Origin: Rhodoferax antarcticus ANT.BR
GTDB lineage: Bacteria > Pseudomonadota > Gammaproteobacteria > Burkholderiales > Burkholderiaceae_C
Assembly: GCF_001938565.1 (NCBI RefSeq)
Contig: NZ_MSYM01000018.1
Coordinates: 248,001 to 312,000 of the forward strand
DNA length: 64,000 bases
Reading direction: 5' to 3'
Shown here: piece by piece, positions 1 to 64,000 of the stretch
Layout: the number at the start of each line of letters is the position of its first letter
Numbering within the stretch: position 1 is the first letter of the stretch
Program-made: the position numbers and the translations under genes
The notes under the pieces: model-generated
What the model was told of the DNA's origin: nothing
The model's database searches: none
What the model saw: the letters and a program-made list of their open reading frames with translations, nothing else

Positions 1-2159
1 AGCGGATCTTTTTCGCCACCGCCGCCGTCGAGTGTGCCTGCACCGTCTTCACCATCGACCGTGCCACCCTCCAGAATCCCTTCAATGTAATTGGGCTCGC
101 CCTGGCTTTTCAGGTAGCCAACTACGCGGTGCACTTCCTCGTCGCTGACAAACGCACCATGCACGCGAACGGGTAAGCCGGTGCCACTGGGCATGTAAAG
201 CATGTCGCCCATGCCCAGCAGGGCTTCAGCGCCCATTTGGTCGAGGATGGTGCGGCTGTCGATCTTGCTGCTGACCTGAAACGCAATACGCGTCGGAATA
301 TTCGCCTTGATCAGCCCGGTGATCACATCCACGCTGGGGCGCTGGGTGGCCAGAATCAGGTGGATACCGGCAGCCCGTGCCTTTTGCGCCAAGCGGGCGA
401 TGAGTTCTTCAATCTTCTTGCCCACCACCATCATCAAATCAGCCAGTTCGTCGATCACCACCACGATGTGCGGCAGGCGCTCCAGTGGCTCGGGCGCTTC
501 AGGCGTCAGGCTGAACGGGTTGCCAATCAGCTCGCCGCGCGCCTTGGCGTCGTCCATGCGGGTATTGAAGCCCGCTAGGTTGCGCACGCCCATCTTGCTC
601 ATCAGTTTGTAGCGGCGCTCCATTTCGGCCACGCACCAGGTCAGGCCGTTGGCCGCCTGTTTCATGTCGGTGACCACCGGGCACAGCAGGTGCGGAATGC
701 CCTCATACACCGACATCTCCAGCATCTTGGGGTCAATCATCAGCAAGCGCACGTCATGCGCCTCGGCCTTGTACAGCAGGCTCAAAATCATCGCGTTGAT
801 ACCCACCGACTTGCCAGAACCCGTGGTACCAGCCACCAAAACGTGCGGCATTTTTGCCAGGTCAGCCACCACCGGGTTGCCGATGATGTCTTTGCCCAAA
901 CCCATGGTCAGCATGGATTTGGCTTCGTTGTAGATCTTGGAGCCAAGAATCTCGCTGAGCTTGATGGTCTGGCGCTTGGCATTGGGCAATTCCAGCGCCA
1001 TGTAGTTCTTGCCCGGTATGGTTTCCACCACACGGATCGACACCAGGCTCAAAGACCGCGCCAGGTCTTTGGCCAAGCCCACAATTTGTGAACCTTTAAC
1101 CCCCGTGGCCGGCTCGATTTCATAACGCGTGATCACCGGGCCAGGCTGCGCCAGCACCACGGACACGTCCACACCGAAGTCTTTGAGCTTTTTCTCGATC
1201 ATGCGGCTGGTCATCTCCAGCGTCTCGGGTGCCACGGTTTCCTGGCGCAACAGGGCTGCATCGAGCAAATCGACCTGTGGCAGCTTGCCATCGAGTTCGC
1301 GAAACAGCGGCTTCTGGCGCTCTTTGACCGCCCGGTCGCTCTTGGGTACTGCGGCCAGCAGCGGCTCGATCACGACCACCGGTTTGGGATGCGGCCCAGC
1401 CATGTCTTGGCGCTCTTCCACCCGCACTTCGGCGCGCGCCTGTGCGGCCTGCTGGCCCAGGGCCACGTCTTCTTCCAGGGCGATCTTTTCGCGCCGGGTA
1501 TCGATCTGGCTGAACATCCAGGCGCCTAGCCGCTCGGCCAACTGTCCCCAGGAAAACCCAAACACCAGCGACGAGCCGATGACGCCAGTGGCTATGGCCA
1601 CCAGCCCCGAGCCGGTGTAGCCGAGCAACTGCATCCCCAGCGGCCCCACAAAATAGCCCAAAACGCCCCCGCTATGGCCGGGCAGTTGCGCCTCCAGGCT
1701 GTAAAAACGCGTCCACTCCAACATCGCGCTGGCACACAGCAGCAGCACCAGACCCAGCCAGAACAGCGCCCGGTCACGCCCCGGCCGTGGCACTGATTCC
1801 AGTGGCACACCAGGTGCCAGTGGCCTGTCGTGGCCGCGCAGCCAGCGTGCCAAAGCCGACAGCCAGACGCGCAAACCCGCCGCCACACCCCACCACACCG
1901 AATAGCCCAGCAAGAAATAACTGCCATCGGCCAGCCAGGCCCCAAGCTGGCCCGCGTAATTGCGTTGCGGCGCACCTGTCCCAGACGTGGACCAGGCCAG
2001 ATCAAGCGGGGAATAGCTCAGCAAGGCCAGCAGCCACAGTGCCAGGGCGGCAGAGGCCAATACCAGCCAAAGTTCATCGGCAAAGCGACCCAGGCCGGAG
2101 CGCGGCGCTCTGGACGTGTCGCCGCGGGATGCATTGAGGGTGTTAAGTGAGTAAGTCAT
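1..2159 (-). CDS. ftsK: DNA translocase FtsK, C-terminus beyond window
   Basis: Septum-anchored, ATP-driven DNA pump that clears the chromosome terminus and activates XerCD recombination at dif. The reading frame is open from the ATG at 2159 to the window edge, giving about 719 residues. Residues about 29-50 and several later hydrophobic stretches up to about 185 form the membrane domain. A charged linker follows, then the RecA-like motor with Walker A GTTGSGKS at about residue 443 and the Walker B-like stretch [12 protein letters not shown]. The frame reaches the acidic/glycine-rich linker after the motor; the DNA-reading gamma winged-helix domain would lie off the left edge. The Crp/Fnr gene ends 6 bp upstream of this start, so the two may be cotranscribed. 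Identification is firm; only the C-terminus is unseen. Confidence 0.95.
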
Positions 2160-2165
2160 AGACTG

Positions 2166-2840
2166 TTAGCGCGGGATCAGGCGGCGTTCGTTGAGCTCAA
2201 TAGAGCCGTCTTCCTGCGGATTGATGAAGCCTTGGTCTTCAAAATCGCGCATCACCCGGCTCACCATTTCGCGAGAGGCACCAACCATCTTGGCGATGTC
2301 CTGGCGTGTCATCTTGTCGCAAATCAGCAGACCTTGGTCTCCTCTGGGTTGGGCAGCGTCCATCAGCACTTTGGCCACGCGCCCGTACACATCCATCAGC
2401 GCCAGTGAAATCACCTTGTCACTCGACTGACGCAACCGTTGCACCAGCCCCTTCATGATCCAGACGGCAATGGTCTGGTTTTCGGCCAGGCAACGTACAA
2501 ACTCGGCATGGCTGAGCACCAGCACATCGGTCTGCACCTCGGTTTTAACGCTGGCAGAGTGAGCTTTGCCATCGATCAGGCTCATCTCACCGATGTAATC
2601 ACCCTGCCCTAGCGTATTCAGAATCACCTCTTTGGCGCACCGGTCGGACATGATCACCCGCGCCCGACCGGACAAAATAATGAACAAAGCACCGCTTATC
2701 CGACCCTGTTCGATAATCAGTTCACCCCGTTTGAAGCGCTGTTTGACTACCGTCTTAGACAAATGCGACATCTGCGACGCAGTCAATCCCGAGAAAATAG
2801 GAACCCGGCGCAGCAAGTCTGAAGTTGTCAACATCGCCAT
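2166..2840 (-). CDS. Crp/Fnr family transcriptional regulator
   Basis: A 224-residue cyclic-nucleotide-binding-fold regulator. Residues about 12-130 form the effector beta-roll, with the phosphate-binding-like segment GDYIGEMSLIDG. Residues about 150-215 form the Crp-type winged helix, with recognition region TRQDIAKMVGASREMVSRVM. The N-terminal cysteine cluster of FNR is absent, so oxygen sensing through an iron-sulfur cluster is unlikely. The effector cannot be told from sequence. It is transcribed divergently from trxB across a 135-bp gap and sits 6 bp before ftsK on the same strand. Confidence 0.9.
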   Translation of the reverse strand: MAMLTTSDLLRRVPIFSGLTASQMSHLSKTVVKQRFKRGELIIEQGRISGALFIILSGRARVIMSDRCAKEVILNTLGQGDYIGEMSLIDGKAHSASVKTEVQTDVLVLSHAEFVRCLAENQTIAVWIMKGLVQRLRQSSDKVISLALMDVYGRVAKVLMDAAQPRGDQGLLICDKMTRQDIAKMVGASREMVSRVMRDFEDQGFINPQEDGSIELNERRLIPR

Positions 2841-2972
2841 CTCATCACCCTTATAAACTCTAACCCCTGGAACGCATAGGATTTCAATGCATCAAAATAG
2901 CGGTTGAGCAACCAGCTAGTTTAGAAACTATTCGCAACTGTACACGGCAACCACCCTGGCTTTAAAAGGTAA

Positions 2973-3929
<957 letters not shown>

Positions 3930-3952
3930 AACCCTTGCACCAGCGAGCTAAA

Positions 3953-4104
3953 AGCCCGCCCCGATAGCGGGCTATAATGATCGGCTTTGCTGAACGCTCC
4001 CGTGAGGGAATCGATCAGCAATCGGGTTACCGCCACCCTTTTTCTTGGCGAGGTGAGGCTCCCAACGTCAGTTGGGGCCGTTAAAAAGTATCGGAGTGAC
4101 CTCA
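3953..4104 (+). promoter_or_regulatory. putative promoter and leader of rpmB-rpmG
   Basis: The gap between trxB and rpmB holds a 7-bp GC-rich hairpin (AGCCCGC/GCGGGCT, 3953-3973) and a perfect -10-like TATAAT at 3973-3978 without a clear -35. A roughly 100-nt leader follows, with a second hairpin (CCCAAC/GTTGGG, 4061-4076). An RBS-like GGAGTGA lies just before the rpmB ATG. The first hairpin may instead end trxB transcripts. A structured leader would suit ribosomal protein autoregulation, but that is inference. Confidence 0.45.
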
Positions 4105-4338
4105 ATGGCACGCGTATGTGAAGTCACGGGCAAAGGCCCGATGGTCGGGAACAAGGTTTCCCACGCCAACAACAGAACCAAGCGCCGGTTTCTGCCAAAC
4201 CTGCAATATCGCCGCTTCTGGGTTGAGTCTGAAAACCGCTGGATTCGTCTGCGGATCTCCAACGCCGGTCTGCGTTTGATCGACAAAAAAGGCATCGACA
4301 CTGTGCTCGCAGACTTGCGCGCGCGTGGTCAGGCTTAA
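4105..4338 (+). CDS. rpmB: 50S ribosomal protein L28
   Basis: A 77-residue basic protein beginning [20 protein letters not shown], the standard L28 N-terminus, and ending in the usual [12 protein letters not shown]-like tail. I chose ATG 4105 over the in-frame ATG 33 bp upstream because family members begin with MARVC and an RBS-like GGAGTGA precedes it. The rpmG start follows 23 bp after the stop, the usual bacterial L28-L33 pair. Confidence 0.97.
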
Positions 4339-4361
4339 TCACTCCATTCAGAAAGACCATC

Positions 4362-4532
4362 ATGGCAAGCAAAGGCGGACGCGAAAAAATCAAGCTGGAA
4401 TCGACAGCCGGCACCGGTCACTTCTACACGACCGACAAGAACAAGAAGACCACTCCTGAGAAGCTGCTGATCAAGAAATTTGATCCCAAAGCTCGCAAGC
4501 ACGTGGACTACAAGGAAATCAAGCTGAAGTAA
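4362..4532 (+). CDS. rpmG: 50S ribosomal protein L33
   Basis: A short open frame of 56 codons starting [15 protein letters not shown] and ending [11 protein letters not shown], which is the full proteobacterial L33 pattern. It has no zinc-binding cysteine pairs, so it is the C-minus (zinc-independent) form. It is second in the rpmB-rpmG operon and is followed at once by a strong terminator. Confidence 0.96.
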
Positions 4533-4545
4533 TTCAGCGCCTTCC

Positions 4546-4588
4546 TGACCACAAAAAAGCCCGCATGATGCGGGCTTTTTTGTGGTCA
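4546..4588. terminator. bidirectional intrinsic terminator after rpmG
   Basis: Perfect 21-bp inverted repeat with a single-base loop. The core stem is GCCCGCAT/ATGCGGGC, flanked by A6 on the left and T6 on the right. It can act for rpmG on the plus strand and for minus-strand transcripts from the desaturase side. Confidence 0.9.
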
Positions 4589-4604
4589 AAATACTCTTTT
4601 AATA

Positions 4605-4641
4605 ATAGCTACCAGCGCAATCTCCATAAGGGCTAGAAGCC
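4605..4641 (+). repeat. 37-bp dispersed palindromic repeat, intergenic copy
   Basis: Copy of the window-wide family with consensus ATAGCTACTGGCGCTTAT, three variable bases, then ATAAGGGCTAGAGGCC. This copy keeps ATAGCTACCAGCGC and CCATAAGGGCTAGAAGCC. It lies between the rpmG terminator and the 3' end of the desaturase gene. Confidence 0.8.
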
Positions 4642-4660
4642 TAAAACGCTTATAAAATTT

Positions 4661-5851
4661 TCAGGCCCGCACAGAGCGCAGGCGCAAGGAAAACTCTTGC
4701 AGCGCAGCAATGCCGCTGGCCTCGGCCCGCTGGCACCAGCCCTGCAAATCGGCGGCAAGTTGTTCACGGGTGTGCGAGCGGTTCAGCCACATCTGGCGCA
4801 ACTCTTCACGCATCACCACCATCTTGTCGAGCACCGGCGAGGCAGCCCGCGCGGCTGCCAGCTGCGCGGCAACGGCCTTCGGGATCTTCTCGGCATCACG
4901 GTGCAGCCAGCTTCTGGCAGCGCGAATCACGGCCACGTCTGCCTGGCGGGCTTTGAGCGCAGCCACCTCGTCATTAAAGGCGCGACGCATGCCCTTGGCG
5001 TAGCCCGCCATCAGTTCAAAGCGGTTTTGAATCAGCGCTTCGAGCGTTTGCTCGTCTGCCATAGCGCGCACCATGCCCAGCGCCAGCTTCGGCGGTGTCT
5101 TTTTGACGCTGGCCAAACCAAGGCGCTGCAACAGACTGATGTACATCCAGCCAATGTCGAACTCGTAGCGCTTCACCGACAGCTTGGCCGATGTCGGGTA
5201 GGTGTGATGGTTGTTGTGCAACTCTTCCCCGGCAATCAGCACACCCCAGGGCGAGATGTTGGTGCTGGCATCGGGTGCTTCAAAGTTTCGGTAGCCCCAG
5301 TAATGCGCCGCGCCGTTGATGATGCCTGCGGCCATCACTGGCGTCCAGATCATTTGCACCGCCCACACGGCCAGGCCCGCGGCACCAAACAGGGTCAGGT
5401 CGATGAGCAGCATGGCCACGACACCCACCATGGAAAAACGGCTGTACAGGTTGCGTTCGAGCCAGTCATTGGGGGTGCCATGACCGTAACGCGCCAGCGT
5501 TTCCTGGTTTTTCGTTTCCTTGCGATACAGCTCGTAGCCCTGCAGCAGCACAGTTTTGATGCCGTAGACATGCGGGCTGTGCGGGTCTTGCGGCTGTTCG
5601 CACTTGGCATGGTGCTTACGGTGGATAGATGCCCACTCTTTGGTCACCTGCCCGGTGGTCAGCCACAGCCAGAAGCGAAAAAAATGCGCCGCGATCGGGT
5701 GCAGATCCAGCGCGCGGTGCGCCTGGTGCCGATGTAAAAAGATGGTGACGCTGATCATGGAGATGTGTGTCATCACCAGCGTGAACAGCACGATTTGCCA
5801 CGCACTCAGGCTCCACAGGCCTTGTGCGGCCCAGTCCAACAACGAATTCAT
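4661..5851 (-). CDS. acyl-CoA/acyl-lipid fatty acid desaturase
   Basis: Membrane di-iron desaturase of 396 residues. The three histidine boxes are HRHQAHRA (about residue 40), HRKHH (about 77) and HNNHH (about 213), between hydrophobic membrane segments, as in the delta-9 desaturase family. The last 130 residues or so are a charged, mainly helical extension rather than a cytochrome b5 or ferredoxin domain, so electrons would come from a separate partner. Expected role: introducing a cis double bond into membrane acyl chains. It lies 38 bp before the methyltransferase stop, on the same strand and downstream of it. Confidence 0.9.
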   Translation of the reverse strand: MNSLLDWAAQGLWSLSAWQIVLFTLVMTHISMISVTIFLHRHQAHRALDLHPIAAHFFRFWLWLTTGQVTKEWASIHRKHHAKCEQPQDPHSPHVYGIKTVLLQGYELYRKETKNQETLARYGHGTPNDWLERNLYSRFSMVGVVAMLLIDLTLFGAAGLAVWAVQMIWTPVMAAGIINGAAHYWGYRNFEAPDASTNISPWGVLIAGEELHNNHHTYPTSAKLSVKRYEFDIGWMYISLLQRLGLASVKKTPPKLALGMVRAMADEQTLEALIQNRFELMAGYAKGMRRAFNDEVAALKARQADVAVIRAARSWLHRDAEKIPKAVAAQLAAARAASPVLDKMVVMREELRQMWLNRSHTREQLAADLQGWCQRAEASGIAALQEFSLRLRSVRA

Positions 5852-5889
5852 CTTTTTGCCTCTCTTGATTTAAGGCGTGATAGCCAAAA

Positions 5890-7179
5890 CTACTTGCGCT
5901 GCCAGACAGCGGCAAAAAACCCGTCAGTCTGGTGCTTGTGCGGCCAAAGCCTTAGATATCGCTGGCTGTTGTCGCCACCGCTGCACAAGTCTGCGGCTTG
6001 CGCCACTTTGAGGCCGGTCAGCACTTCACCAACGTCCATCGGCTCAAAATCAGGATTAGCTTGCGAAAACGCCTGCGCAATGGCTTCGTTTTCCTGCGGC
6101 AGCACGCTGCAGGTGGCATACACCAAACGGCCACCCGACTTCAGCAGGCGCGCCGCGCTTTGCAGGATGGCGGCTTGCTTGACCGTCATTTCCTCCACAG
6201 CTTTCATGTCCTGACGCCATTTCAGATCAGGATTGCGGCGCAGTGTGCCCAGGCCGGTGCAGGGCGCGTCCACCAGCACCCGGTCAATCTTGCCTGATAG
6301 ACGCTTCACGCGGTCGTCGCGCTCATGGGCAATCGCCGCTGGATGCACATTGCTCAGGCCGCTGCGTGCCAGCCGTGACTTGAAGGCGTCCAGCCGACCT
6401 GCTGACGTATCAAACGCATACAGGCGCCCAGTTGAGCGCATGGCTGCGCCAATGGCCAGCGTCTTGCCGCCAGCACCCGCACAAAAATCCACCACCATCT
6501 CACCGCGTTTGGCATCAAGCAGCATGGACAACAGCTGCGAACCCTCGTCCTGCACCTCAAAATCACCGCGCACAAAGGCCTCATGCTTGTTCAGCGTCGG
6601 CTTGCCCGCAATGCGCAAGCCCCACGGGGAATACGCTGTGGGCACGGCCTTGATGCCAGACACTGCCAGCGCCTTTTGCACGTCAGCACGCTTGGCCTTG
6701 AAGGTGTTCACGCGCAAGTCCAGCCCGGCGCCTTTGTTCAAGCTCTCCACCAGAGGCCAGAAGTCAACCCCCAGCTGGTCTTTGAGGGGCTGCACCAACC
6801 ACTCAGGCAGGTTGTGGCGATGGCGCTCCATCAGGTCTTGCGGCTTGATTTTTTCACATTGATCAAGCCAGTTGACTTCTTGCTCACTTAAAGCGCTGCG
6901 TAAAAAGTCGCCGGGGCCGTAAAAGCCCAGAATCGCCAGACGGCGCTCTTTGGGGCCGCTGCCCGAGGGTGCAAAGTGGTCAAACAGGTTCTTTTTGCGC
7001 AGCACGGTGTAGACCGTCTCGGTCAGCGTGGCGCGCTCGCGCGGCCCCAAGCCACGGTTGTCGCGGAAAAACCGCGACACGATGGCGTCAGCCGGGTGAT
7101 CTAATTTGAGGGTCAGACGCACCAGTTCAGAACAGGCGTCAAGCAGGGCTTTTGGATGCATAGCCGGGCATTGTCCCAT
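5890..7179 (-). CDS. rsmB: RsmB/NSUN-type rRNA cytosine-C5 methyltransferase
   Basis: SAM-dependent methyltransferase of about 429 residues. An N-terminal NusB-like helical region is followed by the Rossmann domain with SAM motif DFCAGAGGKT, the catalytic-site motif DAPCTGLGTLRRNP and the second cysteine motif YATCSVLPQENE. This two-cysteine arrangement is that of RsmB/RsmF m5C methyltransferases acting on 16S rRNA. Start choice is open: GTG at 7191, ATG at 7179 (preceded by GGTGGA about 8 nt upstream, used here) or ATG at 7161. The exact rRNA position is not provable from sequence. Confidence 0.85.
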   Translation of the reverse strand: MGQCPAMHPKALLDACSELVRLTLKLDHPADAIVSRFFRDNRGLGPRERATLTETVYTVLRKKNLFDHFAPSGSGPKERRLAILGFYGPGDFLRSALSEQEVNWLDQCEKIKPQDLMERHRHNLPEWLVQPLKDQLGVDFWPLVESLNKGAGLDLRVNTFKAKRADVQKALAVSGIKAVPTAYSPWGLRIAGKPTLNKHEAFVRGDFEVQDEGSQLLSMLLDAKRGEMVVDFCAGAGGKTLAIGAAMRSTGRLYAFDTSAGRLDAFKSRLARSGLSNVHPAAIAHERDDRVKRLSGKIDRVLVDAPCTGLGTLRRNPDLKWRQDMKAVEEMTVKQAAILQSAARLLKSGGRLVYATCSVLPQENEAIAQAFSQANPDFEPMDVGEVLTGLKVAQAADLCSGGDNSQRYLRLWPHKHQTDGFFAAVWQRK

Positions 7180-7298
7180 GCCTGATTCCACCGCAGACAG
7201 TCTGTGGCTTAGAGAGCCCCCAGGGAACTTTACGCAGGTTTACCCTTCTGATTACCGCCCTTCACGGTGTTGCCAGACAATGCCGACTGCTTATTTTC

Positions 7299-8717
7299 AT
7301 GACCCACGCCAGCTTGACCATGCCAGCCATCCCCGCCCTGCCTTTTTGCGCCAGCCAAACCAAGCCACGAGGGCGCCCGTATGCGGTGATCGTGGGGCTG
7401 ATGCTGGCCACCTTAACTGGCTGCGCCAGCATCTTCCCAAGTGCCTCGGCTGAAGGACAAGGCCCTGCCACCAGCGCCGGGCCGCAGTTGCAGTCCTGGT
7501 GGCACAACCTGAACGACGCCACCCTGCACCAGCTGATCAACGACGCCTTGCTGGCCAACCCCACGGTGGACGCGGCGCGCGCTGCGGTGCGGCAAGTGCG
7601 TGCCCTGCGCGATGCAGAACTGGCCTCACAGCGGCCGCAGCTCGGGCTGTCAGGCTCACTGCAACGCAACACCTCAGAGGGTTCATCCAGCAGCACCGCC
7701 GCCCGCACCGGGCTGGATGCCAGTTGGGAACTGGACATTTTTGGGGCCAAGCGCAGCGCGCTGGCCAGCCGCGACGCGGGAATTGTGGTGGAAGTCAACA
7801 ACCTGCGGGATGTGCGCTTAAGCCTGAGTGCCGAAGTCGCCCTGGCCTATATCCAACTGCGTGGCCAGCAGGCGAAGCTGGATATTGCCCAACGCAACCT
7901 GACCAGCCAGCAGGAAACCCTGCAAATCACGCAGTGGCGCGCGCAAGCCGGGCTGTTGACCTCGCTGGAAGTAGAGCAGGCCCTGACCGCTGCCGCGCAG
8001 ACCTCGGCGCAAATTCCGGCGCTGCGCAGCAGCCTGGGCAAAACCCGCCACAGCCTGGCCGTGCTGACCGCACGACCACCGACCGAACTGGATGCGCTGC
8101 TGCAAGCCACACAACCCATTCCGCAAGCGCCAAGCCAAGTAGCTGATGTGATTGAGGCCGATCGCATGCGCCAGCGCGCCGATGTGCGCGCGGCGCAGGC
8201 ACGCATCACCGCTGCCCTAGCCAACGTGGACGCCGCAGACGCCGCACGCCACCCCAAATTCAAGCTGGGTGGCTCGGTTGGCCTGACAGCACTCACGCTA
8301 GCGGGCCTGACCAACGGCGCCGCTGTGGCAACCCAAGTGCTGGCCAGCATGAGCGCTCCGCTGTTTGACGGTGGCGCGGTGAATGCCCAGGTCAAGGTGC
8401 AGCAAGCGGGGGTCGACCAAGCCCGAGCCAATTACCAAACGACCCTGTTGACGGCCCTGAAAGATGTAGAAGATGCCATGCTCAGCTGGCGCAACGACAA
8501 AGACCGGCTGATTTATCTGCAACAGGCCGCCACTGCCGCTGAAAACGCCGACCTACTGGCGCAAAACCGCTTTGCCAGCGGCCTGATCGACTTTCAGACG
8601 GTGCTGCAAACCCAGCGCACCCTGCTCAGCGCACAAGACAGCCTAGCGGGCGTGCAGGCCGACCTGAGCAGCGATTACGTGCGAATCGTCAAAGCCATCG
8701 GTGGCGACTGGCAATAG
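7299..8717 (+). CDS. outer-membrane efflux lipoprotein, TolC/NodT family
   Basis: Outer-membrane channel of a tripartite efflux pump, 472 residues. The N-terminus has a hydrophobic signal followed by lipobox LTGC (Cys near residue 43), so it should be a lipoprotein. Two OEP repeats follow, rich in Ala/Gln/Leu helices, with a typical second-repeat motif SAPLFDGGAVNAQVK. The first in-frame ATG gives a rather long n-region before the signal core; a second ATG 21 bp downstream (7320) is possible. It is first in the operon, 44 bp before the membrane-fusion gene. Confidence 0.88.
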   Translation: MTHASLTMPAIPALPFCASQTKPRGRPYAVIVGLMLATLTGCASIFPSASAEGQGPATSAGPQLQSWWHNLNDATLHQLINDALLANPTVDAARAAVRQVRALRDAELASQRPQLGLSGSLQRNTSEGSSSSTAARTGLDASWELDIFGAKRSALASRDAGIVVEVNNLRDVRLSLSAEVALAYIQLRGQQAKLDIAQRNLTSQQETLQITQWRAQAGLLTSLEVEQALTAAAQTSAQIPALRSSLGKTRHSLAVLTARPPTELDALLQATQPIPQAPSQVADVIEADRMRQRADVRAAQARITAALANVDAADAARHPKFKLGGSVGLTALTLAGLTNGAAVATQVLASMSAPLFDGGAVNAQVKVQQAGVDQARANYQTTLLTALKDVEDAMLSWRNDKDRLIYLQQAATAAENADLLAQNRFASGLIDFQTVLQTQRTLLSAQDSLAGVQADLSSDYVRIVKAIGGDWQ

Positions 8718-8761
8718 CGCCTTCACCCTCTTTCAACTGTATTTCCCGAACACCTCACTCT

Positions 8762-10075
8762 ATGGCTGACAACTTAAAAACCTCTTCTGGTGCCAATCCT
8801 GACGCCAGTGCCTTGCAGGCGCTGCTGAATGCGCCAGCGCAAGTAGCTTGGTGGCGCAGGCGCACTGTCTGGGCGGTGGCTGTCTTGGCCCTTGTGGCTT
8901 TTGGCGCTTACTACGCGTGGCAGCAAAGCAAGCTGCACGCAGCGGCCCCCAGTTATGTGACCGAGCCCGCCAGCATTGGCAACCTCACCCTGAATGTCTC
9001 GGCCAATGGCACGCTGCAGCCTACCCGCTCGGTGAACATTGGCAGCGAGCTCTCTGGCACGGTGCGCGCGGTGCTGGTAGACGTGAACTCCGAGATTAAA
9101 AAAGGCCAGGTACTGGTGGAATTGGACACCGCCAAACTCAATGATCAGGTGACTCGCTCGCGCGCGGCCGTCGCGTCGGCACAGGCGCAACTGGCCCAAA
9201 CCATCGCCACCGCGCGCGAAAGTCAGGCCAGCCTGGCGCGGCTGGAAGAGGTTTCGCGCCTGTCGGGCGGCAAAGTACCCTCGGCCTCTGAACTCGACAG
9301 CGGCCGCGCGACGCTAGAGCGTGCGGTGGCAGCAGAGGCCAGTGCCCGCGCCAACCTGGATTCAGCCCGCGCCACCTTGTCCACCGATGAGACCAACTTG
9401 TCCAAAGCCTCAATTCGCTCGCCGATTGACGGTGTGGTGCTGACCCGCAGCGTGGACCCCGGCAACGCCGTAGCCGCCTCATTGCAAGCCGTGACACTGT
9501 TCACCATTGCCGAAGACCTGAGTCAACTGCAACTCAAGGTGAATGTGGACGAGGCAGATGTGGGCCGCGTCAAAGTCGGCCAAAAGGCCAGTTTCACGGT
9601 GAGTGCGTTCCCGGCGCGGCGCTTTCCGGCCACCATCACCATCGTGTCGTATGGCTCCACCATCACCGACAACGTGGTGACCTACGTCACGCAAATGGAT
9701 GTGGTCAACGACGATCTGAGCCTTCGCCCCGGCATGACCGCCACAAGCACCATCACCGCTGTGGAACGTAAAGGCGTGCTGTTGGTGCCCAACACGGCGC
9801 TGCGCTTTGCACCGCCCGTGGCAGAAGCGGATGCGCCCAAGGCGAATAGTGGCTTCATGAGCAAGATGATGCCCAGCAGGCCCCGCCCACGCAAAACGGC
9901 CAGCGGCGGCCCGGCCAAACGCGTGTGGGTGCTGCGCGACGGCGCGCCGATGGAGATGAATGTCACCGCCGGCATCAGCGACGGCCGAATGACCGAAATT
10001 TTGGAAGGCGACCTCCAGGCAGGCATGGCCGTCATCACCGAACAACGCACCAACGCCACCGCTGCCAAACCATGA
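8762..10075 (+). CDS. macA: MacA-like periplasmic adaptor (membrane fusion protein)
   Basis: A 437-residue HlyD/RND-MFP adaptor. One transmembrane anchor lies at about residues 37-55. A lipoyl half-motif, a long Ala/Gln/Arg coiled-coil hairpin (about 120-220) and the second lipoyl half (IRSPIDGVVLTRSVDPGNAV) follow, then beta-barrel and membrane-proximal domains. It would link the inner-membrane MacB permease to the upstream outer-membrane channel. A Lys/Arg/Pro-rich insertion near residues 360-385 is unusual and looks like a flexible loop. Its stop overlaps the ATPase start (ATGA). Confidence 0.88.
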   Translation: MADNLKTSSGANPDASALQALLNAPAQVAWWRRRTVWAVAVLALVAFGAYYAWQQSKLHAAAPSYVTEPASIGNLTLNVSANGTLQPTRSVNIGSELSGTVRAVLVDVNSEIKKGQVLVELDTAKLNDQVTRSRAAVASAQAQLAQTIATARESQASLARLEEVSRLSGGKVPSASELDSGRATLERAVAAEASARANLDSARATLSTDETNLSKASIRSPIDGVVLTRSVDPGNAVAASLQAVTLFTIAEDLSQLQLKVNVDEADVGRVKVGQKASFTVSAFPARRFPATITIVSYGSTITDNVVTYVTQMDVVNDDLSLRPGMTATSTITAVERKGVLLVPNTALRFAPPVAEADAPKANSGFMSKMMPSRPRPRKTASGGPAKRVWVLRDGAPMEMNVTAGISDGRMTEILEGDLQAGMAVITEQRTNATAAKP

Positions 10076-10833
10076 GCGACGCACCGCTGATCCAACTCAA
10101 GGGCGTAACCAAGCTGTACGGCGAGGGCGCGACCGCCCTGCTGGCGCTCAAAGGGGTTGACCTGACCATTGAGGCCGGGGAGTTTGTGGCCATCATGGGC
10201 CCCAGCGGCTCAGGCAAATCCACGGCCATGAACACCCTGGGCTGCCTGGACACCCCGACCACGGGCGAATACCTCTTCAACGGCGTGCATGTCGAAAAGC
10301 TCAGCCGCGACCAGCGCGCGCTGCTGCGCCGCAACTATCTGGGCTTTGTGTTTCAGGGCTTCAACCTGCTGGCACGCACCAGCGCGCAAGAAAACGTGGA
10401 GTTACCCCTGCTGTACCGCGGCGAGCCCGCCAAACAGCGCCATGCCGCCGCCAAAAAAGCGCTCGAATCGGTGGGCCTGGGCGGCTGGGAACACCACACC
10501 CCCGCTGAACTCTCGGGCGGACAGCAGCAGCGCGTGGCAATTGCCCGCGCCATCGTCACCGAGCCTGCGGTACTGCTGGCTGACGAGCCCACCGGCAACC
10601 TCGACACCCAGCGCAGCTTTGAGATCATGGACTTGCTGTGGAAGCTCAATATAGACCACGGCATCACCGTGCTGATGGTCACCCATGAGGCTGACATGGC
10701 GGCGTATGCCAAACGCATCGTGCGTTTTGTCGACGGCGTAGTTGCCAAAGACGAGCGCAACCTGCACCCGAAGGCCCTGACGAAAACCCCGCCTGCGGCA
10801 CTGCTGCACGCTAGCCAGGCGGAGCCCGCCTGA
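10072..10833 (+). CDS. macB: MacB-type ABC transporter ATP-binding protein
   Basis: A 253-residue ABC ATPase with Walker A GPSGSGKST, Q-loop region FVFQGFNLL, signature LSGGQQQR, Walker B VLLADEPTGNLD and the H-loop in MVTHEAD. This is the LolD/MacB subfamily. In E. coli MacB the ATPase and permease are one chain; here they are separate genes with a 1-nt overlap. ATG 10072 is chosen because it overlaps the macA stop and gives the usual N-terminus; the longer upstream frame is only read-in through macA. Confidence 0.9.
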   Translation: MSDAPLIQLKGVTKLYGEGATALLALKGVDLTIEAGEFVAIMGPSGSGKSTAMNTLGCLDTPTTGEYLFNGVHVEKLSRDQRALLRRNYLGFVFQGFNLLARTSAQENVELPLLYRGEPAKQRHAAAKKALESVGLGGWEHHTPAELSGGQQQRVAIARAIVTEPAVLLADEPTGNLDTQRSFEIMDLLWKLNIDHGITVLMVTHEADMAAYAKRIVRFVDGVVAKDERNLHPKALTKTPPAALLHASQAEPA

Positions 10834-12041
10834 TGTGGCTTAGCACCCTGCTTTTGGCCCTGCGCTCCATCCGGCGCAATTTGATGCGCTCGTTTCTGAC
10901 CATTCTGGGCATTGTGATCGGCGTCAGCGCGGTGATCACCATGGTCACCGTGGGCAACGGTGCCACCCTGTCGGTGCAAAACCAGATCACCGGGCTGGGC
11001 ACCAACCTGCTGCAACTCCGCCCAGGCCAACGCATGGGCGGGCCTGGCGGCGGTGCTGGCGCGCCCGCGTTTCGCGAAGCGGACGCCACCGCCATCATCA
11101 GCCAGGTCAGCGGCCTGCTGGCGGTCGCACCCGAGGCGCGCACCTTTGCCAGCATCGTGGCAGACAGCCGCAACTGGAACTCCAGCGTGATCGGCAGTAC
11201 CAACGACTGGCTGGTGACCGGCAACTGGAAGCTGCTGAGCGGGCGCGAATTCACCGAAGAGGAACAACGCGGCGGCGCGTCGGTATGCATCGTGGGCACC
11301 ACCGTTCAACGCGAGCTGTTTTCCGGCAGCAGCGCGCTGGGCGCCATGATTCGGGTGAAACAGATCACTTGCGAAGTCATCGGCGTGCTGGACTCCAAAG
11401 GCCAGGGCGCGTTTGGCAATGACCAAGACGATGTGGTGCTGATGCCTCTGCACACGCTGCAGCGGCGCATCACCGGCCACACCCGCATCAACACCCTGCT
11501 GGTGTCGATGCAAGACAGCGCCGACCCGGTGCGCGTCAAGGCGGCGCTGACCGACTTGCTGCGTGAGCGGCGCAAGCTGGCCGAGGCCGAAGAAGACAAC
11601 TTCAACGTGCTCGACACCAAACAGCTCAGCGAAACCTTTGCCAGCACCACCAAAGTGCTGACCATGTTGCTGGGTGCGGTGGCCGCTGTGAGCCTGCTGG
11701 TGGGCGGCATTGGCATCATGAACATCATGCTGGTGAGCGTGACCGAGCGCACCCGCGAAATCGGCCTGCGCCTGGCGATTGGCGCGCTGGAGGGCGAGGT
11801 GCTGCTGCAGTTTTTGATAGAAGCGGTGGTGCTGTCAGCACTAGGCGGGGTGGTTGGCATCGTGCTGGCCACCGGCGCTTCAATCGGCTTGGCCAGCCTG
11901 ATGGATGTGCCCTACGTTTTCAATTTGGGCGTGAACGTGCTGTCGTTTGTGTTCTCAGCCGCGATTGGGGTGGTGTTTGGCTACTTTCCGGCGCGCCGGG
12001 CGGCCCGGCTGGACCCGATCGAGGCGCTGCGGCACGAGTGA
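10833..12041 (+). CDS. macB: MacB-type ABC transporter permease
   Basis: A 402-residue FtsX/MacB permease. One N-terminal membrane helix (about 20-45, FLTILGIVIGVSAVITMVTV) is followed by a large periplasmic domain (about 50-275) and three C-terminal helices with the conserved stretch GIGIMNIMLVSVTERTREIG. It completes the tripartite pump, which in this family exports macrolides, peptides or siderophores; the substrate here is unknown. A degenerate second copy of its last 150 bp lies at 13816-13959. Confidence 0.9.
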   Translation: MWLSTLLLALRSIRRNLMRSFLTILGIVIGVSAVITMVTVGNGATLSVQNQITGLGTNLLQLRPGQRMGGPGGGAGAPAFREADATAIISQVSGLLAVAPEARTFASIVADSRNWNSSVIGSTNDWLVTGNWKLLSGREFTEEEQRGGASVCIVGTTVQRELFSGSSALGAMIRVKQITCEVIGVLDSKGQGAFGNDQDDVVLMPLHTLQRRITGHTRINTLLVSMQDSADPVRVKAALTDLLRERRKLAEAEEDNFNVLDTKQLSETFASTTKVLTMLLGAVAAVSLLVGGIGIMNIMLVSVTERTREIGLRLAIGALEGEVLLQFLIEAVVLSALGGVVGIVLATGASIGLASLMDVPYVFNLGVNVLSFVFSAAIGVVFGYFPARRAARLDPIEALRHE

Positions 12042-12056
12042 GGTTTACATCAAATG

Positions 12057-12096
12057 AGCCTGCAGCCCTTACCAGATAAGCGCAGACAGCTTCTAT
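12057..12096 (-). repeat. 37-bp dispersed palindromic repeat, after macB
   Basis: Minus-oriented copy immediately downstream of macB. On the plus strand it reads GCCTGCAGCCCTTACC followed by AGATAAGCGCAGACAGCTTC, matching the reverse complement of the family consensus. Confidence 0.7.
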
Positions 12097-12116
12097 ATTG
12101 ATAGCATTCTAGTAAT

Positions 12117-12239
12117 TCAGACGACCAACGACTGAAACTCACGGATACGCGCAGCGACCTTGTCACGGCTCTGGCGGGTCACCATGCGCATGTCGCACTC
12201 GGCTTGGAGGCTCAGCCAGTAACGCGATTCCATGCTGAA
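12117..12239 (-). pseudogene. HigA-type antitoxin C-terminal fragment
   Basis: Read on the minus strand, the last 40 codons give SMESRYWLSLQAECDMRM..., ending in a charged helix and a stop. This matches the tail of HigA/VapI-type HTH antitoxins (the RYWLxLQAxYD motif; compare the intact HigA at 29822, which has QYWLNLQTSYD). No helix-turn-helix or start lies upstream, so only the 3' end survives. Confidence 0.6.
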
Positions 12240-12320
12240 AAGACCATGAACGGCAGCGTGAATATGTCAAAGACAGAGGCTTGACCAGGCACACCACGCA
12301 CTCGGTTGTATAGTGATCCG

Positions 12321-13805
12321 ATGAAACCAACTGCCCAAACCGCCCATCCCCATACCCGTGCCGATCTGGTTCACATTGCCACCCAGGCCATGATTGAGCG
12401 CGGGCTGGAACCCGAGTTCTCAAACCAGGTCAAGCAGCAGCTTGAGTCGATCAGCGGGCTCGGCCATGAGAGCGGCCCCGACATCCGTGACCTGACCCAA
12501 CTGCTGTGGTGCTCAATCGACAACGATGACTCGCTCGACCTGGACCAGTTGACGGCATGCGAGGCGCTGCCCAAGGGGGCGGTGCGGCTGTGGGTGGCCA
12601 TTGCTGATGTCGATGCGCTGGTGCGCAAGGGCTCGGCTATCGATCGACATGCCCACATCAACACCACCTCGGTCTATACCTCAGCGCGCATTTTTCCGAT
12701 GCTGCCTGAGCGCCTGTCGACCGACCTGACCTCGCTCAATGAGGGTCAGGATCGCCTTGCGCTGGTCACGGAAATGGTGTTCGATGCCGATGGCGCACTC
12801 AGTGGCTCCACGGTCTACCGTGCCGTGGTTCGCAATCAGGCCAAGTTGGCCTACGACGCCGTTAGCGCCTGGATCGAGGGCGCAGGCGAGTTGCCTGCGC
12901 CCGCTGCCAAGGTCAAGGGCATGGATGCCCAACTGCACACCCAGGATGATCTGGCGCAACGTCTGCGCGTGCGCCGCCGAACCGCGGGCGCACTGGAGTT
13001 TGAGACCTTCCAGCCGCGGGCCGTGTTCGATGGCGAACAGGTGGTCGACATTCGCCAGCAGCTGCAAAACCGCGGCCGCCAGTTGATTGAAGAAGTGATG
13101 ATTGCGACCAACGGCTGCACCGCGCGCTATCTGAGCCATCACGGGGGTGCCTCGCTGCGGCGTGTGGTGCGTTCGCCTGAGCGCTGGCTGCGCATCGTGG
13201 CGGTAGCAAAGGAGTACGGTGAAGCGCTCCCTACTGAACCAGATGCCAAGGCACTGGAAGCCTTTTTGGCACGGCGCCGGCGTGCCGACCCGCTGCGCTT
13301 TCCCGATCTGTCGCTAGTCATCGTCAAGCTCATGGGCCGGGGCGAATACGTGGCGGAGATCCCAGGCGCCGAGCCGATCGGCCACTTCGGTCTGGCGGTG
13401 CAGGATTACACCCATTCGACGGCACCGAACCGGCGCTATCCCGACCTAATTACCTCGCGCCTGCTGAAGGCGGCGCTGGCGCACCAGCCCCACCCCTACA
13501 GCAATGCTGAACTAGGGCAACTCGCCGAGCACTGCACCCGGCAGGAAGACGCAGCGCAAAAAGTCGAACGACGCATGCGCAAGTCTGACGCGGCGCTGCT
13601 GCTGGAATCCCGCTTGGGAGAGTTCTTTGATGCGGTCGTCACGGGGGCCACCCTTCAGGGCATTTGGGTGCGCGTTTTCACGCCCCCCGCCGAAGGCAAA
13701 CTGGTCTCAAACGGGGCAAACCTGGGGGTCGGAGACAAAGTACGCGTAAAACTCATCGCCGCCAACGTGGAGCGCGGCTTCATTGACTTTGAGCTGGCGG
13801 GCTGA
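12321..13805 (+). CDS. RNB-domain (RNase II family) exoribonuclease
   Basis: A 494-residue protein with the RNB catalytic signature SIDNDDSLDLDQ near residue 67, whose aspartates coordinate magnesium in RNase II/R. The RNB end motif follows: YTHSTAPNRRYPDLITSRLL near residue 370. A short C-terminal S1-like segment (GIWVRVF...LGVGDKVRVKL) completes it. There are no N-terminal cold-shock domains, so it is shorter than RNase II (about 640) or RNase R (about 810). It should degrade single-stranded RNA 3' to 5'. ATG 12321 is preferred over the TTG 15 bp upstream. It is flanked by an antitoxin fragment and a macB remnant, which suggests it arrived as cargo. Confidence 0.85.
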   Translation: MKPTAQTAHPHTRADLVHIATQAMIERGLEPEFSNQVKQQLESISGLGHESGPDIRDLTQLLWCSIDNDDSLDLDQLTACEALPKGAVRLWVAIADVDALVRKGSAIDRHAHINTTSVYTSARIFPMLPERLSTDLTSLNEGQDRLALVTEMVFDADGALSGSTVYRAVVRNQAKLAYDAVSAWIEGAGELPAPAAKVKGMDAQLHTQDDLAQRLRVRRRTAGALEFETFQPRAVFDGEQVVDIRQQLQNRGRQLIEEVMIATNGCTARYLSHHGGASLRRVVRSPERWLRIVAVAKEYGEALPTEPDAKALEAFLARRRRADPLRFPDLSLVIVKLMGRGEYVAEIPGAEPIGHFGLAVQDYTHSTAPNRRYPDLITSRLLKAALAHQPHPYSNAELGQLAEHCTRQEDAAQKVERRMRKSDAALLLESRLGEFFDAVVTGATLQGIWVRVFTPPAEGKLVSNGANLGVGDKVRVKLIAANVERGFIDFELAG

Positions 13806-13815
13806 GTCGCAGAGC

Positions 13816-13959
13816 GGCTGATGGACGTGCCCTATGTCTTCAACGGGCGTCAACGTGATGTCGTTTGTTTTCTCAGCCGCGATTGGGGTGGTATTTGGCT
13901 ACTTTCCAGCCCGCCAGGAGGCAAGATTGGACCTGATCGAGGCGCTGCGGCATGAATAG
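13816..13959 (+). pseudogene. degenerate copy of the macB 3' end
   Basis: The sequence parallels 11896-12041 of the intact permease: CTGATGGA(T/C)GTGCCCTA..., TCAGCCGCGATTGGGGTGGT and GATCGAGGCGCTGCGGCA are shared. Many third-position differences and a 2-nt deletion within the stretch encoding FNLGVN destroy the frame. By eye roughly 85% identity, so this is a diverged allele or paralogue rather than a fresh duplication. Confidence 0.85.
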
Positions 13960-13974
13960 ATTATTATTTAATTG

Positions 13975-14010
13975 ATAGCTGTCCGCGCTTATTCAGTAAG
14001 GGCTAGAGCC
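13975..14010 (+). repeat. 37-bp dispersed palindromic repeat, after macB remnant
   Basis: Plus-oriented copy, ATAGCTGTCCGCGCTTAT then CAGTAAGGGCTAGAGCC. It follows the macB remnant just as another copy follows intact macB, but in the opposite orientation. Confidence 0.8.
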
Positions 14011-14108
14011 TATTTTCATTCAATACGCTCGGCGATTGGCCTCTGGGCTATTGGTATGTTAAGGTTACGCAAATCCGTTTTAACCCCTTTGAAAGAGAGT
14101 CTTCACGC

Positions 14109-14564
14109 ATGACTGTTATACCTTGCGCACGCACGTTTCTCATCGCCACTAGCTTCGCGCTGACCTGTTTTTCAAGCAGCGTCGCTGCCGAAATGGTCAG
14201 TACCAAGGGCAATACAGTGAATATGCGCGCGAAGCCGAGCACTCAGAGCGAGAGGTTGTGGGAGTTGGACAGAGGCTACCCATTGCGCGTCCTCAAACGC
14301 CAAGGCAAATGGGTGCAGGTGCAGGACTTTGAAAACGATCGCGGCTGGGTCTACGCCCCCCTGACAAGCCGTACGCCATACCACATCGTCAAAGCCAACG
14401 TCGCCAACATTCGCACCGGGCCTGGCACCAAATACCGCGTGATTGCCCGCGCCAGTCGCGGCGACCTGCTGCGTACCAAGGCCAAAAAAACCGGATGGGT
14501 CAAAGTGGAGCAATCGAACGGCCAGATGGGCTGGATGTCCAAGAAATTGGTGTGGGGCTGGTAG
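14109..14564 (+). CDS. secreted protein with two bacterial SH3 domains, copy A
   Basis: A 151-residue protein with a signal peptide (cleavage expected near Val-Ala-Ala at residues 25-27). It has two SH3b domains, about 28-87 (MVSTKGNTVNMRAKPSTQSE) and about 92-150 (IVKANVANIRTGPGTKYRVI). The repeated N-x-R-x-x-P/G-T pattern is typical of SH3_3 modules that bind peptidoglycan or partner proteins in the periplasm. This copy keeps its native upstream region, with a GAAAGAGAG ribosome-binding-like stretch before the ATG. It converges with purN. Confidence 0.85.
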   Translation: MTVIPCARTFLIATSFALTCFSSSVAAEMVSTKGNTVNMRAKPSTQSERLWELDRGYPLRVLKRQGKWVQVQDFENDRGWVYAPLTSRTPYHIVKANVANIRTGPGTKYRVIARASRGDLLRTKAKKTGWVKVEQSNGQMGWMSKKLVWGW

Positions 14565-14614
14565 GCCGCTTGCGGGTTCTGTCGGGGCCCTGAAAAAAAT
14601 AACGGGCCTGGTAA

Positions 14615-15208
14615 CTATTGCACCTGCAGCAAGCTCGCCACCGCCTGTGGATAAATCAGATGCTCCTGGCTGAGTACCCGCGCCGCCAGCGTTTCAGCAC
14701 TGTCATTGGGCAAGATTGGCACCACGGCCTGCGCCAGGATTGGGCCGTGATCCAGCTCGGGGGTCACCAGATGAACTGTGGCACCCGCCAGTTTGCAGCC
14801 CGCATCAATCGCGCGCTGGTGCGTGTGCAGACCAGGAAACGCGGGCAACAGCGATGGATGAATATTCACCAGCCGCCCGGCGTAGTGGTTCACAAAGCCG
14901 GGCGTCAGAATACGCATGAAACCTGCCAGCAACACCAACTGCGGTTGGCCGGGCGTGGCATAGCTGTCAATACGCTGCGCCAGCGCGGTATCAAACGCCT
15001 CGCGGCTGGCAAACGCCTTGTGATCCAGCGATGCGGTGGCTATACCTTGCTGCGCGGCCAGCGCCAGACCTTTTGCATTAGTTTTGTTGCTGATCACGGC
15101 GGCTACCTGAGCCTGATAATTGGCAGCCCAGTTCTCGCGTTTGGAAGCTTTGACGATGGCCAGCATGTTTGAGCCGCCGCCTGAGATCAAAATAACGATG
15201 TTTTTCAT
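14615..15208 (-). CDS. purN: phosphoribosylglycinamide formyltransferase, copy A
   Basis: Third step of purine synthesis: transfers formyl from 10-formyl-THF to GAR. The 197-residue protein starts MKNIVILISGGGSNM, has the folate site LAGFMRILTPGFV and the catalytic signature NIHPSLLPAFPGLHTHQRAI, and ends with the usual D-HGPILAQ region. The ATG at 15208 is the family start; the open frame runs further upstream only because it continues into transposase-derived sequence. In this copy the native upstream DNA beyond about 34 bp is replaced by tnpA, so any expression would have to come from the truncated tnpA's promoter or a very short native promoter. Confidence 0.95.
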   Translation of the reverse strand: MKNIVILISGGGSNMLAIVKASKRENWAANYQAQVAAVISNKTNAKGLALAAQQGIATASLDHKAFASREAFDTALAQRIDSYATPGQPQLVLLAGFMRILTPGFVNHYAGRLVNIHPSLLPAFPGLHTHQRAIDAGCKLAGATVHLVTPELDHGPILAQAVVPILPNDSAETLAARVLSQEHLIYPQAVASLLQVQ

Positions 15209-15219
15209 ACTTGGCTGAA

Positions 15220-17259
15220 TTATGACTTTGACCCCTCCCCCCAGTTTCCGGCGAAAGGTTGCCGAAACTGCGCATTCACCAGCTCGGCCAGCGCCGTCGA
15301 ATAGGTTTCGTCGCGGACATACCAAGCTTGCAACCAGGACAGCTTGGCATACGTTGTGCCCGGGCAGGACTTGGCCATTTTGGTCAAGTCAAGGTTGATC
15401 GCATCGGCCAGGATGGTCGTCATCAGCAAGGTTTTGTCCTTGGCGGTGTCGCCAGTCTTCAGGTGCGTGAAGTGGCGGGTGAAGCCCGTCCACTCATCGA
15501 CCTCCATCAGCAGCTCGGTCATCTTGAGGTGTGGCAGGATCATGGCCGTCTGGTCGATCAGGGCTTGCGCAGCATCGGGCACCGCCGCGTCCAACGATGT
15601 AATTTTCAGGCCCGACGCTGTGGTGATGATGGCGTCCGGCAGATCATTGGCCGGCGCCATGCGATTGACTGTGGTGAGCTGCTCCTCCAGCAATTCCAGA
15701 CGTTCACGCAGGTACTGATCGCAGTCAGTGGCCACAGCCAGCGGCAATTCGCTGGCCAGCTTCAGAGTGACGAACTTCTCGACCGGCACCAGGTATTCGT
15801 CGAAGTCTTTGAACTGGCGCGAGCCTTGCACCCACACGTCGCCCGAGCGCAGCGCGTTCTTCAGTTCCGACAGCGCGCATAACTCGTAGTAACGCCGGTC
15901 GATGCCCTCGTCGGTCAGAACCAGTTTGGCCCAACGTGGCTTGATGAATGCGGTTGGCGCGTCGGCGGGCACCTTGCGGGCGCTGTCGCTGTTCATGCCG
16001 CGCAGAACGTCGATGGCATCAAGCACACCCTTGGCGGCAGGCGCGGCTCGCAGCTTGAGCACGTCGAGGAAATGAGGCGCGTAGCGGCGCAAGTTGGCGT
16101 AGCTCTCGCCAATGTGATGCAAGAAATCAAAATCCGCAGGCCGCGCCAGTGTTTGCGCCTCGGTGACACTGGCGGCGAAGGTGTCCCACGGCATGACGGC
16201 CTCAATAGCGGCAAACGGGTCGCCGCCGTTTTGCTTGGCCTCGATCAAGGCTTGGCCGATACGTCCGTACAGCCGCACCTTGTCATTGATCGCCTTGCCG
16301 CTGGCCTGAAACTGCTGCTGATGCTTGTTCTTGGCCGCGTTGAACAGCTTGCCGATGATGCGGTCGTGTAGGTCGATGATTTCATCGGTGACTGTGGCCA
16401 TGCCTTCGATGGCCAGCGCGACCAAGGTGGCATAGCGTCGCTGCGGCTCGAATTTGGCCAGGTCAGCGGGCGTCATCTGTCCACCCTCGCGGGCAATCTT
16501 GAGCAAGCGATTTTGGTGTACCTGCCGTTCGATGCCAGTAGGTAGGTCGAGCGCCTGCCAGGTTTTGAGACGTTCGATGTGTTCAAGCATGTGGCGCGAG
16601 TTCGGTTTTGCAGGCGATTGGCGCAACCACGCCAGCCAAGTCGCTTTGCTGCCCTCCTTGCGCTTGAGAAGTTCGTCCAGGCGCTGCCGGTGGACGCTTG
16701 TCAGGGTGTCGGTCAGAGCGGCGTGAATGCGCAGGTTGGCGCGGGTGATCGCCTCGGCGCAGATGCGATCCATCACGCCGACCGCTGGCAGCAAAACGCT
16801 CCTGCGCCGCAACCCCTCAGCCAGCTCGCGTGCCAGCACAATACCTTTATCGGTTTGCCAGGCCAGATCGTCCAGGCTATGCACGGCAGTCCGATAATGG
16901 CCCAGCGTCGTGAACGATTGAAAGCCATAGGCTGACTGCAACTCCAACAGATGTTCGCGCCGCGTTTCGGCGCGTTGGCCGTAGTCGTTCCAGATGTCGC
17001 CAGGCAGCTTGAGCTGGTCGGCCACCATGCGCAACAAGGGCGCATCGGGTTCCGCGTCAGCAGTGAGCGCGATGCCCGGATAGCGCATGTAGCAAAGCTG
17101 CACCGCAAAGCCCAGCCGATTTTCCGCACCACGATGCTGTCGAATGCGGGACAGGTCGGCGTCGTTGAAGGTGTAGAGCCGGATCAATTCATCTTTGGTG
17201 TCGGGCAGTGCCAACAGGCTTTCGCGCTCAGTGGCGGACAGGATTGAACGGCGCGGCAT
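15220..17259 (-). pseudogene. tnpA: Tn3/Tn21-family transposase TnpA, C-terminally truncated
   Basis: Starts [20 protein letters not shown] at ATG 17259, with AAGGAG about 6 nt upstream, and matches Tn21-subgroup transposases (normally about 990 residues) without interruption. The last genuine stretch is [18 protein letters not shown], after which three residues from the purN/yceH side lead to a stop, giving about 679 residues. The first catalytic Asp region ([16 protein letters not shown]) is present. The later YVLDGLLYH segment with the second Asp and the catalytic Glu are missing. It should be unable to transpose. The junction at 15242/15243 lies in a run of cytosines. Confidence 0.93.
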
Positions 17260-17412
17260 GCAGGCTCCTTCTTCTTGAAAACGAGGGTTTTTGAGAAGCC
17301 ACACCAGGCCACAGAAGTGACAAGTGAAATCAAGGCGTTGCGATTCTCAAAAATAGTTCTTGAAATGCTATTCTCGATCCCTTATCATTGCAATGAGTTT
17401 CGATAAGAAAGA
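17260..17412. promoter_or_regulatory. divergent promoter and probable res region of the transposon
   Basis: Gap between divergent tnpA and mntA. It holds spaced inverted repeats: TTTTTGAGAA near 17284 against TTCTCAAAAA near 17344, and CTTATC near 17381 against GATAAG near 17402. It is AT-richer than its surroundings. In Tn3-family elements the resolvase site usually lies between divergent transposition genes. Resolvase subsites cannot be assigned by eye. Confidence 0.45.
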
Positions 17413-17709
17413 ATGCCCATGCGCCCGTCCGTTGTGCTTGACATGAAGCGAAGTGCAGTGCGCGAAGCGGTGAACCGCTTTCGCACGGCGAACCCACGCG
17501 TCTTCGGTTCGGTGCTGCATGGCACCGACCGAGAAGACAGCGACCTTGATCTGTTGGTGGATGCACTGCCAGGTGCCACCTTATTGGACTTAGGCGGTCT
17601 GCAAGACGATCTGGAATCGCTGCTCGGCATTCACGTTGATTTGCTGACACCCGGCGACTTGCCGCCGAAATTTCGGGCCAAGGTGCTCGCAGAGGCGCAA
17701 CCGGTATGA
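17413..17709 (+). CDS. mntA: MntA-type nucleotidyltransferase antitoxin
   Basis: A 98-residue minimal nucleotidyltransferase with the signature GSVLHGTDREDSDLDLLVD, the GSX10DXD core of MNT antitoxins. In characterised MntA-HepT pairs this enzyme AMPylates the partner HEPN toxin to silence it; that function is inferred from family knowledge. Two in-frame ATGs lie 6 bp apart (17413, 17419). Its stop overlaps the hepT start by 4 nt, the usual operon arrangement. Confidence 0.88.
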   Translation: MPMRPSVVLDMKRSAVREAVNRFRTANPRVFGSVLHGTDREDSDLDLLVDALPGATLLDLGGLQDDLESLLGIHVDLLTPGDLPPKFRAKVLAEAQPV

Positions 17710-18101
17710 ATGAGACTCGTCTGCCTGATTACATCGATCACATACAGCAGGCCGCAGCGGATGTGTGCAGCTTCGTAGAGGGCTTGGCCAAGGACGACTT
17801 CCTGGCCGACAAGCGCACCCAGCAGGCCGTCATCATGAGCCTCATCATCATCGGCGAGGCCGCCACGAAGGTGATGGAGGGCTATGCCGCATTCACTCAA
17901 GCGCACCCAGCGGTGCCTTGGCGCAACATGCGCGGCATGCGCAACCGAATGGCCCACGGCTATTTCGACATCGACCTCAATGTGGTGTGGGCGACGGCAC
18001 AGGAATGGTTGCCGGAGTTGCTAAAGCAGCTACCTGCCGTGCGCCAAGACGCCACCGACGATGAAGGCCGCGATAGCTCAGAACGAAGCAAGCTATGTTG
18101 A
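17706..18101 (+). CDS. hepT: HepT-like HEPN ribonuclease toxin
   Basis: A 131-residue all-helical HEPN protein (DUF86). The RNase motif R-x4-H-x-Y appears as RNRMAHGYF near residue 80. Paired with the upstream MNT gene it forms a toxin-antitoxin module. The last 20 residues are charged and overlap the resolvase gene by 7 bp, so all three genes are probably one transcript. Such modules near transposition genes can favour element maintenance; that role is inference. Confidence 0.88.
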   Translation: MNETRLPDYIDHIQQAAADVCSFVEGLAKDDFLADKRTQQAVIMSLIIIGEAATKVMEGYAAFTQAHPAVPWRNMRGMRNRMAHGYFDIDLNVVWATAQEWLPELLKQLPAVRQDATDDEGRDSSERSKLC

Positions 18102-18652
18102 TTGGCTACGCTCGTGTTTCTACGTTGGATCAGAACCTCGAATTGCAGCGGGAGGCCCTGATCAAAGCCGGGTGCCAGAAGGTCTTTGAGGACAAGGTGA
18201 GTGGTACGCGGGCTGATCGCCCAGGCTTAGAAAAAACAAAGGAAATGCTGCGCGAGGGAGACACTTTGGTTGTCTGGAAGCTGGATCGTTTAGGGCGCAG
18301 CGTCAAGCAACTGGTCGATCTAGTCGGTGAATTACACAAGCAAGGCATCCAGTTCAAGAGCCTGACAGACGCTATTGACACCGGCACGCCATCTGGCCGG
18401 TTCTTCTTTCATGTGATGGCAAGTCTTGCCGAAATGGAACGTGAGCTGATCGTCGAACGCACCCGCGCCGGACTGGATGTCGCCCGCCAACTGGGTCGCA
18501 AGGGCGGTCGCAAGCCCAAGATGACCGATAGCAAGATTGAGTCAGCCAAAAAACTGTTGGCCAGTGGCGTACCACCCAAGGATGTTGCAAAGAATCTTGG
18601 CGTGTCCGTTCCTACGCTTTACCGCTGGGTACCAGCTTCAACCCAAGTGTGA
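18095..18652 (+). CDS. tnpR: serine recombinase (TnpR resolvase)
   Basis: A 185-residue small serine recombinase. It starts MLIGYARVSTLDQNLELQRE, with the nucleophile Ser near residue 9, and has the arginine-rich catalytic region WKLDRLGRSVKQLVDLV and the E-helix region MASLAEMERELIVERTRAGL. The C-terminal Hin-type HTH ends GVSVPTLYRWVPA. It would resolve cointegrates at res. It appears intact although its transposase is not. Confidence 0.93.
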   Translation: MLIGYARVSTLDQNLELQREALIKAGCQKVFEDKVSGTRADRPGLEKTKEMLREGDTLVVWKLDRLGRSVKQLVDLVGELHKQGIQFKSLTDAIDTGTPSGRFFFHVMASLAEMERELIVERTRAGLDVARQLGRKGGRKPKMTDSKIESAKKLLASGVPPKDVAKNLGVSVPTLYRWVPASTQV

Positions 18653-18681
18653 GCCATGCGCACCGGGCCAGCGGAGTTTGA

Positions 18682-19128
18682 TCAGCCAAACACGGCCGCC
18701 AGTGAGTGGGCGAGGTTGTTCACTTTTTCCAAGTAGGCGATAGACGAAGTGTCGTCTGGTCGCAGACGCTTGGCCGCATCAAGCGTTGCACTGAGGTCGG
18801 CAATGAAATTCCGCTTCTCATCTGGATTGGCGACGCTTTGCATCTGTGCATTGAATTGATCGACATAGGGAGCGGTCAGATCGAGGCGCTGCTCGCCTGT
18901 GATGACGCCTGCGTCGTAGAGCTTGTTCGTCAGTTCTTTGAGTTCATTCTTTGAGATATTGCTCAGGTCTTGTCCGGCCATAATGTTGGTAGCACGATTC
19001 GCTCTTTCTCCATGGTAAACATCACTTGTACCTATGGCCGAGGCGTTTGACGTTGGCTGAGTCAATGCCTTGGTGGGCGACGCATATGAGACGGCACCTT
19101 GTGTGGCTTGAAACCCTTGAATTTTCAT
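18682..19128 (-). CDS. hypothetical protein, transposon passenger
   Basis: A 148-residue protein of unrecognised family, starting MKIQGFQATQGAVSYASPTK. The longer upstream frame runs through the neighbouring terminator, so ATG 19128 is preferred. The middle has a short helical segment (DLSNISKNELKELTNKLYDA) reminiscent of small uncharacterised proteobacterial proteins. No signal peptide or catalytic motif is visible. It lies downstream of the secreted passenger gene on the same strand, separated by a hairpin terminator, and is AT-richer than the host genes around it. Confidence 0.6.
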   Translation of the reverse strand: MKIQGFQATQGAVSYASPTKALTQPTSNASAIGTSDVYHGERANRATNIMAGQDLSNISKNELKELTNKLYDAGVITGEQRLDLTAPYVDQFNAQMQSVANPDEKRNFIADLSATLDAAKRLRPDDTSSIAYLEKVNNLAHSLAAVFG

Positions 19129-19133
19129 ATGTA

Positions 19134-19168
19134 CCCCAAAAAGGCAAAGTGCCCGCGAGGGCACTTTG
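19134..19168 (-). terminator. intrinsic terminator after the secreted passenger gene
   Basis: A 10-bp stem CAAAGTGCCC/GGGCACTTTG with a 4-nt loop at 19145-19168. On the minus strand it is followed by CC and a T5 run, so it ends transcripts of 19173-19760. Confidence 0.75.
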
Positions 19169-19172
19169 GGAA

Positions 19173-19760
19173 TCAAAGAATAGAAATTGAGTCGCTCAGG
19201 GTGTTCCAGGGCGAATTCGTTGAGGTGTTCTGATAAGAGAACGATCCGTTTTGCTTTCCGTCCAGATTCCAATACTTCCGGAAACCCACCACCGTTTGAC
19301 CAGCAGAACGTGGCAGAACATAAGCACTGCCATTCCAGCAGATGGTCTGTGTAAGATAGTTTGCCGAAGTAGGCAAAACACTGCCGTTGTAGCGCGCTAC
19401 CGGCACATTGCCATAGCCGAATTCATCGGTCACAACGCGCAACTGTGCTCCACCATGGTCGTAAACGGTGGTGGTTTGAGCAGCTGCGATGCTTTCCCAG
19501 CCAACGTTGCTCGAACCAACGTTGCTGATTTGCAGAGAGCTAAGGGCTGGTGCTGGACCTGCCGCAGCAAGTGCAGCTTTCGCACCGGAACGATTCGCGG
19601 CGCTGGGCACTGGCACCGTCGCCATTTGGGCCGCATCCGTCGAGCTTGGCACGGTGCCAAAGAAAATTTCAACTTGCTGAACAGTGGTATCGGCAGCGTA
19701 AGCAAACCCGGCCATAAAAGCCAAGGCAGAAACGACAGTGGTTTTGACAAAATGATTCAT
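19173..19760 (-). CDS. secreted protein, DUF4879/YolA-like, transposon passenger
   Basis: A 195-residue protein starting MNHFVKTTVVSALAFMAGFA, with a clear signal peptide ending near Ala-Tyr-Ala-Ala. The C-terminal half carries the runs VYDHGGAQLRVVTDEFGYG, QTVVGFRKYW and TNSPWNTLSDSISI, which I associate with the DUF4879 (YolA-like) family of small secreted proteins. That assignment is from memory and not certain. Function is unknown. ATG 19760 is chosen for the signal peptide. It is oriented inward from the intact transposon end. Confidence 0.65.
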   Translation of the reverse strand: MNHFVKTTVVSALAFMAGFAYAADTTVQQVEIFFGTVPSSTDAAQMATVPVPSAANRSGAKAALAAAGPAPALSSLQISNVGSSNVGWESIAAAQTTTVYDHGGAQLRVVTDEFGYGNVPVARYNGSVLPTSANYLTQTICWNGSAYVLPRSAGQTVVGFRKYWNLDGKQNGSFSYQNTSTNSPWNTLSDSISIL

Positions 19761-19952
19761 TGCGACTTTCTGGTTGTTCTGCGGTGATGACTGCGCAACA
19801 CCTCGCAACTGCACGTTGCGAAATATACACCAGAAAAGCCGTGCTGTCCATCGGAAAAAACTGGCAAAGAAGCCGCATTACGAACTTCGAGGCACCGCTC
19901 TTCATCATGCGTTCGTCCAATGCTGCATCGCTGAGTCCAGCCTCGACACAGC

Positions 19953-19990
19953 CTTAACGTACTTTAAATTCCGTTTTCTGAGACGACCCC
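19953..19990 (-). mobile_element. 38-bp right terminal inverted repeat of the Tn21-type transposon
   Basis: Read inward on the minus strand it begins GGGGTCGTCTCAGAAAACGG and ends ...TACGTTAAG, 38 bp in all. This is the recognised Tn21-subgroup terminal repeat. Its outer edge touches the duplicated SH3 segment, fixing the exact insertion point. No matching left end is found. Confidence 0.93.
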
Positions 19991-19997
19991 TTCACGC

Positions 19998-20453
19998 ATG
20001 ACTGTTATACCTTGCGCACGCACGTTTCTCATCGCCACTAGCTTCGCGCTGACCTGTTTTTCAAGCAGCGTCGCTGCCGAAATGGTCAGTACCAAGGGCA
20101 ATACAGTGAATATGCGCGCGAAGCCGAGCACTCAGAGCGAGAGGTTGTGGGAGTTGGACAGAGGCTACCCATTGCGCGTCCTCAAACGCCAAGGCAAATG
20201 GGTGCAGGTGCAGGACTTTGAAAACGATCGCGGCTGGGTCTACGCCCCCCTGACAAGCCGTACGCCATACCACATCGTCAAAGCCAACGTCGCCAACATT
20301 CGCACCGGGCCTGGCACCAAATACCGCGTGATTGCCCGCGCCAGTCGCGGCGACCTGCTGCGTACCAAGGCCAAAAAAACCGGATGGGTCAAAGTGGAGC
20401 AATCGAACGGCCAGATGGGCTGGATGTCCAAGAAATTGGTGTGGGGCTGGTAG
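19998..20453 (+). CDS. secreted protein with two bacterial SH3 domains, copy B
   Basis: Protein identical to the copy at 14109-14564, with the same signal peptide and two SH3b domains. The transposon terminal repeat ends 7 bp before the ATG, so the native promoter and the GAAAGAGAG ribosome-binding-like stretch are lost. Expression, if any, must rely on outward transcription from the element and a weak GAGACGA stretch. Confidence 0.85.
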   Translation: MTVIPCARTFLIATSFALTCFSSSVAAEMVSTKGNTVNMRAKPSTQSERLWELDRGYPLRVLKRQGKWVQVQDFENDRGWVYAPLTSRTPYHIVKANVANIRTGPGTKYRVIARASRGDLLRTKAKKTGWVKVEQSNGQMGWMSKKLVWGW

Positions 20454-20503
20454 GCCGCTTGCGGGTTCTGTCGGGGCCCTGAAAAAAATAACGGGCCTGG
20501 TAA

Positions 20504-21097
20504 CTATTGCACCTGCAGCAAGCTCGCCACCGCCTGTGGATAAATCAGATGCTCCTGGCTGAGTACCCGCGCCGCCAGCGTTTCAGCACTGTCATTGGGC
20601 AAGATTGGCACCACGGCCTGCGCCAGGATTGGGCCGTGATCCAGCTCGGGGGTCACCAGATGAACTGTGGCACCCGCCAGTTTGCAGCCCGCATCAATCG
20701 CGCGCTGGTGCGTGTGCAGACCAGGAAACGCGGGCAACAGCGATGGATGAATATTCACCAGCCGCCCGGCGTAATGGTTCACAAAGCCGGGCGTCAGAAT
20801 ACGCATGAAACCTGCCAGCAACACCAACTGCGGTTGGCCGGGCGTGGCATAGCTGTCAATACGCTGCGCCAGCGCGGTATCAAACGCCTCGCGGCTGGCA
20901 AATGCCTTGTGATCCAGCGATGCGGTGGCTATACCTTGCTGCGCGGCCAGCGCCAGACCTTTTGCATTAGTTTTGTTGCTGATCACGGCGGCTACCTGAG
21001 CCTGATAATTGGCAGCCCAGTTCTCGCGTTTGGAAGCTTTGACGATGGCCAGCATGTTTGAGCCGCCGCCTGAGATCAAAATAACGATGTTTTTCAT
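20504..21097 (-). CDS. purN: phosphoribosylglycinamide formyltransferase, copy B
   Basis: Same protein as copy A, differing at two synonymous bases. ATG 21097 faces the yceH start (21111) across only 13 bp, so the purN promoter must lie within the yceH coding region and the yceH promoter within purN. This copy keeps its native upstream DNA and is the better candidate for the functional gene. Confidence 0.96.
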   Translation of the reverse strand: MKNIVILISGGGSNMLAIVKASKRENWAANYQAQVAAVISNKTNAKGLALAAQQGIATASLDHKAFASREAFDTALAQRIDSYATPGQPQLVLLAGFMRILTPGFVNHYAGRLVNIHPSLLPAFPGLHTHQRAIDAGCKLAGATVHLVTPELDHGPILAQAVVPILPNDSAETLAARVLSQEHLIYPQAVASLLQVQ

Positions 21098-21110
21098 ACT
21101 TGGCTGAATT

Positions 21111-21818
21111 ATGACTTTGACCCCTCCCCCCTTCGGCAGCGCACCGCCCCCTACGGCGGCACCTGTCCTCCTGCTCACCCCCATCGAGGCGCGCGTGCTG
21201 GGCACGTTGATGGAAAAGGCCCGCACCGTGCCAGACAGCTACCCGCTGTCTCTGAACTCGCTGATGCTGGGTTGCAACCAAAAAACCACCCGTGACCCGC
21301 TGATGAACCTGTCCGAGCCCGACGTGGCCGACGCGGTGAGCAGCCTCAAAGAGCGCCATCTGGTGCGCGAAAACAGTGGCAGCCGTGTGACCCGCTTTGA
21401 GCACAACTTCCAGCGCGGCGTGGGTGTGCCAGAGCAATCAGCCGTGCTGCTGGGCTTGCTGATGCTGCGCGGCCCACAAACCGCCGCCGAGTTGCGCCTG
21501 AACACCGAGCGCTGGTACAAGTTTGCCGATATTTCTTCAGTGGAAGGCTTTTTGGAAGAACTGCAGGACCGGGCAGATGAAAAAGGTGGGCCGCTGGTCA
21601 TCAAGCTGACCAAGGCACCCGGCGCACGTGAGCAGCGCTGGGCGCATCTGCTGTGCGGCGCGGTGGATGAAGCGGCACTGGCACAGGGTTCTGGCGCACG
21701 TGCTGTGGACGGCGCTGCACTGGATCGCATCGCCCGCCTGGAGGCCGAAGTGGCAGAACTACGCGCCACCGTGAAGCAACTCTGCGCTGAGCTGGGCGTC
21801 GCTGGCGCGGCTGGCTAA
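21111..21818 (+). CDS. yceH: YceH family protein (DUF480)
   Basis: A 235-residue DUF480 protein. Two winged-helix-like units include [20 protein letters not shown] and [14 protein letters not shown], then [22 protein letters not shown]-terminal coiled segment starts near residue 203 ([20 protein letters not shown]). The family is widespread in Proteobacteria with no settled function. The first 21 bp are duplicated at 15222-15242, where they run into tnpA. Confidence 0.9.
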
Positions 21819-21823
21819 CCTAA

Positions 21824-21851
21824 ATTTAACCTGCGTTTAAGCTGGGTTTAA
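21824..21851. promoter_or_regulatory. three tandem 11-bp-spaced TTTAA half-sites
   Basis: ATTTAA (21824), GTTTAA (21835) and GTTTAA (21846) recur with exact 11-bp periodicity, as in direct-repeat operators of OmpR-family regulators. They sit between the yceH stop and the eptA stop, not at a promoter, so a regulatory role is doubtful. Similar 11-bp pairs lie upstream of eptA. Confidence 0.4.
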
Positions 21852-23512
21852 GACGACTTGCGCACGCAAGCCGACAGCATGTCCATCTGAGCCTGGGCCA
21901 CCTGCGTCTGCACGCCAGACAAGCCCAGCAAGGTATGAAACAGGTTGTCATGCGACCAAGGCTTGTCGGCCTGCGCCTGAGCGCAGTCCATGCCAAGGGC
22001 GTGTGACTGCAGCAGGCTCTTGGAAAACCACATCAGCATCGGTACGTGCGTCTGCTCTTGCGGTGCCATGGCATAGGGCATGCCATGCAGGAAAAGGCCT
22101 TTTTCACCCAAGGACTCACCGTGGTCAGACACATACACCAAGGCGGTGGGCCGGTCTTTGGATTGGCTCTGCAACCAGTGGATGGTTGCCGCCAGAAAGT
22201 GATCGGTATCACGTATGGAGTTGTCGTAGGCGTTGACGATCTGCTCTGGCGGGCAATCCTGCAACGCATGGCTTTTGCATTCGGGCAGAAACGCCTTCTG
22301 CGTGGGCGCTGAACGCTTGTAATAGGCTGGGCCATGGCTGCCCATCTGGTGCAGCACCACCACCGTGCCGCGCGCGGTTTTTTGCGGGTCGAGCCGGGCC
22401 AACTGGTCTGGCAAAACGCGCAGCAAGGCTTCATCCAGGCAATCTCCGTCCTGGCACACATCGTTGGCCTTCAAGGCCTGGGTGTCAGCATGCGCCACCC
22501 GGTCACACACGCCTTTGCAGCCAGCCTGGTTGTCCAGCCACAGCACCGCCAGCCCGGCGCGCTGCATCACATCAAGCACATTTTCATAGCGCGCAGCGTT
22601 GCCCATGTAATCTTTGCGACCCAAATGCGCAAACATGCAGGGCACTGACGTCTGAGTGTTGGTACCACATGAGCTAACCTGGCTGAAATACACCAAGTCA
22701 CCTTCTTTTTGCAACTGGCGCAATTCGGGTGTGGTGTCGCGAGCGTAGCCGCCCAGGCCAAAATTGGCCGCGCGGGCGGTTTCACCCACCACCATCAGGA
22801 TCAACGGCCCGGCGCCTGAGTTGCTCGCAGGCAACCGCAGATGGGCATCCTCACCAATGGGTTGAAGCACCTGCTGCGCCTGCGCCGCTTGTCCAAGGCC
22901 ATTACGCGCCAAGGCATAGACCGTGTTGAAAGGGTTGATCATGTAACGCAGCGACTTGTGGTTGCGCATCAGTGAGGCCACGTCCTGAAACGACACCCAC
23001 AACAACAACACCGCCAGCAGCAGCGCCAAAACCATCGTGCCCAACTGCTGCCAAGCCAAGCGCCCACCGCGCACCGGGCGCACCTGCTGACGCCAAAGCC
23101 AAAGCCCCGGCAGCACCAAGCCAAGCCCGAGCGTCCAAAGCATCGACCATGACAGCAGGTCCAGCGCCTCCTGGGTGTTGGTTTGGGTCACATTGGCGAT
23201 CATGCTGGCGTCAATCACTACCCCGTAGCTTTGCATGAAATAGCTGCTGGACGCCACCACTGCCAGCAGCAGCAGGGCAACGGGTTTGAGCCAGCGCGGC
23301 CAGACCAGCAAGCACAAAAAAGCCAGAGTAAATGCCAAAACTGCCACCGCCAAGGTGCTCAGCGTCATCAGCGCGTGAGGCCCTTGGGTTTCGGGCAAAA
23401 GCCAGATGGCGCGCCACAGCGGCAAATTGCCGATAGTTGCCAGCCACGCCGCCAAGGCAAGCAAAAGTGTTGTCGGGTGCCAGGGCGTGCGGCCAGTCAA
23501 GGTCAATGTCAT
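21848..23512 (-). CDS. eptA: lipid A phosphoethanolamine transferase (EptA/PmrC family)
   Basis: Inner-membrane enzyme of 554 residues that transfers phosphoethanolamine to lipid A phosphates, lowering surface charge and cationic peptide binding. Five N-terminal membrane helices (about 1-190) precede a periplasmic sulfatase-like domain. The zinc-site glutamate is in VGETARAANF, the nucleophilic Thr in SCGTNTQTSVPCMF, and zinc Asp-His in YVSDHGESLGE. Paired cysteines fit periplasmic disulfides. It is convergent with yceH, and 11-bp-period boxes lie just upstream. Family and neighbours agree with PmrAB-type control. Confidence 0.93.
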   Translation of the reverse strand: MTLTLTGRTPWHPTTLLLALAAWLATIGNLPLWRAIWLLPETQGPHALMTLSTLAVAVLAFTLAFLCLLVWPRWLKPVALLLLAVVASSSYFMQSYGVVIDASMIANVTQTNTQEALDLLSWSMLWTLGLGLVLPGLWLWRQQVRPVRGGRLAWQQLGTMVLALLLAVLLLWVSFQDVASLMRNHKSLRYMINPFNTVYALARNGLGQAAQAQQVLQPIGEDAHLRLPASNSGAGPLILMVVGETARAANFGLGGYARDTTPELRQLQKEGDLVYFSQVSSCGTNTQTSVPCMFAHLGRKDYMGNAARYENVLDVMQRAGLAVLWLDNQAGCKGVCDRVAHADTQALKANDVCQDGDCLDEALLRVLPDQLARLDPQKTARGTVVVLHQMGSHGPAYYKRSAPTQKAFLPECKSHALQDCPPEQIVNAYDNSIRDTDHFLAATIHWLQSQSKDRPTALVYVSDHGESLGEKGLFLHGMPYAMAPQEQTHVPMLMWFSKSLLQSHALGMDCAQAQADKPWSHDNLFHTLLGLSGVQTQVAQAQMDMLSACVRKSS

Positions 23513-23557
23513 AAGTGCCTGATAAATGCGTCTAGCCGGGCATCGTAAAAATCCCGG

Positions 23558-23574
23558 ATTAAGGGCAGATTAAG
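23558..23574. promoter_or_regulatory. PmrA/QseB-like operator 1
   Basis: ATTAAG-N5-ATTAAG, an exact 11-bp-spaced direct repeat resembling the PmrA box (CTTAA-type half-sites separated by five bases). It lies 46 bp upstream of the eptA start. Confidence 0.65.
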
Positions 23575-23607
23575 AAAACTTTTGGCAAAAACGGTAGGAC
23601 CGACGGC

Positions 23608-23624
23608 CTTAAGCGTGGCTTAAC
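23608..23624. promoter_or_regulatory. PmrA/QseB-like operator 2
   Basis: CTTAAG-N5-CTTAAC, a near-ideal PmrA-type direct repeat, ending 14 bp before the annotated PAP2 start. With operator 1 it would allow the two-component regulator to control the divergent eptA and PAP2 genes together. The closeness to the ATG suggests either repression or a later start codon (ATG 23648). Confidence 0.7.
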
Positions 23625-23638
23625 AAAGCTGGGCTGCA

Positions 23639-24430
23639 ATGCATGGCATGTCGCTACCAATTTCCCTTCAAACGCGCCAAGTGACTGCCAAGCGGAACCC
23701 GCCAGCCACCCTTTGGTGGCTCAGTCTGGTCGGTTTGACGATCACCTTGCTGTGGGACGCTGCTGGCCTGGACCAGTGGGTGATGACGCAGTTTGGCTCG
23801 CCGCAAGGTTTTGCACTGCAGCACAACTGGTGGCTGGAAACTGTACTGCACCAGTGGATGCGCCATCTGGCCTGGGTCTTCCTGGCGCTGTTGGCGTTGA
23901 TGGTGTGGCACCCACTCGGGTTTTTTCGACAGGTGTCGCGCCAGCAACGCACCGAGATGCTGCTGGGCACGCTGCTGGCCTTGCTGCTGATCAATGTCAT
24001 CAAACACGACAGTCTGATCAGTTGCCCCTGGGACTTGCGGCTGTTTGGCGGGGTCGCCGAATACCGCTCGCACTGGTCCTGGGGCGTGTCCGATGGCGGG
24101 CCGGGCAGGTGTTTTCCGGGCGGGCATGCGTCAGCGGCACTGGCCTTCCTGGCGCTGCCACTGGGTCTGCTGACCTCACAACGTGCGGCAGATCGCCGCA
24201 TTGGCTGGTGGAGTCTGACGGCGGTACTTCTGGTCGGCGCCGTGCTGGGGGCAGCGCAAACGCTGCGCGGTGCACATTTCCCCAGTCACACGTTGTGGAC
24301 CGCTCTGCTGTGCTGGACAGCGGCCCTACTCAACCACTTGGTCTGGCGCTCAATCACAAAAAACCGTCTTAAGCCCGCATCCATTTCGCCGCAGCATCGC
24401 AGCGAGTCTCTGATCAACCCACAGATGTGA
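23639..24430 (+). CDS. PAP2-family membrane phosphatase
   Basis: A 263-residue membrane protein with about six hydrophobic segments and the PAP2 catalytic motifs: KHDSLISCPWD near residue 122, CFPGGHASAALAF near 158 and the third motif TLRGAHFPSHTLWTA. It resembles LpxE/LpxT-type lipid phosphatases, which act on lipid A or undecaprenyl diphosphate. The exact substrate is inference from the eptA-PmrAB setting. The last 17 bp overlap the end of the convergent histidine kinase gene. Confidence 0.82.
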   Translation: MHGMSLPISLQTRQVTAKRNPPATLWWLSLVGLTITLLWDAAGLDQWVMTQFGSPQGFALQHNWWLETVLHQWMRHLAWVFLALLALMVWHPLGFFRQVSRQQRTEMLLGTLLALLLINVIKHDSLISCPWDLRLFGGVAEYRSHWSWGVSDGGPGRCFPGGHASAALAFLALPLGLLTSQRAADRRIGWWSLTAVLLVGAVLGAAQTLRGAHFPSHTLWTALLCWTAALLNHLVWRSITKNRLKPASISPQHRSESLINPQM

Positions 24431-25742
24431 GTTCGGCCACCACACCCGCGCCATCAGCCTGTGGGTGGTAGGACAAGACCAGACCATGCAGTGCTGCAAT
24501 GCGCTGCGCAATCGACACGCCCAGGCCACTGCCTAGCTCGGCTTGCCCGTCCGGGCGATAAAAACGCTCCCCCATACGCCCTAACTGCTCTGCAGGAAGC
24601 GGTGCGCCGGCGTTTTCCACCGACACGCTGGATGGTGTCAGCCGCAACGTCACGGTGCTGCCTTCTGGGGCATAACGCACAGCGTTGTCCAGCAGGTTGC
24701 GCAGCAACACCGCCAGCAAATGCGCGTCGCCCTGCCAGTCGGGCGGGTTGTGGGGTTGCTCGGGCCATTCGCACGCCAGGTCGATTTGGCGGCGCTCTGC
24801 CAGCGCCAGGGTGTCACTCATGCTTTGTTCGGCCAGGGCGCGCCAGTCCAGCGGCTCGGCGCGGGTGAGACCGTCAGTAGCCTCCAGCCGGGACAGGCGT
24901 AAAAGCTGGTCGACCAAGCGCGTCATGCGCTGCATGCCAGCACTCAGTTTGCCAGCGGCCTGCACACGCTCTGGTTCGGTACGAGCGCTTTGCAGCACTT
25001 CCCACTGCGCGCTCAGCACGGCCAGCGGTGTGCGCAGCTCATGCGCGGCATCAGCAGTAAAACGACGTTCCCTGGCCAGGGTGGCGTCAATACGGCCAAA
25101 AAGTCCGTTCATCGCCTGCAACAGCGGCTGGATCTCAGCAGGCGCCTGCTGCGACGGGATGGCTTGCAGATCGTCTGCGGTGCGCTGTTGCAGCTCATGG
25201 GTCAAGGCGCGCATCGGGCTCAATGCCTGGCGCACCGCCCAGGCCATGGCCAGCAGCAATACTGGCAGGGTCAGCAGCCAAGGAAGAAGCTGACTCTCAA
25301 CCAGCCCCCACACCAGTTCGTCACGCTCATCTATCTTTTGCCCAGCCGCCACCAGCCACTCCCGGTTGGGCGCCTGCAGGTAATACACCCGCCAAGGCTG
25401 ATGCTGCAAAGACAGCTCGACAAAACCAACGGCATCCGCAAGCAGAGGCAACTGTGTGCCTTCACGATCTGCCAGCAGAACCTTGCCCTGTTGGTCCCAG
25501 ACGGTAATGGCCAGATCTTCCAAGTCAGCCTCTTTGCTGACCGCGGTGGATGTTGGGGTGCCTTTGGTTCGGTCCAGCCCCAACAGCGTGGCCTGCACTT
25601 GCAATGCCAGGCGAATCATTTCGGTGTCAAACAACTCGTTGACCTCGGCACGGGCCCGACTAGACGACACCCAGGCCGCTGCCGCCCACACCAGGGGTGC
25701 ACAAATTAGCAAATAAATCAACAAGCGGCGTTGCAGACTCAT
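24414..25742 (-). CDS. sensor histidine kinase (PmrB/QseC-like)
   Basis: A 442-residue membrane kinase. TM1 is at about 8-25, a periplasmic sensor at about 26-150, and TM2 at about 155-170, followed by HAMP-like sequence. The phosphorylation box is FTADAAHELRTPLAVL (His near residue 240), the N-box is LRNLLDNAVRYAPEG and a G-box GSGLGVSIAQ follows. It sits downstream of its regulator with a 4-bp overlap. It is likely to sense envelope signals controlling the neighbouring lipid A genes. Confidence 0.9.
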   Translation of the reverse strand: MSLQRRLLIYLLICAPLVWAAAAWVSSSRARAEVNELFDTEMIRLALQVQATLLGLDRTKGTPTSTAVSKEADLEDLAITVWDQQGKVLLADREGTQLPLLADAVGFVELSLQHQPWRVYYLQAPNREWLVAAGQKIDERDELVWGLVESQLLPWLLTLPVLLLAMAWAVRQALSPMRALTHELQQRTADDLQAIPSQQAPAEIQPLLQAMNGLFGRIDATLARERRFTADAAHELRTPLAVLSAQWEVLQSARTEPERVQAAGKLSAGMQRMTRLVDQLLRLSRLEATDGLTRAEPLDWRALAEQSMSDTLALAERRQIDLACEWPEQPHNPPDWQGDAHLLAVLLRNLLDNAVRYAPEGSTVTLRLTPSSVSVENAGAPLPAEQLGRMGERFYRPDGQAELGSGLGVSIAQRIAALHGLVLSYHPQADGAGVVAELTSVG

Positions 25743-26422
25743 GTGGCCTCCTGCGCACCCAGGGCCGGGCCCAACGCGTACCCAAGCCCACGAATGGTGC
25801 GCACCAGCGTCGGGTGAAGCTTGCGGCGCAGGTGGTGGATATGCACTTCCAGCGCGTTGCTTTCTGGCTCATCACCGCTCCAGTCGTACATCTGCTCCAG
25901 CAGCTGGGTTTTGGACAACACCCGCTGCGGATGTTTGAGCAGGATCTCCAGCAAAGCCGTTTCACGTGCGGTCAGCTCCACGGGCTGGCCTTGCCAGTGC
26001 ACCTGCCGGGTCGACGGGTCGTAACGCAAGCCGCCATGCAACCACTCGGATTGACTGCGCCCCGTGGCGCGGCGCAGCAAGGCACGCAGGCGCGCCGCCA
26101 GTTCGTTGATCGCCACAGGCTTGATCAAGTAGTCATCAGCCCCTGCATCCAGCCCGGCGATGCGTTGCTCAAGACCATCGCGTGCGGTCAGAATCAGCAC
26201 CGGCAAGGCCACACCACGCTCTCGCCAGCGCCTGAGCCAGACCATGCCATCGGCGCCGGGCAGACCAAGGTCAAGGACCAAGGCGTCGTAGTGGGCCGTG
26301 CCAAGGGCGGCATCTGCCCGCACACCGTCGGGAAAACAGTCCACCACGTGACCAAGTTGCCGCAAACCCGTACCAAGGGCATCGGCGAGTTGGGCATCGT
26401 CTTCGAGAATCAGTAAACGCAT
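25739..26422 (-). CDS. OmpR-family response regulator (PmrA/QseB-like)
   Basis: A 227-residue two-domain regulator. The receiver domain has the acidic pair EDD at 7-9, the phospho-acceptor Asp in ALVLDLGLPGADG near residue 51 and Lys in YLIKPV near 101. The C-terminal winged helix follows, with ELTARETALLEILLKHPQR. OmpR-type factors bind direct repeats about 11 bp apart, which matches the boxes at 23558 and 23608. Confidence 0.92.
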   Translation of the reverse strand: MRLLILEDDAQLADALGTGLRQLGHVVDCFPDGVRADAALGTAHYDALVLDLGLPGADGMVWLRRWRERGVALPVLILTARDGLEQRIAGLDAGADDYLIKPVAINELAARLRALLRRATGRSQSEWLHGGLRYDPSTRQVHWQGQPVELTARETALLEILLKHPQRVLSKTQLLEQMYDWSGDEPESNALEVHIHHLRRKLHPTLVRTIRGLGYALGPALGAQEAT

Positions 26423-26724
26423 TGGGCTACCTGGGTCTGGGTGGCATCACCCTGCATCGAAGGCATGAGCGAACGGCCCCCTTCTACCAGTCTTCGGGTT
26501 TTGTTTCATGTTTTATCTTGATATATGCGGTCGCTCTGGCGATGCGGCGAGTCTGGGGGAATGGGGCTTGTCAGTCAAGCAAACAGCCACTACCTTCTGA
26601 CCAAACGGGTCTATGGGCTGATGACTGCCGGGGCCAGGTGCAGCACCCGTATTTTAAGCATTAATGCCTTGAAACCCTTGTCAAATAAGCGGTAGCAGCT
26701 AGGTTTAATATAGCAAGCTTACTT
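26423..26724. other. intergenic stretch with one repeat copy
   Basis: About 300 bp between the response regulator start and the XRE gene stop. An open frame here (80 codons) resembles no family and looks like chance. Apart from the dispersed repeat at 26665 I see nothing defined; the regulator promoter must lie near its right flank at 26423. Confidence 0.5.
26665..26702 (-). repeat. dispersed palindromic repeat, diverged copy
   Basis: Minus-oriented, degenerate copy: TGCCTTGAAACCCTTG then AAATAAGCGGTAGCAGCTAG on the plus strand. It keeps the CCCTT, ATAAGCG and AGCTA blocks at the right spacing. Confidence 0.55.
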
Positions 26725-27147
26725 TCAAACTGCAGGTGACGATTTGCTATCGGTGGCCGAGTGCGCCTTGGCGAATGTCAGGATCACTTCACGGATCAGC
26801 TTGCGCTGGGGCACAGGCAATTTCAGGAACGCCTCGAAAATATCCCGATCTTGGTAGCCAATCCCACTGTCCCAGCGGCCGCGACGTGCTTCCACCTTGC
26901 GCTGAATTTCATCACCAAAGTTAAGTTGCTGCGGCGGCACTGCCAGCCATTCAGCGAGCACCAGCAATTTTTCGTGCGTGGGCAGGGTCTCGCCGCGCAG
27001 CCAGCGACGCACCCCGTGCAGCGTCATGGGTTTGCCCCAGTAACGGGTGTTGAATTCGCGCTCCAGCACAGCGGGCTTGGGCTCGAAGCCGGCGGCCACC
27101 ATGGCCTCGCGTAACCGGTTCGCAAACAAAGTTTTTGCGTTTTCCAT
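26725..27147 (-). CDS. XRE-type transcriptional regulator
   Basis: A 140-residue protein with a phage-repressor-like HTH in residues about 8-75. The conserved region TLHGVRRWLRGETLPTHEKL is typical of this small-repressor group. The C-terminal half is polar and unassigned. Palindromic TTACG sites immediately upstream suggest autoregulation and possibly control of the divergent acyltransferase. ATG 27147 is the only reasonable start. Confidence 0.75.
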   Translation of the reverse strand: MENAKTLFANRLREAMVAAGFEPKPAVLEREFNTRYWGKPMTLHGVRRWLRGETLPTHEKLLVLAEWLAVPPQQLNFGDEIQRKVEARRGRWDSGIGYQDRDIFEAFLKLPVPQRKLIREVILTFAKAHSATDSKSSPAV

Positions 27148-27217
27148 GCAGTTACGTTATTGGGCAAGTCACGGAACGAAGTAACCAGTCTGTATAGTTA
27201 CGTTCTTTGCGTAACTA
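27148..27217. promoter_or_regulatory. GTTACG palindromic operators between XRE and acyltransferase genes
   Basis: TAGTTACG-N7-CGTAACTA (27195-27217) is a perfect inverted repeat. A second pair of related half-sites, GTTACG near 27149 and GTAAC near 27181, lies next to the XRE start codon. This arrangement is typical of a small HTH repressor binding its own promoter. Confidence 0.65.
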
Positions 27218-27269
27218 ACAATTAAGTTGACAGGTTCTGCGCAAGCAGAGGGAGATCAACACACCATTC

Positions 27270-29402
27270 ATGCACAAATCCCCACCTGAACTCGCGTCTG
27301 ATATTGGCTCCATCACGGCCTCACCACCCCAAGAACACAACGCCCACCCTGCTTACCGACCCGACATCGACGGCCTGCGGGCGGTGGCGATCCTTTCGGT
27401 CGTGCTGTTTCACGCCTTTCCCAGCAAACTGCGCGGTGGTTTTGTGGGCGTGGACATCTTCTTTGTGATCTCGGGCTTTTTGATTTCGACCATCATTTTC
27501 AGAAGCCTGCAGCGCGGGGATTTCAGCTTCACCGAGTTTTACGCGCACCGTATCAAGCGCATCTTCCCGGCGCTGATTCTGGTGCTGGCCGCCTGCTACG
27601 CCTTTGGCTGGTTTGCCCTGCTGCCTGACGAATACAAGCAGTTGGGTAAGCACATGGCAGCGGGGGCAGGCTTTGTCCAAAACTTTGTGATTTGGAAAGA
27701 AGCTGGGTATTTCGACACTGCCTCTGAACTCAAACCCCTGATGCACCTTTGGTCGCTGGCCATTGAGGAACAGTTTTACCTGCTTTACCCCGTTCTCATT
27801 TGGGGCGCGTGGCGGATGGGCCTGAATGTGCTGACGGTCGTGATTTTGCTGGGCCTGCTGTCGTTTGGATTGAACGTGGGCGGCATTGAGAAAGAGGCCA
27901 TCAAGACATTTTTCTTGCCGCAAACCCGGTTTTGGGAGCTACTGGCCGGGTCGGTGTTGGCCTATGTGCAACTGTACAAACCGGCACCGTTTGCTGCCTG
28001 GCTCAAACGCAGCCTGTTTCATCCGCTGGTGTTCAGGCAGCCCCCAGCGGCGCAGCGCCGTGAGGCGGTTTTGAACAATCTGCTGTCAGGCTTCGGCTTG
28101 TTTTTGATCGTTCTGGCCGTGTTTGGTCTGCATAAAGGCAAGCTGTTCCCGGGCTGGTGGGCGTTGTTCCCGGTGTTGGGCGCTTGCCTGCTGATCTTGG
28201 CCGGGCCGCAAGCCTGGGTGAACCGCAAGATTCTGGCCAATCGCTTGATGGTGTTTGTTGGCTTGATCAGTTACCCGCTGTACCTGTGGCACTGGCCCAT
28301 TCTGGCGTTTGCGCGGATTATGGAATCCGAAACGCCGTCACGCACTATTCGGATGGCGGCGGTGGTGTTGAGCTTTGTTTTGGCGTGGCTGACCTACCGG
28401 CTGGTGGAGCGGCCGATCCGGTTTGGACGCAATACCTGGGTGAAGACGGCGACGCTGTGCGTACTGATGAGCGTGGTGGGGTATGTGGGGTACAACGCGT
28501 TTATGAGGGATGGGTTGGAGTTTCGGTACCGACAGCTGACTGAGCGTAATGCCCAGTTTATTTGGGTAGCGGAGAACAACCAAAACGAAGAATGCAAAAC
28601 CAGCTTCCCGGAGTTCGCAAAAACTGGGTATTGCGCAAAATCGAAGGCATCCGGACCAACGATTCTTTTGTTGGGAGACTCCCACGCCAATCACCTATAC
28701 CCCGGCATGGCCGCAGTTACGAATTCCACGGTAGAAAGTGTTTTAAATTTTGGCGAGGGAGCATGTCTGCCATTTTTTGATGTAGCCTCGTTCCAAAAGG
28801 GGGGGCAAGATCCATGTGCCGACCGAATGAACCGCTCACTCAAGGTAGCCGAAGACACTAAATCGACTCGTATCATAGTGGTTTCATCCCGTGGCCCGCT
28901 CTACCTTTATGGAAAAGGTTTTGGTGAGATCGCTGATGAACAAAGTCATGATCGTGCTTTGGCTTCGACCAATAACCCTAGCGTTTCCGATTTCCGAGAA
29001 GTCTTTAAAACCGGGATGCGATCCACGATGGAGCGACTGACAAAAAAAGACAAGCGAGTCGTTTTTGTGCTTGATGTTCCGGAACTGGGATTCGATCCAA
29101 GGTCATGCGTTGACATCCGTCCACTGCGTTTGACCACACGTCAGATCAGACAACCCTGCGCAGTGTCCCGGAAGGACTTCGATGCGCGCAACCATGAGTA
29201 CCGCGAGATTGTGTTTTCAGTATTGAGGGACTACCCAACCGTCAAAATATTTGATGCCGCCGCCGAGCTGTGCGATGACAAATGGTGCTGGGCCATGAAA
29301 GACGGCAACATGCTTTATCGCGACGACGATCACCTCTCCGTGCAAGGCTCCGAATACATCGCGCGGACACTGTCCAAGCTAATTGATCCCGCGCACAAGT
29401 GA
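27270..29402 (+). CDS. acyltransferase 3 with C-terminal SGNH domain (OafA-like)
   Basis: A 710-residue surface-polysaccharide O-acyltransferase. The N-terminal acyltransferase-3 membrane domain (about 30-400) starts YRPDIDGLRAVAILSVVLFH, with the catalytic His, and contains GGFVGVDIFFVISGFLIS and the motif HLWSLAIEEQFYLLYPV. The periplasmic C-terminal half is an SGNH hydrolase-like domain with nucleophile motif LLLGDSHANH near residue 467 and DDDHLSVQGSEYIA near 690. Acyl groups would be passed across the membrane to O-antigen or another glycan. The SGNH half is AT-richer than the membrane half, hinting at a mosaic gene. Confidence 0.9.
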   Translation: MHKSPPELASDIGSITASPPQEHNAHPAYRPDIDGLRAVAILSVVLFHAFPSKLRGGFVGVDIFFVISGFLISTIIFRSLQRGDFSFTEFYAHRIKRIFPALILVLAACYAFGWFALLPDEYKQLGKHMAAGAGFVQNFVIWKEAGYFDTASELKPLMHLWSLAIEEQFYLLYPVLIWGAWRMGLNVLTVVILLGLLSFGLNVGGIEKEAIKTFFLPQTRFWELLAGSVLAYVQLYKPAPFAAWLKRSLFHPLVFRQPPAAQRREAVLNNLLSGFGLFLIVLAVFGLHKGKLFPGWWALFPVLGACLLILAGPQAWVNRKILANRLMVFVGLISYPLYLWHWPILAFARIMESETPSRTIRMAAVVLSFVLAWLTYRLVERPIRFGRNTWVKTATLCVLMSVVGYVGYNAFMRDGLEFRYRQLTERNAQFIWVAENNQNEECKTSFPEFAKTGYCAKSKASGPTILLLGDSHANHLYPGMAAVTNSTVESVLNFGEGACLPFFDVASFQKGGQDPCADRMNRSLKVAEDTKSTRIIVVSSRGPLYLYGKGFGEIADEQSHDRALASTNNPSVSDFREVFKTGMRSTMERLTKKDKRVVFVLDVPELGFDPRSCVDIRPLRLTTRQIRQPCAVSRKDFDARNHEYREIVFSVLRDYPTVKIFDAAAELCDDKWCWAMKDGNMLYRDDDHLSVQGSEYIARTLSKLIDPAHK

Positions 29403-29500
29403 AACACGTTGTAGCCTGGCCCCGCATCCCAGGTTCTGCCGTAGTACAGACCGCTTGCCGTCAGTCTGTGCTGCGCATAGAAACAGACGCCAGCGCTCGT

Positions 29501-29521
29501 AGATAAAGCGTATATAGCTAT
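29501..29521 (-). repeat. half copy of the dispersed repeat
   Basis: AGATAAAGCG followed by TATATAGCTAT matches only one arm (GATAAGCGCCAGTAGCTAT) of the family. It is in the 172-bp gap after the acyltransferase gene, which otherwise shows nothing. Confidence 0.4.
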
Positions 29522-29574
29522 AAAAACAAGAGCACTTGCTCCAGAAGTGATGTCGGTGCTTGTATGAGTCTGAC

Positions 29575-29784
29575 CTACGCCGACGCCGCCACTTTGTGGT
29601 TGGGTGCGCGGGGCACCGTTGTTCGTACCAGCGCGGCCAACTCGCGCTTACTTTGCAGCAGCAATGCGACTTCGGACGGTGTCAGCCGTCTCGGTGCGAG
29701 CAAGGTACCGAGCTTCTGATTCAGTAAGCGCGTCGAAGGCGTGAGCGAATTGTTCCATCCACCAATTTCCATGTTCCGTGCCAT
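29575..29784 (-). CDS. small hypothetical protein downstream of higBA
   Basis: A 69-residue protein, MARNMEIGGWNNSLTPSTRL..., with a segment LTPSEVALLLQSKRELAALV that looks helical. ATG 29784 is preceded by AGGA at close spacing, and the gene follows higA by 37 bp on the same strand, so it may be the third gene of that operon. Family not recognised. Confidence 0.5.
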   Translation of the reverse strand: MARNMEIGGWNNSLTPSTRLLNQKLGTLLAPRRLTPSEVALLLQSKRELAALVRTTVPRAPNHKVAASA

Positions 29785-29821
29785 GTATTCCTCGCAATTC
29801 GCAAAGTCGCTGGGGCGAGAG

Positions 29822-30124
29822 TCAGGCCGCAGCCAGCTCCCGTACCGCGCGCAAGCTGTCTTTCCATTCGGCTTGCGCCACTTTCAAGTCGTAGGACGTT
29901 TGCAGATTGAGCCAGTACTGCGGCGTTTGCCCCAAGGCTCGACCCAAGCGCAGCGCCAGTTCGGCCGTAATTGGGCGATCACCCCGCAGCACGTGCGACA
30001 CGCGCATGGGCGAGATGCCAATGGCCTCGGCAAAGGCCGCCTGCGTCAACGCCAAGTCATCCAGAATTTCTCGCAGAAATTCGCCGGGGTGAATCGGGGG
30101 CATTCCATTTTTCAAAGTGCGCAT
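29822..30124 (-). CDS. higA: HigA family antitoxin
   Basis: A 100-residue HTH protein. The conserved start PPIHPGEFLREIL and the HTH LTQAAFAEAIGISPMRVSHVLRG are followed by QYWLNLQTSYDLKVAQ, the HigA/VapI pattern. It would bind and neutralise HigB and repress the operon. It lies 12 bp downstream of higB, the toxin-first order normal for this family. Confidence 0.9.
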   Translation of the reverse strand: MRTLKNGMPPIHPGEFLREILDDLALTQAAFAEAIGISPMRVSHVLRGDRPITAELALRLGRALGQTPQYWLNLQTSYDLKVAQAEWKDSLRAVRELAAA

Positions 30125-30136
30125 GGTGCAGTTTCC

Positions 30137-30418
30137 TCATTGGTAGTCGGCAATTTCAACGTCAAGCGCTTTTCCATCCTCAAACCGAAAGCACACACGC
30201 CATTGGTCGTTGATGCGAATGCGCCATTGCCCAGCGCGGTCACCGATCAACGCTTCGAGCCTGTTGGATGGCGGCATGCGCAAGTCATCAATGACCATTG
30301 CCGCGTGCAATTGCGTCAAACGCATCAAAGCCCGACGCAGGATGTCCGGCGGCAGCCGACGGGACTTGCCTGTCAAGAACAAGCGTTCGGTTTCAGTATG
30401 CGCAAAGCTGTCAATCAC
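30137..30418 (-). CDS. higB: HigB family toxin (RelE-like mRNA interferase)
   Basis: A 93-residue RelE-fold protein. The core LRMPPSNRLEALIGDRAGQW and RIRINDQWRVCFRFEDG is the classic HigB beta-sheet with basic residues for mRNA cleavage on the ribosome. The start ATG at 30418 lies just below a 15-bp palindrome that is a likely operator. Confidence 0.9.
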   Translation of the reverse strand: MIDSFAHTETERLFLTGKSRRLPPDILRRALMRLTQLHAAMVIDDLRMPPSNRLEALIGDRAGQWRIRINDQWRVCFRFEDGKALDVEIADYQ

Positions 30419-30428
30419 AGCCCAATCA

Positions 30429-30443
30429 TAAACAATTTGTTTA
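30429..30443. promoter_or_regulatory. palindromic operator upstream of higBA
   Basis: TAAACAA-T-TTGTTTA, a perfect 15-bp inverted repeat 10 bp above the higB start. Position and symmetry suit binding by the HigA dimer. Confidence 0.65.
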
Positions 30444-30468
30444 CTCCGCAGCCAGCACAGGGATAAAA

Positions 30469-33312
30469 ATGTCTGAACCCGACCACCAACTCGCTCTTTC
30501 CCACAGCCTCACCACCAAGACAAACCGGCTCTGCCTGGGCCTGGAATCTGGCGTTGCAGACATTCTGGAACTGGTCACGCCCACCACGGCCGAGCTGTTG
30601 CTGTGGTAGTTTGCCGAGGACATGGTCACTGCCCGCGGCGGCAGCTTTGCTTACGGCGGGGGCCTGAACTTTCACGCCGGGCAGCGCCAAGCCATTTTGA
30701 ACGCCATCGTTGCCCACGAGGTACTGGGCTGTGATCAGCCGCATTGGTCGCTGCTTGATTTGTACAAAGCCGCCGCACCCGACGCTTTGCTGAGCGGCGC
30801 CCGGCTAAACGAGGTGGCACAGGACAAGCATGCCCACCCCAAATACTGCTTCAAGATGGCCACTGGCACCGGCAAAACCTGGGTGCTGCAGGCGCTGATG
30901 ATCTGGCAGTTGCTCAACAGGTCGGCGGCGCTGGCTGAAGGCCTCGACGATGCGCGCTTCACGCGGCAGTTTATGGTGGTGGCACCGGGGTTGATTGTTT
31001 ACGAGCGGCTACTGGATGCGTTTTGCGGCAAGCTGGTCGAGGGCAGTAATGGCTCGCGGGATTTTGCCAAGTCAGATGTGGCGCAGTTTGCCGACCTGTT
31101 TATCCCGGAGGCGCACCGCGATACAGTGTTTGCCTTTGTGCGCGGCAATGTGTGCAGCAAGACCGAGATTGGACTGAAAGCCACTGGCGAAGGCATGATT
31201 GCCATCACCAACTGGCATTTGCTCACCGATGCCGATGCGGTTGACCAGGTGGAAGATGCAGATGGCGTCGATGCGCCAAGCGTGCCGCTGGTGGCGCAAC
31301 AGGTGGTGAATGCCGTGCTGCCTTTGATGCCAGGCCGAGCCACAGGCAACAGCCTGGACGTGCTGGACCGGCGCTATGCCCGTGGCAATGTGTTGGAATT
31401 TTTGGCGGCACTGCCTGAGCTGATGGTGTTCAATGACGAGGCGCACCACATCCATGAGTTCAAGCGTGAAGGTGAAGTGACCGAGGTGGAATGGCAAAAA
31501 AGCTTGTCGAAGATTGCCACCAGCAAAGGCCGGCGCTTTGTGCAAGTGGATTCTTCGGCTACACCGTACAACGATGTCGGCGCGGGCAAACACAAACGCA
31601 AGCTCTATTTCCCGCACATCATCACCAACTTTGACCTGAAAAGCGCCATGCGCGCCGGGCTGGTGAAGTCGCTGGTGTTGGACCGGCGCAAGGAAATCGG
31701 CGCACTGCCTTTGACGTTCACCGCCGAGCGCGATGAATCCGGCCACCCCAGTTTGAGCGAAGGCCAGCGTGTGATGCTTCGTGCGGGCCTGCACAAACTG
31801 CGCAAACTGGAAGCCGACTTTGCCCGGCTCGACCCAAGCCGCCACCCCAAGCTGCTGGTGGTGTGTGAAGACACCACCGTGTCACCACGGGTTAGCTCCT
31901 TTTTGCAGGAGCAGGAAGGTCTTTGCCATGACGATGTGATGACCATTGACTCTGGCAAAAAGGCCGAGTTGGGTGAAAAAGACTGGGCGCCAGTGCGCCA
32001 GCGCCTGTTCAGTGTGGACCGCCACGCCACGCCGCGCGTGATTGTGAGCGTGCTGATGCGGCGCGAAGGCATTGATGTGAACAACATCTGCGTCATCGTG
32101 CCGCTGCGCTCCAGTCAGGCGCAGATTCTGCTGGAGCAGACCATTGGTCGGGGCTTACGGCTGATGTGGCGTGACAACGAATACACGGACCTGAAACGCG
32201 AGAACCGCGAGCGCATCAATGCCGGCCAGGAGGTTGGCAGCTTGCTTGACGTGCTGTCAATTGTTGAGCATCCGGCGTTCCAGTCGTTTTACAACGACCT
32301 GATCAACGACGGGCTGGCCACCACCACCGGTGACGATACCGACAACACCAGCGCCACCGGTGACGTGATGGCCGCTGACTTACGTGACGGGTTTGAAGCG
32401 TTTGACTTTGGCATCCCCTTCATCTTGCAGGAAACCGACGAACTGCATGGGCAAAAAACGCTCGATGCGCTTACTCCTCCTACCTTTACAGCTATGAATA
32501 GTGAAGCATTGGCAGCGCTGCTGGGCAAGGGCGACACGTTTGTGTCGCAAGACTTGCAAAGCGCCACGCTGTTTGGCGACTATCGGGTGGGCGGTGCGTT
32601 GGACGATTACATCTGGACGCAGCTCTTTGGCCAGACCTTCAACCCGCTGGGGGAAGATTTTGGCTGTGAAAACTGGCGCTTGTTGCTGTTGCAGCCGGTG
32701 GTGGATCACATCACCAAGGTGTTTGCAGTCGCGCTAATGGGCTCAGAGAAAAAACGCGTCACTGGACAAGCCGAGGTACACCAGCGCTGGTTGAGCGAGG
32801 TGCCGCGCCTGATGCTGCGCGAGAGCAATTCGGTCGAAGTATCCAAGTGCATCTCTACCCGGCTGGGCTGGCCCAGCCAAAACGGTGGGCTGGAGCGCGC
32901 CTTTATCCACTGGGCGCAGGCCGACTCACACGTGCTGGCGTTTTGCAAAATCAGTGAAAACCGCCACACTTTTGCCCGACTGCGTTACGTGAAGGATGAC
33001 GGTCTGGCCGCTTTTTAGTCGCCTGACTTTCTGGTGCGTACCAAAGATGCAATCTATCTGGCCGAGACCAAGGCGCAAGCGCAAACCATTCACCCGAATG
33101 TGCAACGCAAGTTCAAGGCGGCGGTGGCTTGGTGCGAGCGCATCAACCAGTTGACACCGGAACACCGAGGCGGCCTGCCCTGGCATTACGTGCTGCTGGC
33201 TGAAGAGGTGGTATACGAATGGCAAGTCAAAGGCGCGCACCTGGCCGAACTGTTGGACTATGCTCGGCTGCGCCCGCTGGCGGTTGCGTCGCTGCAAGCA
33301 CGTTTACTATAA
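30469..33312 (+). pseudogene. type III restriction/DEAD-like helicase gene with two in-frame amber codons
   Basis: One reading frame from ATG 30469 to the stop at 33312 encodes a continuous homologous protein, interrupted by TAG at 30607-30609 and TAG at 33016-33018. The middle part is long and intact, with Walker A KMATGTGKTWVLQAL, the DEAD-like box VFNDEAHHIHEF, a helicase C-terminal segment with QTIGRGLRLMW, and a C-terminal block VRTKDAIYLAETKAQ after the second amber. This resembles the Res subunit of type III restriction systems or a related helicase-nuclease. No partner methylase gene is nearby. Sense codons for Trp and Tyr fit both amber sites by single changes. Treated as inactivated. 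Confidence 0.8.
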
Positions 33313-33316
33313 AGAC

Positions 33317-33353
33317 AGGCTGTAGCCCTTACAGATCAAGCGCATATAGCTAT
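33317..33353 (-). repeat. 37-bp dispersed palindromic repeat
   Basis: Minus-oriented copy: AGGCTGTAGCCCTTAC then AGATCAAGCGCATATAGCTAT blocks at the family spacing, between the helicase pseudogene and the ligase gene. Confidence 0.75.
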
Positions 33354-33405
33354 ATTTACAGTAGCATCCCCCCAATCAGCCACCGCGTGTGTTTGGCCGA
33401 TCCAT

Positions 33406-34353
33406 CTACTCTCCCTCACGCACCCGCAAAAACGAGGCAAAACGCGGCAGGCCCTTGGGCGTGCGGTCGCGGTAGCGGTAGGTGACCAAGCTGCCAACGG
33501 GCGGCGGGTTGGCGCGCTGCGCGTCGCTGAAACCGCTGCCCAGCGCAAAACGCTGGCCGTTGGGCAGTTCCAGCAGCAAGGCGCCCAGGCGTCCCGCGTT
33601 GCGGCCTTTGCCCGGCAAATGCGCCACCACCCGCGCATCGTCGTCGGCCACGGGTTTGAATTTCAGCAGCGTGGTACTGCGCCCGGGCGACCAAAGCGCG
33701 CTGGCGCGGTGCAGCACCAGGCCCTCGCCGCCGTCTGTCACGGTCTGCTTGAGTAAAGCCTGCAACGCCACAGCGTTAGGCACCTGCTGCTGCGCCACCA
33801 CTTGCAGCCAGGGTTGCTGGGCCTGGGCCACCACCGCTTGCAGTTGCTGCACGCGCTGCCCAAACGGCACCGGCCTGCCAGGCAGGTCAAACACCATGTA
33901 ACGCACGGCGCGCCAATCTGCGTCCACCGGCTCAGCGTGCCGCACGATGCCTGAGAGTTCGTCAAACCGGCCCCGGCCCAGCCAGAGTTCGCCATCCAGC
34001 GCCGCTTTGGGCAGCGCTGCGGTGAACCAGCCTGGCGCGGCGATGGGCAGACCGCTGCGAAAGCGCAGCGTCTGACCGTCCCACAAGGCACGCACGCCGT
34101 CGAGCTTTTCGCTGACCAGAAAGCCTGCCGGGTCTTCCCCGCTCGGCCAGTCGCTGGCGAGCATCAGTACCGCGACAGCAGGCGCTGGAACCACGTCTGA
34201 GGTGGCGTTGGATGCGGCTGCGGCGGATGTGGCCCCGTTTAGCGCAGGTACCGCCACCACCGCGCTGGCCGCAGCGGCCAAAAGCGACAGCGGCGCACTG
34301 CCCAGCAGCAGCGCCAGGCCGGCAGCAGACGTGGCTGATCGTGAAAAATGCAT
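33406..34353 (-). CDS. exported ATP-dependent DNA ligase
   Basis: A 315-residue minimal ATP-dependent ligase. The adenylation motif is SEKLDGVRALWDG, with the AMP-accepting Lys. Later motifs include LDGELWLGRGRF, GGEGLVLHR and LLKFKP, and an OB-fold follows. The N-terminus has a typical signal peptide (AGLALLLGSAPLSLLAAAASA) and a long Ala-rich spacer, so it should act in the periplasm, like LigE-type enzymes linked to DNA uptake in some Proteobacteria. ATG 34353 follows a G-rich stretch; an upstream ATG at 34380 is possible but adds a charged prefix. Confidence 0.88.
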   Translation of the reverse strand: MHFSRSATSAAGLALLLGSAPLSLLAAAASAVVAVPALNGATSAAAASNATSDVVPAPAVAVLMLASDWPSGEDPAGFLVSEKLDGVRALWDGQTLRFRSGLPIAAPGWFTAALPKAALDGELWLGRGRFDELSGIVRHAEPVDADWRAVRYMVFDLPGRPVPFGQRVQQLQAVVAQAQQPWLQVVAQQQVPNAVALQALLKQTVTDGGEGLVLHRASALWSPGRSTTLLKFKPVADDDARVVAHLPGKGRNAGRLGALLLELPNGQRFALGSGFSDAQRANPPPVGSLVTYRYRDRTPKGLPRFASFLRVREGE

Positions 34354-34383
34354 GAAGACCCCCCTTTTTTTATATGCCAAATT

Positions 34384-34420
34384 GGCCTCTAGCCCTTTAT
34401 AGATAAGGGCTAATCACTCT
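34384..34420 (-). repeat. 37-bp dispersed palindromic repeat
   Basis: Contains GGCCTCTAGCCCTT and AGATAAGGGCTAAT. The inner 8-bp arms TAGCCCTT/AAGGGCTA are perfectly complementary, making this one of the best hairpins of the family. It lies between the HNH gene and the ligase gene. Confidence 0.75.
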
Positions 34421-34430
34421 TATTTTGATA

Positions 34431-34988
34431 TTAGGCTGTCAAGCGCGACGACTTGGGCACGTGCGCCATTAAAAACGCCATCTGGTCCACCAGAATGCGC
34501 CGGTTGCGCAGGATGAAGTCTTCCCACAGGCTCGGCACATAAGGCGTGTAAATGAGCGGCATGTGCGCCTGCTCGGGGGTACGGTGGCTTTTGCGGTGGT
34601 TGCAGGGTTTGCAGGCGGTGACCACGTTCATCCAGGTGTCGATGCCATGCTGCGCAAACGGAATGATGTGCTCACGCGTCAGGTCGACTTCGTCAAACAA
34701 GCCGCCACAGTAGGCGCAGAGGTTGCGGTCGCGGGCAAAGAGCTTGCCGTTGGTCAGGCCCGGGCGCAAATCAAAGGGGTTGATGTTGGGCACGCCTTTG
34801 GTGCCGATGATGCTGCTGACCGTGATGACCGACTGGCGGCCAGTGATGGCGTTGTGCCCGCCGTGGAACACGGCCACTTCGCGCCCCAATTCCCAGCGGA
34901 CCTCTTCGGCGGCGTAGTGCGTCACCGCTTGTTCCAGCGAAATCCACGATTGGGGCAGCCCCTGGGCTGACAGCTTCAAGACCTTCAA
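34431..34988 (-). CDS. HNH endonuclease
   Basis: A 185-residue protein with an HNH nuclease domain. Zinc-binding CAYCGG, the catalytic stretch LTREHIIPFAQHG and the second pair CKPCNHRKSHRTPEQ fall at residues about 90-140. The likely start is TTG 34988, which lies 7 nt after AGGAG and gives the N-terminus MKVLKLSAQGLPQSWISLEQ; the open frame extends another 14 codons without a good start. Such stand-alone HNH genes are common in this bacterial group and their role is not known. Confidence 0.82.
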   Translation of the reverse strand: MKVLKLSAQGLPQSWISLEQAVTHYAAEEVRWELGREVAVFHGGHNAITGRQSVITVSSIIGTKGVPNINPFDLRPGLTNGKLFARDRNLCAYCGGLFDEVDLTREHIIPFAQHGIDTWMNVVTACKPCNHRKSHRTPEQAHMPLIYTPYVPSLWEDFILRNRRILVDQMAFLMAHVPKSSRLTA

Positions 34989-35212
34989 AACACGACTCCT
35001 GAAAAAAGACGTTATCCGAAACCAGCTCAAAACCTCACGAATGCATTACTTTCAAAGCCACATCACCCGATTCACCTTCTGCTTGGATGCACAAAACGCG
35101 CCAACATTCACCAACCCGCGGGTGTAAGACACAATATACCCCCTTTGCATGTCAAATTGGCGTCAAGCCCAATAGTCCTTTGCCCGTTTTGCTATTTAAT
35201 TCATAACAAGAA

Positions 35213-36190
35213 ATGAAGATTTACAGGGGTTTCAAACACCCGGACATGGCGCCTGCCTGCGCTTTGACGATAGGCAATTTTGACGGCGTGCACCTTGGCC
35301 ACCAGGCCATGCTCTCCTTGCTCAAGGGCGAGGCGCAGCAGCGCGCTGTGCCCAGCTGCGTGCTGACCTTTGAGCCGCACCCGCGCGACTTCTTCGCCTC
35401 GCTGGCGCAAAACCCTGGCTTGGCGCCGGCGCGGGTCGGCACGCTGCGCGACAAGCTGATGGACCTGGCCCAGTGCGGTATCGATCAGGCGGTGGTGCTG
35501 CCTTTTAACGCCCGCCTGGCAAACCTGTCGCCGCAGGCGTTTATCGACAGCGTGCTGCTACAGGGCCTGGGCGCGCGCTATGTTTTGGTGGGCGATGATT
35601 TCCGCTTTGGCCAGCGTCGCGCGGGTGACTTCACGCTGCTGGCCGCGGCTGGCTTGAAGCAGGGGTTCGATGTGGCGCGCATGAACAGCCACGAGGTGCA
35701 CAACCTGCGCGTGTCGAGCTCGGCGGTGCGCGATGCGCTGGCCGAGGGCCGCATGCGCGACGCCACTCGCTTGCTCGGCCACCCCTACCGTATTTCTGGC
35801 CATGTGATGCATGGACGCAAACTGGGGCGCAGTTTGGGCTTCAAAACCCTGAACCAACGCTTTGCCCACTGGAAACCCGCTGCGCGCGGTATTTTTGTTG
35901 TGCGCGTGCACGGCCTGACAGCGAAGCCGCTGCCCGGTGTCGCCAATCTGGGTGTGCGTCCATCGGTTGACCCGAATGACGTGAATGCTGGGCGCGTGCT
36001 GCTGGAAACGCATTGCCTGGACTGGCCCGAGCATCTCGGGCCAGAAGGTGCCTACGGTAAAATCGTCAGCGTGGAGTTGCTCCACAAACTGCACGACGAA
36101 CTCAAGTACGACTCTCTGGATGCATTGACCGTCGGCATCCGCCAAGATTGCCAGGATGCCCGGGCCTATTTCGCAAATTCCCCATCATGA
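35213..36190 (+). CDS. ribF: bifunctional riboflavin kinase/FAD synthetase
   Basis: Makes FMN and FAD from riboflavin and ATP. The 325-residue protein has the N-terminal nucleotidyltransferase domain with [16 protein letters not shown] near residue 20 and [12 protein letters not shown] near 163. The C-terminal kinase domain has [17 protein letters not shown] and ANLGVRPSV. It starts the ribF-ileS-lspA cluster, an order conserved across Proteobacteria, and overlaps ileS by 4 nt. The 224-bp gap upstream contains a very diverged repeat-like stretch (about 35158-35205) but no recognisable riboswitch. Confidence 0.95.
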
Positions 36191-39075
36191 CCACTCAAAC
36201 TGATTACCGCAGCACCCTGAACCTGCCCGACACCCCGTTTCCCATGCGCGGCGACCTGCCCAAGCGCGAGCCGGTGTGGGTCAAGTCCTGGGAAGACCAG
36301 GGGCTGTACCAAAAGCTGCGCGACGCACGCCAAGGCGCCCCGCTGTTTGTGCTGCACGACGGCCCGCCTTATGCCAACGGCCAGATTCACATGGGCCATG
36401 CGGTCAACAAGATTCTGAAAGACATGATCGTCAAGGCGCGCCAGCTCAAGGGCATGGACGCGGTCTACATCCCCGGCTGGGACTGCCACGGCCTGCCGAT
36501 CGAGAACGCCATCGAGAAAAAGTATGGCCGCAACCTGGCCCGTGACGAGATGCAGGCCAAAAGCCGCGCTTTTGCGGTCAAGCAGATCGCGCTGCAAATG
36601 GCCGACTTCAAGCGCCTGGGTGTGCTGGGCGACTGGGACCACCCCTACCTGACCATGGCTTTCAAGACCGAAGCCAATGAAATCCGCGCCTTCAAGCGCG
36701 TGGTGGAACGCGGTTTTGTCTATCGCGGCCTGAAACCCGTGTACTGGTGTTTTGACTGCGGCTCCAGCTTGGCCGAGTTCGAGATCGAATACGCCGACAA
36801 AAAGTCGCAAACGCTGGATGTTGGCTTTTTGTGCGCTGAACCCGCCAAACTCGCCGCTGTGTTTGGGCTAGCTGCTATTGAAAAGCAAGCCTTTGCGGTT
36901 ATCTGGACGACCACCGCCTGGACCATCCCCGCCAACCAGGCGCTCAATCTGAACCCCGATCTGACCTATGCGCTGGTCGATACCGAGCGCGGCCTGCTGG
37001 TGCTGGCCGAGAGTTTGGTTGAAAAATGCATGGTGCGTTTCGGCCTGAGCGGCAAGGTGCTGGCCACCACGCTGGGCAAAAACCTGGCTGGCCTGAATTT
37101 CAAACACCCGCTGGCCCATGTGAACCCAGGTTACGACCGACTCAGCCCGATTTATCTGGCCGACTACGCCACGGCTGACGACGGCACCGGCGTGGTGCAC
37201 AGCGCACCCGCCTATGGGGTAGAGGATTTCAACAGCTGCGTCTCTCATGGCATGGCCTATGACGACATCTTGAACCCGGTGCAAGGCAATGGCGTTTTTG
37301 ATGCCGAACTGCCGCTGTTTGGCGGCCAACACATCTGGAAAGCCTGCCCGGTCATCATCAACGCGCTGCGCGAGGCGGGCCGACTGTTTGCCACCGAGAA
37401 CATCGTGCACAGCTACCCGCACTGCTGGCGCCACAAGACGCCGGTAATCTACCGCGCGGCTGCGCAGTGGTTCATCCGCATGGACGAAGGTGTGGGCATT
37501 TTTACCAAGGATAAAGCGCCGCTAACCCTTAGGCAGACTGCACTGGCTGCTATTGAAAAGACAGCGTTTTACCCCGAGAACGGCAAGGTGCGCCTGCGCG
37601 ACATGATTGCCGGGCGGCCCGATTGGTGCATCAGCCGCCAGCGCAGCTGGGGCGTGCCGCTGCCGTTTTTCCTGAACAAAGACAGCGGCGAACTGCATCC
37701 AAAAACCATGGCCATTCTCGACATCGCCGCCGATATGGTCGAACAGGGCGGCATCGAAGCCTGGAGCAAAGCCACCAAAGCCGAGATTCTGGCGAAAGTC
37801 GGTTGCGAGGCCGATGCAGACGCTTACACCAAGAGCAGCGACATTCTGGAGGTCTGGTTTGACTCCGGCACCACCCACACCACCGTGCTGCGTGGCTCGC
37901 ACAAGGGCTGCGGCCATGACGTCATCGACCCGGCCACCGGCCAAAGCGGCCCCGAAGCTGACCTGTACTTGGAAGGCCACGACCAGCACCGCGGCTGGTT
38001 CCATTCCAGCTTGCTGACCGCCTGCGCCATGTACGACCGTGCACCATATCAGGGCATCCTGACGCATGGTTTCACCGTGGACAGCAAGGGCCACAAGATG
38101 AGCAAGAGCGCCGGTAACGGCGTCGACCCGCAGGAAACCAGCAAGAAGCTCGGTGCCGAAATCATTCGGCTTTGGGTCGCCTCCAGCGACTACTCTGGCG
38201 ACATTGCCGGTGACGAAAAAATTCTGGCGCGCGTGGTGGACATTTACCGGCGCGTGCGCAACACGCTCAAGTTCCTGCTGGCCAACACGCACGACTTTGA
38301 CCCAGCCACCGACAGCGTTGCGCTTGACCAAATGGTCGAAATTGACCGCTACGCCCTGAGCCGCGCTGCCCAATTGCAAGCTGAAGTGCTGGCGCACTAT
38401 GAGGTGTACGAATTTCACCCGGTGGTGGCCAAGCTGCAGATTTACTGCAGTGAAGACCTGGGCTCGTTCTACCTGGACGTGCTCAAAGACCGGCTCTACA
38501 CCACCGGTGCCCACTCGCTGGCCCGGCGCAGCGCACAAACCGCGCTGTGGCAAATCACGCAAGCGTTTGTGCACTGGATGTCACCTTTCCTGAGCTTCAC
38601 CGCCGAAGAGGCTTGGGCCGTGCTGGGTGCGCAAGGCAAAACGCCTGTAGCCACCCGCGACTCGATCTTCATGGACACCTACAGCACGCTGGCCCCGGCT
38701 GACGACGCGCTGCTGGCCAAGTGGGCCCGCATCCGCGAGATCCGTGACCTGGTCAACAAAGACATTGAGGTGCTGCGCGCCAACGGCTTGGTGGGTTCAT
38801 CCTTGCAAGCCGAGGTGGAGCTCACCGTGGCTGCGGATGACTTCGCGCTGCTGAGCAGTCTGGGGGCGGATCTGAAGTTCGTCTTCATTACGTCCGCTAT
38901 TGATATGATAGCTGGTGACGCTTTATCCATAAGGGCTAGCGCCTCTAAAGGCATTAAATGCGAGCGTTGCTGGCATTACAGCGACGCCATCGGTAGCGAC
39001 GCCGCTCACCCCACCTTGTGCCCGCGCTGCAGCAGCAACCTGTTTGGCAGCGGTGAAACCCGGATCTTTGTCTGA
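36187..39075 (+). CDS. ileS: isoleucyl-tRNA synthetase
   Basis: Class I synthetase of 962 residues. The HIGH-type motif lies in [17 protein letters not shown] near residue 66, KMSKS is at 637-641, and the editing domain lies between them. The C-terminal zinc-binding region is [12 protein letters not shown]...[13 protein letters not shown] 36187 overlaps the ribF stop; the longer upstream frame is ribF read-through. Codons 908-919 ([12 protein letters not shown]) come from an in-frame copy of the dispersed repeat, lying just before the zinc domain in a segment that is variable in the family. Confidence 0.97.
38908..38943 (+). repeat. dispersed repeat inside ileS
   Basis: Plus-oriented copy, ATAGCTGGTGACGCTTTA then TCCATAAGGGCTAGCGCC. 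It is read in the only open plus frame (ATA GCT ...), adding codons without a stop. Confidence 0.85.
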
Positions 39076-39605
39076 TGGCGGGCAAACGGCGCGCGGGTGC
39101 CACCCGATCCAAAAGCATTTTTTCCAACAGTTCGGGCGGTATGCTGCCTTGGCTGGCGCTGGCGCTCATCATCATCTTGTTGGATCAGTTCACCAAGGTG
39201 CTGATCCTGGGCTACTACGAGTATGGTGACAGCACCCGCATCACCAGCTTTTTCAATCTGGTGCGGGTGCACAACCACGGCGCGGCGTTTTCGTTTTTGG
39301 CTTCCGCAGGCGGCTGGCAGCGCTGGCTCTTCACCGGCATTGGTGTGGGTGCCGCGGTGCTGATCGTCTGGCTGCTCAAAAGCCACCCCGGCCAAAAGCT
39401 GTTTGCGCTGGCGCTGGCCTGCATTCTGGGCGGCGCCATAGGTAACGTGATTGACCGCGTGCTGTACGGCTATGTGGTTGATTTTTTAGACTTTTACTGG
39501 AAGGGCTGGCACTTTCCGGCCTTCAACGTGGCCGACAGCGCCATCACCATCGGTGCCACGCTGTTGATTCTGGATGAGCTGCTGCGCGTGCGCCGTGGCC
39601 GCTAA
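39075..39605 (+). CDS. lspA: lipoprotein signal peptidase II
   Basis: A 176-residue inner-membrane aspartyl protease that cleaves lipoprotein signal peptides. Four membrane helices are visible. The conserved motifs are [15 protein letters not shown] and the catalytic pair in GNVIDR and [11 protein letters not shown]. Its ATG overlaps the last base of ileS. The N-terminal 20 residues are basic and longer than in E. coli. Confidence 0.95.
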
Positions 39606-39625
39606 GCCGCCATCAGGCACCTGAC

Positions 39626-41314
39626 GTGACGCACCTGCTGAACCTGCTGGCCGCCATTGCCCTGCTGGTCTGGGGCACTCATTTGGTGCGCAAAGACACG
39701 CTGCGGGTGCTCGGCGCGAATCTGCGCAAGATTCTGGCGCAAAGTGTCGGCAACCGTTTCACCGCTGCCATGTCGGGCGTGGGTGTCACCGCGCTGCTGC
39801 AGTCCAGCACCGCCACCGCGCTGATCATCTCGGCGTTTGTTGCTCAGGGCCTGATGACGCTGACCTCGGCGCTGGCGGTGATGCTCGGTGCTGACCTGGG
39901 CACCAGCCTGATGGCGCTGCTGTTCTCGCGGGATTTGTCCTGGCTGTCGCCCCTGTTTATCTTTGTCGGCGTGGTGCTGTTCATTGCCAAACAAAGCACC
40001 ACCGCCGGTTATGTCGGGCGCATTCTGATCGGCCTGGGGCTGATGCTGCTGGCGCTAAGCCTGGTGCGCGCCTCAGCCAATGAGCTGACCCAGTCCGAAG
40101 CCGTGCGCGCCCTGCTGGCTTCGCTGAGCAGCGACCGACTGCTGGAAATCACCCTGGGTGCGGTGCTCTCGGTGCTGAGCTACTCCAGTCTGGCCATCGT
40201 GCTGCTGATTGCCACCCTGGCCAACAGCCAGGTGGTGACGGTGGATGTGGCACTCGGCCTGGTGCTGGGCGCCAACCTGGGCAGTGGCTTGCTGGCAGTG
40301 ATTACCACATTGCGGTCTCCGGTAGAGGCGCGTCAGGTGCCGCTGGGCAACCTGGTCTTCAAGGTCTTGGGCGTGGCGTTGATGTTGCCTGGCGTCGATT
40401 TGTGGCTCCGCTATGTGGGCCCCTATGTGCACGACGCCGCCAACATGGTGGTGCTATTTCACTTTACCTTCAATGCGCTGGCGGCCATGTGCCTCATTGG
40501 CGTGACGCAATGGGTGGCGCGCTGGGTGAAATATTTGCTGCCGGTACCGCAGAACAACACCATCAATGGGCGCCAACGCCATCTGGACCCCTCCGCGCTG
40601 GCTACACCCTCAGTGGCGCTGAGCTGTGCGGTGCGTGAGGCCATGCACCAAGCCGATGTGGTGGAAACCATGCTGCGCGGCGTGCTCGACGTGATCAAGA
40701 ACAACGATCTGGCGCTGGCCCAATCGCTGCAAAAAATGGACGATACGGTCGACCGGTTGCACTCAGATATCAAGTACTACCTGACCCGAATCTCGCGCGA
40801 AGCCCTTAATGAGAAGGAAGGCCAGCGCTGGGCCGACATCATCAGCTTCACCATCAATATGGAACAGATCGGTGACATCGTTGAGCGCATCCTGGCAGAC
40901 ATTGAGGTCAAGAAAATCCGCTCCGGACGGGAGTTTTCGCAGGCCGGCATGGCCGAGATCTCCGAGATGCATGCCAACCTAGTCAACAATCTGCGCCTAG
41001 GGATGAGCGTGTTTTTGACCGATGATCCGCGTGACGCGATCAAGCTGCTCGAAGAAAAAACCCGCTTTCGCGATCTGGAACTGAAATACGCCAATAACCA
41101 CATCAACCGGCTGAGCGACAAGTCGCTGCACAGCATGGAAACCAGCTCGCTGCACCTGGACCTGATCAGCGAACTCAAACGCGCCAACTCGCTGATCTGC
41201 GCCATCGCCTACCCGATTCTGGAGAACTCCGGCGTGCTGGCACCCAACCGACTGCGCCAGCAAGCGCTGCCAGAGCTCGCGCCTGACGGCCCGGCGTCTG
41301 CGCAGTCCCGATGA
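39626..41314 (+). CDS. Na/Pi-cotransporter family protein with PhoU-like domain
   Basis: A 562-residue protein. The N-terminal two thirds has two NptA/PNaS repeats with [20 protein letters not shown] and a related [12 protein letters not shown] stretch between about eight hydrophobic helices. The C-terminal third (about 330-540) is PhoU-like and helical. It is likely to move phosphate with sodium or regulate phosphate efflux. It begins with GTG 39626, 20 bp after lspA, and overlaps miaA by 4 nt. Confidence 0.88.
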
Positions 41315-42441
41315 GCGCCACTGCGCCGCAGGCCGGGCAGACCACCGCTGCGTCGTCCTTGCCATCCTTGGCGTCTTCACCGTCCCCACTGCCCTTACCG
41401 CACTCACCGCACTCAACACCCTCGCCGCCTTTGCCCCGTTACCTGGCTCTGGCTGGCCCAACTGCCTCGGGCAAGACGGCGGCGGCGCTGACCATTGCGA
41501 GGCAGCATCCGGTGGAAATCATCAGTGTCGACTCTGCGCTGGTCTACTGTGGCATGGACATCGGCACCGCCAAGCCCAGCGCCGCTGAACTGGCCGCCGC
41601 GGCGCACCATCTGATCAACATCCGCGACCCGCTCAACGCCTACAGCGCCGCAGACTTTGTGGCGGACGCCACCCGGTTGATGCATGAGATCAGCGCACGC
41701 GGCAACCTGCCACTGCTGGTGGGCGGCACCATGCTGTATTTCAAAGCGCTGCGCCACGGCCTAGACGACATGCCCAAGGCTGACGCGGCCACGCGAGCGC
41801 ACATCGAGATTGAGGCCGCACAACGCGGCTGGCCCGCATTGCACGCCGACCTAGCGCTGGTAGACCCTTTCACCGCCGCGCGTCTGGCACCCAACGACTC
41901 GCAACGCATCTCCCGCGCGCTGGAGGTTTACCGCCTCACCGGTCAGCCCTTAGCGAGCTTTCATACTACAAAAAAAGAAGCTACTGGCGCTTATCCCATA
42001 AGGGCTAGAGGCCAAAAAGATGCATCAACCCCAGCAGATGCCCTGCTGATCTCGCTGGAGCCGCTAGACCGCGCCTGGTTGCACCAACGCATCGCCCAGC
42101 GGTTCGATGCCATGCTGGCCAATGGCTTTCTGGACGAAGTCACGGCCCTGCGTGCACGCGGCGACCTGCACCCGGACCTGCCCGCCATGCGCTGTGTCGG
42201 CTACCGCCAGGCTTGGGCGTATCTGGACGCGCTGCAGGCCCCAGGTGCCAACCCAGCGCAGCGCTTGAACGATCTGCGCGAACAAGGCATCGCCGCCACC
42301 CGCCAGCTCGCCAAACGCCAGATCACCTGGCTGCGCAGCACCCCCGAACGCCGTGTGGTGGCCTGTGATGCGCCCGATGCGCTGGCCCAGGTGCTGGCGC
42401 TGGCCAATGCGTTTTGCAGCCATCTTCAACGCACCCGCTAA
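41311..42441 (+). CDS. miaA: tRNA dimethylallyltransferase
   Basis: Adds the isopentenyl group to A37 of tRNAs reading UNN codons. The P-loop [15 protein letters not shown] is near residue 50, preceded by an unusual Ser/Pro-rich N-terminal extension of about 40 residues. The motifs [17 protein letters not shown] and [12 protein letters not shown] and the C-terminal [14 protein letters not shown] are intact. Residues 223-234 ([12 protein letters not shown]) are encoded by an in-frame dispersed repeat. At 376 residues it is longer than the usual 310-320. A diverged copy of its last 22 codons lies at 51059. Confidence 0.96.
41977..42013 (+). repeat. dispersed repeat inside miaA
   Basis: The best match to the consensus: GAAGCTACTGGCGCTTAT, CCC, ATAAGGGCTAGAGGCC. 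Flanked by A-rich tracts on both sides and read in the only stop-free plus frame. Confidence 0.9.
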
Positions 42442-42459
42442 GCAAACGGTTTGGTCCCA

Positions 42460-43770
42460 GCGAGATGGCGCGCAGCACCGTGCAAGACACCGGCCCGGGC
42501 CTGACGGCCGCCGAGATCGACCAGATTTTCGAGCCGTTCGCCCGCGGCGGCGGTAGCGCTCTGGCGGGCGCCAGCACCGCGCCGGCGCACTCTGGTGGTG
42601 GACAACGCGAAGGCCGAGCGCGAACTGCTGGTGCAACTGCTGGCACCCCGGGGCTTTGAGTTGCGCCAGGCCTGCAGCGGGCATGATGCGCTCGACCTGC
42701 TGGCCACTGGCTACCGGCCCGACGCCCTGTTGCTGGACTTGTCCATGCCGGGCATCGACGGCTGGGAAACCTTGCGGCGCTTGCGCCAGATGCCGCTGCA
42801 CGGCCTGCGCTGCGCCAGCGTGTCGGCCAATGCCCTGGACAAGGGGCTGGAGCGCGCGCTGGCGCTGGTGTGGCTCGATGCGGCGCCTGCGGCCATGCCC
42901 CCGCCTATCGCCCCGGCCGCCCTGGCAACGGCTTTGTCCTTTCCGGGCGGCGCGGCGTTGGCGGCGTTGCAGCAGAGCGTGGCACTGGGCTACTACCAGG
43001 GCATCCTGAATGCGCTGGACGAGATTGAGCGCGACCAGCCCGACAACCTGGCCGTGCTGCACGATGCGCTGGACGAATCGGGCTACACCGTGCTGGTGGC
43101 CACGCGCGGCGATGCGGCGCTGCAACGCGCCGCGCAGGCACTGCCCGACATCGTGCTGCTGGACGCCCTGATGCCGGGCATGGACGGCTTTGAGGTGGCG
43201 CGGCGCCTCAAGGCGATGGCGCAGACGGCACACACATCCAGATCATCTTCATGACCGGGCTGACCGAGACCGAACACTTGGTGGCGGCGCTGGAGGTCGG
43301 CGGCGTGGACGACGTGACCAAGCCGATCAAGCCCAAGGAAGTGCTGGCGCGCATGAACGTGCACCCGCAAGGCGCACGCCGCGCCTGCCAGGAAGTACGC
43401 CAGGCCGGGCAGGCGCGCAATGCACTGGATGCCTTTGGCTACGCCAGCACCTGCCCGATCTGGCCAGACTGGCCCAGCAGCTGGAGCCGCCGCGGCTGAA
43501 CGTGCAGCAGGATGCGCGCTACCTGGGTTTTCGGTTGCACCGCCAGACCGGCGACGGCGAGGGCGCCGGCGACTGGCTGATCGTGATGCGCGAGGTGTCT
43601 GACGCCGCCGTGATGGCCTGCCTGGGCTTGGGCTTTCGGCTCACAGCACGCGAGGCCGAGGTGCTGTACTGGCTGGTCAAGGGCAAGACCAACCGCGACA
43701 TCGGCGAGATTCTGGGCAGCAGCCCGGCCACGGTAGAAAAACACCTGGACACGCGAGGGAGACATCAGCC
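42460..43770 (+). pseudogene. hybrid histidine kinase/response regulator with LuxR HTH, multiply frameshifted
   Basis: Pieces of one signalling protein appear in order but in different frames. They are a kinase ATP-binding end (DTGPGLTAAEIDQIFEPFAR, to about 42545), then a receiver (VDNAKAERELL, Asp in DALLLDLSMPGIDGWE) and a second receiver (DIVLLDALMPGMDGFE, to about 43225). After a shift come IFMTGLTETEHLVAAL and DDVTKPIKPKEVLARM. After another shift comes a LuxR-type HTH (LTAREAEVLYWLVKGKTNRD). At least three frame changes, and the kinase body is missing. It may once have controlled the adjacent nitrogen-type loci; that is inference. Confidence 0.8.
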
Positions 43771-43780
43771 GCCAGCGACG

Positions 43781-43796
43781 TGGCACAGTTTTTGCA
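43781..43796 (+). promoter_or_regulatory. sigma-54 promoter of the Anbu operon
   Basis: TGGCAC-AGTTT-TTGCA matches the -24/-12 consensus, with the invariant GG and GC separated by exactly 10 bases. It lies 30 bp before the first gene's ATG, leaving room for a start site near 43807 and an RBS (CGGAG). Confidence 0.85.
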
Positions 43797-43826
43797 TAAC
43801 AAAAGGTTCTAGCCCACGGAGTTCCC

Positions 43827-45254
43827 ATGCACGCATTGACCTTACCCGCTGCGAACCATTACGACGAGATGTTGCTGCCCAGTGGCGCCATCCGGCCGCA
43901 TTACCAATCCTTTGCTAACTGGCTGCAGGCGCAAACGCCCCAGGCGCTGGCCAAAAAGCGCACCGAAGCCAATTTGTTGTTTCACCGGGTCGGCATCACC
44001 TTTGCCGTGCATGGCGACGAGGCCGGTGCCGAGCGGCTGATTCCGTTTGACACGGTGCCGCGCATCGTGCCCTCGAACGAGTGGAAGATGCTGGAGGCGG
44101 GCCTGCGCCAGCGGGTGACGGCGCTCAACCGTTTCTTGTGGGACATCTACCACGACCACAACATCATCAAAGCCGGGCTGATTCCCGCCGAACAGGTGTT
44201 CGCCAACGCCCAGTACCAGCCGGCCATGCAGGGCCTGGACTTGCCGCACGGCATTTACGCCCATATCACCGGGGTCGATCTGATTCGCCATTCGGATGGG
44301 GGTTACCACGTGCTGGAAGACAACCTGCGCGTGCCCTCGGGCGTGAGCTACATGCTGGAAAACCGCAAGATGATGATGCGGCTGTTTCCCGAGTTGTTTG
44401 CCCATTACCCCGTTGCGCCGGTGGCGCATTACCCGACCTTGCTGCTGGAGACCCTGCGCCACTCCAGCGAAGCGCAAAACCCCACCGTGGTGGTGCTGAC
44501 ACCGGGGTCGTGCAATTCGGCCTATTTTGAGCACGCCTTTCTGGCCCAGCAAATGGGCGTCGAACTGGTCGAAGGACAAGACCTGTTTGTCAAAGACGAC
44601 TACCTCTATATGCGCACCACCGTCGGGGACCAACGGGTCGATGTGATCTACCGGCGCATTGAGGACGCCTTCCTTGATCCGCTGGCCTTCCACGCCGACT
44701 CCATGCTCGGTGTGCCCGGCCTGCTGTCGGTCTACAAGCAGGGCCACCTGATTTTGGCCAACGCCATTGGCACCGGCGTGGCCGACGACAAGTCAATTTA
44801 CCCCTACGTGCCCGACATGATCCGCTTCTACCTGGGCGAGGAGCCGATCCTGCACAACGTGCCGACTTGGCAATGCCGCAAGCCCGACGACCTGGCCCAT
44901 GTGCTGGAGCACATGGCCGAACTGGTGGTCAAGGAAGTGCATGGCGCGGGCGGCTACGGCATGTTGGTCGGGCCGGCCTCCACGGCGGCAGAAGTGACCG
45001 ACTTCAAAGAGCGGGTGCGCGCCAACCCCAGCAACTACATCGCCCAGCCCACGCTGTGCCTGTCGAGCTGCCCGACTTTTGTCGAGAGTGGCATTGCGCC
45101 GCGCCACATCGACCTGCGCCCGTTTGTGCTCAGTGGCCGCGAGGTCTCGATGGTCGCGGGCGGCCTGACGCGTGTGGCCTTGAAACAAAGCTCGTTGGTG
45201 GTTAATTCGTCCCAAGGTGGTGGCACCAAGGACACCTGGATTCTGGAGGCCTGA
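43827..45254 (+). CDS. circularly permuted ATP-grasp protein
   Basis: A 475-residue protein of the CP-ATPgrasp (DUF404/DUF407) family. Markers are RVTALNRFLWDIYHDHNIIK, DLIRHSDGGYHVLEDNLRVP and GGYGMLVGPAS, with the permuted ATP-grasp order. Family members are predicted peptide or amide ligases; no substrate is proven. It is first in a four-gene operon with alpha-E, transglutaminase-like and Anbu genes, an association seen in many Proteobacteria. It probably works with those proteins on a common peptide-like product. Confidence 0.9.
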   Translation: MHALTLPAANHYDEMLLPSGAIRPHYQSFANWLQAQTPQALAKKRTEANLLFHRVGITFAVHGDEAGAERLIPFDTVPRIVPSNEWKMLEAGLRQRVTALNRFLWDIYHDHNIIKAGLIPAEQVFANAQYQPAMQGLDLPHGIYAHITGVDLIRHSDGGYHVLEDNLRVPSGVSYMLENRKMMMRLFPELFAHYPVAPVAHYPTLLLETLRHSSEAQNPTVVVLTPGSCNSAYFEHAFLAQQMGVELVEGQDLFVKDDYLYMRTTVGDQRVDVIYRRIEDAFLDPLAFHADSMLGVPGLLSVYKQGHLILANAIGTGVADDKSIYPYVPDMIRFYLGEEPILHNVPTWQCRKPDDLAHVLEHMAELVVKEVHGAGGYGMLVGPASTAAEVTDFKERVRANPSNYIAQPTLCLSSCPTFVESGIAPRHIDLRPFVLSGREVSMVAGGLTRVALKQSSLVVNSSQGGGTKDTWILEA

Positions 45255-45255
45255 G

Positions 45256-46224
45256 ATGCTGTCACGTACCGCCGCCCAACTCTTTTGGATGAGCCGCTAC
45301 CTTGAGCGTGCTGAAAACCTGGTGCGTATGCTGGATGTCACGCACTCGCTGTCGCTGCTGCCGCAATCGCGCGGCGCCATGACCGAGTTCGCCGCGCCGC
45401 TGGCCGTCACCGGCACGTTGGACCCGTACATTGCGCAAAACCGCAAGCTCAATGGCGACGCGCTGTTTCACTACATGGCACTGGATCTGGAGAATCCGGC
45501 CTCGGTGCTGTCGTGCCTGAAGCTGGCGCGCGAAAACGCCCACGCCGTGCGCGGCAAAATCACCACCGAAATGTGGGAGGCAATCAACGCCAGTTGGCTC
45601 GAAGCGCGCGAAATGCCCAAGCTCGGTATCACCGATGTGTCGGGATTTTTTGACTGGATCAAAGAGCGCTCCCACCTGTTTCGCGGCGCCACCTTCGGCA
45701 CCTTGCAACGCAACGATGCCTACTGCTTTATCCGTTTAGGCACTTTCATCGAACGCGCAGACAACACGGCCCGCTTGCTGGATGTCAAATCCCAACTGAT
45801 CGAGCCGGCCGTCGCCGGTTTGGCCCCGGTGAATCTGCCGCAAGAAAGTGCCTCCGAGTTCTATGCCTGGAGCGCCCTGCTGCGCTCGCTGTCGGCCTTT
45901 GAGGCCTACCACGAGGTGTACCGCGATGCGCTGGATGGTCGCCGGGTCACGGAACTGCTGGTCTTGCGCCCCGACGTGCCGCGCAGCCTGCGCGCCTGCT
46001 GCGACGAAATACGCGCCATCCTGCCGGAAATCCAGGCCCTGCCAGGTTCCATGGACGCGGGCCGCGAGGTCAAGATGCTGGCGGGCAAGCTTGCGCTGAA
46101 GCTGGAATACGGCGTGATCGATGACATCCTGGACGCTGGCGTGCACCGCTGGTTGACCGAGTTTCTGGCCCAGTCGGCACATTTGGGCGAAGCCATTGGC
46201 AAGGCCTACCTCGAAGCCAACTGA
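45256..46224 (+). CDS. alpha-E domain protein (DUF403)
   Basis: A 322-residue all-helical protein starting MLSRTAAQLFWMSRYLERAE, the hallmark of the alpha-E family. Later conserved stretches are FIRLGTFIERADNTARLLDV and LRSLSAFEAYHEVYRD. It starts 1 nt after the ATP-grasp stop. In some genomes it is fused to the ATP-grasp protein, implying a complex. The longer open frame upstream is read-in. Confidence 0.9.
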   Translation: MLSRTAAQLFWMSRYLERAENLVRMLDVTHSLSLLPQSRGAMTEFAAPLAVTGTLDPYIAQNRKLNGDALFHYMALDLENPASVLSCLKLARENAHAVRGKITTEMWEAINASWLEAREMPKLGITDVSGFFDWIKERSHLFRGATFGTLQRNDAYCFIRLGTFIERADNTARLLDVKSQLIEPAVAGLAPVNLPQESASEFYAWSALLRSLSAFEAYHEVYRDALDGRRVTELLVLRPDVPRSLRACCDEIRAILPEIQALPGSMDAGREVKMLAGKLALKLEYGVIDDILDAGVHRWLTEFLAQSAHLGEAIGKAYLEAN

Positions 46225-46254
46225 GCCTGTTTTAGTTACCCACAAGGAAACGAG

Positions 46255-47061
46255 ATGCACCTGCTCATCGCCCACGAAACCGTTTACCGCTACGACCGAC
46301 TGCTCCAGCGCAGCACGCAGTACCTGCGCCTCACACCGCGCCCCGGCCACGGCTTGAAGGTGCTGTCCTGGCAGCTCACCCTGCCGGCACCGGCATCGCG
46401 CTGCCTCGACGCCTACGGCAACATCATGCATGTGCTGACGCTGGACCGGCCCACCAGTGAAATCCACCTGATGGCCCAGGGCGAGGTCGAGACCGACGAC
46501 AGTCGGCCCACGCCCGACCCCGAAGACGCATTGCCCGCGCAACTGTTCCTGCGCGATTCCACCCTGACGCGCGCAGACGCTGCGCTGCGCCAGTTTGCCC
46601 ACGGGCATACGGCGCAGGTGGCATCAGACCCGCTGGCGGGGTTGTTGCAAATGATGCAGGCGCTGGTCGTGGTCATGCCCTACACGCCGGGCACCACCGA
46701 CGCGGCCACCCCGGCGGCCGAAGCCTTTGCCAACAGAAACGGCGTTTGCCAGGACCACGCACAGGTTTTTGCCACCTGTGCGCGGCTGCTGGGCCTGCCA
46801 GCGCGTTACGTCAGCGGGTATCTGGCGGCCGATACCGAGCATGTGGCCAGCCACGCCTGGGCCGAAGTGCGCCTGCCCCAAGGCTGGCTGGGTTTTGACG
46901 TGTCCAACCAATGTCTGGCCGACGGACGCTACGTGCGCTTGGCCATCGGCGCCGACTATGCCGACGCCTGTCCGGTGCGCGGCATGCGTCTGGGCGGGGG
47001 CGTAGAGCACCTGCAAACAGCCGTGCAGGTCAGCCAAGGCGACAAAGGCGATGAACAGTGA
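46255..47061 (+). CDS. transglutaminase-like cysteine protease family protein
   Basis: A 268-residue protein. The N-terminal beta domain (HETVYRYDRLLQRSTQYLRL) precedes the transglutaminase core, with catalytic Cys in NGVCQDHAQVFATCARLLG near residue 164, His in SHAWAEVRLP near 201 and Asp in LGFDVSN. It would hydrolyse or form amide bonds. It follows the alpha-E gene by 30 bp and has no signal peptide, so cytoplasmic. Confidence 0.92.
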   Translation: MHLLIAHETVYRYDRLLQRSTQYLRLTPRPGHGLKVLSWQLTLPAPASRCLDAYGNIMHVLTLDRPTSEIHLMAQGEVETDDSRPTPDPEDALPAQLFLRDSTLTRADAALRQFAHGHTAQVASDPLAGLLQMMQALVVVMPYTPGTTDAATPAAEAFANRNGVCQDHAQVFATCARLLGLPARYVSGYLAADTEHVASHAWAEVRLPQGWLGFDVSNQCLADGRYVRLAIGADYADACPVRGMRLGGGVEHLQTAVQVSQGDKGDEQ

Positions 47062-47119
47062 GTCGGGCAAGAGATAATCCCGCCGATTCAACGCGCCTTC
47101 TCCTTCTTTCTCTCTCACC

Positions 47120-47863
47120 ATGACCTACTGTGTTGCCATGCGGCTGGATGCCGGCTTGCTGTTTGCCTCGGACTCGCGCACCAATGCCGGGGTCGATCAC
47201 ATCGCCACCTTTCGCAAGATGAGTGTGTTTGAAGTGCCCGGTGAACGCCTGATTACGCTGCTGAGTGCCGGCAACCTGGCGACCACCCAAAGCGTGGTCA
47301 ATTTGCTGCGCCAGCGGCTGGCACACCTGGGGGCGCCTGAAGGCGAGCACTTGCTCAATCGCCCCTCGATGTACGACGTGGCCGAACTGGTAGGGCGCAC
47401 CGTCAAGGAAACGGTGGCCCGCGATGCCAATGCCCAAAGTCTGGGACAGGGGGTGGATTTTGGCGGCAACTTTCTGGTGGGCGGGCAAATTCGGGGCGAG
47501 GAACCTCGGCTGTTTCACGTCTATGCCCAGGGCAATTTCATTGAAGCCGGGCAAGACACCCCGTATTTCCAGATCGGTGAGTCCAAATACGGTAAGCCCA
47601 TCATTGACCGTGTGGTGCGCTACAACACCTCGCTGAAAGAAGCCGCCAAGTGCACGCTGATCTCGTTTGACTCGACGATTCGCAGCAACCTGTCGGTGGG
47701 TTTGCCGATCGACATGCTGCTCTACCGCACCGACTCCTTTGCCAAGGTCGAGCCCCACCGCATTGGCGCCGATGACCCTTATTTCAACAAGCTCAGTCGG
47801 GGATGGGGCGAGGGGCTGCGGCGTGCCTTTGCCAAGCTGCCCGACGAAGACTGGTTTCGTTAA
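47120..47863 (+). CDS. Anbu proteasome-like peptidase
   Basis: A 247-residue Ntn-hydrolase of the Anbu (ancestral beta subunit) group. After removal of Met1 the sequence TYCVAMRLDAGLLFASDSRT puts Thr2 as the likely nucleophile. GERLITLLSAGNLATTQSVV and FLVGGQIRGEEPRLFHVYAQ follow the proteasome beta fold. Anbu assembles into ring or helical oligomers in studied bacteria; its natural substrate is unsettled. It closes the sigma-54-driven operon, 58 bp after the transglutaminase gene. Confidence 0.93.
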   Translation: MTYCVAMRLDAGLLFASDSRTNAGVDHIATFRKMSVFEVPGERLITLLSAGNLATTQSVVNLLRQRLAHLGAPEGEHLLNRPSMYDVAELVGRTVKETVARDANAQSLGQGVDFGGNFLVGGQIRGEEPRLFHVYAQGNFIEAGQDTPYFQIGESKYGKPIIDRVVRYNTSLKEAAKCTLISFDSTIRSNLSVGLPIDMLLYRTDSFAKVEPHRIGADDPYFNKLSRGWGEGLRRAFAKLPDEDWFR

Positions 47864-48019
47864 CCGACTTTGCGCCGGGCCGGGCCAGCAGGTGTACGCC
47901 ACCTGGCGTGTTGGCCGGGCGCCAGGGTGTCTCCAGAATCAATGTATCGCTGATAAAACTGCCGCCAGCACAACGCGCCAGACACAGCGACACCACCCTT
48001 TCACTTCCTGGAGCCGCTC

Positions 48020-48265
48020 ATGCACCGTCGATCCACCCTCAAGGCACTGATCGCCGCCATGGCCTTGGCGGGCCTGGCCGCCATCCCCGCCCACGCCGCC
48101 GACACCATCAAGGTGGGCGTGCTGCACAGCCTGTCGGGCGCCATGGCCATTTCAGAAACCGTGCTCAAAGACACGGTGCTGATGGCGATTGACAAAATCA
48201 ATGCCAAGGGCGGTGTGCTCGGCAAAAAGCTCGAACCCGTGGTGGTCGATCCGGTTGCCAACTGG
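48020..48265 (+). pseudogene. urtA: urea ABC transporter substrate-binding protein UrtA, N-terminal stump
   Basis: The first 82 codons give a signal peptide ending AHA-A, then [20 protein letters not shown] and [19 protein letters not shown], the standard UrtA N-terminus. Homology stops at ANW (48265), exactly where the IS inverted repeat begins. The remaining 330 or so codons and the urtBCDE genes are not present on the other side of the IS. Confidence 0.88.
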
Positions 48266-50184
48266 CCTCCCGAGTTCGACAGTTAAATTTGTAACGTGTT
48301 GATTTATATAGGTGCGCCCCGCGCGTGTGCCACTACAAAAGGGTCAACTGGGCGGGAAGGGTCGGTTTCTTGATCGTCAGTGCTTGCAAAATCTCCGCGT
48401 GTTCGTGGTTGATGCTTGAGAGCGCGGCAATGGGCTCCAAATCATTGACCTTCACCACCTGATGCTGAATGCGGCGCAACTTGTCGAGTGCGCGCTCTGG
48501 TGATATCTTGGTGTTGCTGTTTCTGAGGCGGCTGCGCATGACCCGGTACAGAATCAGCGCCATAAAGCAAATGGTCGCATGGGCGTGAATCCGATCGGGC
48601 AGGCGGTGGTAAATCGGCCCAATCTCGATCTCAGACTTCAGCACCCGAAACCCGCGCTCAATGTCAGCCAATGACCTATAGCGCTTGATCACCTCCTCGG
48701 GCGTGAAGTCTGGCGCATTGGTCACCAACAGCAGCTTGCCGTCCATCATCTTGGCGTGCTTCAAAGCCCGTTCATCAATGTCGTAGGTGAAGAGCTCACT
48801 CTTGAGGTTCACCTTCACAATCCGCGCCAAATGGGCCTCGCACACCTCGCGGTAAAACTTGGCTCGTGCCCCGCCATCAGAGAGCTTGCGACCAGGTTTT
48901 TTCTTACCCGCATCCTGATCATTGAGCTTGCCCACCCACAGATCGGCTTGCGCTTTCAACTCGTTAATGCGTTTGTCACGCTTGGCACCCGCATCCAACG
49001 ACACCTGTGGATCATGGGCAATGATCAAGCGCAGCTTGTTCCAAGCGGCCTCACCCAGAATTTCTTCTTTGGCGGGTAAACACTGCTTTGTATGAAACGG
49101 CTCCAGCAGCTCAACGAAGTCACCATAACGCCTGCCCGGTACGGCCAGAATGAATTCGAGCTTGTTGCCCCCAGGCAAAACAATTTCCTGCAAATCAGCC
49201 AAGTTCTCTGTGGATAGCAAGCCCCGGTCGGCCACCGCAATGACGCGTTTGATGGGAAAGCGCGCCACGATCTTCTCGATCACACCCTTGATCGTGGTCA
49301 CCTCCGCCGTGTTGCCGTCAAACACCTCGTGGTACAGAGGCAAACCCTCTGAGGTCTGTACGACTCCGAGCATGACCTGGCGCTCAACCACGCCTACTTT
49401 GGCCATGCCATAGTGGCGCAAGTCCCCTTCCTGCTCAGACAGACCGGCAGCCCGAATGGTCGTCATGTCATAAAACACCATGGCCAGGTCTTGATCAACC
49501 AGAGGGCGCAGCAAGCTGGCCATCACGTTATCAACCTCTGCCTTGTGATCGACCAGTGCATCCATGGCGCGCAGCAGGTGCTGATGGTCAATCGATTCCA
49601 GTGACGTTCCCGGCAAAGCCACCGTTTCCAACCAGCGCAGCACGCCCAGCTTGGAGTCCGGATCACACAGGCGGTTGAACACCATGACCCGGATCAGGGC
49701 TTCAACGTCAATGCTGTGGCGGGTGTGGCGAAAAACACCGCGCAGGCCATCAAAACCCAAAGCGTTCCACAATTCGGTGAGTGTGTAGACATCACCAAAA
49801 TCACGGGCGGCCTCAAAGCTGAGAACGGGTGGTGTTGCCGGTGCAAGCGCTGCAGGGGTTTGCCCCGTGACACGCTGCAAGCCGGCAATGACGGAATTGA
49901 GCTCGGTGTTTAACTGGTCGATGCGACCCAGCGATGCAATAGTGCGTTGTTTGGGTCTACCGGTGGATGCATCACGGTACGCCTCGACGAGTTGGACGTA
50001 GCGATTAGGACCGCGGCGGGTGACTTTGATAAACACGCCACTACTCTATCACAGGACATGGCTAGCAAATTTACAAATAAATCGTTAATCGCGCCATTAC
50101 ACAAATGAATTTTTAGAGAAGAAAACTGTTGATTTCACTGGGGATTGAGGTGACGGGGGGCAAATAGCTGTCGAACCCGGGAGG
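48266..50184. mobile_element. IS1634-family insertion sequence
   Basis: Ends defined by 17-bp imperfect inverted repeats: CCTCCCGAGTTCGACAG at 48266-48282 and the complement of CCTCCCGGGTTCGACAG at 50168-50184, one mismatch. Length about 1.92 kb with one transposase gene. No target duplication is visible (left flank ...AACTGG, right flank TCTTCG...), so the two flanks were probably not contiguous before insertion. Confidence 0.9.
48333..50036 (-). CDS. IS1634 family transposase
   Basis: A 567-residue DDE transposase of the IS4-like superfamily. It begins MFIKVTRRGPNRYVQLVEAY. It has AVADRGLLSTENLADL (catalytic Asp), the DTKQ-like region MTTIRAAGLSEQE, and the YREK-type C-terminal signature region YRSLADIERGFRVLKSEIEI. 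It appears full length and in one frame, so the element may still be active. Confidence 0.93.
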   Translation of the reverse strand: MFIKVTRRGPNRYVQLVEAYRDASTGRPKQRTIASLGRIDQLNTELNSVIAGLQRVTGQTPAALAPATPPVLSFEAARDFGDVYTLTELWNALGFDGLRGVFRHTRHSIDVEALIRVMVFNRLCDPDSKLGVLRWLETVALPGTSLESIDHQHLLRAMDALVDHKAEVDNVMASLLRPLVDQDLAMVFYDMTTIRAAGLSEQEGDLRHYGMAKVGVVERQVMLGVVQTSEGLPLYHEVFDGNTAEVTTIKGVIEKIVARFPIKRVIAVADRGLLSTENLADLQEIVLPGGNKLEFILAVPGRRYGDFVELLEPFHTKQCLPAKEEILGEAAWNKLRLIIAHDPQVSLDAGAKRDKRINELKAQADLWVGKLNDQDAGKKKPGRKLSDGGARAKFYREVCEAHLARIVKVNLKSELFTYDIDERALKHAKMMDGKLLLVTNAPDFTPEEVIKRYRSLADIERGFRVLKSEIEIGPIYHRLPDRIHAHATICFMALILYRVMRSRLRNSNTKISPERALDKLRRIQHQVVKVNDLEPIAALSSINHEHAEILQALTIKKPTLPAQLTLL

Positions 50185-50397
50185 TCTTCGACTTGATGCT
50201 GGGGTCGGCCTAAGGTTAGGATTTCCAACCGCATGAGGCCAAGTACCGCACCCCAAACCGTCCTGTAAAAACGGGTCTCCCCTGAATTGACCGTCTGAAT
50301 CCCCAAGAATCTGCGCTCACCCATCTCAAACTGCGCTCCGGGCCGCCAATGGACACATGCCTACCCCGGCCGGCTGATGTCGCCACACTTGTCAAGT
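50185..50397. other. intergenic stretch between two mobile elements
   Basis: About 210 bp between the IS1634 end and the IS91-type fragment. No open frame with a recognisable product and no urtA sequence. It may include the terminal part of the IS91-type element, but I cannot show it. Confidence 0.4.
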
Positions 50398-51046
50398 TCA
50401 CCAAGCAGTGCGCTGATCGTCGGGGTAGTCTGGTGCTGGCTGGGCTGCCAGATCCCAGTCCGGCAAAACCTCAACACCTTCCCCCGTCTCCTGCGCACCA
50501 CACTCGTCCCACAGCGGTGGCCCGCGTGCCGGGGTGATGCGGGGAGCTTGGCGCACTGCCAGAAGCAGTGCACGCAGCGTCAGCCACGCAACCGTGCACC
50601 ACAGGCGCCACCACCTGCTCGGCCTGCGCCATGGCAGTCACCGCCGCCCGCAGTGGCGAGTTCGGAGCCAGCACGCCGTAATAGCGATGCCGGTGGGTGC
50701 GCGGTGGCGGCACCAATTGGGCGATGCGGTTGATCAGCTCCAGTGGCGTGAGCACCAGTTCGCCCGAGTGTTTGTCGGACTGTAGGGGCTCTGTGTGCCC
50801 TTTGCCACAGCGGTAAACCAGGACAGAGGCGCGCTGCTTGAGCCGGTCCATAGCGAAGGGTGGGCGCGTGCAGTAGCGCAGCAGGCGCTCCAGCCCAGCG
50901 CGGTCGTCGGCCTTGATACGCACCCCGGCATCGACCGAGAAGCCGCCACCGTGAGCGTAAGCGGCCATGTCTTTGGCGTCACAGGCCTCAATGTGGCCGC
51001 GTGCCACAAAGGCGCGCAGGATGCGTTTGCGCACGAAAGCTCGCAC
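50398..51046 (-). pseudogene. IS91-family transposase fragment, frameshifted
   Basis: On the minus strand the N-terminal part is missing. The remaining stretch includes AYAHGGGFSVDAGVRIKADD, LERLLRYCTRPPFAMDRLK and LVPPPRTHRHRYYGVLAPNS, typical of IS91-type (HUH) transposases. After a deletion and frameshift near 50540 a further family tail appears (RGPPLWDECG, LAAQPAPDYPDDQRTAW) and ends with a stop at 50398. Not functional. Confidence 0.82.
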
Positions 51047-51058
51047 TGTAGCGATGGC

Positions 51059-51130
51059 GTGGCCTGTGATGCGCCGGACGCACTGGCCCAGGTGCTGGCG
51101 CTGGCCGATGCGTTTGTGGCGCGCGGCTAA
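51059..51130 (+). pseudogene. diverged remnant of the miaA 3' end
   Basis: Encodes [19 protein letters not shown], then VARG and a stop. Intact miaA ends [19 protein letters not shown] followed by CSHLQRTR. The DNA is about 90% alike over 57 bp and then differs completely. It sits directly next to the IS91-type fragment. Confidence 0.85.
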
Positions 51131-51540
51131 CGCACTACCAGCACGCTTGGCTTCCAGCCCTTGAGCGCTGCGCGGCGAGCAAACTTTTTGTCGTCAAAGG
51201 TCAACATTTGGCGACACAGGCGGCAAGACGCATGGTGCAAGGCATCGGCAAAATCAAACCCATCTGCCAGCGCATCCGTGGCCGCGACCATGGCGATGCT
51301 GTCTTCAATCTCTATATTGGGCATTGACAACAAGTGTCGCAGCACCGTCAACACATCGGCGACCGGACTTTTGTAGTAGCCGCGCAGCACCCACTCCAGT
51401 TCGAGCACCACCGATTTGCACACAAAAAACCGCTTGCCGCTTTCGATCAACTCGCGGGCCAGTGCACTTTGCTGTTGGGTCCCCTCATCCGGGCTGGCCA
51501 CGTAGTAGCGCGCCAGCACATTGGTGTCGAGCCCGATCAT
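51127..51540 (-). CDS. vapC: VapC-type PIN domain toxin
   Basis: A 137-residue PIN ribonuclease: MIGLDTNVLARYYV carries the first catalytic Asp, VLELEWVLRGYY the Glu, and DGFDFADALHHASC the later acidic residues. It would cleave tRNA or rRNA when freed from its antitoxin. It overlaps the upstream vapB by 4 nt; its 3' end overlaps the miaA remnant on the other strand. Confidence 0.9.
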   Translation of the reverse strand: MIGLDTNVLARYYVASPDEGTQQQSALARELIESGKRFFVCKSVVLELEWVLRGYYKSPVADVLTVLRHLLSMPNIEIEDSIAMVAATDALADGFDFADALHHASCRLCRQMLTFDDKKFARRAALKGWKPSVLVVR

Positions 51541-51773
51541 GGCGCTTCCACCGCCAAAGCGGCCACGTCAAAGTCGGCAGGCACACCCGGGCGCTGGCTG
51601 CGAATCAGGCCAAAACCGCTGACCGCCGCCTGCCGCGCCGACGATGCAGGTCGTATGGCAATATGGTCTCCTTCAACCGTGAAGCTCACGGACACACCTT
51701 GACGCAAGCCAAATTGCTGGCGCACATCCCGCGGAATGGTGACTTGGCCTTTGCTGGTAACGGTAGTTTGCAT
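51537..51773 (-). CDS. vapB: VapB-type AbrB/MazE-fold antitoxin
   Basis: A 78-residue protein starting MQTTVTSKGQVTIPRDVRQQ, the swapped-hairpin AbrB DNA-binding motif. The C-terminal tail would bind VapC. GGAG precedes the ATG at suitable distance, and a 19-bp palindrome lies just above it. Confidence 0.9.
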   Translation of the reverse strand: MQTTVTSKGQVTIPRDVRQQFGLRQGVSVSFTVEGDHIAIRPASSARQAAVSGFGLIRSQRPGVPADFDVAALAVEAP

Positions 51774-51787
51774 GGTTCAGCTCCAAA

Positions 51788-51806
51788 AGTATTACGGCGT
51801 AATACT
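51788..51806. promoter_or_regulatory. palindromic operator of vapBC
   Basis: AGTATTACG-G-CGTAATACT, a perfect 19-bp inverted repeat 14 bp upstream of vapB. Symmetry and position suit autoregulation by the VapBC complex. Confidence 0.7.
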
Positions 51807-51915
51807 ATCACCTCCAGCTTTGTCAGGAACCTCGCTCACCGACAAGTTGTGGCCTCAGGTTTTCAGTCTGGTTTTTTGCGCTGACCCAAGCTGGTTTTTG
51901 AATACTACAAATACA

Positions 51916-51952
51916 GTAGCTACTAGCCCTTATTAAATAAGGGCTAAAGGCC
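51916..51952 (+). repeat. 37-bp dispersed palindromic repeat
   Basis: Plus-oriented copy GTAGCTACTAGCCCTTATT then AAATAAGGGCTAAAGGCC. The inner arms TAGCCCTTATT/AATAAGGGCTA pair almost perfectly. The rest of the 366-bp gap between vapB and mazE holds the vapBC operator, an RBS (AGGAG) for mazE and nothing else that I recognise. Confidence 0.85.
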
Positions 51953-52139
51953 AATTAAGCATCTCATCTTGGTTTCTTCCATACTTGGTAAACACTTTTT
52001 TCATCACACTTTGGCACGGATGTTTTTGCCAGAGCCCCGGCTTTTGCCACCAAGCATCGTGGGCCTATGGCTGCGGTCAGGCCGCCACCTAGCCCAGCCT
52101 CATGTATAAACACGTAGAAACATTTTCAGGAGTCTCACC

Positions 52140-52400
52140 ATGTCACCCACAGTTAGCGCAGAACAAACCATTCAGGAATGGGGCAATGGGCTGGCGGTGC
52201 GCATCACCGCGCCGGTAGCCCGGGCGGCGCACTTTGCGCTTGGCCTGCCCATTCGCGTCGAGGTGGTCGAGGAAGGTGTTTTGCTTCGGGCGGTAGGCGC
52301 ACCCAAGCTGACGCTGGCACAAAAACTCAAAGCGTTTGATCCAGACGTTCACGGCGGCGAGGCCATGGCCAGTGGCCGCATGGGCAACGAGGTGTTCTGA
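52140..52400 (+). CDS. mazE: MazE-like antitoxin
   Basis: An 86-residue AbrB-fold protein. The segment IQEWGNGLAVRITAPVARAA matches the MazE DNA-binding motif (WGNSxAVRIP type). The C-terminal half, ending GRMGNEVF, would wrap around MazF. AGGAG lies 8-12 nt upstream of ATG 52140. Confidence 0.87.
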   Translation: MSPTVSAEQTIQEWGNGLAVRITAPVARAAHFALGLPIRVEVVEEGVLLRAVGAPKLTLAQKLKAFDPDVHGGEAMASGRMGNEVF

Positions 52401-52762
52401 TGGTTGGCGGCAAACTCTGGGTGCCTGATCGGCGCGACATGATCTGGATCGACTTCAACCCACCAATCGGACAAGAGATGCAAGACCAACACCCAGTGCT
52501 GGTGCTGTCGCCCAAGGCGTTCAACGAGCGCACGGGCATAGTGATTGGCCTTCCAATGACGCATGCTGGATCCAACGAGACCAATCCTTTCGCGGTGAAG
52601 GTCACCACTGCCAAAGGCGAAGTGGCTTATGTGCTCACGCACCAGCCCAAAACGTTTGACTGGCGCCAACGCGGTGCCCGCTCGCATCCCTGGAAGCAGC
52701 TGCCAGCGGCGTTGTTTGCAGCCGCTTGTGAATCGCTGAACGGCATCATTGCCATCGCTTGA
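52400..52762 (+). CDS. mazF: MazF/PemK mRNA interferase toxin
   Basis: A 120-residue PemK/MazF-fold protein. WVPDRRDMIWIDFNPPIGQE and HPVLVLSPKAFNERTGIVIG are the conserved sheet, with the catalytic Arg/Thr regions in between, and AYVLTHQPKTFDW follows. It shares one base with the mazE stop. It would cut mRNA at short specific sequences. Confidence 0.9.
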   Translation: MVGGKLWVPDRRDMIWIDFNPPIGQEMQDQHPVLVLSPKAFNERTGIVIGLPMTHAGSNETNPFAVKVTTAKGEVAYVLTHQPKTFDWRQRGARSHPWKQLPAALFAAACESLNGIIAIA

Positions 52763-52771
52763 GCGCCCACT

Positions 52772-53434
52772 ATGAGCCTTGTCATCCAAAATTTAAGCAA
52801 GCATTACGGCAGCGTGCCGGTGTTCCGCCACGTCTCACTCAATGTGGCGCCGGGCGAGTTTGTCGCCATCATTGGCGAATCGGGTGTGGGCAAATCCACG
52901 CTGCTGAACTGCATGGCTGGCCTGGACAGCTGGGACAGTGGCAGCGTGCTGCTCGACGGGCTGGACCTGAGCACCCAGAGCGATGACCAACTGGCGCGCC
53001 TGCGGCGCGAGAAAACCGGTTTTGTCTTCCAGGCCTTTCACGTGCTGCCGCACCTGAGCGTGGCGCAAAACGTGGCGCTGCCGCTGATGCTGCTGGGCCA
53101 GCATGACGATGCGCGGGTGCAAGCGATGCTGACCGAAGTGGGGCTGGACGGCCTGGGAGAGCGCTTGCCGCAGCAGCTCAGCGGCGGGCAGTTGCAGCGC
53201 GTGGCGATTGCCCGGGCGCTGGTGCACCGCCCGATGCTGCTGCTGGCCGACGAGCCCACCGGCAACCTCGACCCGCGCACCGCCGAGCGGGTGATGGACG
53301 CGCTGGTCAACCAGACGCGTGCCCATGGTGCGGCGATGGTGCTGGTCACCCACTCCAAAACCGCCGCCGCACGCGCTGACCGCACCCTGCTACTGACCGC
53401 CGACGGGCTGGTGGACCATGTTGGCGTGGATTGA
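52772..53434 (+). CDS. ABC transporter ATP-binding protein, LolD/YbbA-like
   Basis: A 220-residue ABC ATPase: Walker A GESGVGKSTLLN, Q-loop FVFQAFHVL, signature LSGGQLQRVAIARAL and Walker B LLLADEPTGNLDPRT. In the YbbA/LolD group the ATPase normally lies beside a large FtsX-type permease. The next such gene here is 5.8 kb downstream at 59280, with unrelated genes between. Its end overlaps the pabB start by 17 bp. Confidence 0.9.
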   Translation: MSLVIQNLSKHYGSVPVFRHVSLNVAPGEFVAIIGESGVGKSTLLNCMAGLDSWDSGSVLLDGLDLSTQSDDQLARLRREKTGFVFQAFHVLPHLSVAQNVALPLMLLGQHDDARVQAMLTEVGLDGLGERLPQQLSGGQLQRVAIARALVHRPMLLLADEPTGNLDPRTAERVMDALVNQTRAHGAAMVLVTHSKTAAARADRTLLLTADGLVDHVGVD

Positions 53435-55514
53435 TTTTGCCGACCCGCGCCGCCCACCCGGCACGTCTGACACGTCTGACACCTCAGATGCGTCGGCTGA
53501 CCCGGCACCGTCTGGCCGGCTACGCGCCGCTTTAGCGGCACCGCTACACACGCTGATCGCCCGCACGCCAGAGCAGGTTAAGCCCGTGCTGGACGCCGTT
53601 GAGGCCTTCGCCCGTCAGGGCCTGTGGTGCGTCGGGTATCTGCGCTATGAAGCCGCCAGCGCGTTTGATAGCGCCTTGCAAACCCACCTGGCAGACGGTC
53701 CGCTGGCCTGCTTTGGCGTGTTTGCGCAGGCCCTGCCTTGGCCAGACAACCCAGCAACACCATCCAGCGCCCCCTTGTCCAGCGCTATCGTGTCCGGCGG
53801 CAAAGATGCCGGCAGCCACACAACTCAGCCGCCCGATGCCAATGCCAATGCCGGTGTCACAGTAACCACAACTGCAGCCACAACTGCAGCCGCAACTGCA
53901 ACAACAACAACCGCAACTGCGGCAACAAAGACGGCAGCGGACCCGGCAACGGCAGCGGCAACGGCAGTTTCAGCGGCTGCTTTAGCCACCAGCGTGCACT
54001 GGCAGCAAGCCCTTACCCGCGAGCGTTTCGACGCGGCCTTGACAACCATCCACGATGCCATTGGCGCAGGCGAGTACTACCAGGTGAACTACACCGCGCC
54101 GCTGCATGGCGAGTTTTCGGGCAACCCCGCCGCCCTGTTTGAGCGTCTGCAACGCGCCCAGCCCGGCGGCTACGCTGCCTTCATCGACACTGGCGCTGAG
54201 CAACTGCTGTCGGTCTCACCCGAGCTGTTTTTTGACTGGGACGGCCGGCACATCCTGACCCGGCCAATGAAAGGCACCGCGCCGCGTGGCGTTGACGCCG
54301 CATCCGACGCGGCGCTGGCCCAGGCTTTGACCACCTCGCCCAAGGAGCGCGCCGAGAACGTGATGATTGTTGACCTGTTGCGCAACGACCTGTCACGCAT
54401 CGCCCAGCCTCACTCGGTGCAGGTGCCCCGCCTGTGCGCAGTGCAGAGCCTGCCCACCGTGCACCAAATGGTGTCAGATGTGACTGCGCAGACGCGCCCT
54501 GGCACCACGCTGGCGCAGGTGTTTGCCGCGCTGTTTCCGTGTGGCTCCATCACCGGTGCGCCCAAGGTGCGTGCCATGCAAACCATTTGCGCGCTGGAGC
54601 CGCAGCCGCGCGGCGTGTACTGCGGTGCCATTGGCGTGGTGCGCCCGGGTGGCCATGCCACCTTCAACGTGGCCATCCGCACCGTGACGCTTCAGGGCGC
54701 GCAAGCCTACTGCGGCATTGGCAGCGGCATCACCTTTGACGCCACGCCGGCCAACGAGTGGCAGGAGTGGCAACACAAACGCGGCTTTCTGGCGCGCGCC
54801 AGCGTTGACTTTCAGCTGCTGGAAACGCTGCGCCTGCAAGCCAGTGAATTTCACAATTTAGGAGCACACTTGGCAAGGCTGGCGGGGGCTGCAAGGCATT
54901 TTGGCTATCCATTTGACGAGGGCCGAATTCGCGCATCCTTGCAAACACTCATCTACAACGCAGCACTTTGCGTTTCTAAGGACACCGCTCACCAGCACCT
55001 TGACACCCACCCGCACCACGCCCAGCCGGATGCGTTGCCAAGCGGCCAAAACCCAAGCGATACCGCCTGGCGGGTGCGCCTGCTGCTGGATGCTCGTGGC
55101 AGACCTTCTGTTGAAAAATATAAGCTAAATAGTGCTCCAGCCCTTATAACCATTGCGCTTGCAGCTACACCTTTTGAAGCACATCTGAGCGAATTCACCC
55201 GCTTCAAAACCACCCACCGCGCGCATTACGAGGCCTATGCGCCGGTGGACGCGGCACTGTTTGACACCCTGCTCTACAACCCGCACGGCGAAATCACCGA
55301 GTGCACACGCGGCAACATCGCCCTGCTGCTGGATGGCCAGTGGCTCACCCCGGCGCTGCACTGCGGGCTGCTGCCCGGCGTAGGTCGGGCGAAGTTTCTG
55401 GCCGAAGGCCGTTTGAGCGAAGCGGTGATCACCCTGGCCGATTTGCCTCGGGTGCAGGCTTTTGCGTTTATCAACAGCTTGCGCGGCTGGCTGCCTGCGC
55501 GGCTGCAGGTGTGA
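53418..55514 (+). CDS. pabB: fused aminodeoxychorismate synthase I / aminodeoxychorismate lyase
   Basis: A 698-residue fusion for p-aminobenzoate and folate synthesis. The chorismate-binding domain (about 195-455) has MKGTAPRG, ENVMIVDLLRNDLSRIA and PCGSITGAPKVRAMQ. The C-terminal PLP lyase domain (about 475-698) has EITECTRGNIAL and GLLPGVGRAKFL. Two oddities: an Ala/Thr-only stretch at about residues 142-190 encoded by ACA/GCA repeats, and a dispersed repeat read in frame at about 572-584 (SAPALITIALAAT) inside the lyase domain. Confidence 0.93.
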   Translation: MLAWIDFADPRRPPGTSDTSDTSDASADPAPSGRLRAALAAPLHTLIARTPEQVKPVLDAVEAFARQGLWCVGYLRYEAASAFDSALQTHLADGPLACFGVFAQALPWPDNPATPSSAPLSSAIVSGGKDAGSHTTQPPDANANAGVTVTTTAATTAAATATTTTATAATKTAADPATAAATAVSAAALATSVHWQQALTRERFDAALTTIHDAIGAGEYYQVNYTAPLHGEFSGNPAALFERLQRAQPGGYAAFIDTGAEQLLSVSPELFFDWDGRHILTRPMKGTAPRGVDAASDAALAQALTTSPKERAENVMIVDLLRNDLSRIAQPHSVQVPRLCAVQSLPTVHQMVSDVTAQTRPGTTLAQVFAALFPCGSITGAPKVRAMQTICALEPQPRGVYCGAIGVVRPGGHATFNVAIRTVTLQGAQAYCGIGSGITFDATPANEWQEWQHKRGFLARASVDFQLLETLRLQASEFHNLGAHLARLAGAARHFGYPFDEGRIRASLQTLIYNAALCVSKDTAHQHLDTHPHHAQPDALPSGQNPSDTAWRVRLLLDARGRPSVEKYKLNSAPALITIALAATPFEAHLSEFTRFKTTHRAHYEAYAPVDAALFDTLLYNPHGEITECTRGNIALLLDGQWLTPALHCGLLPGVGRAKFLAEGRLSEAVITLADLPRVQAFAFINSLRGWLPARLQV
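53841..53990 (+). repeat. ACA/GCA-rich low-complexity tract within pabB
   Basis: Imperfect short repeats of CAACTGCAGC and ACAACAACA units encode an almost pure Thr/Ala linker between the N-terminal segment and the chorismate-binding domain. Such tracts are prone to slippage. Confidence 0.8.
55132..55168 (-). repeat. dispersed repeat inside pabBC
   Basis: Minus-oriented copy: GTGCTCCAGCCCTTATAACC then ATTGCGCTTGCAGCTAC on the plus strand. It has lost the TAA that would stop this frame (ATAACC instead of GATAAG). Confidence 0.75.
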
Positions 55515-55666
55515 GTCAGGGTGTGATCGGCTGCAACGTTGTGTCGGAAAAGTTTACAGTTGTGCAAGAAATATCTGACAACGTACCGCAAACCTTGCAT
55601 TGCGCAAAGAAATATATTCTTATGAATCAAACCCCTTAGTTCAGCGCCTTCCTTTGCTCCACGGGG

Positions 55667-55682
55667 AGGCACGGTTACTGCT
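55667..55682 (+). promoter_or_regulatory. sigma-54 promoter of the PEP-CTERM gene
   Basis: AGGCAC-GGTTA-CTGCT has GG and GC exactly 10 bases apart and matches TGGCACGN4TTGC at nearly all positions. It lies about 47 bp before the ATG. A partial palindrome TGT-N11-ACA at 55542-55558, about 110 bp upstream, is a candidate activator site. Confidence 0.75.
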
Positions 55683-55728
55683 TATGTTTTACAGGTATCC
55701 ATTAAAACAAAGTCAGGAAATTTTCTAA

Positions 55729-56394
55729 ATGAAGCGTTCAAATATTTCAACAATCATCGCAGCTCTTACCTTGACCGTGGGTGCTGCTGGCGCCGCGGTG
55801 GCTGCACCCACCTATAGCACCTTCGGAGCTCTGCCGCAGGCCAATTTTGGTGGCTCCGGCATTCCAAACGGTGCTGTGGCCTCCAGTACGGTTGGCAACG
55901 ACGGCGTACTGGGTTTAACCGCGACACAACGCTATTCAAACCCCACGGTGACCAACGATGGCGCTGGCCTCTTCTTTGCGCAAACTGGCGTTGATCAGAC
56001 GAGCGCGTCTTCGATAGCCAGCAACTACGCACGCTGGAACTTCGCTTATTACATTAACAAGGGGACCAATACCGGGCTCACCTATCAGTTGTTCATGGAC
56101 GTGAACCCGAACATGGGGCAATCGTTCGTATCGATCGCTCCTCCCACGACCCAAGACTCGTGGAATTTGGGCTTCAACGCCTTTGAAACCGGATTTGGCT
56201 ACTCATTTGACCCGACCATTGACGGCGTCTACACCTTCATGCTAACGGCCAATGACGCAAACGGCCTGCGAGTTGGAATGACCTCTATCGACGTCCAGGT
56301 GGGTAACGGCGGTAACGTGCCCGAACCAGCAACGCTGGCGTTGGTTGGCCTGGCCATTGCGGGAATGGGCGTTGCGCGCCGCCGCAAGTCTTAA
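55729..56394 (+). CDS. PEP-CTERM sorting domain protein
   Basis: A 221-residue exported protein. It has a signal peptide with cleavage near Ala-Ala-Val-Ala-Ala at about 23-27, then a 165-residue beta-rich region of no recognised family. The C-terminal sorting signal VPEPATLALVGLAIAGMGVA ends in RRRKS, the target of exosortase/EpsH. Such proteins are often linked to extracellular polysaccharide and floc or biofilm formation. No exosortase gene lies nearby. A strong terminator follows directly, so it is monocistronic. Confidence 0.92.
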   Translation: MKRSNISTIIAALTLTVGAAGAAVAAPTYSTFGALPQANFGGSGIPNGAVASSTVGNDGVLGLTATQRYSNPTVTNDGAGLFFAQTGVDQTSASSIASNYARWNFAYYINKGTNTGLTYQLFMDVNPNMGQSFVSIAPPTTQDSWNLGFNAFETGFGYSFDPTIDGVYTFMLTANDANGLRVGMTSIDVQVGNGGNVPEPATLALVGLAIAGMGVARRRKS

Positions 56395-56412
56395 TCATTT
56401 TTGATTTCAGAG

Positions 56413-56439
56413 ACGGCACCTTCGGGTGCCGTTTTTTTT
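56413..56439 (+). terminator. intrinsic terminator after the PEP-CTERM gene
   Basis: Stem ACGGCACC/GGTGCCGT with a TTCG tetraloop, followed by a T run. Confidence 0.9.
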
Positions 56440-56560
56440 GGTCATCCTGGGCAAAGAACCCAATTCCGAGCCACTGCTGACGTTCGCATTAAGAAGGTGC
56501 GTGTTGATAGTCGGCTCGAAGCAGGCCGTTGACAGCGAGCAAAGAAATGCAGAGGATGGC

Positions 56561-56605
56561 TCAAAACCTCAGTTTTGAACGCCCTAACCGAGCGGCTAGG
56601 GCGTT
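56561..56605. terminator. double hairpin downstream of cytochrome b561 gene
   Basis: Two adjacent perfect stems: TCAAAAC/GTTTTGA (56561-56578) and AACGCCCTA/TAGGGCGTT (56578-56605). They lie just beyond the minus-strand stop at 56617. On the minus strand no long T run follows, so termination is only probable. Confidence 0.45.
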
Positions 56606-56616
56606 AACGACCAGTC

Positions 56617-57123
56617 TTATTTCCGAAACGTCATACGTGCCAGCACGCCGTCTTTCAAAACAAACTGGTGGTACAGCGCCGAGGCCACATGCAATGCCAC
56701 CAGCGCCATCACGCCTTTGGCGACCCAGCCATGCACCTGGCGGGCGGAAAATACCTTGAAGTCTTCCGGCAGGGCGCCGCTACCAAACACCACGTCAAAC
56801 AAGCCACTTTGCAGCGCCAGCACGCTGCCGCTGGCGGCCATCAGCAACACCGCCAGGTTCAAGACGATGTGCACCAGATGCGCTTTTTTCTGGTCAACTG
56901 TGACGGGCGGCGCGGGCAGCATGCGGCCCATCACCACGCGGGTCAGGATCAGCACCGCCACCAGCATGCCCATCATCATGTGGATGCGCAACATGCCAAC
57001 TTTGTCGGGCGTGTTGGGCAGGTTCGACAAAATGAAGGTGCCGCTGAGCAGCATCACAGCGATCACCAGCGCGGCCACCCAGTGCAAAACAACCTGGGAC
57101 TTGGCGTAACGAAAAGCTTGCAT
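56617..57123 (-). CDS. cytochrome b561 family protein
   Basis: A 168-residue four-helix membrane cytochrome. Heme-ligand histidines are in VVLHWVAALVIAVMLL, RIHMMMGMLVAVLIL, ARQVHGWVAKG and ALHVASALYHQF. It would pass electrons, possibly from quinol, in the inner membrane. ATG 57123 is chosen over a TTG five codons upstream. Confidence 0.85.
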   Translation of the reverse strand: MQAFRYAKSQVVLHWVAALVIAVMLLSGTFILSNLPNTPDKVGMLRIHMMMGMLVAVLILTRVVMGRMLPAPPVTVDQKKAHLVHIVLNLAVLLMAASGSVLALQSGLFDVVFGSGALPEDFKVFSARQVHGWVAKGVMALVALHVASALYHQFVLKDGVLARMTFRK

Positions 57124-57219
57124 GGCAGGAAAATCCAAAAGTTAAAACAGTCTGCATTCTCGCGGCTGCAGAGCCATTCAAGCGTGACCCAGGTCACACA
57201 GTCGACCCCGCCGTGCAGC

Positions 57220-59181
57220 TCAGGCCTGGCACACCACGCGGTTGCGGCCTTCTGCCTTGGCCAAGTACAGCCGGTGGTCGGCGCGGCTGAGCAACTCCTC
57301 CAGCCTCTCGCCAGCACGGTAGCTGGCCACCCCAACGCTGACGGTAAACGCGACCTGCGCGCCCTCAAAGACCACCGGTGTGCTTGCCATGGCGCAGCGC
57401 AGGCGCTCACCCAGCAGGGCGGCCCCTTCTTGATGCATGGCAGGCATCAGCACCACAAATTCTTCACCGCCATAGCGGCAGATCACATCGGTTTGGCGCA
57501 CCACTGCGCGGCTACGCAGAACAAACTCACGCAGCACCGCGTCCCCCGCCGCGTGGCCAAAAGCGTCGTTGACCCGCTTGAACAAATCCAGGTCGATCAT
57601 CAGCAGTGAAAACGCCTCACCGCCGCGCAGCACCCGCAGCCTCTCGCTATTGAGCAGGTCAAACAAGTGGCGGCGGTTGAAAGCACCGGTGAGCGGGTCA
57701 GTCACCGACAAGGCTTGCAGGCGGGCATTGGCCGCCTGCAGCGCCTGCGTGCGTCGGGCCACGCGCTGTTCCAGCACCTCATTGCTCTGCTGCAATTCAG
57801 CCAGGTAGCGCCTGCGGTCGCCAAAGGCTTGCGCCATGGCGTCCAGCCATGGTTGCCACAAGCGCGGTACCTTGGGCAGCGCTGGATGACTGCCGCCAGA
57901 CTCGCTGGCCACAAAGTCTGCAATCTGCAAAGCCGGAGCCACATAGAGGCGCCACAACAGCAGATTGATGATTAACACAACCAGCACCAAAAACAACGAC
58001 AGGTAAAGCTGTGCGGAAAAGGCCTCCATAGCGCGCTGTTGGAGGGTGACCTTGGGTATTTGGAAGACGATACGCCAATGCGGATCGTCCAAGCTGGCAG
58101 AAAACACCAGATCGCTACCAATGGAGTCAGCGTGCAAGTGGTCCAGTGTCCGCCCTTCGAGCAGGTGTGGCGGCAACAGCGTGTCGATGGAAGCAATGCT
58201 TTTTTGCCCAACCAGCGTCGCGCGACGGTCGCCCAAAATTTGACCTTGCTCGTTGGAAATCGTCAACAGGCCTTCTTGGTCGGGGAACTTGCGCAAAAAA
58301 TCATCCAAAAAACCCAGCAGCACATCGGTGGCCACCACACCCACAAACGCGTCGCCCCAGTAGATGGGTGCGGCGTGCGAGATCATCAGGCCGGCACCGG
58401 CCTGGTCCTGATAAGCGCGCGTCCAGTACGGCTTGCGCTGTGGGTTATTGGCGGGCAACCCGGCGGTGGTCACCTCGTATTGCCAGGCCTGTTGCAAAAA
58501 CCTGCGGCTACTCGGTTCGCTGCCCAGCAGGTCTTTTTTGGGCAGCCAGGGGGCGATCAATAGCAGGTTTTGGCTGGCAGCGTTGAAATAGGTCCAGCGC
58601 AGGCATGGCGAGGTTTGGGCATCTACTCCAAGGCGGTCCACCAGCGCCAGGGCCAGATCCAGGTCAGACGGCAAGCCGCCCGCTCTGGGCTGGCTGGCAG
58701 CAGGCAGCGCCACCAGCTGGCCCAGACGGTGCGCCGGCGGCAAACTGGCCAGCGCGTCCAGCGTGACCTCGCCGCCAGGCAACGCCTTGCGGGCCAGCTC
58801 TATCGCCAGGCGGACCTCGCCAGACCCCTGGTAAGGTGCATGGCGCGGAAAGTTGTTTGACCAGCTGGCCAGCTGGGTGATCTGGTCAGTGGCTGACTTG
58901 ATGATGCCTTTCAACTGGATCACGCTGGCGTGCATACGCTGGTGAATCACCGCTACCTCGGCCGCCATATGGCGCTGCCAACCGTCATACACCGTCAACC
59001 CCACCACCAGCAAAAAGCCCACCGAACCCAACAGCATCAAACGCTGATAGGCCCGCGCCAGCGCATAGGCGGGCGGGGAGCTTAGTACCTTTTTCTTGGA
59101 AATAGACACAGGTTGCGCAGACGTGACAGCAAAAAGAGAGTCCGTGCATCGTAGTTCACTTGGCACCCTGCCATGCCGCAA
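57220..59181 (-). CDS. diguanylate cyclase with periplasmic Cache sensor
   Basis: A 653-residue membrane protein. TM1 lies at about 48-65. A dCache-type sensor spans about 75-365, with NPQRKPYWTRAYQDQAGAGL and PIYWGDAFVGVVATDVLLG. TM2 is at about 370-395, followed by a coiled segment. The GGDEF domain has YGGEEFVVLMPAMH near residue 577, the GGEEF variant compatible with activity. It makes c-di-GMP in response to a periplasmic ligand. The start is uncertain: TTG 59181 or GTG 59166; no ATG precedes TM1. Confidence 0.88.
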   Translation of the reverse strand: MRHGRVPSELRCTDSLFAVTSAQPVSISKKKVLSSPPAYALARAYQRLMLLGSVGFLLVVGLTVYDGWQRHMAAEVAVIHQRMHASVIQLKGIIKSATDQITQLASWSNNFPRHAPYQGSGEVRLAIELARKALPGGEVTLDALASLPPAHRLGQLVALPAASQPRAGGLPSDLDLALALVDRLGVDAQTSPCLRWTYFNAASQNLLLIAPWLPKKDLLGSEPSSRRFLQQAWQYEVTTAGLPANNPQRKPYWTRAYQDQAGAGLMISHAAPIYWGDAFVGVVATDVLLGFLDDFLRKFPDQEGLLTISNEQGQILGDRRATLVGQKSIASIDTLLPPHLLEGRTLDHLHADSIGSDLVFSASLDDPHWRIVFQIPKVTLQQRAMEAFSAQLYLSLFLVLVVLIINLLLWRLYVAPALQIADFVASESGGSHPALPKVPRLWQPWLDAMAQAFGDRRRYLAELQQSNEVLEQRVARRTQALQAANARLQALSVTDPLTGAFNRRHLFDLLNSERLRVLRGGEAFSLLMIDLDLFKRVNDAFGHAAGDAVLREFVLRSRAVVRQTDVICRYGGEEFVVLMPAMHQEGAALLGERLRCAMASTPVVFEGAQVAFTVSVGVASYRAGERLEELLSRADHRLYLAKAEGRNRVVCQA

Positions 59182-59279
59182 AGCCCAGATGTCTTAGCTC
59201 CTCGTGGGTGCGGCGCAACACACGGGCATTTCTGGCGACGCATCACGGCACCCGGTGCAAACTGCCAGAATACCCGGCG

Positions 59280-61976
59280 ATGTTTGAACTCCTCAAAACT
59301 TTTTCCTGGCAGGAACTGCGCCAGCACCCGTGGCGCAATGCGGCTGCGGTGCTGGCGGTGATGCTGGGCGTGGCGCTGGCGTTCTCGGTGCATCTAATCA
59401 ACAGCTCGGCGCTGGATGAATTTGCCCAAGCGGCCCGCTCGGTGGGCGGCCAAAGCGACTTGGAGCTGCGCGGCGTGCAAGGGCATTTTGATGAGCGTCT
59501 GTTTAAAACCATAGCACAAACCCCTGGCGTGGTGGTGGCTTCACCCCTTTTGGAGGTCGGCAGCTACGTGATGACGGCGCAGGGTAAGCGCTCGCTGCGG
59601 GTGGTGGGGGTGGATGCTTTGAGTGTTTTTGGCATTTCGCCCGATTTGATGCCCATCCCGCAGGCGCTTGCGCCCAGCAGCAACCAAGCGCGCCAGATGG
59701 ACCGCTGGGCGCTGTTTGCACCGGGGCAGATCTTTCTGAACGCCGCTGCGCGCCGCATCGCCCTGCCCGAGGCACCCGCCAACCCGCCAGCAGCGGGTGC
59801 GCTGAAGCTGCAAAGCGGCATGCAATGGCTGGATGTCAACGTGGCGGGCAGCGTGCGTGCCAGCGGCCCGGCCCTGGCAGTGATGGACCTGGGTGCTGCG
59901 CAAGACCTGTTTGACAAACCCGGTCAGCTCACCCGCATCGACCTGCGCTTGCAACCCGGTGTGAACCGCGAAGCCTTTGCGCGCCAGTTGCAAGATTCCC
60001 CTGGTTGGCCGCTGGATGTGACGGTTGCGCTGCCGCAAGAGGCCCAGTCGCAGATCAACAACCTGTCGCGCGCCTACCGGGTCAACCTGACGGTACTGGC
60101 GTTGATTGCGCTGTTTACCGGGGCGTTTCTGGTGTTCTCAGTCCTGTCGCTGAGTGTGGCCAAACGCGCGCAGCAGTTTGCGCTGCTGGGTGTGCTGGGC
60201 CTGTCCGGGCGCAACCGCCTGAAACTGGTGCTGTGGGAGTCGTTGTTTTTGGGGCTGATGGGCAGCGGTTTAGGTCTGGCGCTGGGCACCGCTTTGGCGG
60301 CGCTGGCGCTGGGGCTGCTGGGGGGCGACCTGGGCAGCGGCTTCTTTTCTGGCGCCACACCCAGCCTGCAGTTCAGCCCAGTCGCCGCCTTGATTTATGG
60401 CGCGCTGGGCGTGGGCGCAGCGCTGGTGGGCGGCTGGTGGCCAGCTCGGGCGGCGCAATTGTTGCCACCGGCGCAAACCTTGAAGGGCCTGGGCAACCTG
60501 GGCGTGGGCTCCAAATCGCATTGGATCAGTCTGTTTTTGATAGCTGTTGGCGCTTTACTGACGTGGGCTCCGCCCGTTTTTGGCATTCCGTTGGCAGCCT
60601 ACATCGCCATTGGCATGCTGCTGGTAGGTGGCATCACCGCTCTGCCCTGGCTGATTGGGCTGCTGCTGGGCTGGTTGGCACCGCGGCTGTCACGCCAGAC
60701 CTTGCCGCTGCTGGCAGTGGAGCGCGCCCGCCGCCAGCGCGACACGGCGGCGGTGGCTGTGAGCGGCGTGGTGGCAGCTCTGAGCCTGGCGGTGGCACTG
60801 ACCGTGATGGTGGCGAGTTTTCGCGACTCGGTCATCAGCTGGCTGGACCGCATCTTGCCCGCTGACCTGTATGTGCGCAGCTCGGCCGGCATGGGCGCCA
60901 GCGACACGGTGTATTTCAGCCCAGAATTTGTGCTTGCTGCCGCCAAGCTGCAGGGCGTGCAGAAGTTGCAGCCGCAGCGCATGGTGCCGCTAAGCCTGCA
61001 AGCCAGCCTGCCCGCGGTGGCGCTGCTGGCGCGTGACCTGGGTGACCCGGCGCAAAGCCTGCCGCTGCTGGAGGCGCCCCTGCCGGTGCCGCCAGGGATG
61101 ATTGGCGTCTATGTGAGCCAGGCCGTGGTGGACCTGTACGGTGCGCAGGCTGGCCAGACCTTGCCCATACTTTCAAAGGCTTTTAGGCCTCTAGCCCATA
61201 CAGGTAAAGCGCCAGAAGCTATATTTTTTGTAGCTGGCGTGTGGCGCGACTATGCCCGCCAGTCGGGCTCGATCGCGATCGACCTGGGTGATTTTCAACG
61301 CCTCACCGGTGACCGCCGCGCCAACGACCTGGCGCTGTGGCTCAGTGACACCAGCAACACCGAAGCGCTGCAAAAAGAATTGCAGGCGCTGGCTGAGCGC
61401 CAAAGCGGGCAAGCCAGCGGGCAACGCAACGACCCTGCCCCAGCGCCGTCTGTGCCTGCTGCACCTGGCAACACTGTCGCAGGTGATGCAGGCCCAAGCG
61501 TCGGCGGCCTGCTGGAATTTGGCACCTCGGCGCAGATTCGCGCTATCTCTTTGAAGATTTTTGACCGCAGCTTTGCGGTGACCTATTGGTTACAAAGCGT
61601 GGCCATTGCGATTGGGCTGTTTGGCATTGCGGCCAGTTTCAGTGCGCAGGTGCTGTCACGCCGCAAGGAGTTTGGCCTGCTGGCGCACTTGGGGCTGACA
61701 CGGCGCCAGATCCTGACGGTGGTGGCCCTGGAAGGCACCGCCTGGACAACGCTGGGCGCCATTGCCGGGCTGGCGCTGGGCCTGGTGGTAGCAGTGGTGC
61801 TGGTGCACGTGGTTAACCCGCAAAGCTTTCACTGGACCATGGACCTGATGCTGCCGTGGCAAAAGCTGCTGGCACTGTGTCTGGCCGTGGTGGCGGCAGG
61901 CACCGTCACCGCGTGGCTGGCAGCACGCGCAGCAGCGGGTAAAGACGCAGTGATGGCCGTGAAGGAAGATTGGTAG
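59280..61976 (+). CDS. FtsX-like ABC transporter permease (YbbP-like)
   Basis: An 898-residue permease with about ten membrane helices in the 4+2+4 pattern. TM1 is at about 20-40, a large periplasmic domain follows, a helix group lies at about 275-505, a second periplasmic domain after about 530, and a final group at about 770-895 with a typical QVLSRRKEFGLLAHLGLTRR. Family members extract or export lipoproteins or other lipids with a LolD-type ATPase. A half repeat encodes residues 421-428 (IAVGALLT) in a membrane segment and a full repeat encodes about 636-648. ATG 59280 gives the usual N-terminus; upstream frame is spurious. It is divergent from the cyclase gene. Confidence 0.87.
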   Translation: MFELLKTFSWQELRQHPWRNAAAVLAVMLGVALAFSVHLINSSALDEFAQAARSVGGQSDLELRGVQGHFDERLFKTIAQTPGVVVASPLLEVGSYVMTAQGKRSLRVVGVDALSVFGISPDLMPIPQALAPSSNQARQMDRWALFAPGQIFLNAAARRIALPEAPANPPAAGALKLQSGMQWLDVNVAGSVRASGPALAVMDLGAAQDLFDKPGQLTRIDLRLQPGVNREAFARQLQDSPGWPLDVTVALPQEAQSQINNLSRAYRVNLTVLALIALFTGAFLVFSVLSLSVAKRAQQFALLGVLGLSGRNRLKLVLWESLFLGLMGSGLGLALGTALAALALGLLGGDLGSGFFSGATPSLQFSPVAALIYGALGVGAALVGGWWPARAAQLLPPAQTLKGLGNLGVGSKSHWISLFLIAVGALLTWAPPVFGIPLAAYIAIGMLLVGGITALPWLIGLLLGWLAPRLSRQTLPLLAVERARRQRDTAAVAVSGVVAALSLAVALTVMVASFRDSVISWLDRILPADLYVRSSAGMGASDTVYFSPEFVLAAAKLQGVQKLQPQRMVPLSLQASLPAVALLARDLGDPAQSLPLLEAPLPVPPGMIGVYVSQAVVDLYGAQAGQTLPILSKAFRPLAHTGKAPEAIFFVAGVWRDYARQSGSIAIDLGDFQRLTGDRRANDLALWLSDTSNTEALQKELQALAERQSGQASGQRNDPAPAPSVPAAPGNTVAGDAGPSVGGLLEFGTSAQIRAISLKIFDRSFAVTYWLQSVAIAIGLFGIAASFSAQVLSRRKEFGLLAHLGLTRRQILTVVALEGTAWTTLGAIAGLALGLVVAVVLVHVVNPQSFHWTMDLMLPWQKLLALCLAVVAAGTVTAWLAARAAAGKDAVMAVKEDW
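60540..60563 (+). repeat. half copy of the dispersed repeat in the ABC permease
   Basis: ATAGCTGTTGGCGCTTTA followed by CTGACG, matching only the left arm, in the same reading frame (ATA GCT) as the copies in miaA and ileS. Confidence 0.5.
61186..61222 (-). repeat. dispersed repeat inside the ABC permease
   Basis: Minus-oriented copy GGCCTCTAGCCCATACAGG then TAAAGCGCCAGAAGCTAT on the plus strand, close to consensus. It encodes RPLAHTGKAPEAI in a periplasmic region. Confidence 0.85.
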
Positions 61977-62118
61977 CTGGCACGAACGATGCTAGTTCCA
62001 CCAGATGCATGGTCTTGGTGAAAACCTGCCCCTCCAGAGGCTAAGGCTGAACTTAGAATGCCCCGTTACCCTTTTATCAACCCGCCGAATCCCGGCATTG
62101 TCCCAAGGAAGCTACTGT

Positions 62119-62886
62119 ATGAAAAAACTCCTGCTTGCTGCTGCCATCAGCGCCATGTGCGTGACCGCCTTTGCCGCTGGCAAAGACCTCAAGGTCGCCA
62201 TCGACGCTACCTACGAGCCCTTCACCTACAAAACTCCAGACGGCAAGCCCACCGGTTTTGACGTGGACATTGCCAGCGCCATCTGCGAAGAGATCAAACG
62301 CACCTGCGTGTTTGTCGAACAGCCCTGGGACGGCATGATCCCCGGTCTGATGGCCAAAAAATACGACGTGATCATCAGTTCAATGTCAATCACCGCAGAG
62401 CGTCTGAAGCAGGTGGACTTCACCGACAAGTACTACAACACGCCAAGCCGCGTGGTGCTCAAGAAAGACGTGAAGTACAGCGGTCCGGAATCCATCAAGG
62501 GTAAAAAAATCGGTGTTCTGAAGGCCTCCACTCAAGAAAAATACGCCTTGGGCGAGCTCAAGACCAAGGGTGTGGAAATCGTGTCGTATGACGCTCAAGA
62601 CCAGGTTTACCTGGACATCAAAGCGGGTCGGCTCGACGGCACCGTGGCTGACATTCTGGAAGTGGGTGGTGGCTTCCTGAGCAAGCCGGGCGGTGAGGCT
62701 TATGAGCTCAAGGGTGACGAGCTTCACATTCCCAAGTACTTTGGCACTGGTGCTGGTGTGGCGCTGCGCAAAGGCCAGGGCGAGCTCAAGGGCCAGATCA
62801 GCGCTGCCATCAAGACCATTCGTGCCAACGGCAAGTACAAGGCCATCAACGACAAGTACTTCACGTTTGACGTTTACGGTAAGTAA
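62119..62886 (+). CDS. polar amino acid ABC transporter substrate-binding protein
   Basis: A 255-residue periplasmic binding protein (HisJ/LAO-type). The signal peptide MKKLLLAAAISAMCVTAFAA precedes GKDLKVAIDATYEPFTYKTP, GFDVDIASAICEEI and the ligand-site region DGMIPGLMAKKYDVIISSMS. Basic amino acids (Lys, Arg, His, ornithine) are the probable ligands. AAGGAAG precedes the ATG; the longer frame upstream is spurious. It is first in a transport operon with two permeases. Confidence 0.93.
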   Translation: MKKLLLAAAISAMCVTAFAAGKDLKVAIDATYEPFTYKTPDGKPTGFDVDIASAICEEIKRTCVFVEQPWDGMIPGLMAKKYDVIISSMSITAERLKQVDFTDKYYNTPSRVVLKKDVKYSGPESIKGKKIGVLKASTQEKYALGELKTKGVEIVSYDAQDQVYLDIKAGRLDGTVADILEVGGGFLSKPGGEAYELKGDELHIPKYFGTGAGVALRKGQGELKGQISAAIKTIRANGKYKAINDKYFTFDVYGK

Positions 62887-62916
62887 ACCCCGTCCGGCGG
62901 CCCAACTACCCACCCG

Positions 62917-63603
62917 ATGCAAGCCTACTTTTGGGGCATCCTGCAAGGCGCTGTGCTAACGGTGGGGGTGTCGTTACTGGCGCTGTTGGTCGCCATCATT
63001 TTTGGGCTGGCCGGTGCTGCGGCCAAACTCTCGGGCAAGCCAGTCCTGGTCGGGCTGGCGACCCTCTACAGCACCATCATTCGTGGTATTCCTGACCTGG
63101 TGCTGATGCTGCTGGTGTTTTACGGCGGCACCATTGGCATCAACACGCTGCTTGAAAAATTGGGCAGCGAAGCCACCGTGGACATCAACCCGTTCATGGC
63201 AGGCGTGCTGACCATCGGTTTTATTTATGGCGCGTACATGACCGAGACCTTCCGGGGCGCGATTCTCTCCATCCCCAAGGGGCAGATGGAGGCCGCTTGG
63301 GCGTTTGGCATGAGCCGTTTCCAGACCTTTTTTCGCATCACGCTACCCCAAATGGTGCGCTATGCCCTGCCCGGTTTTACCAATAACTGGCTAGTGCTGA
63401 TCAAGTCCACCGCGCTGATCAGCCTGATTGGCTTGCAGGAAATGACTTACCTCGCCAAGCAAGCCAGCGCCGCCACCCGCTCGCCGTTCATCTTTTTCAT
63501 GTTCACCGGGGCACTGTTCCTGATCTATACATCGGTGTCGCTGTTTGTTCTTAAAAAGGTCAACGCCCGCTACAGCCTGGGTTCCAAGCGAGTGCAGTTG
63601 TAA
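62917..63603 (+). CDS. amino acid ABC transporter permease, HisQ-like
   Basis: A 228-residue inner-membrane permease with about five helices and the EAA-type loop MEAAWAFGMSRFQTFFRITL. It starts MQAYFWGILQGAVLTVGVSL. It would pair with the next gene to form the channel. It lies 30 bp after the binding-protein gene. Confidence 0.92.
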   Translation: MQAYFWGILQGAVLTVGVSLLALLVAIIFGLAGAAAKLSGKPVLVGLATLYSTIIRGIPDLVLMLLVFYGGTIGINTLLEKLGSEATVDINPFMAGVLTIGFIYGAYMTETFRGAILSIPKGQMEAAWAFGMSRFQTFFRITLPQMVRYALPGFTNNWLVLIKSTALISLIGLQEMTYLAKQASAATRSPFIFFMFTGALFLIYTSVSLFVLKKVNARYSLGSKRVQL

Positions 63604-64000
63604 TGGAATGGGCTGTCATTTTTGAGCCGGAGAATCTGGCGCTGTTTGGCAACGGCATCGTGATCACACTGTGGCTGCTGTTTGCCTCGCTGGCCATTGG
63701 TGGCATTGCGGCGGTGATTTTTGCGCTGATCCTCACTGGCCCCTGGGCAACCCTGCGCTGGATCGTCAGCGCCTACACCTTTGTGATTCGCGGCACGCCG
63801 CTGCTGATTCAGGTGTATCTGATCTATTACGGCCTGGGTCAGTTGGAGTGGATTCAGGCGCGTTGGGACAGCATCTGGCCGTGGACGTATTTCAAGGAAC
63901 CGTTCTTCTGCGCGCTGCTGGCCTTTAGCCTCAACACCGCGGCCTACACCGCCGAAATGTTGGCCGGGGCCATTCGCGAAACCAGCGCTGGCGAGATCGA
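63603..64000 (+). CDS. amino acid ABC transporter permease, HisM-like, cut by window end
   Basis: The first 132 codons, MEWAVIFEPENLALFGNGIV..., with helices and the motif FVIRGTPLLIQVYLIYYGLG. The ATG shares a base with the hisQ-like stop. The frame is open at the window edge and should continue for about 100 more residues; the partner ATPase is probably beyond. Confidence 0.92.
   Translation, partial: MEWAVIFEPENLALFGNGIVITLWLLFASLAIGGIAAVIFALILTGPWATLRWIVSAYTFVIRGTPLLIQVYLIYYGLGQLEWIQARWDSIWPWTYFKEPFFCALLAFSLNTAAYTAEMLAGAIRETSAGEI

Follow-up and report, generated by a model that had tools for sequence, protein, structure and literature searches.

A Tn3-family transposon remnant between two copies of a 1.14-kb host segment with intact purN genes in Rhodoferax antarcticus ANT.BR

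A Tn3-family transposon in Rhodoferax antarcticus ANT.BR lies between two direct copies of a 1.14-kb host segment, each carrying an intact purN, as the original prediction had stated. The window, which is the whole 64,000-nucleotide stretch of DNA that was analysed, is located on contig C9 of a 4.0-Mb draft genome of 20 contigs. The predicted order, which runs from the left flank through SH3, purN and the start of yceH into a truncated tnpA, and from the 38-bp transposon end into a second SH3-purN-yceH, is confirmed by the repeat borders and the profile matches. Illegitimate joining between two sister chromosomes, one with the insertion and one without it, is the best explanation that we can offer, and we hold it with about even confidence. 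The rearrangement is of an ordinary known kind in an unusually clean form, and it is of interest mainly because homologous recombination would undo it exactly. The features of the locus, in window coordinates, are as follows.

14102-15242, plus strand: host repeat, copy 1, comprising TTCAC, the SH3 gene, purN (minus strand) and the first 7 codons of yceH
14109-14564, plus strand: SH3-domain protein gene, copy 1 (PF06347/PF08239)
14615-15208, minus strand: purN, copy 1, intact (TIGR00639, 225 bits against a cut-off of 150.1)
15222-15242, no strand: junction microhomology ending in CCCC, where host and normal tnpA are alike at 15 of 21 bases
15243-17259, minus strand: Tn3-family tnpA with the C-terminal third missing (profile matches NF033527 and PF01526)
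17413-18101, plus strand: MntA-like nucleotidyltransferase and HepT-like gene pair, a putative toxin-antitoxin (PF01909 and PF01934, above cut-off)
18095-18652, plus strand: serine resolvase, tnpR (PF00239, PF02796)
18685-19760, minus strand: two passenger genes, one for a DUF4879 protein and one ORF that matches no family
19953-19990, minus strand: terminal inverted repeat of 38 bp, intact (right end)
19991-21131, plus strand: host repeat, copy 2, comprising TTCAC, SH3, purN and the start of yceH
21111-21818, plus strand: yceH (DUF480), complete, running on from copy 2 (PF04337)

Positions 14101-15242 and 19990-21131 match each other over 1142 bp as an ungapped repeat with an offset of 5889 and two mismatches, which makes a duplication far beyond chance. 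The true repeat is 1141 bp long and begins with TTCAC at 14102 and 19991, because the 38-bp inverted repeat occupies 19953-19990; the C at 14101 is a chance match. Its borders are exact, one being the outer edge of the 38-bp repeat and the other the break in tnpA. That TTCAC borders the 38-bp repeat supports the prediction that the transposon inserted just before the SH3 gene. The two silent differences that had been claimed between the copies are both found in purN, one at 14885 G/20774 A (codon 108, CAC/CAT) and the other at 15014 C/20903 T (codon 65, GCG/GCA). The 197-codon frame is full-length in both copies, and copy 2 purN encodes the same protein as copy 1, because both differences are silent. 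Two random transitions would both be silent with a probability of 0.16, so this provides no evidence of selection. As the original prediction proposed, the near-identity of the copies may come from a recent event or from conversion. Among the 19 purN loci that were given as loci in a search of 60 genomes, rather than among all matching ones, the base at 14885 is G, as in copy 1, in 14, A in three and C in two, and the base at 15014 is G in nine, C in six, T in one, A in one and a gap in two; these counts speak, if weakly, for copy 1 having the older base at both sites.

In copy 1, the SH3 gene keeps its native upstream DNA, with what by reading is a purine-rich stretch resembling a ribosome-binding site before the ATG, and purN, which is on the strand of the truncated tnpA frame, follows this frame directly. 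In copy 2, SH3 is preceded by the transposon end and has no native stretch of this kind, and the arrangement of purN on the opposite strand to SH3, with yceH diverging from the purN start, is kept. From this anatomy, SH3 would have its own upstream region only in copy 1 and purN only in copy 2, so that neither gene would be without its own upstream region in both copies.

The tnpA frame matches the Tn3-family profile NF033527 with 736 bits against a cut-off of 500, and ends after position 661 of 954 in this profile and 99 of 389 in PF01526. Outward from tnpA, the element carries the MntA/HepT-like pair, which scores 35.8 and 41.1 bits with the NCBIfam MntA and HepT models, below their cut-off of 60, followed by the serine resolvase, two passenger ORFs and the 38-bp repeat. 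A Tn3-type transposase and a resolvase gene are present, but only the right one of the pair of ~38-bp terminal inverted repeats is, and the flanks share 1141 bp instead of the 5-bp target duplication that is the norm in the Tn3 family; the element is a remnant and not a complete family member. No left end is found in the locus, and none of its own in the assembly at up to three mismatches, where the only two repeat-like sites are the right end in the window and another element's end on contig C7.

The element shares its 38-bp inverted repeat with the ISPa38-like, or tnpA-MNT-HEPN-tnpR, group of the Tn3 family, and the same core is also found on plasmids and in other genomes. A member of the same group, L028, has tnpA, resolvase and MntA/HepT-like pair in a common order with the window element, and L028, L053 and L052 are 84-95% identical to it in nucleotides over the aligned core. 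While L053 (PFJY01000136.1) is bounded by two repeats, the window element has the right one only. Compared with its relatives, it lacks the left repeat and the tnpA C-terminus, a loss of about 1.0-1.2 kb against L052 and L053, carries the DUF4879 passenger in addition, and is flanked by a duplication of 1.14 kb instead of 5 bp. An apparently equal distance of both breaks from the insertion point (about 1.17 kb lost by comparison with L053, against 1.14 kb duplicated) was dropped as a coincidence, because the loss is 993 bp by comparison with L052, the nearer relative in DNA.

The passenger region is not present in L028 and L053. Positions 18610-18652 and 19916-19952 point to a probable decayed second copy of the 3' end of the resolvase gene at the right end of the transposon, and because of this tail the DUF4879 passenger was perhaps gained by recombination with another element's end. 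Elsewhere in the genome, contig C7 holds a 681-bp tnpA fragment (L025 6444-7204) that is 98.5% identical to the window tnpA. Another Tn3-type end interrupts it about 63 bp past the point where tnpA breaks off in the window, and the element past this interruption carries what by reading of the letters is seemingly an acetyltransferase-like gene. Being an interrupted 681-bp remnant and not intact, the C7 copy was rejected as donor of the element.

At the join between yceH and tnpA, the sequence before the break differs in five other tnpA sequences, i.e., L026, L027, L028, L029 and the fragment L025 of the same genome, and the similarity among the 19 aligned purN loci spans purN and the start of yceH and extends, to within a base, no further than the join. 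Agreement at 15 of 21 bases or better occurs in 2.4e-5 of 962,577 host/transposon 21-mer pairs (about 23 pairs), with the transposon sampled at every third base and the length of 21 picked after the alignment had been seen. By this measure, the join would have used one of the best matches on offer. Because of such agreement it looks guided by microhomology, of the kind that template switching or illegitimate end joining would be expected to leave, and it does not look like a transposase-cut end. The earlier proposal of an illegitimate sister-chromosome join is therefore upheld in one part, the joining of yceH to tnpA, by the other tnpA sequences and the microhomology; the sister partner is plausible but unproven, and three or more other routes would lead to an identical sequence.

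Under the sister-chromosome explanation, a Tn3-family transposon of roughly 5.8 kb would have inserted 7 bp before the ATG of the SH3 gene, after which inserted and uninserted copies of the region would have coexisted as sister chromosomes during or after replication. A DNA end or growing strand would have run from the left flank via SH3-purN into yceH on the uninserted copy, and the yceH end would then have been joined to tnpA of the inserted copy at the 21-bp partial match ending in CCCC. The product would consist of the left flank and SH3-purN-yceH', followed by the transposon minus its left end, and would continue through the right end to the second SH3-purN-yceH. The assembly contains the three junctions, the microhomology and the loss of the tnpA end, whereas the uninserted sister partner and the link to replication are inferred. 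The sequence fits this explanation and its rivals equally well, and every biological route needs a join of uninserted host DNA to tnpA. Short-junction tandem duplications, which are known from work on enteric bacteria, likewise give a direct repeat of a host segment with a novel join at few matching bases, as with the CCCC within the 15 of 21 here; the present case differs in having one border set by a transposon end and the transposon itself between the two copies.

Unlikely, though best placed among the rivals, is a single step coupled to transposition, in which only the right repeat would be transferred, the 3' end of the left flank would be extended through SH3-purN-yceH by strand displacement, and a template switch into the tethered transposon strand at CCCC would produce a 1.1-kb target duplication rather than one of 5 bp. 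This route needs no uninserted sister. Passages of PMC5371812 have replicative transposition run by single-strand transfer followed by host replication, and passages of PMC4133298 describe one-ended transposition of Tn3-family elements (Tn3/Tn21) with variable endpoints; the window element likewise has one intact repeat and a variable other end, but differs in its 1141-bp target duplication and in a join at host-transposon microhomology. This microhomology suggests generic template switching, which argues against the single step. In classical work, moreover, products of one-ended transposition kept short, transposase-made target duplications of 5 bp.

A survey of related inverted-repeat ends also gave no second example. 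It drew on 120 loci and covered 148 unique ends whose flank was 60 bp or longer. The loci were 80 of 330 tnpA relatives and 40 regions representing 41 of the 43 inverted-repeat matches obtained from 399 genomes of the order, of which 24, the source genome among them, had such matches; G348:C91 and the C7 site of the source genome were left out, and six further ends were excluded as too near the locus end. Flank sequence repeated in the same orientation was found at four ends, including the window (L176) as positive control, and the pattern of host duplication was seen at none of the 147 other ends. On coordinates only, the remaining three were rejected as second cases: the repeat of L066 is a tandem repeat wholly within the flank, the 81% match of L102 falls inside tnpA and is probably a nested insertion into a related tnpA, and that of L100, with 84% identity over 50 bp, is located about 200 bp inward of the end. 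Directly outside the Tn3-type end of L066, positions 13010-13218 form a perfect 104-bp tandem repeat. Because only the window end among the 148 shows the pattern, the duplication looks like a rare accident and not a habit of the element group, within a survey that had inside sequence of at least 5 kb at 124 of the 148 ends and at least 10 kb at 95, and in which larger units or contig-end cases could be missed. A narrow literature search, including passages of PMC4133298, PMC3189936 and PMC5371812, gave no description of a Tn3 insertion with a host duplication of kilobase size at its borders. That Tn3-family transposition could by itself, in a single step, duplicate target DNA on the kilobase scale seems improbable to us.

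Quite improbable, too, is the arrival of a fragment running from tnpA' through the right end to SH3-purN-yceH, which would have come from an inserted strain, for instance by transformation, and been built in by homologous recombination on its right side and by an illegitimate join at CCCC on its left. The two silent differences could then be strain polymorphism brought in from the donor, but they fit later mutation equally. The genome has a ComEC homologue, and an older insertion in the same interval is apparently also bordered by a host duplicate (a macB tail, 86%); on the other hand, the donor allele was not found, and dprA, which is needed for efficient transformation, looks broken in the assembly, which weakens the transformation form. 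The dprA match is in two pieces in different reading frames (L198 214-1487, on C17 at about 51.2-52.5 kb), either because the gene is broken or because the assembly has a wrong base.

Even less probable is a 5889-bp circle of SH3-purN-yceH' and tnpA' up to the right end, which would have formed from an inserted chromosome and been integrated into an uninserted one by one homologous crossover, or would still coexist with the uninserted chromosome. The structure is exactly that of a Campbell-type integrant, and an uninserted chromosome with a free circle would give the same contig graph, as would more than one copy of the 5889-bp unit. However, two steps are required, and the eight proteins of the unit that were scanned (SH3, PurN and six transposon ORFs) gave no replication-protein match. 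Least probable is an assembly artefact, or a mixed population mis-joined by the assembler, for which the 20-contig draft state, another repeat of 1296 bp with one copy at a contig edge, and a dprA frame change that could be a base error would speak, but the yceH'-tnpA' join has only 4 exact bases, presumably too short for overlap fusion, the window is without N, the copies are separated by two differences, and the other copy of the 1296-bp repeat is contig-internal. The junctions look real, and repeats of about this length are only partly resolved in the assembly, as the 1296-bp repeat has one copy at a contig edge and the other inside.

The element would no longer be able to move by itself. 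If the repeats recombined homologously, 5889 bp would be lost and the uninserted allele restored with no scar, or the unit would instead be amplified. An insertion that separates a gene from its ribosome-binding site can become harmless and, in principle, fully reversible, because the flanking host duplication supplies an intact gene and would let RecA excise the element scarlessly. If the single-step, transposition-coupled reading were true, transposition would itself have given an insertion that homologous recombination could reverse without scar. The clean borders make the locus a good natural test case for transposition-coupled duplication versus ordinary illegitimate recombination.

The host locus was compared by a query of 13700-15400 (left flank, copy 1 and a little of tnpA) against the 60 genomes, the source genome included, and matches were obtained in 48 of them, many to purN and others to a macB-like tail, a short dispersed repeat or tnpA. 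The genome closest in purN DNA (G005, 82%) has macB-purN-yceH with neither the SH3 nor the RNase gene between, and in G024 about 1.1 kb of seemingly other coding sequence separates macB from purN. SH3 protein matches (E <= 0.001) were found in five of 20 genomes (G001-G020), four of them over most of the length; three of these four have a purN match, with SH3 and purN on different contigs. Two of the three, G003 and G006, have no SH3 match in the stretch fetched around purN, and in G005, the fifth genome, the match covers 31 residues and shares a contig with purN at a distance of about 13 kb. The earlier emphasis on SH3-purN is corrected accordingly, as the relatives examined do not show SH3 beside purN, and this adjacency appears, as sampled, to be local to the source lineage.

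A 140-bp macB tail (11898-12037) is repeated at 13818-13956 with 86% identity and a 2-base gap, directly after an RNB-domain-like RNase gene at 12321-13805 (named by reading). Close relatives of this RNase gene, with 73-80% identity, were found in 7 of 34 further genomes from the genus and show no macB match within the up to 1.5 kb fetched on each side. An older insertion bordered by a host duplicate seems to have occurred in the same interval, because macB and purN are adjacent in G005, the macB tail is duplicated and the RNase relatives have no macB match in the flanks fetched. Close by, positions 13964-14023 hold a short dispersed repeat of about 60 bp, which has many relatives across genomes of the genus.
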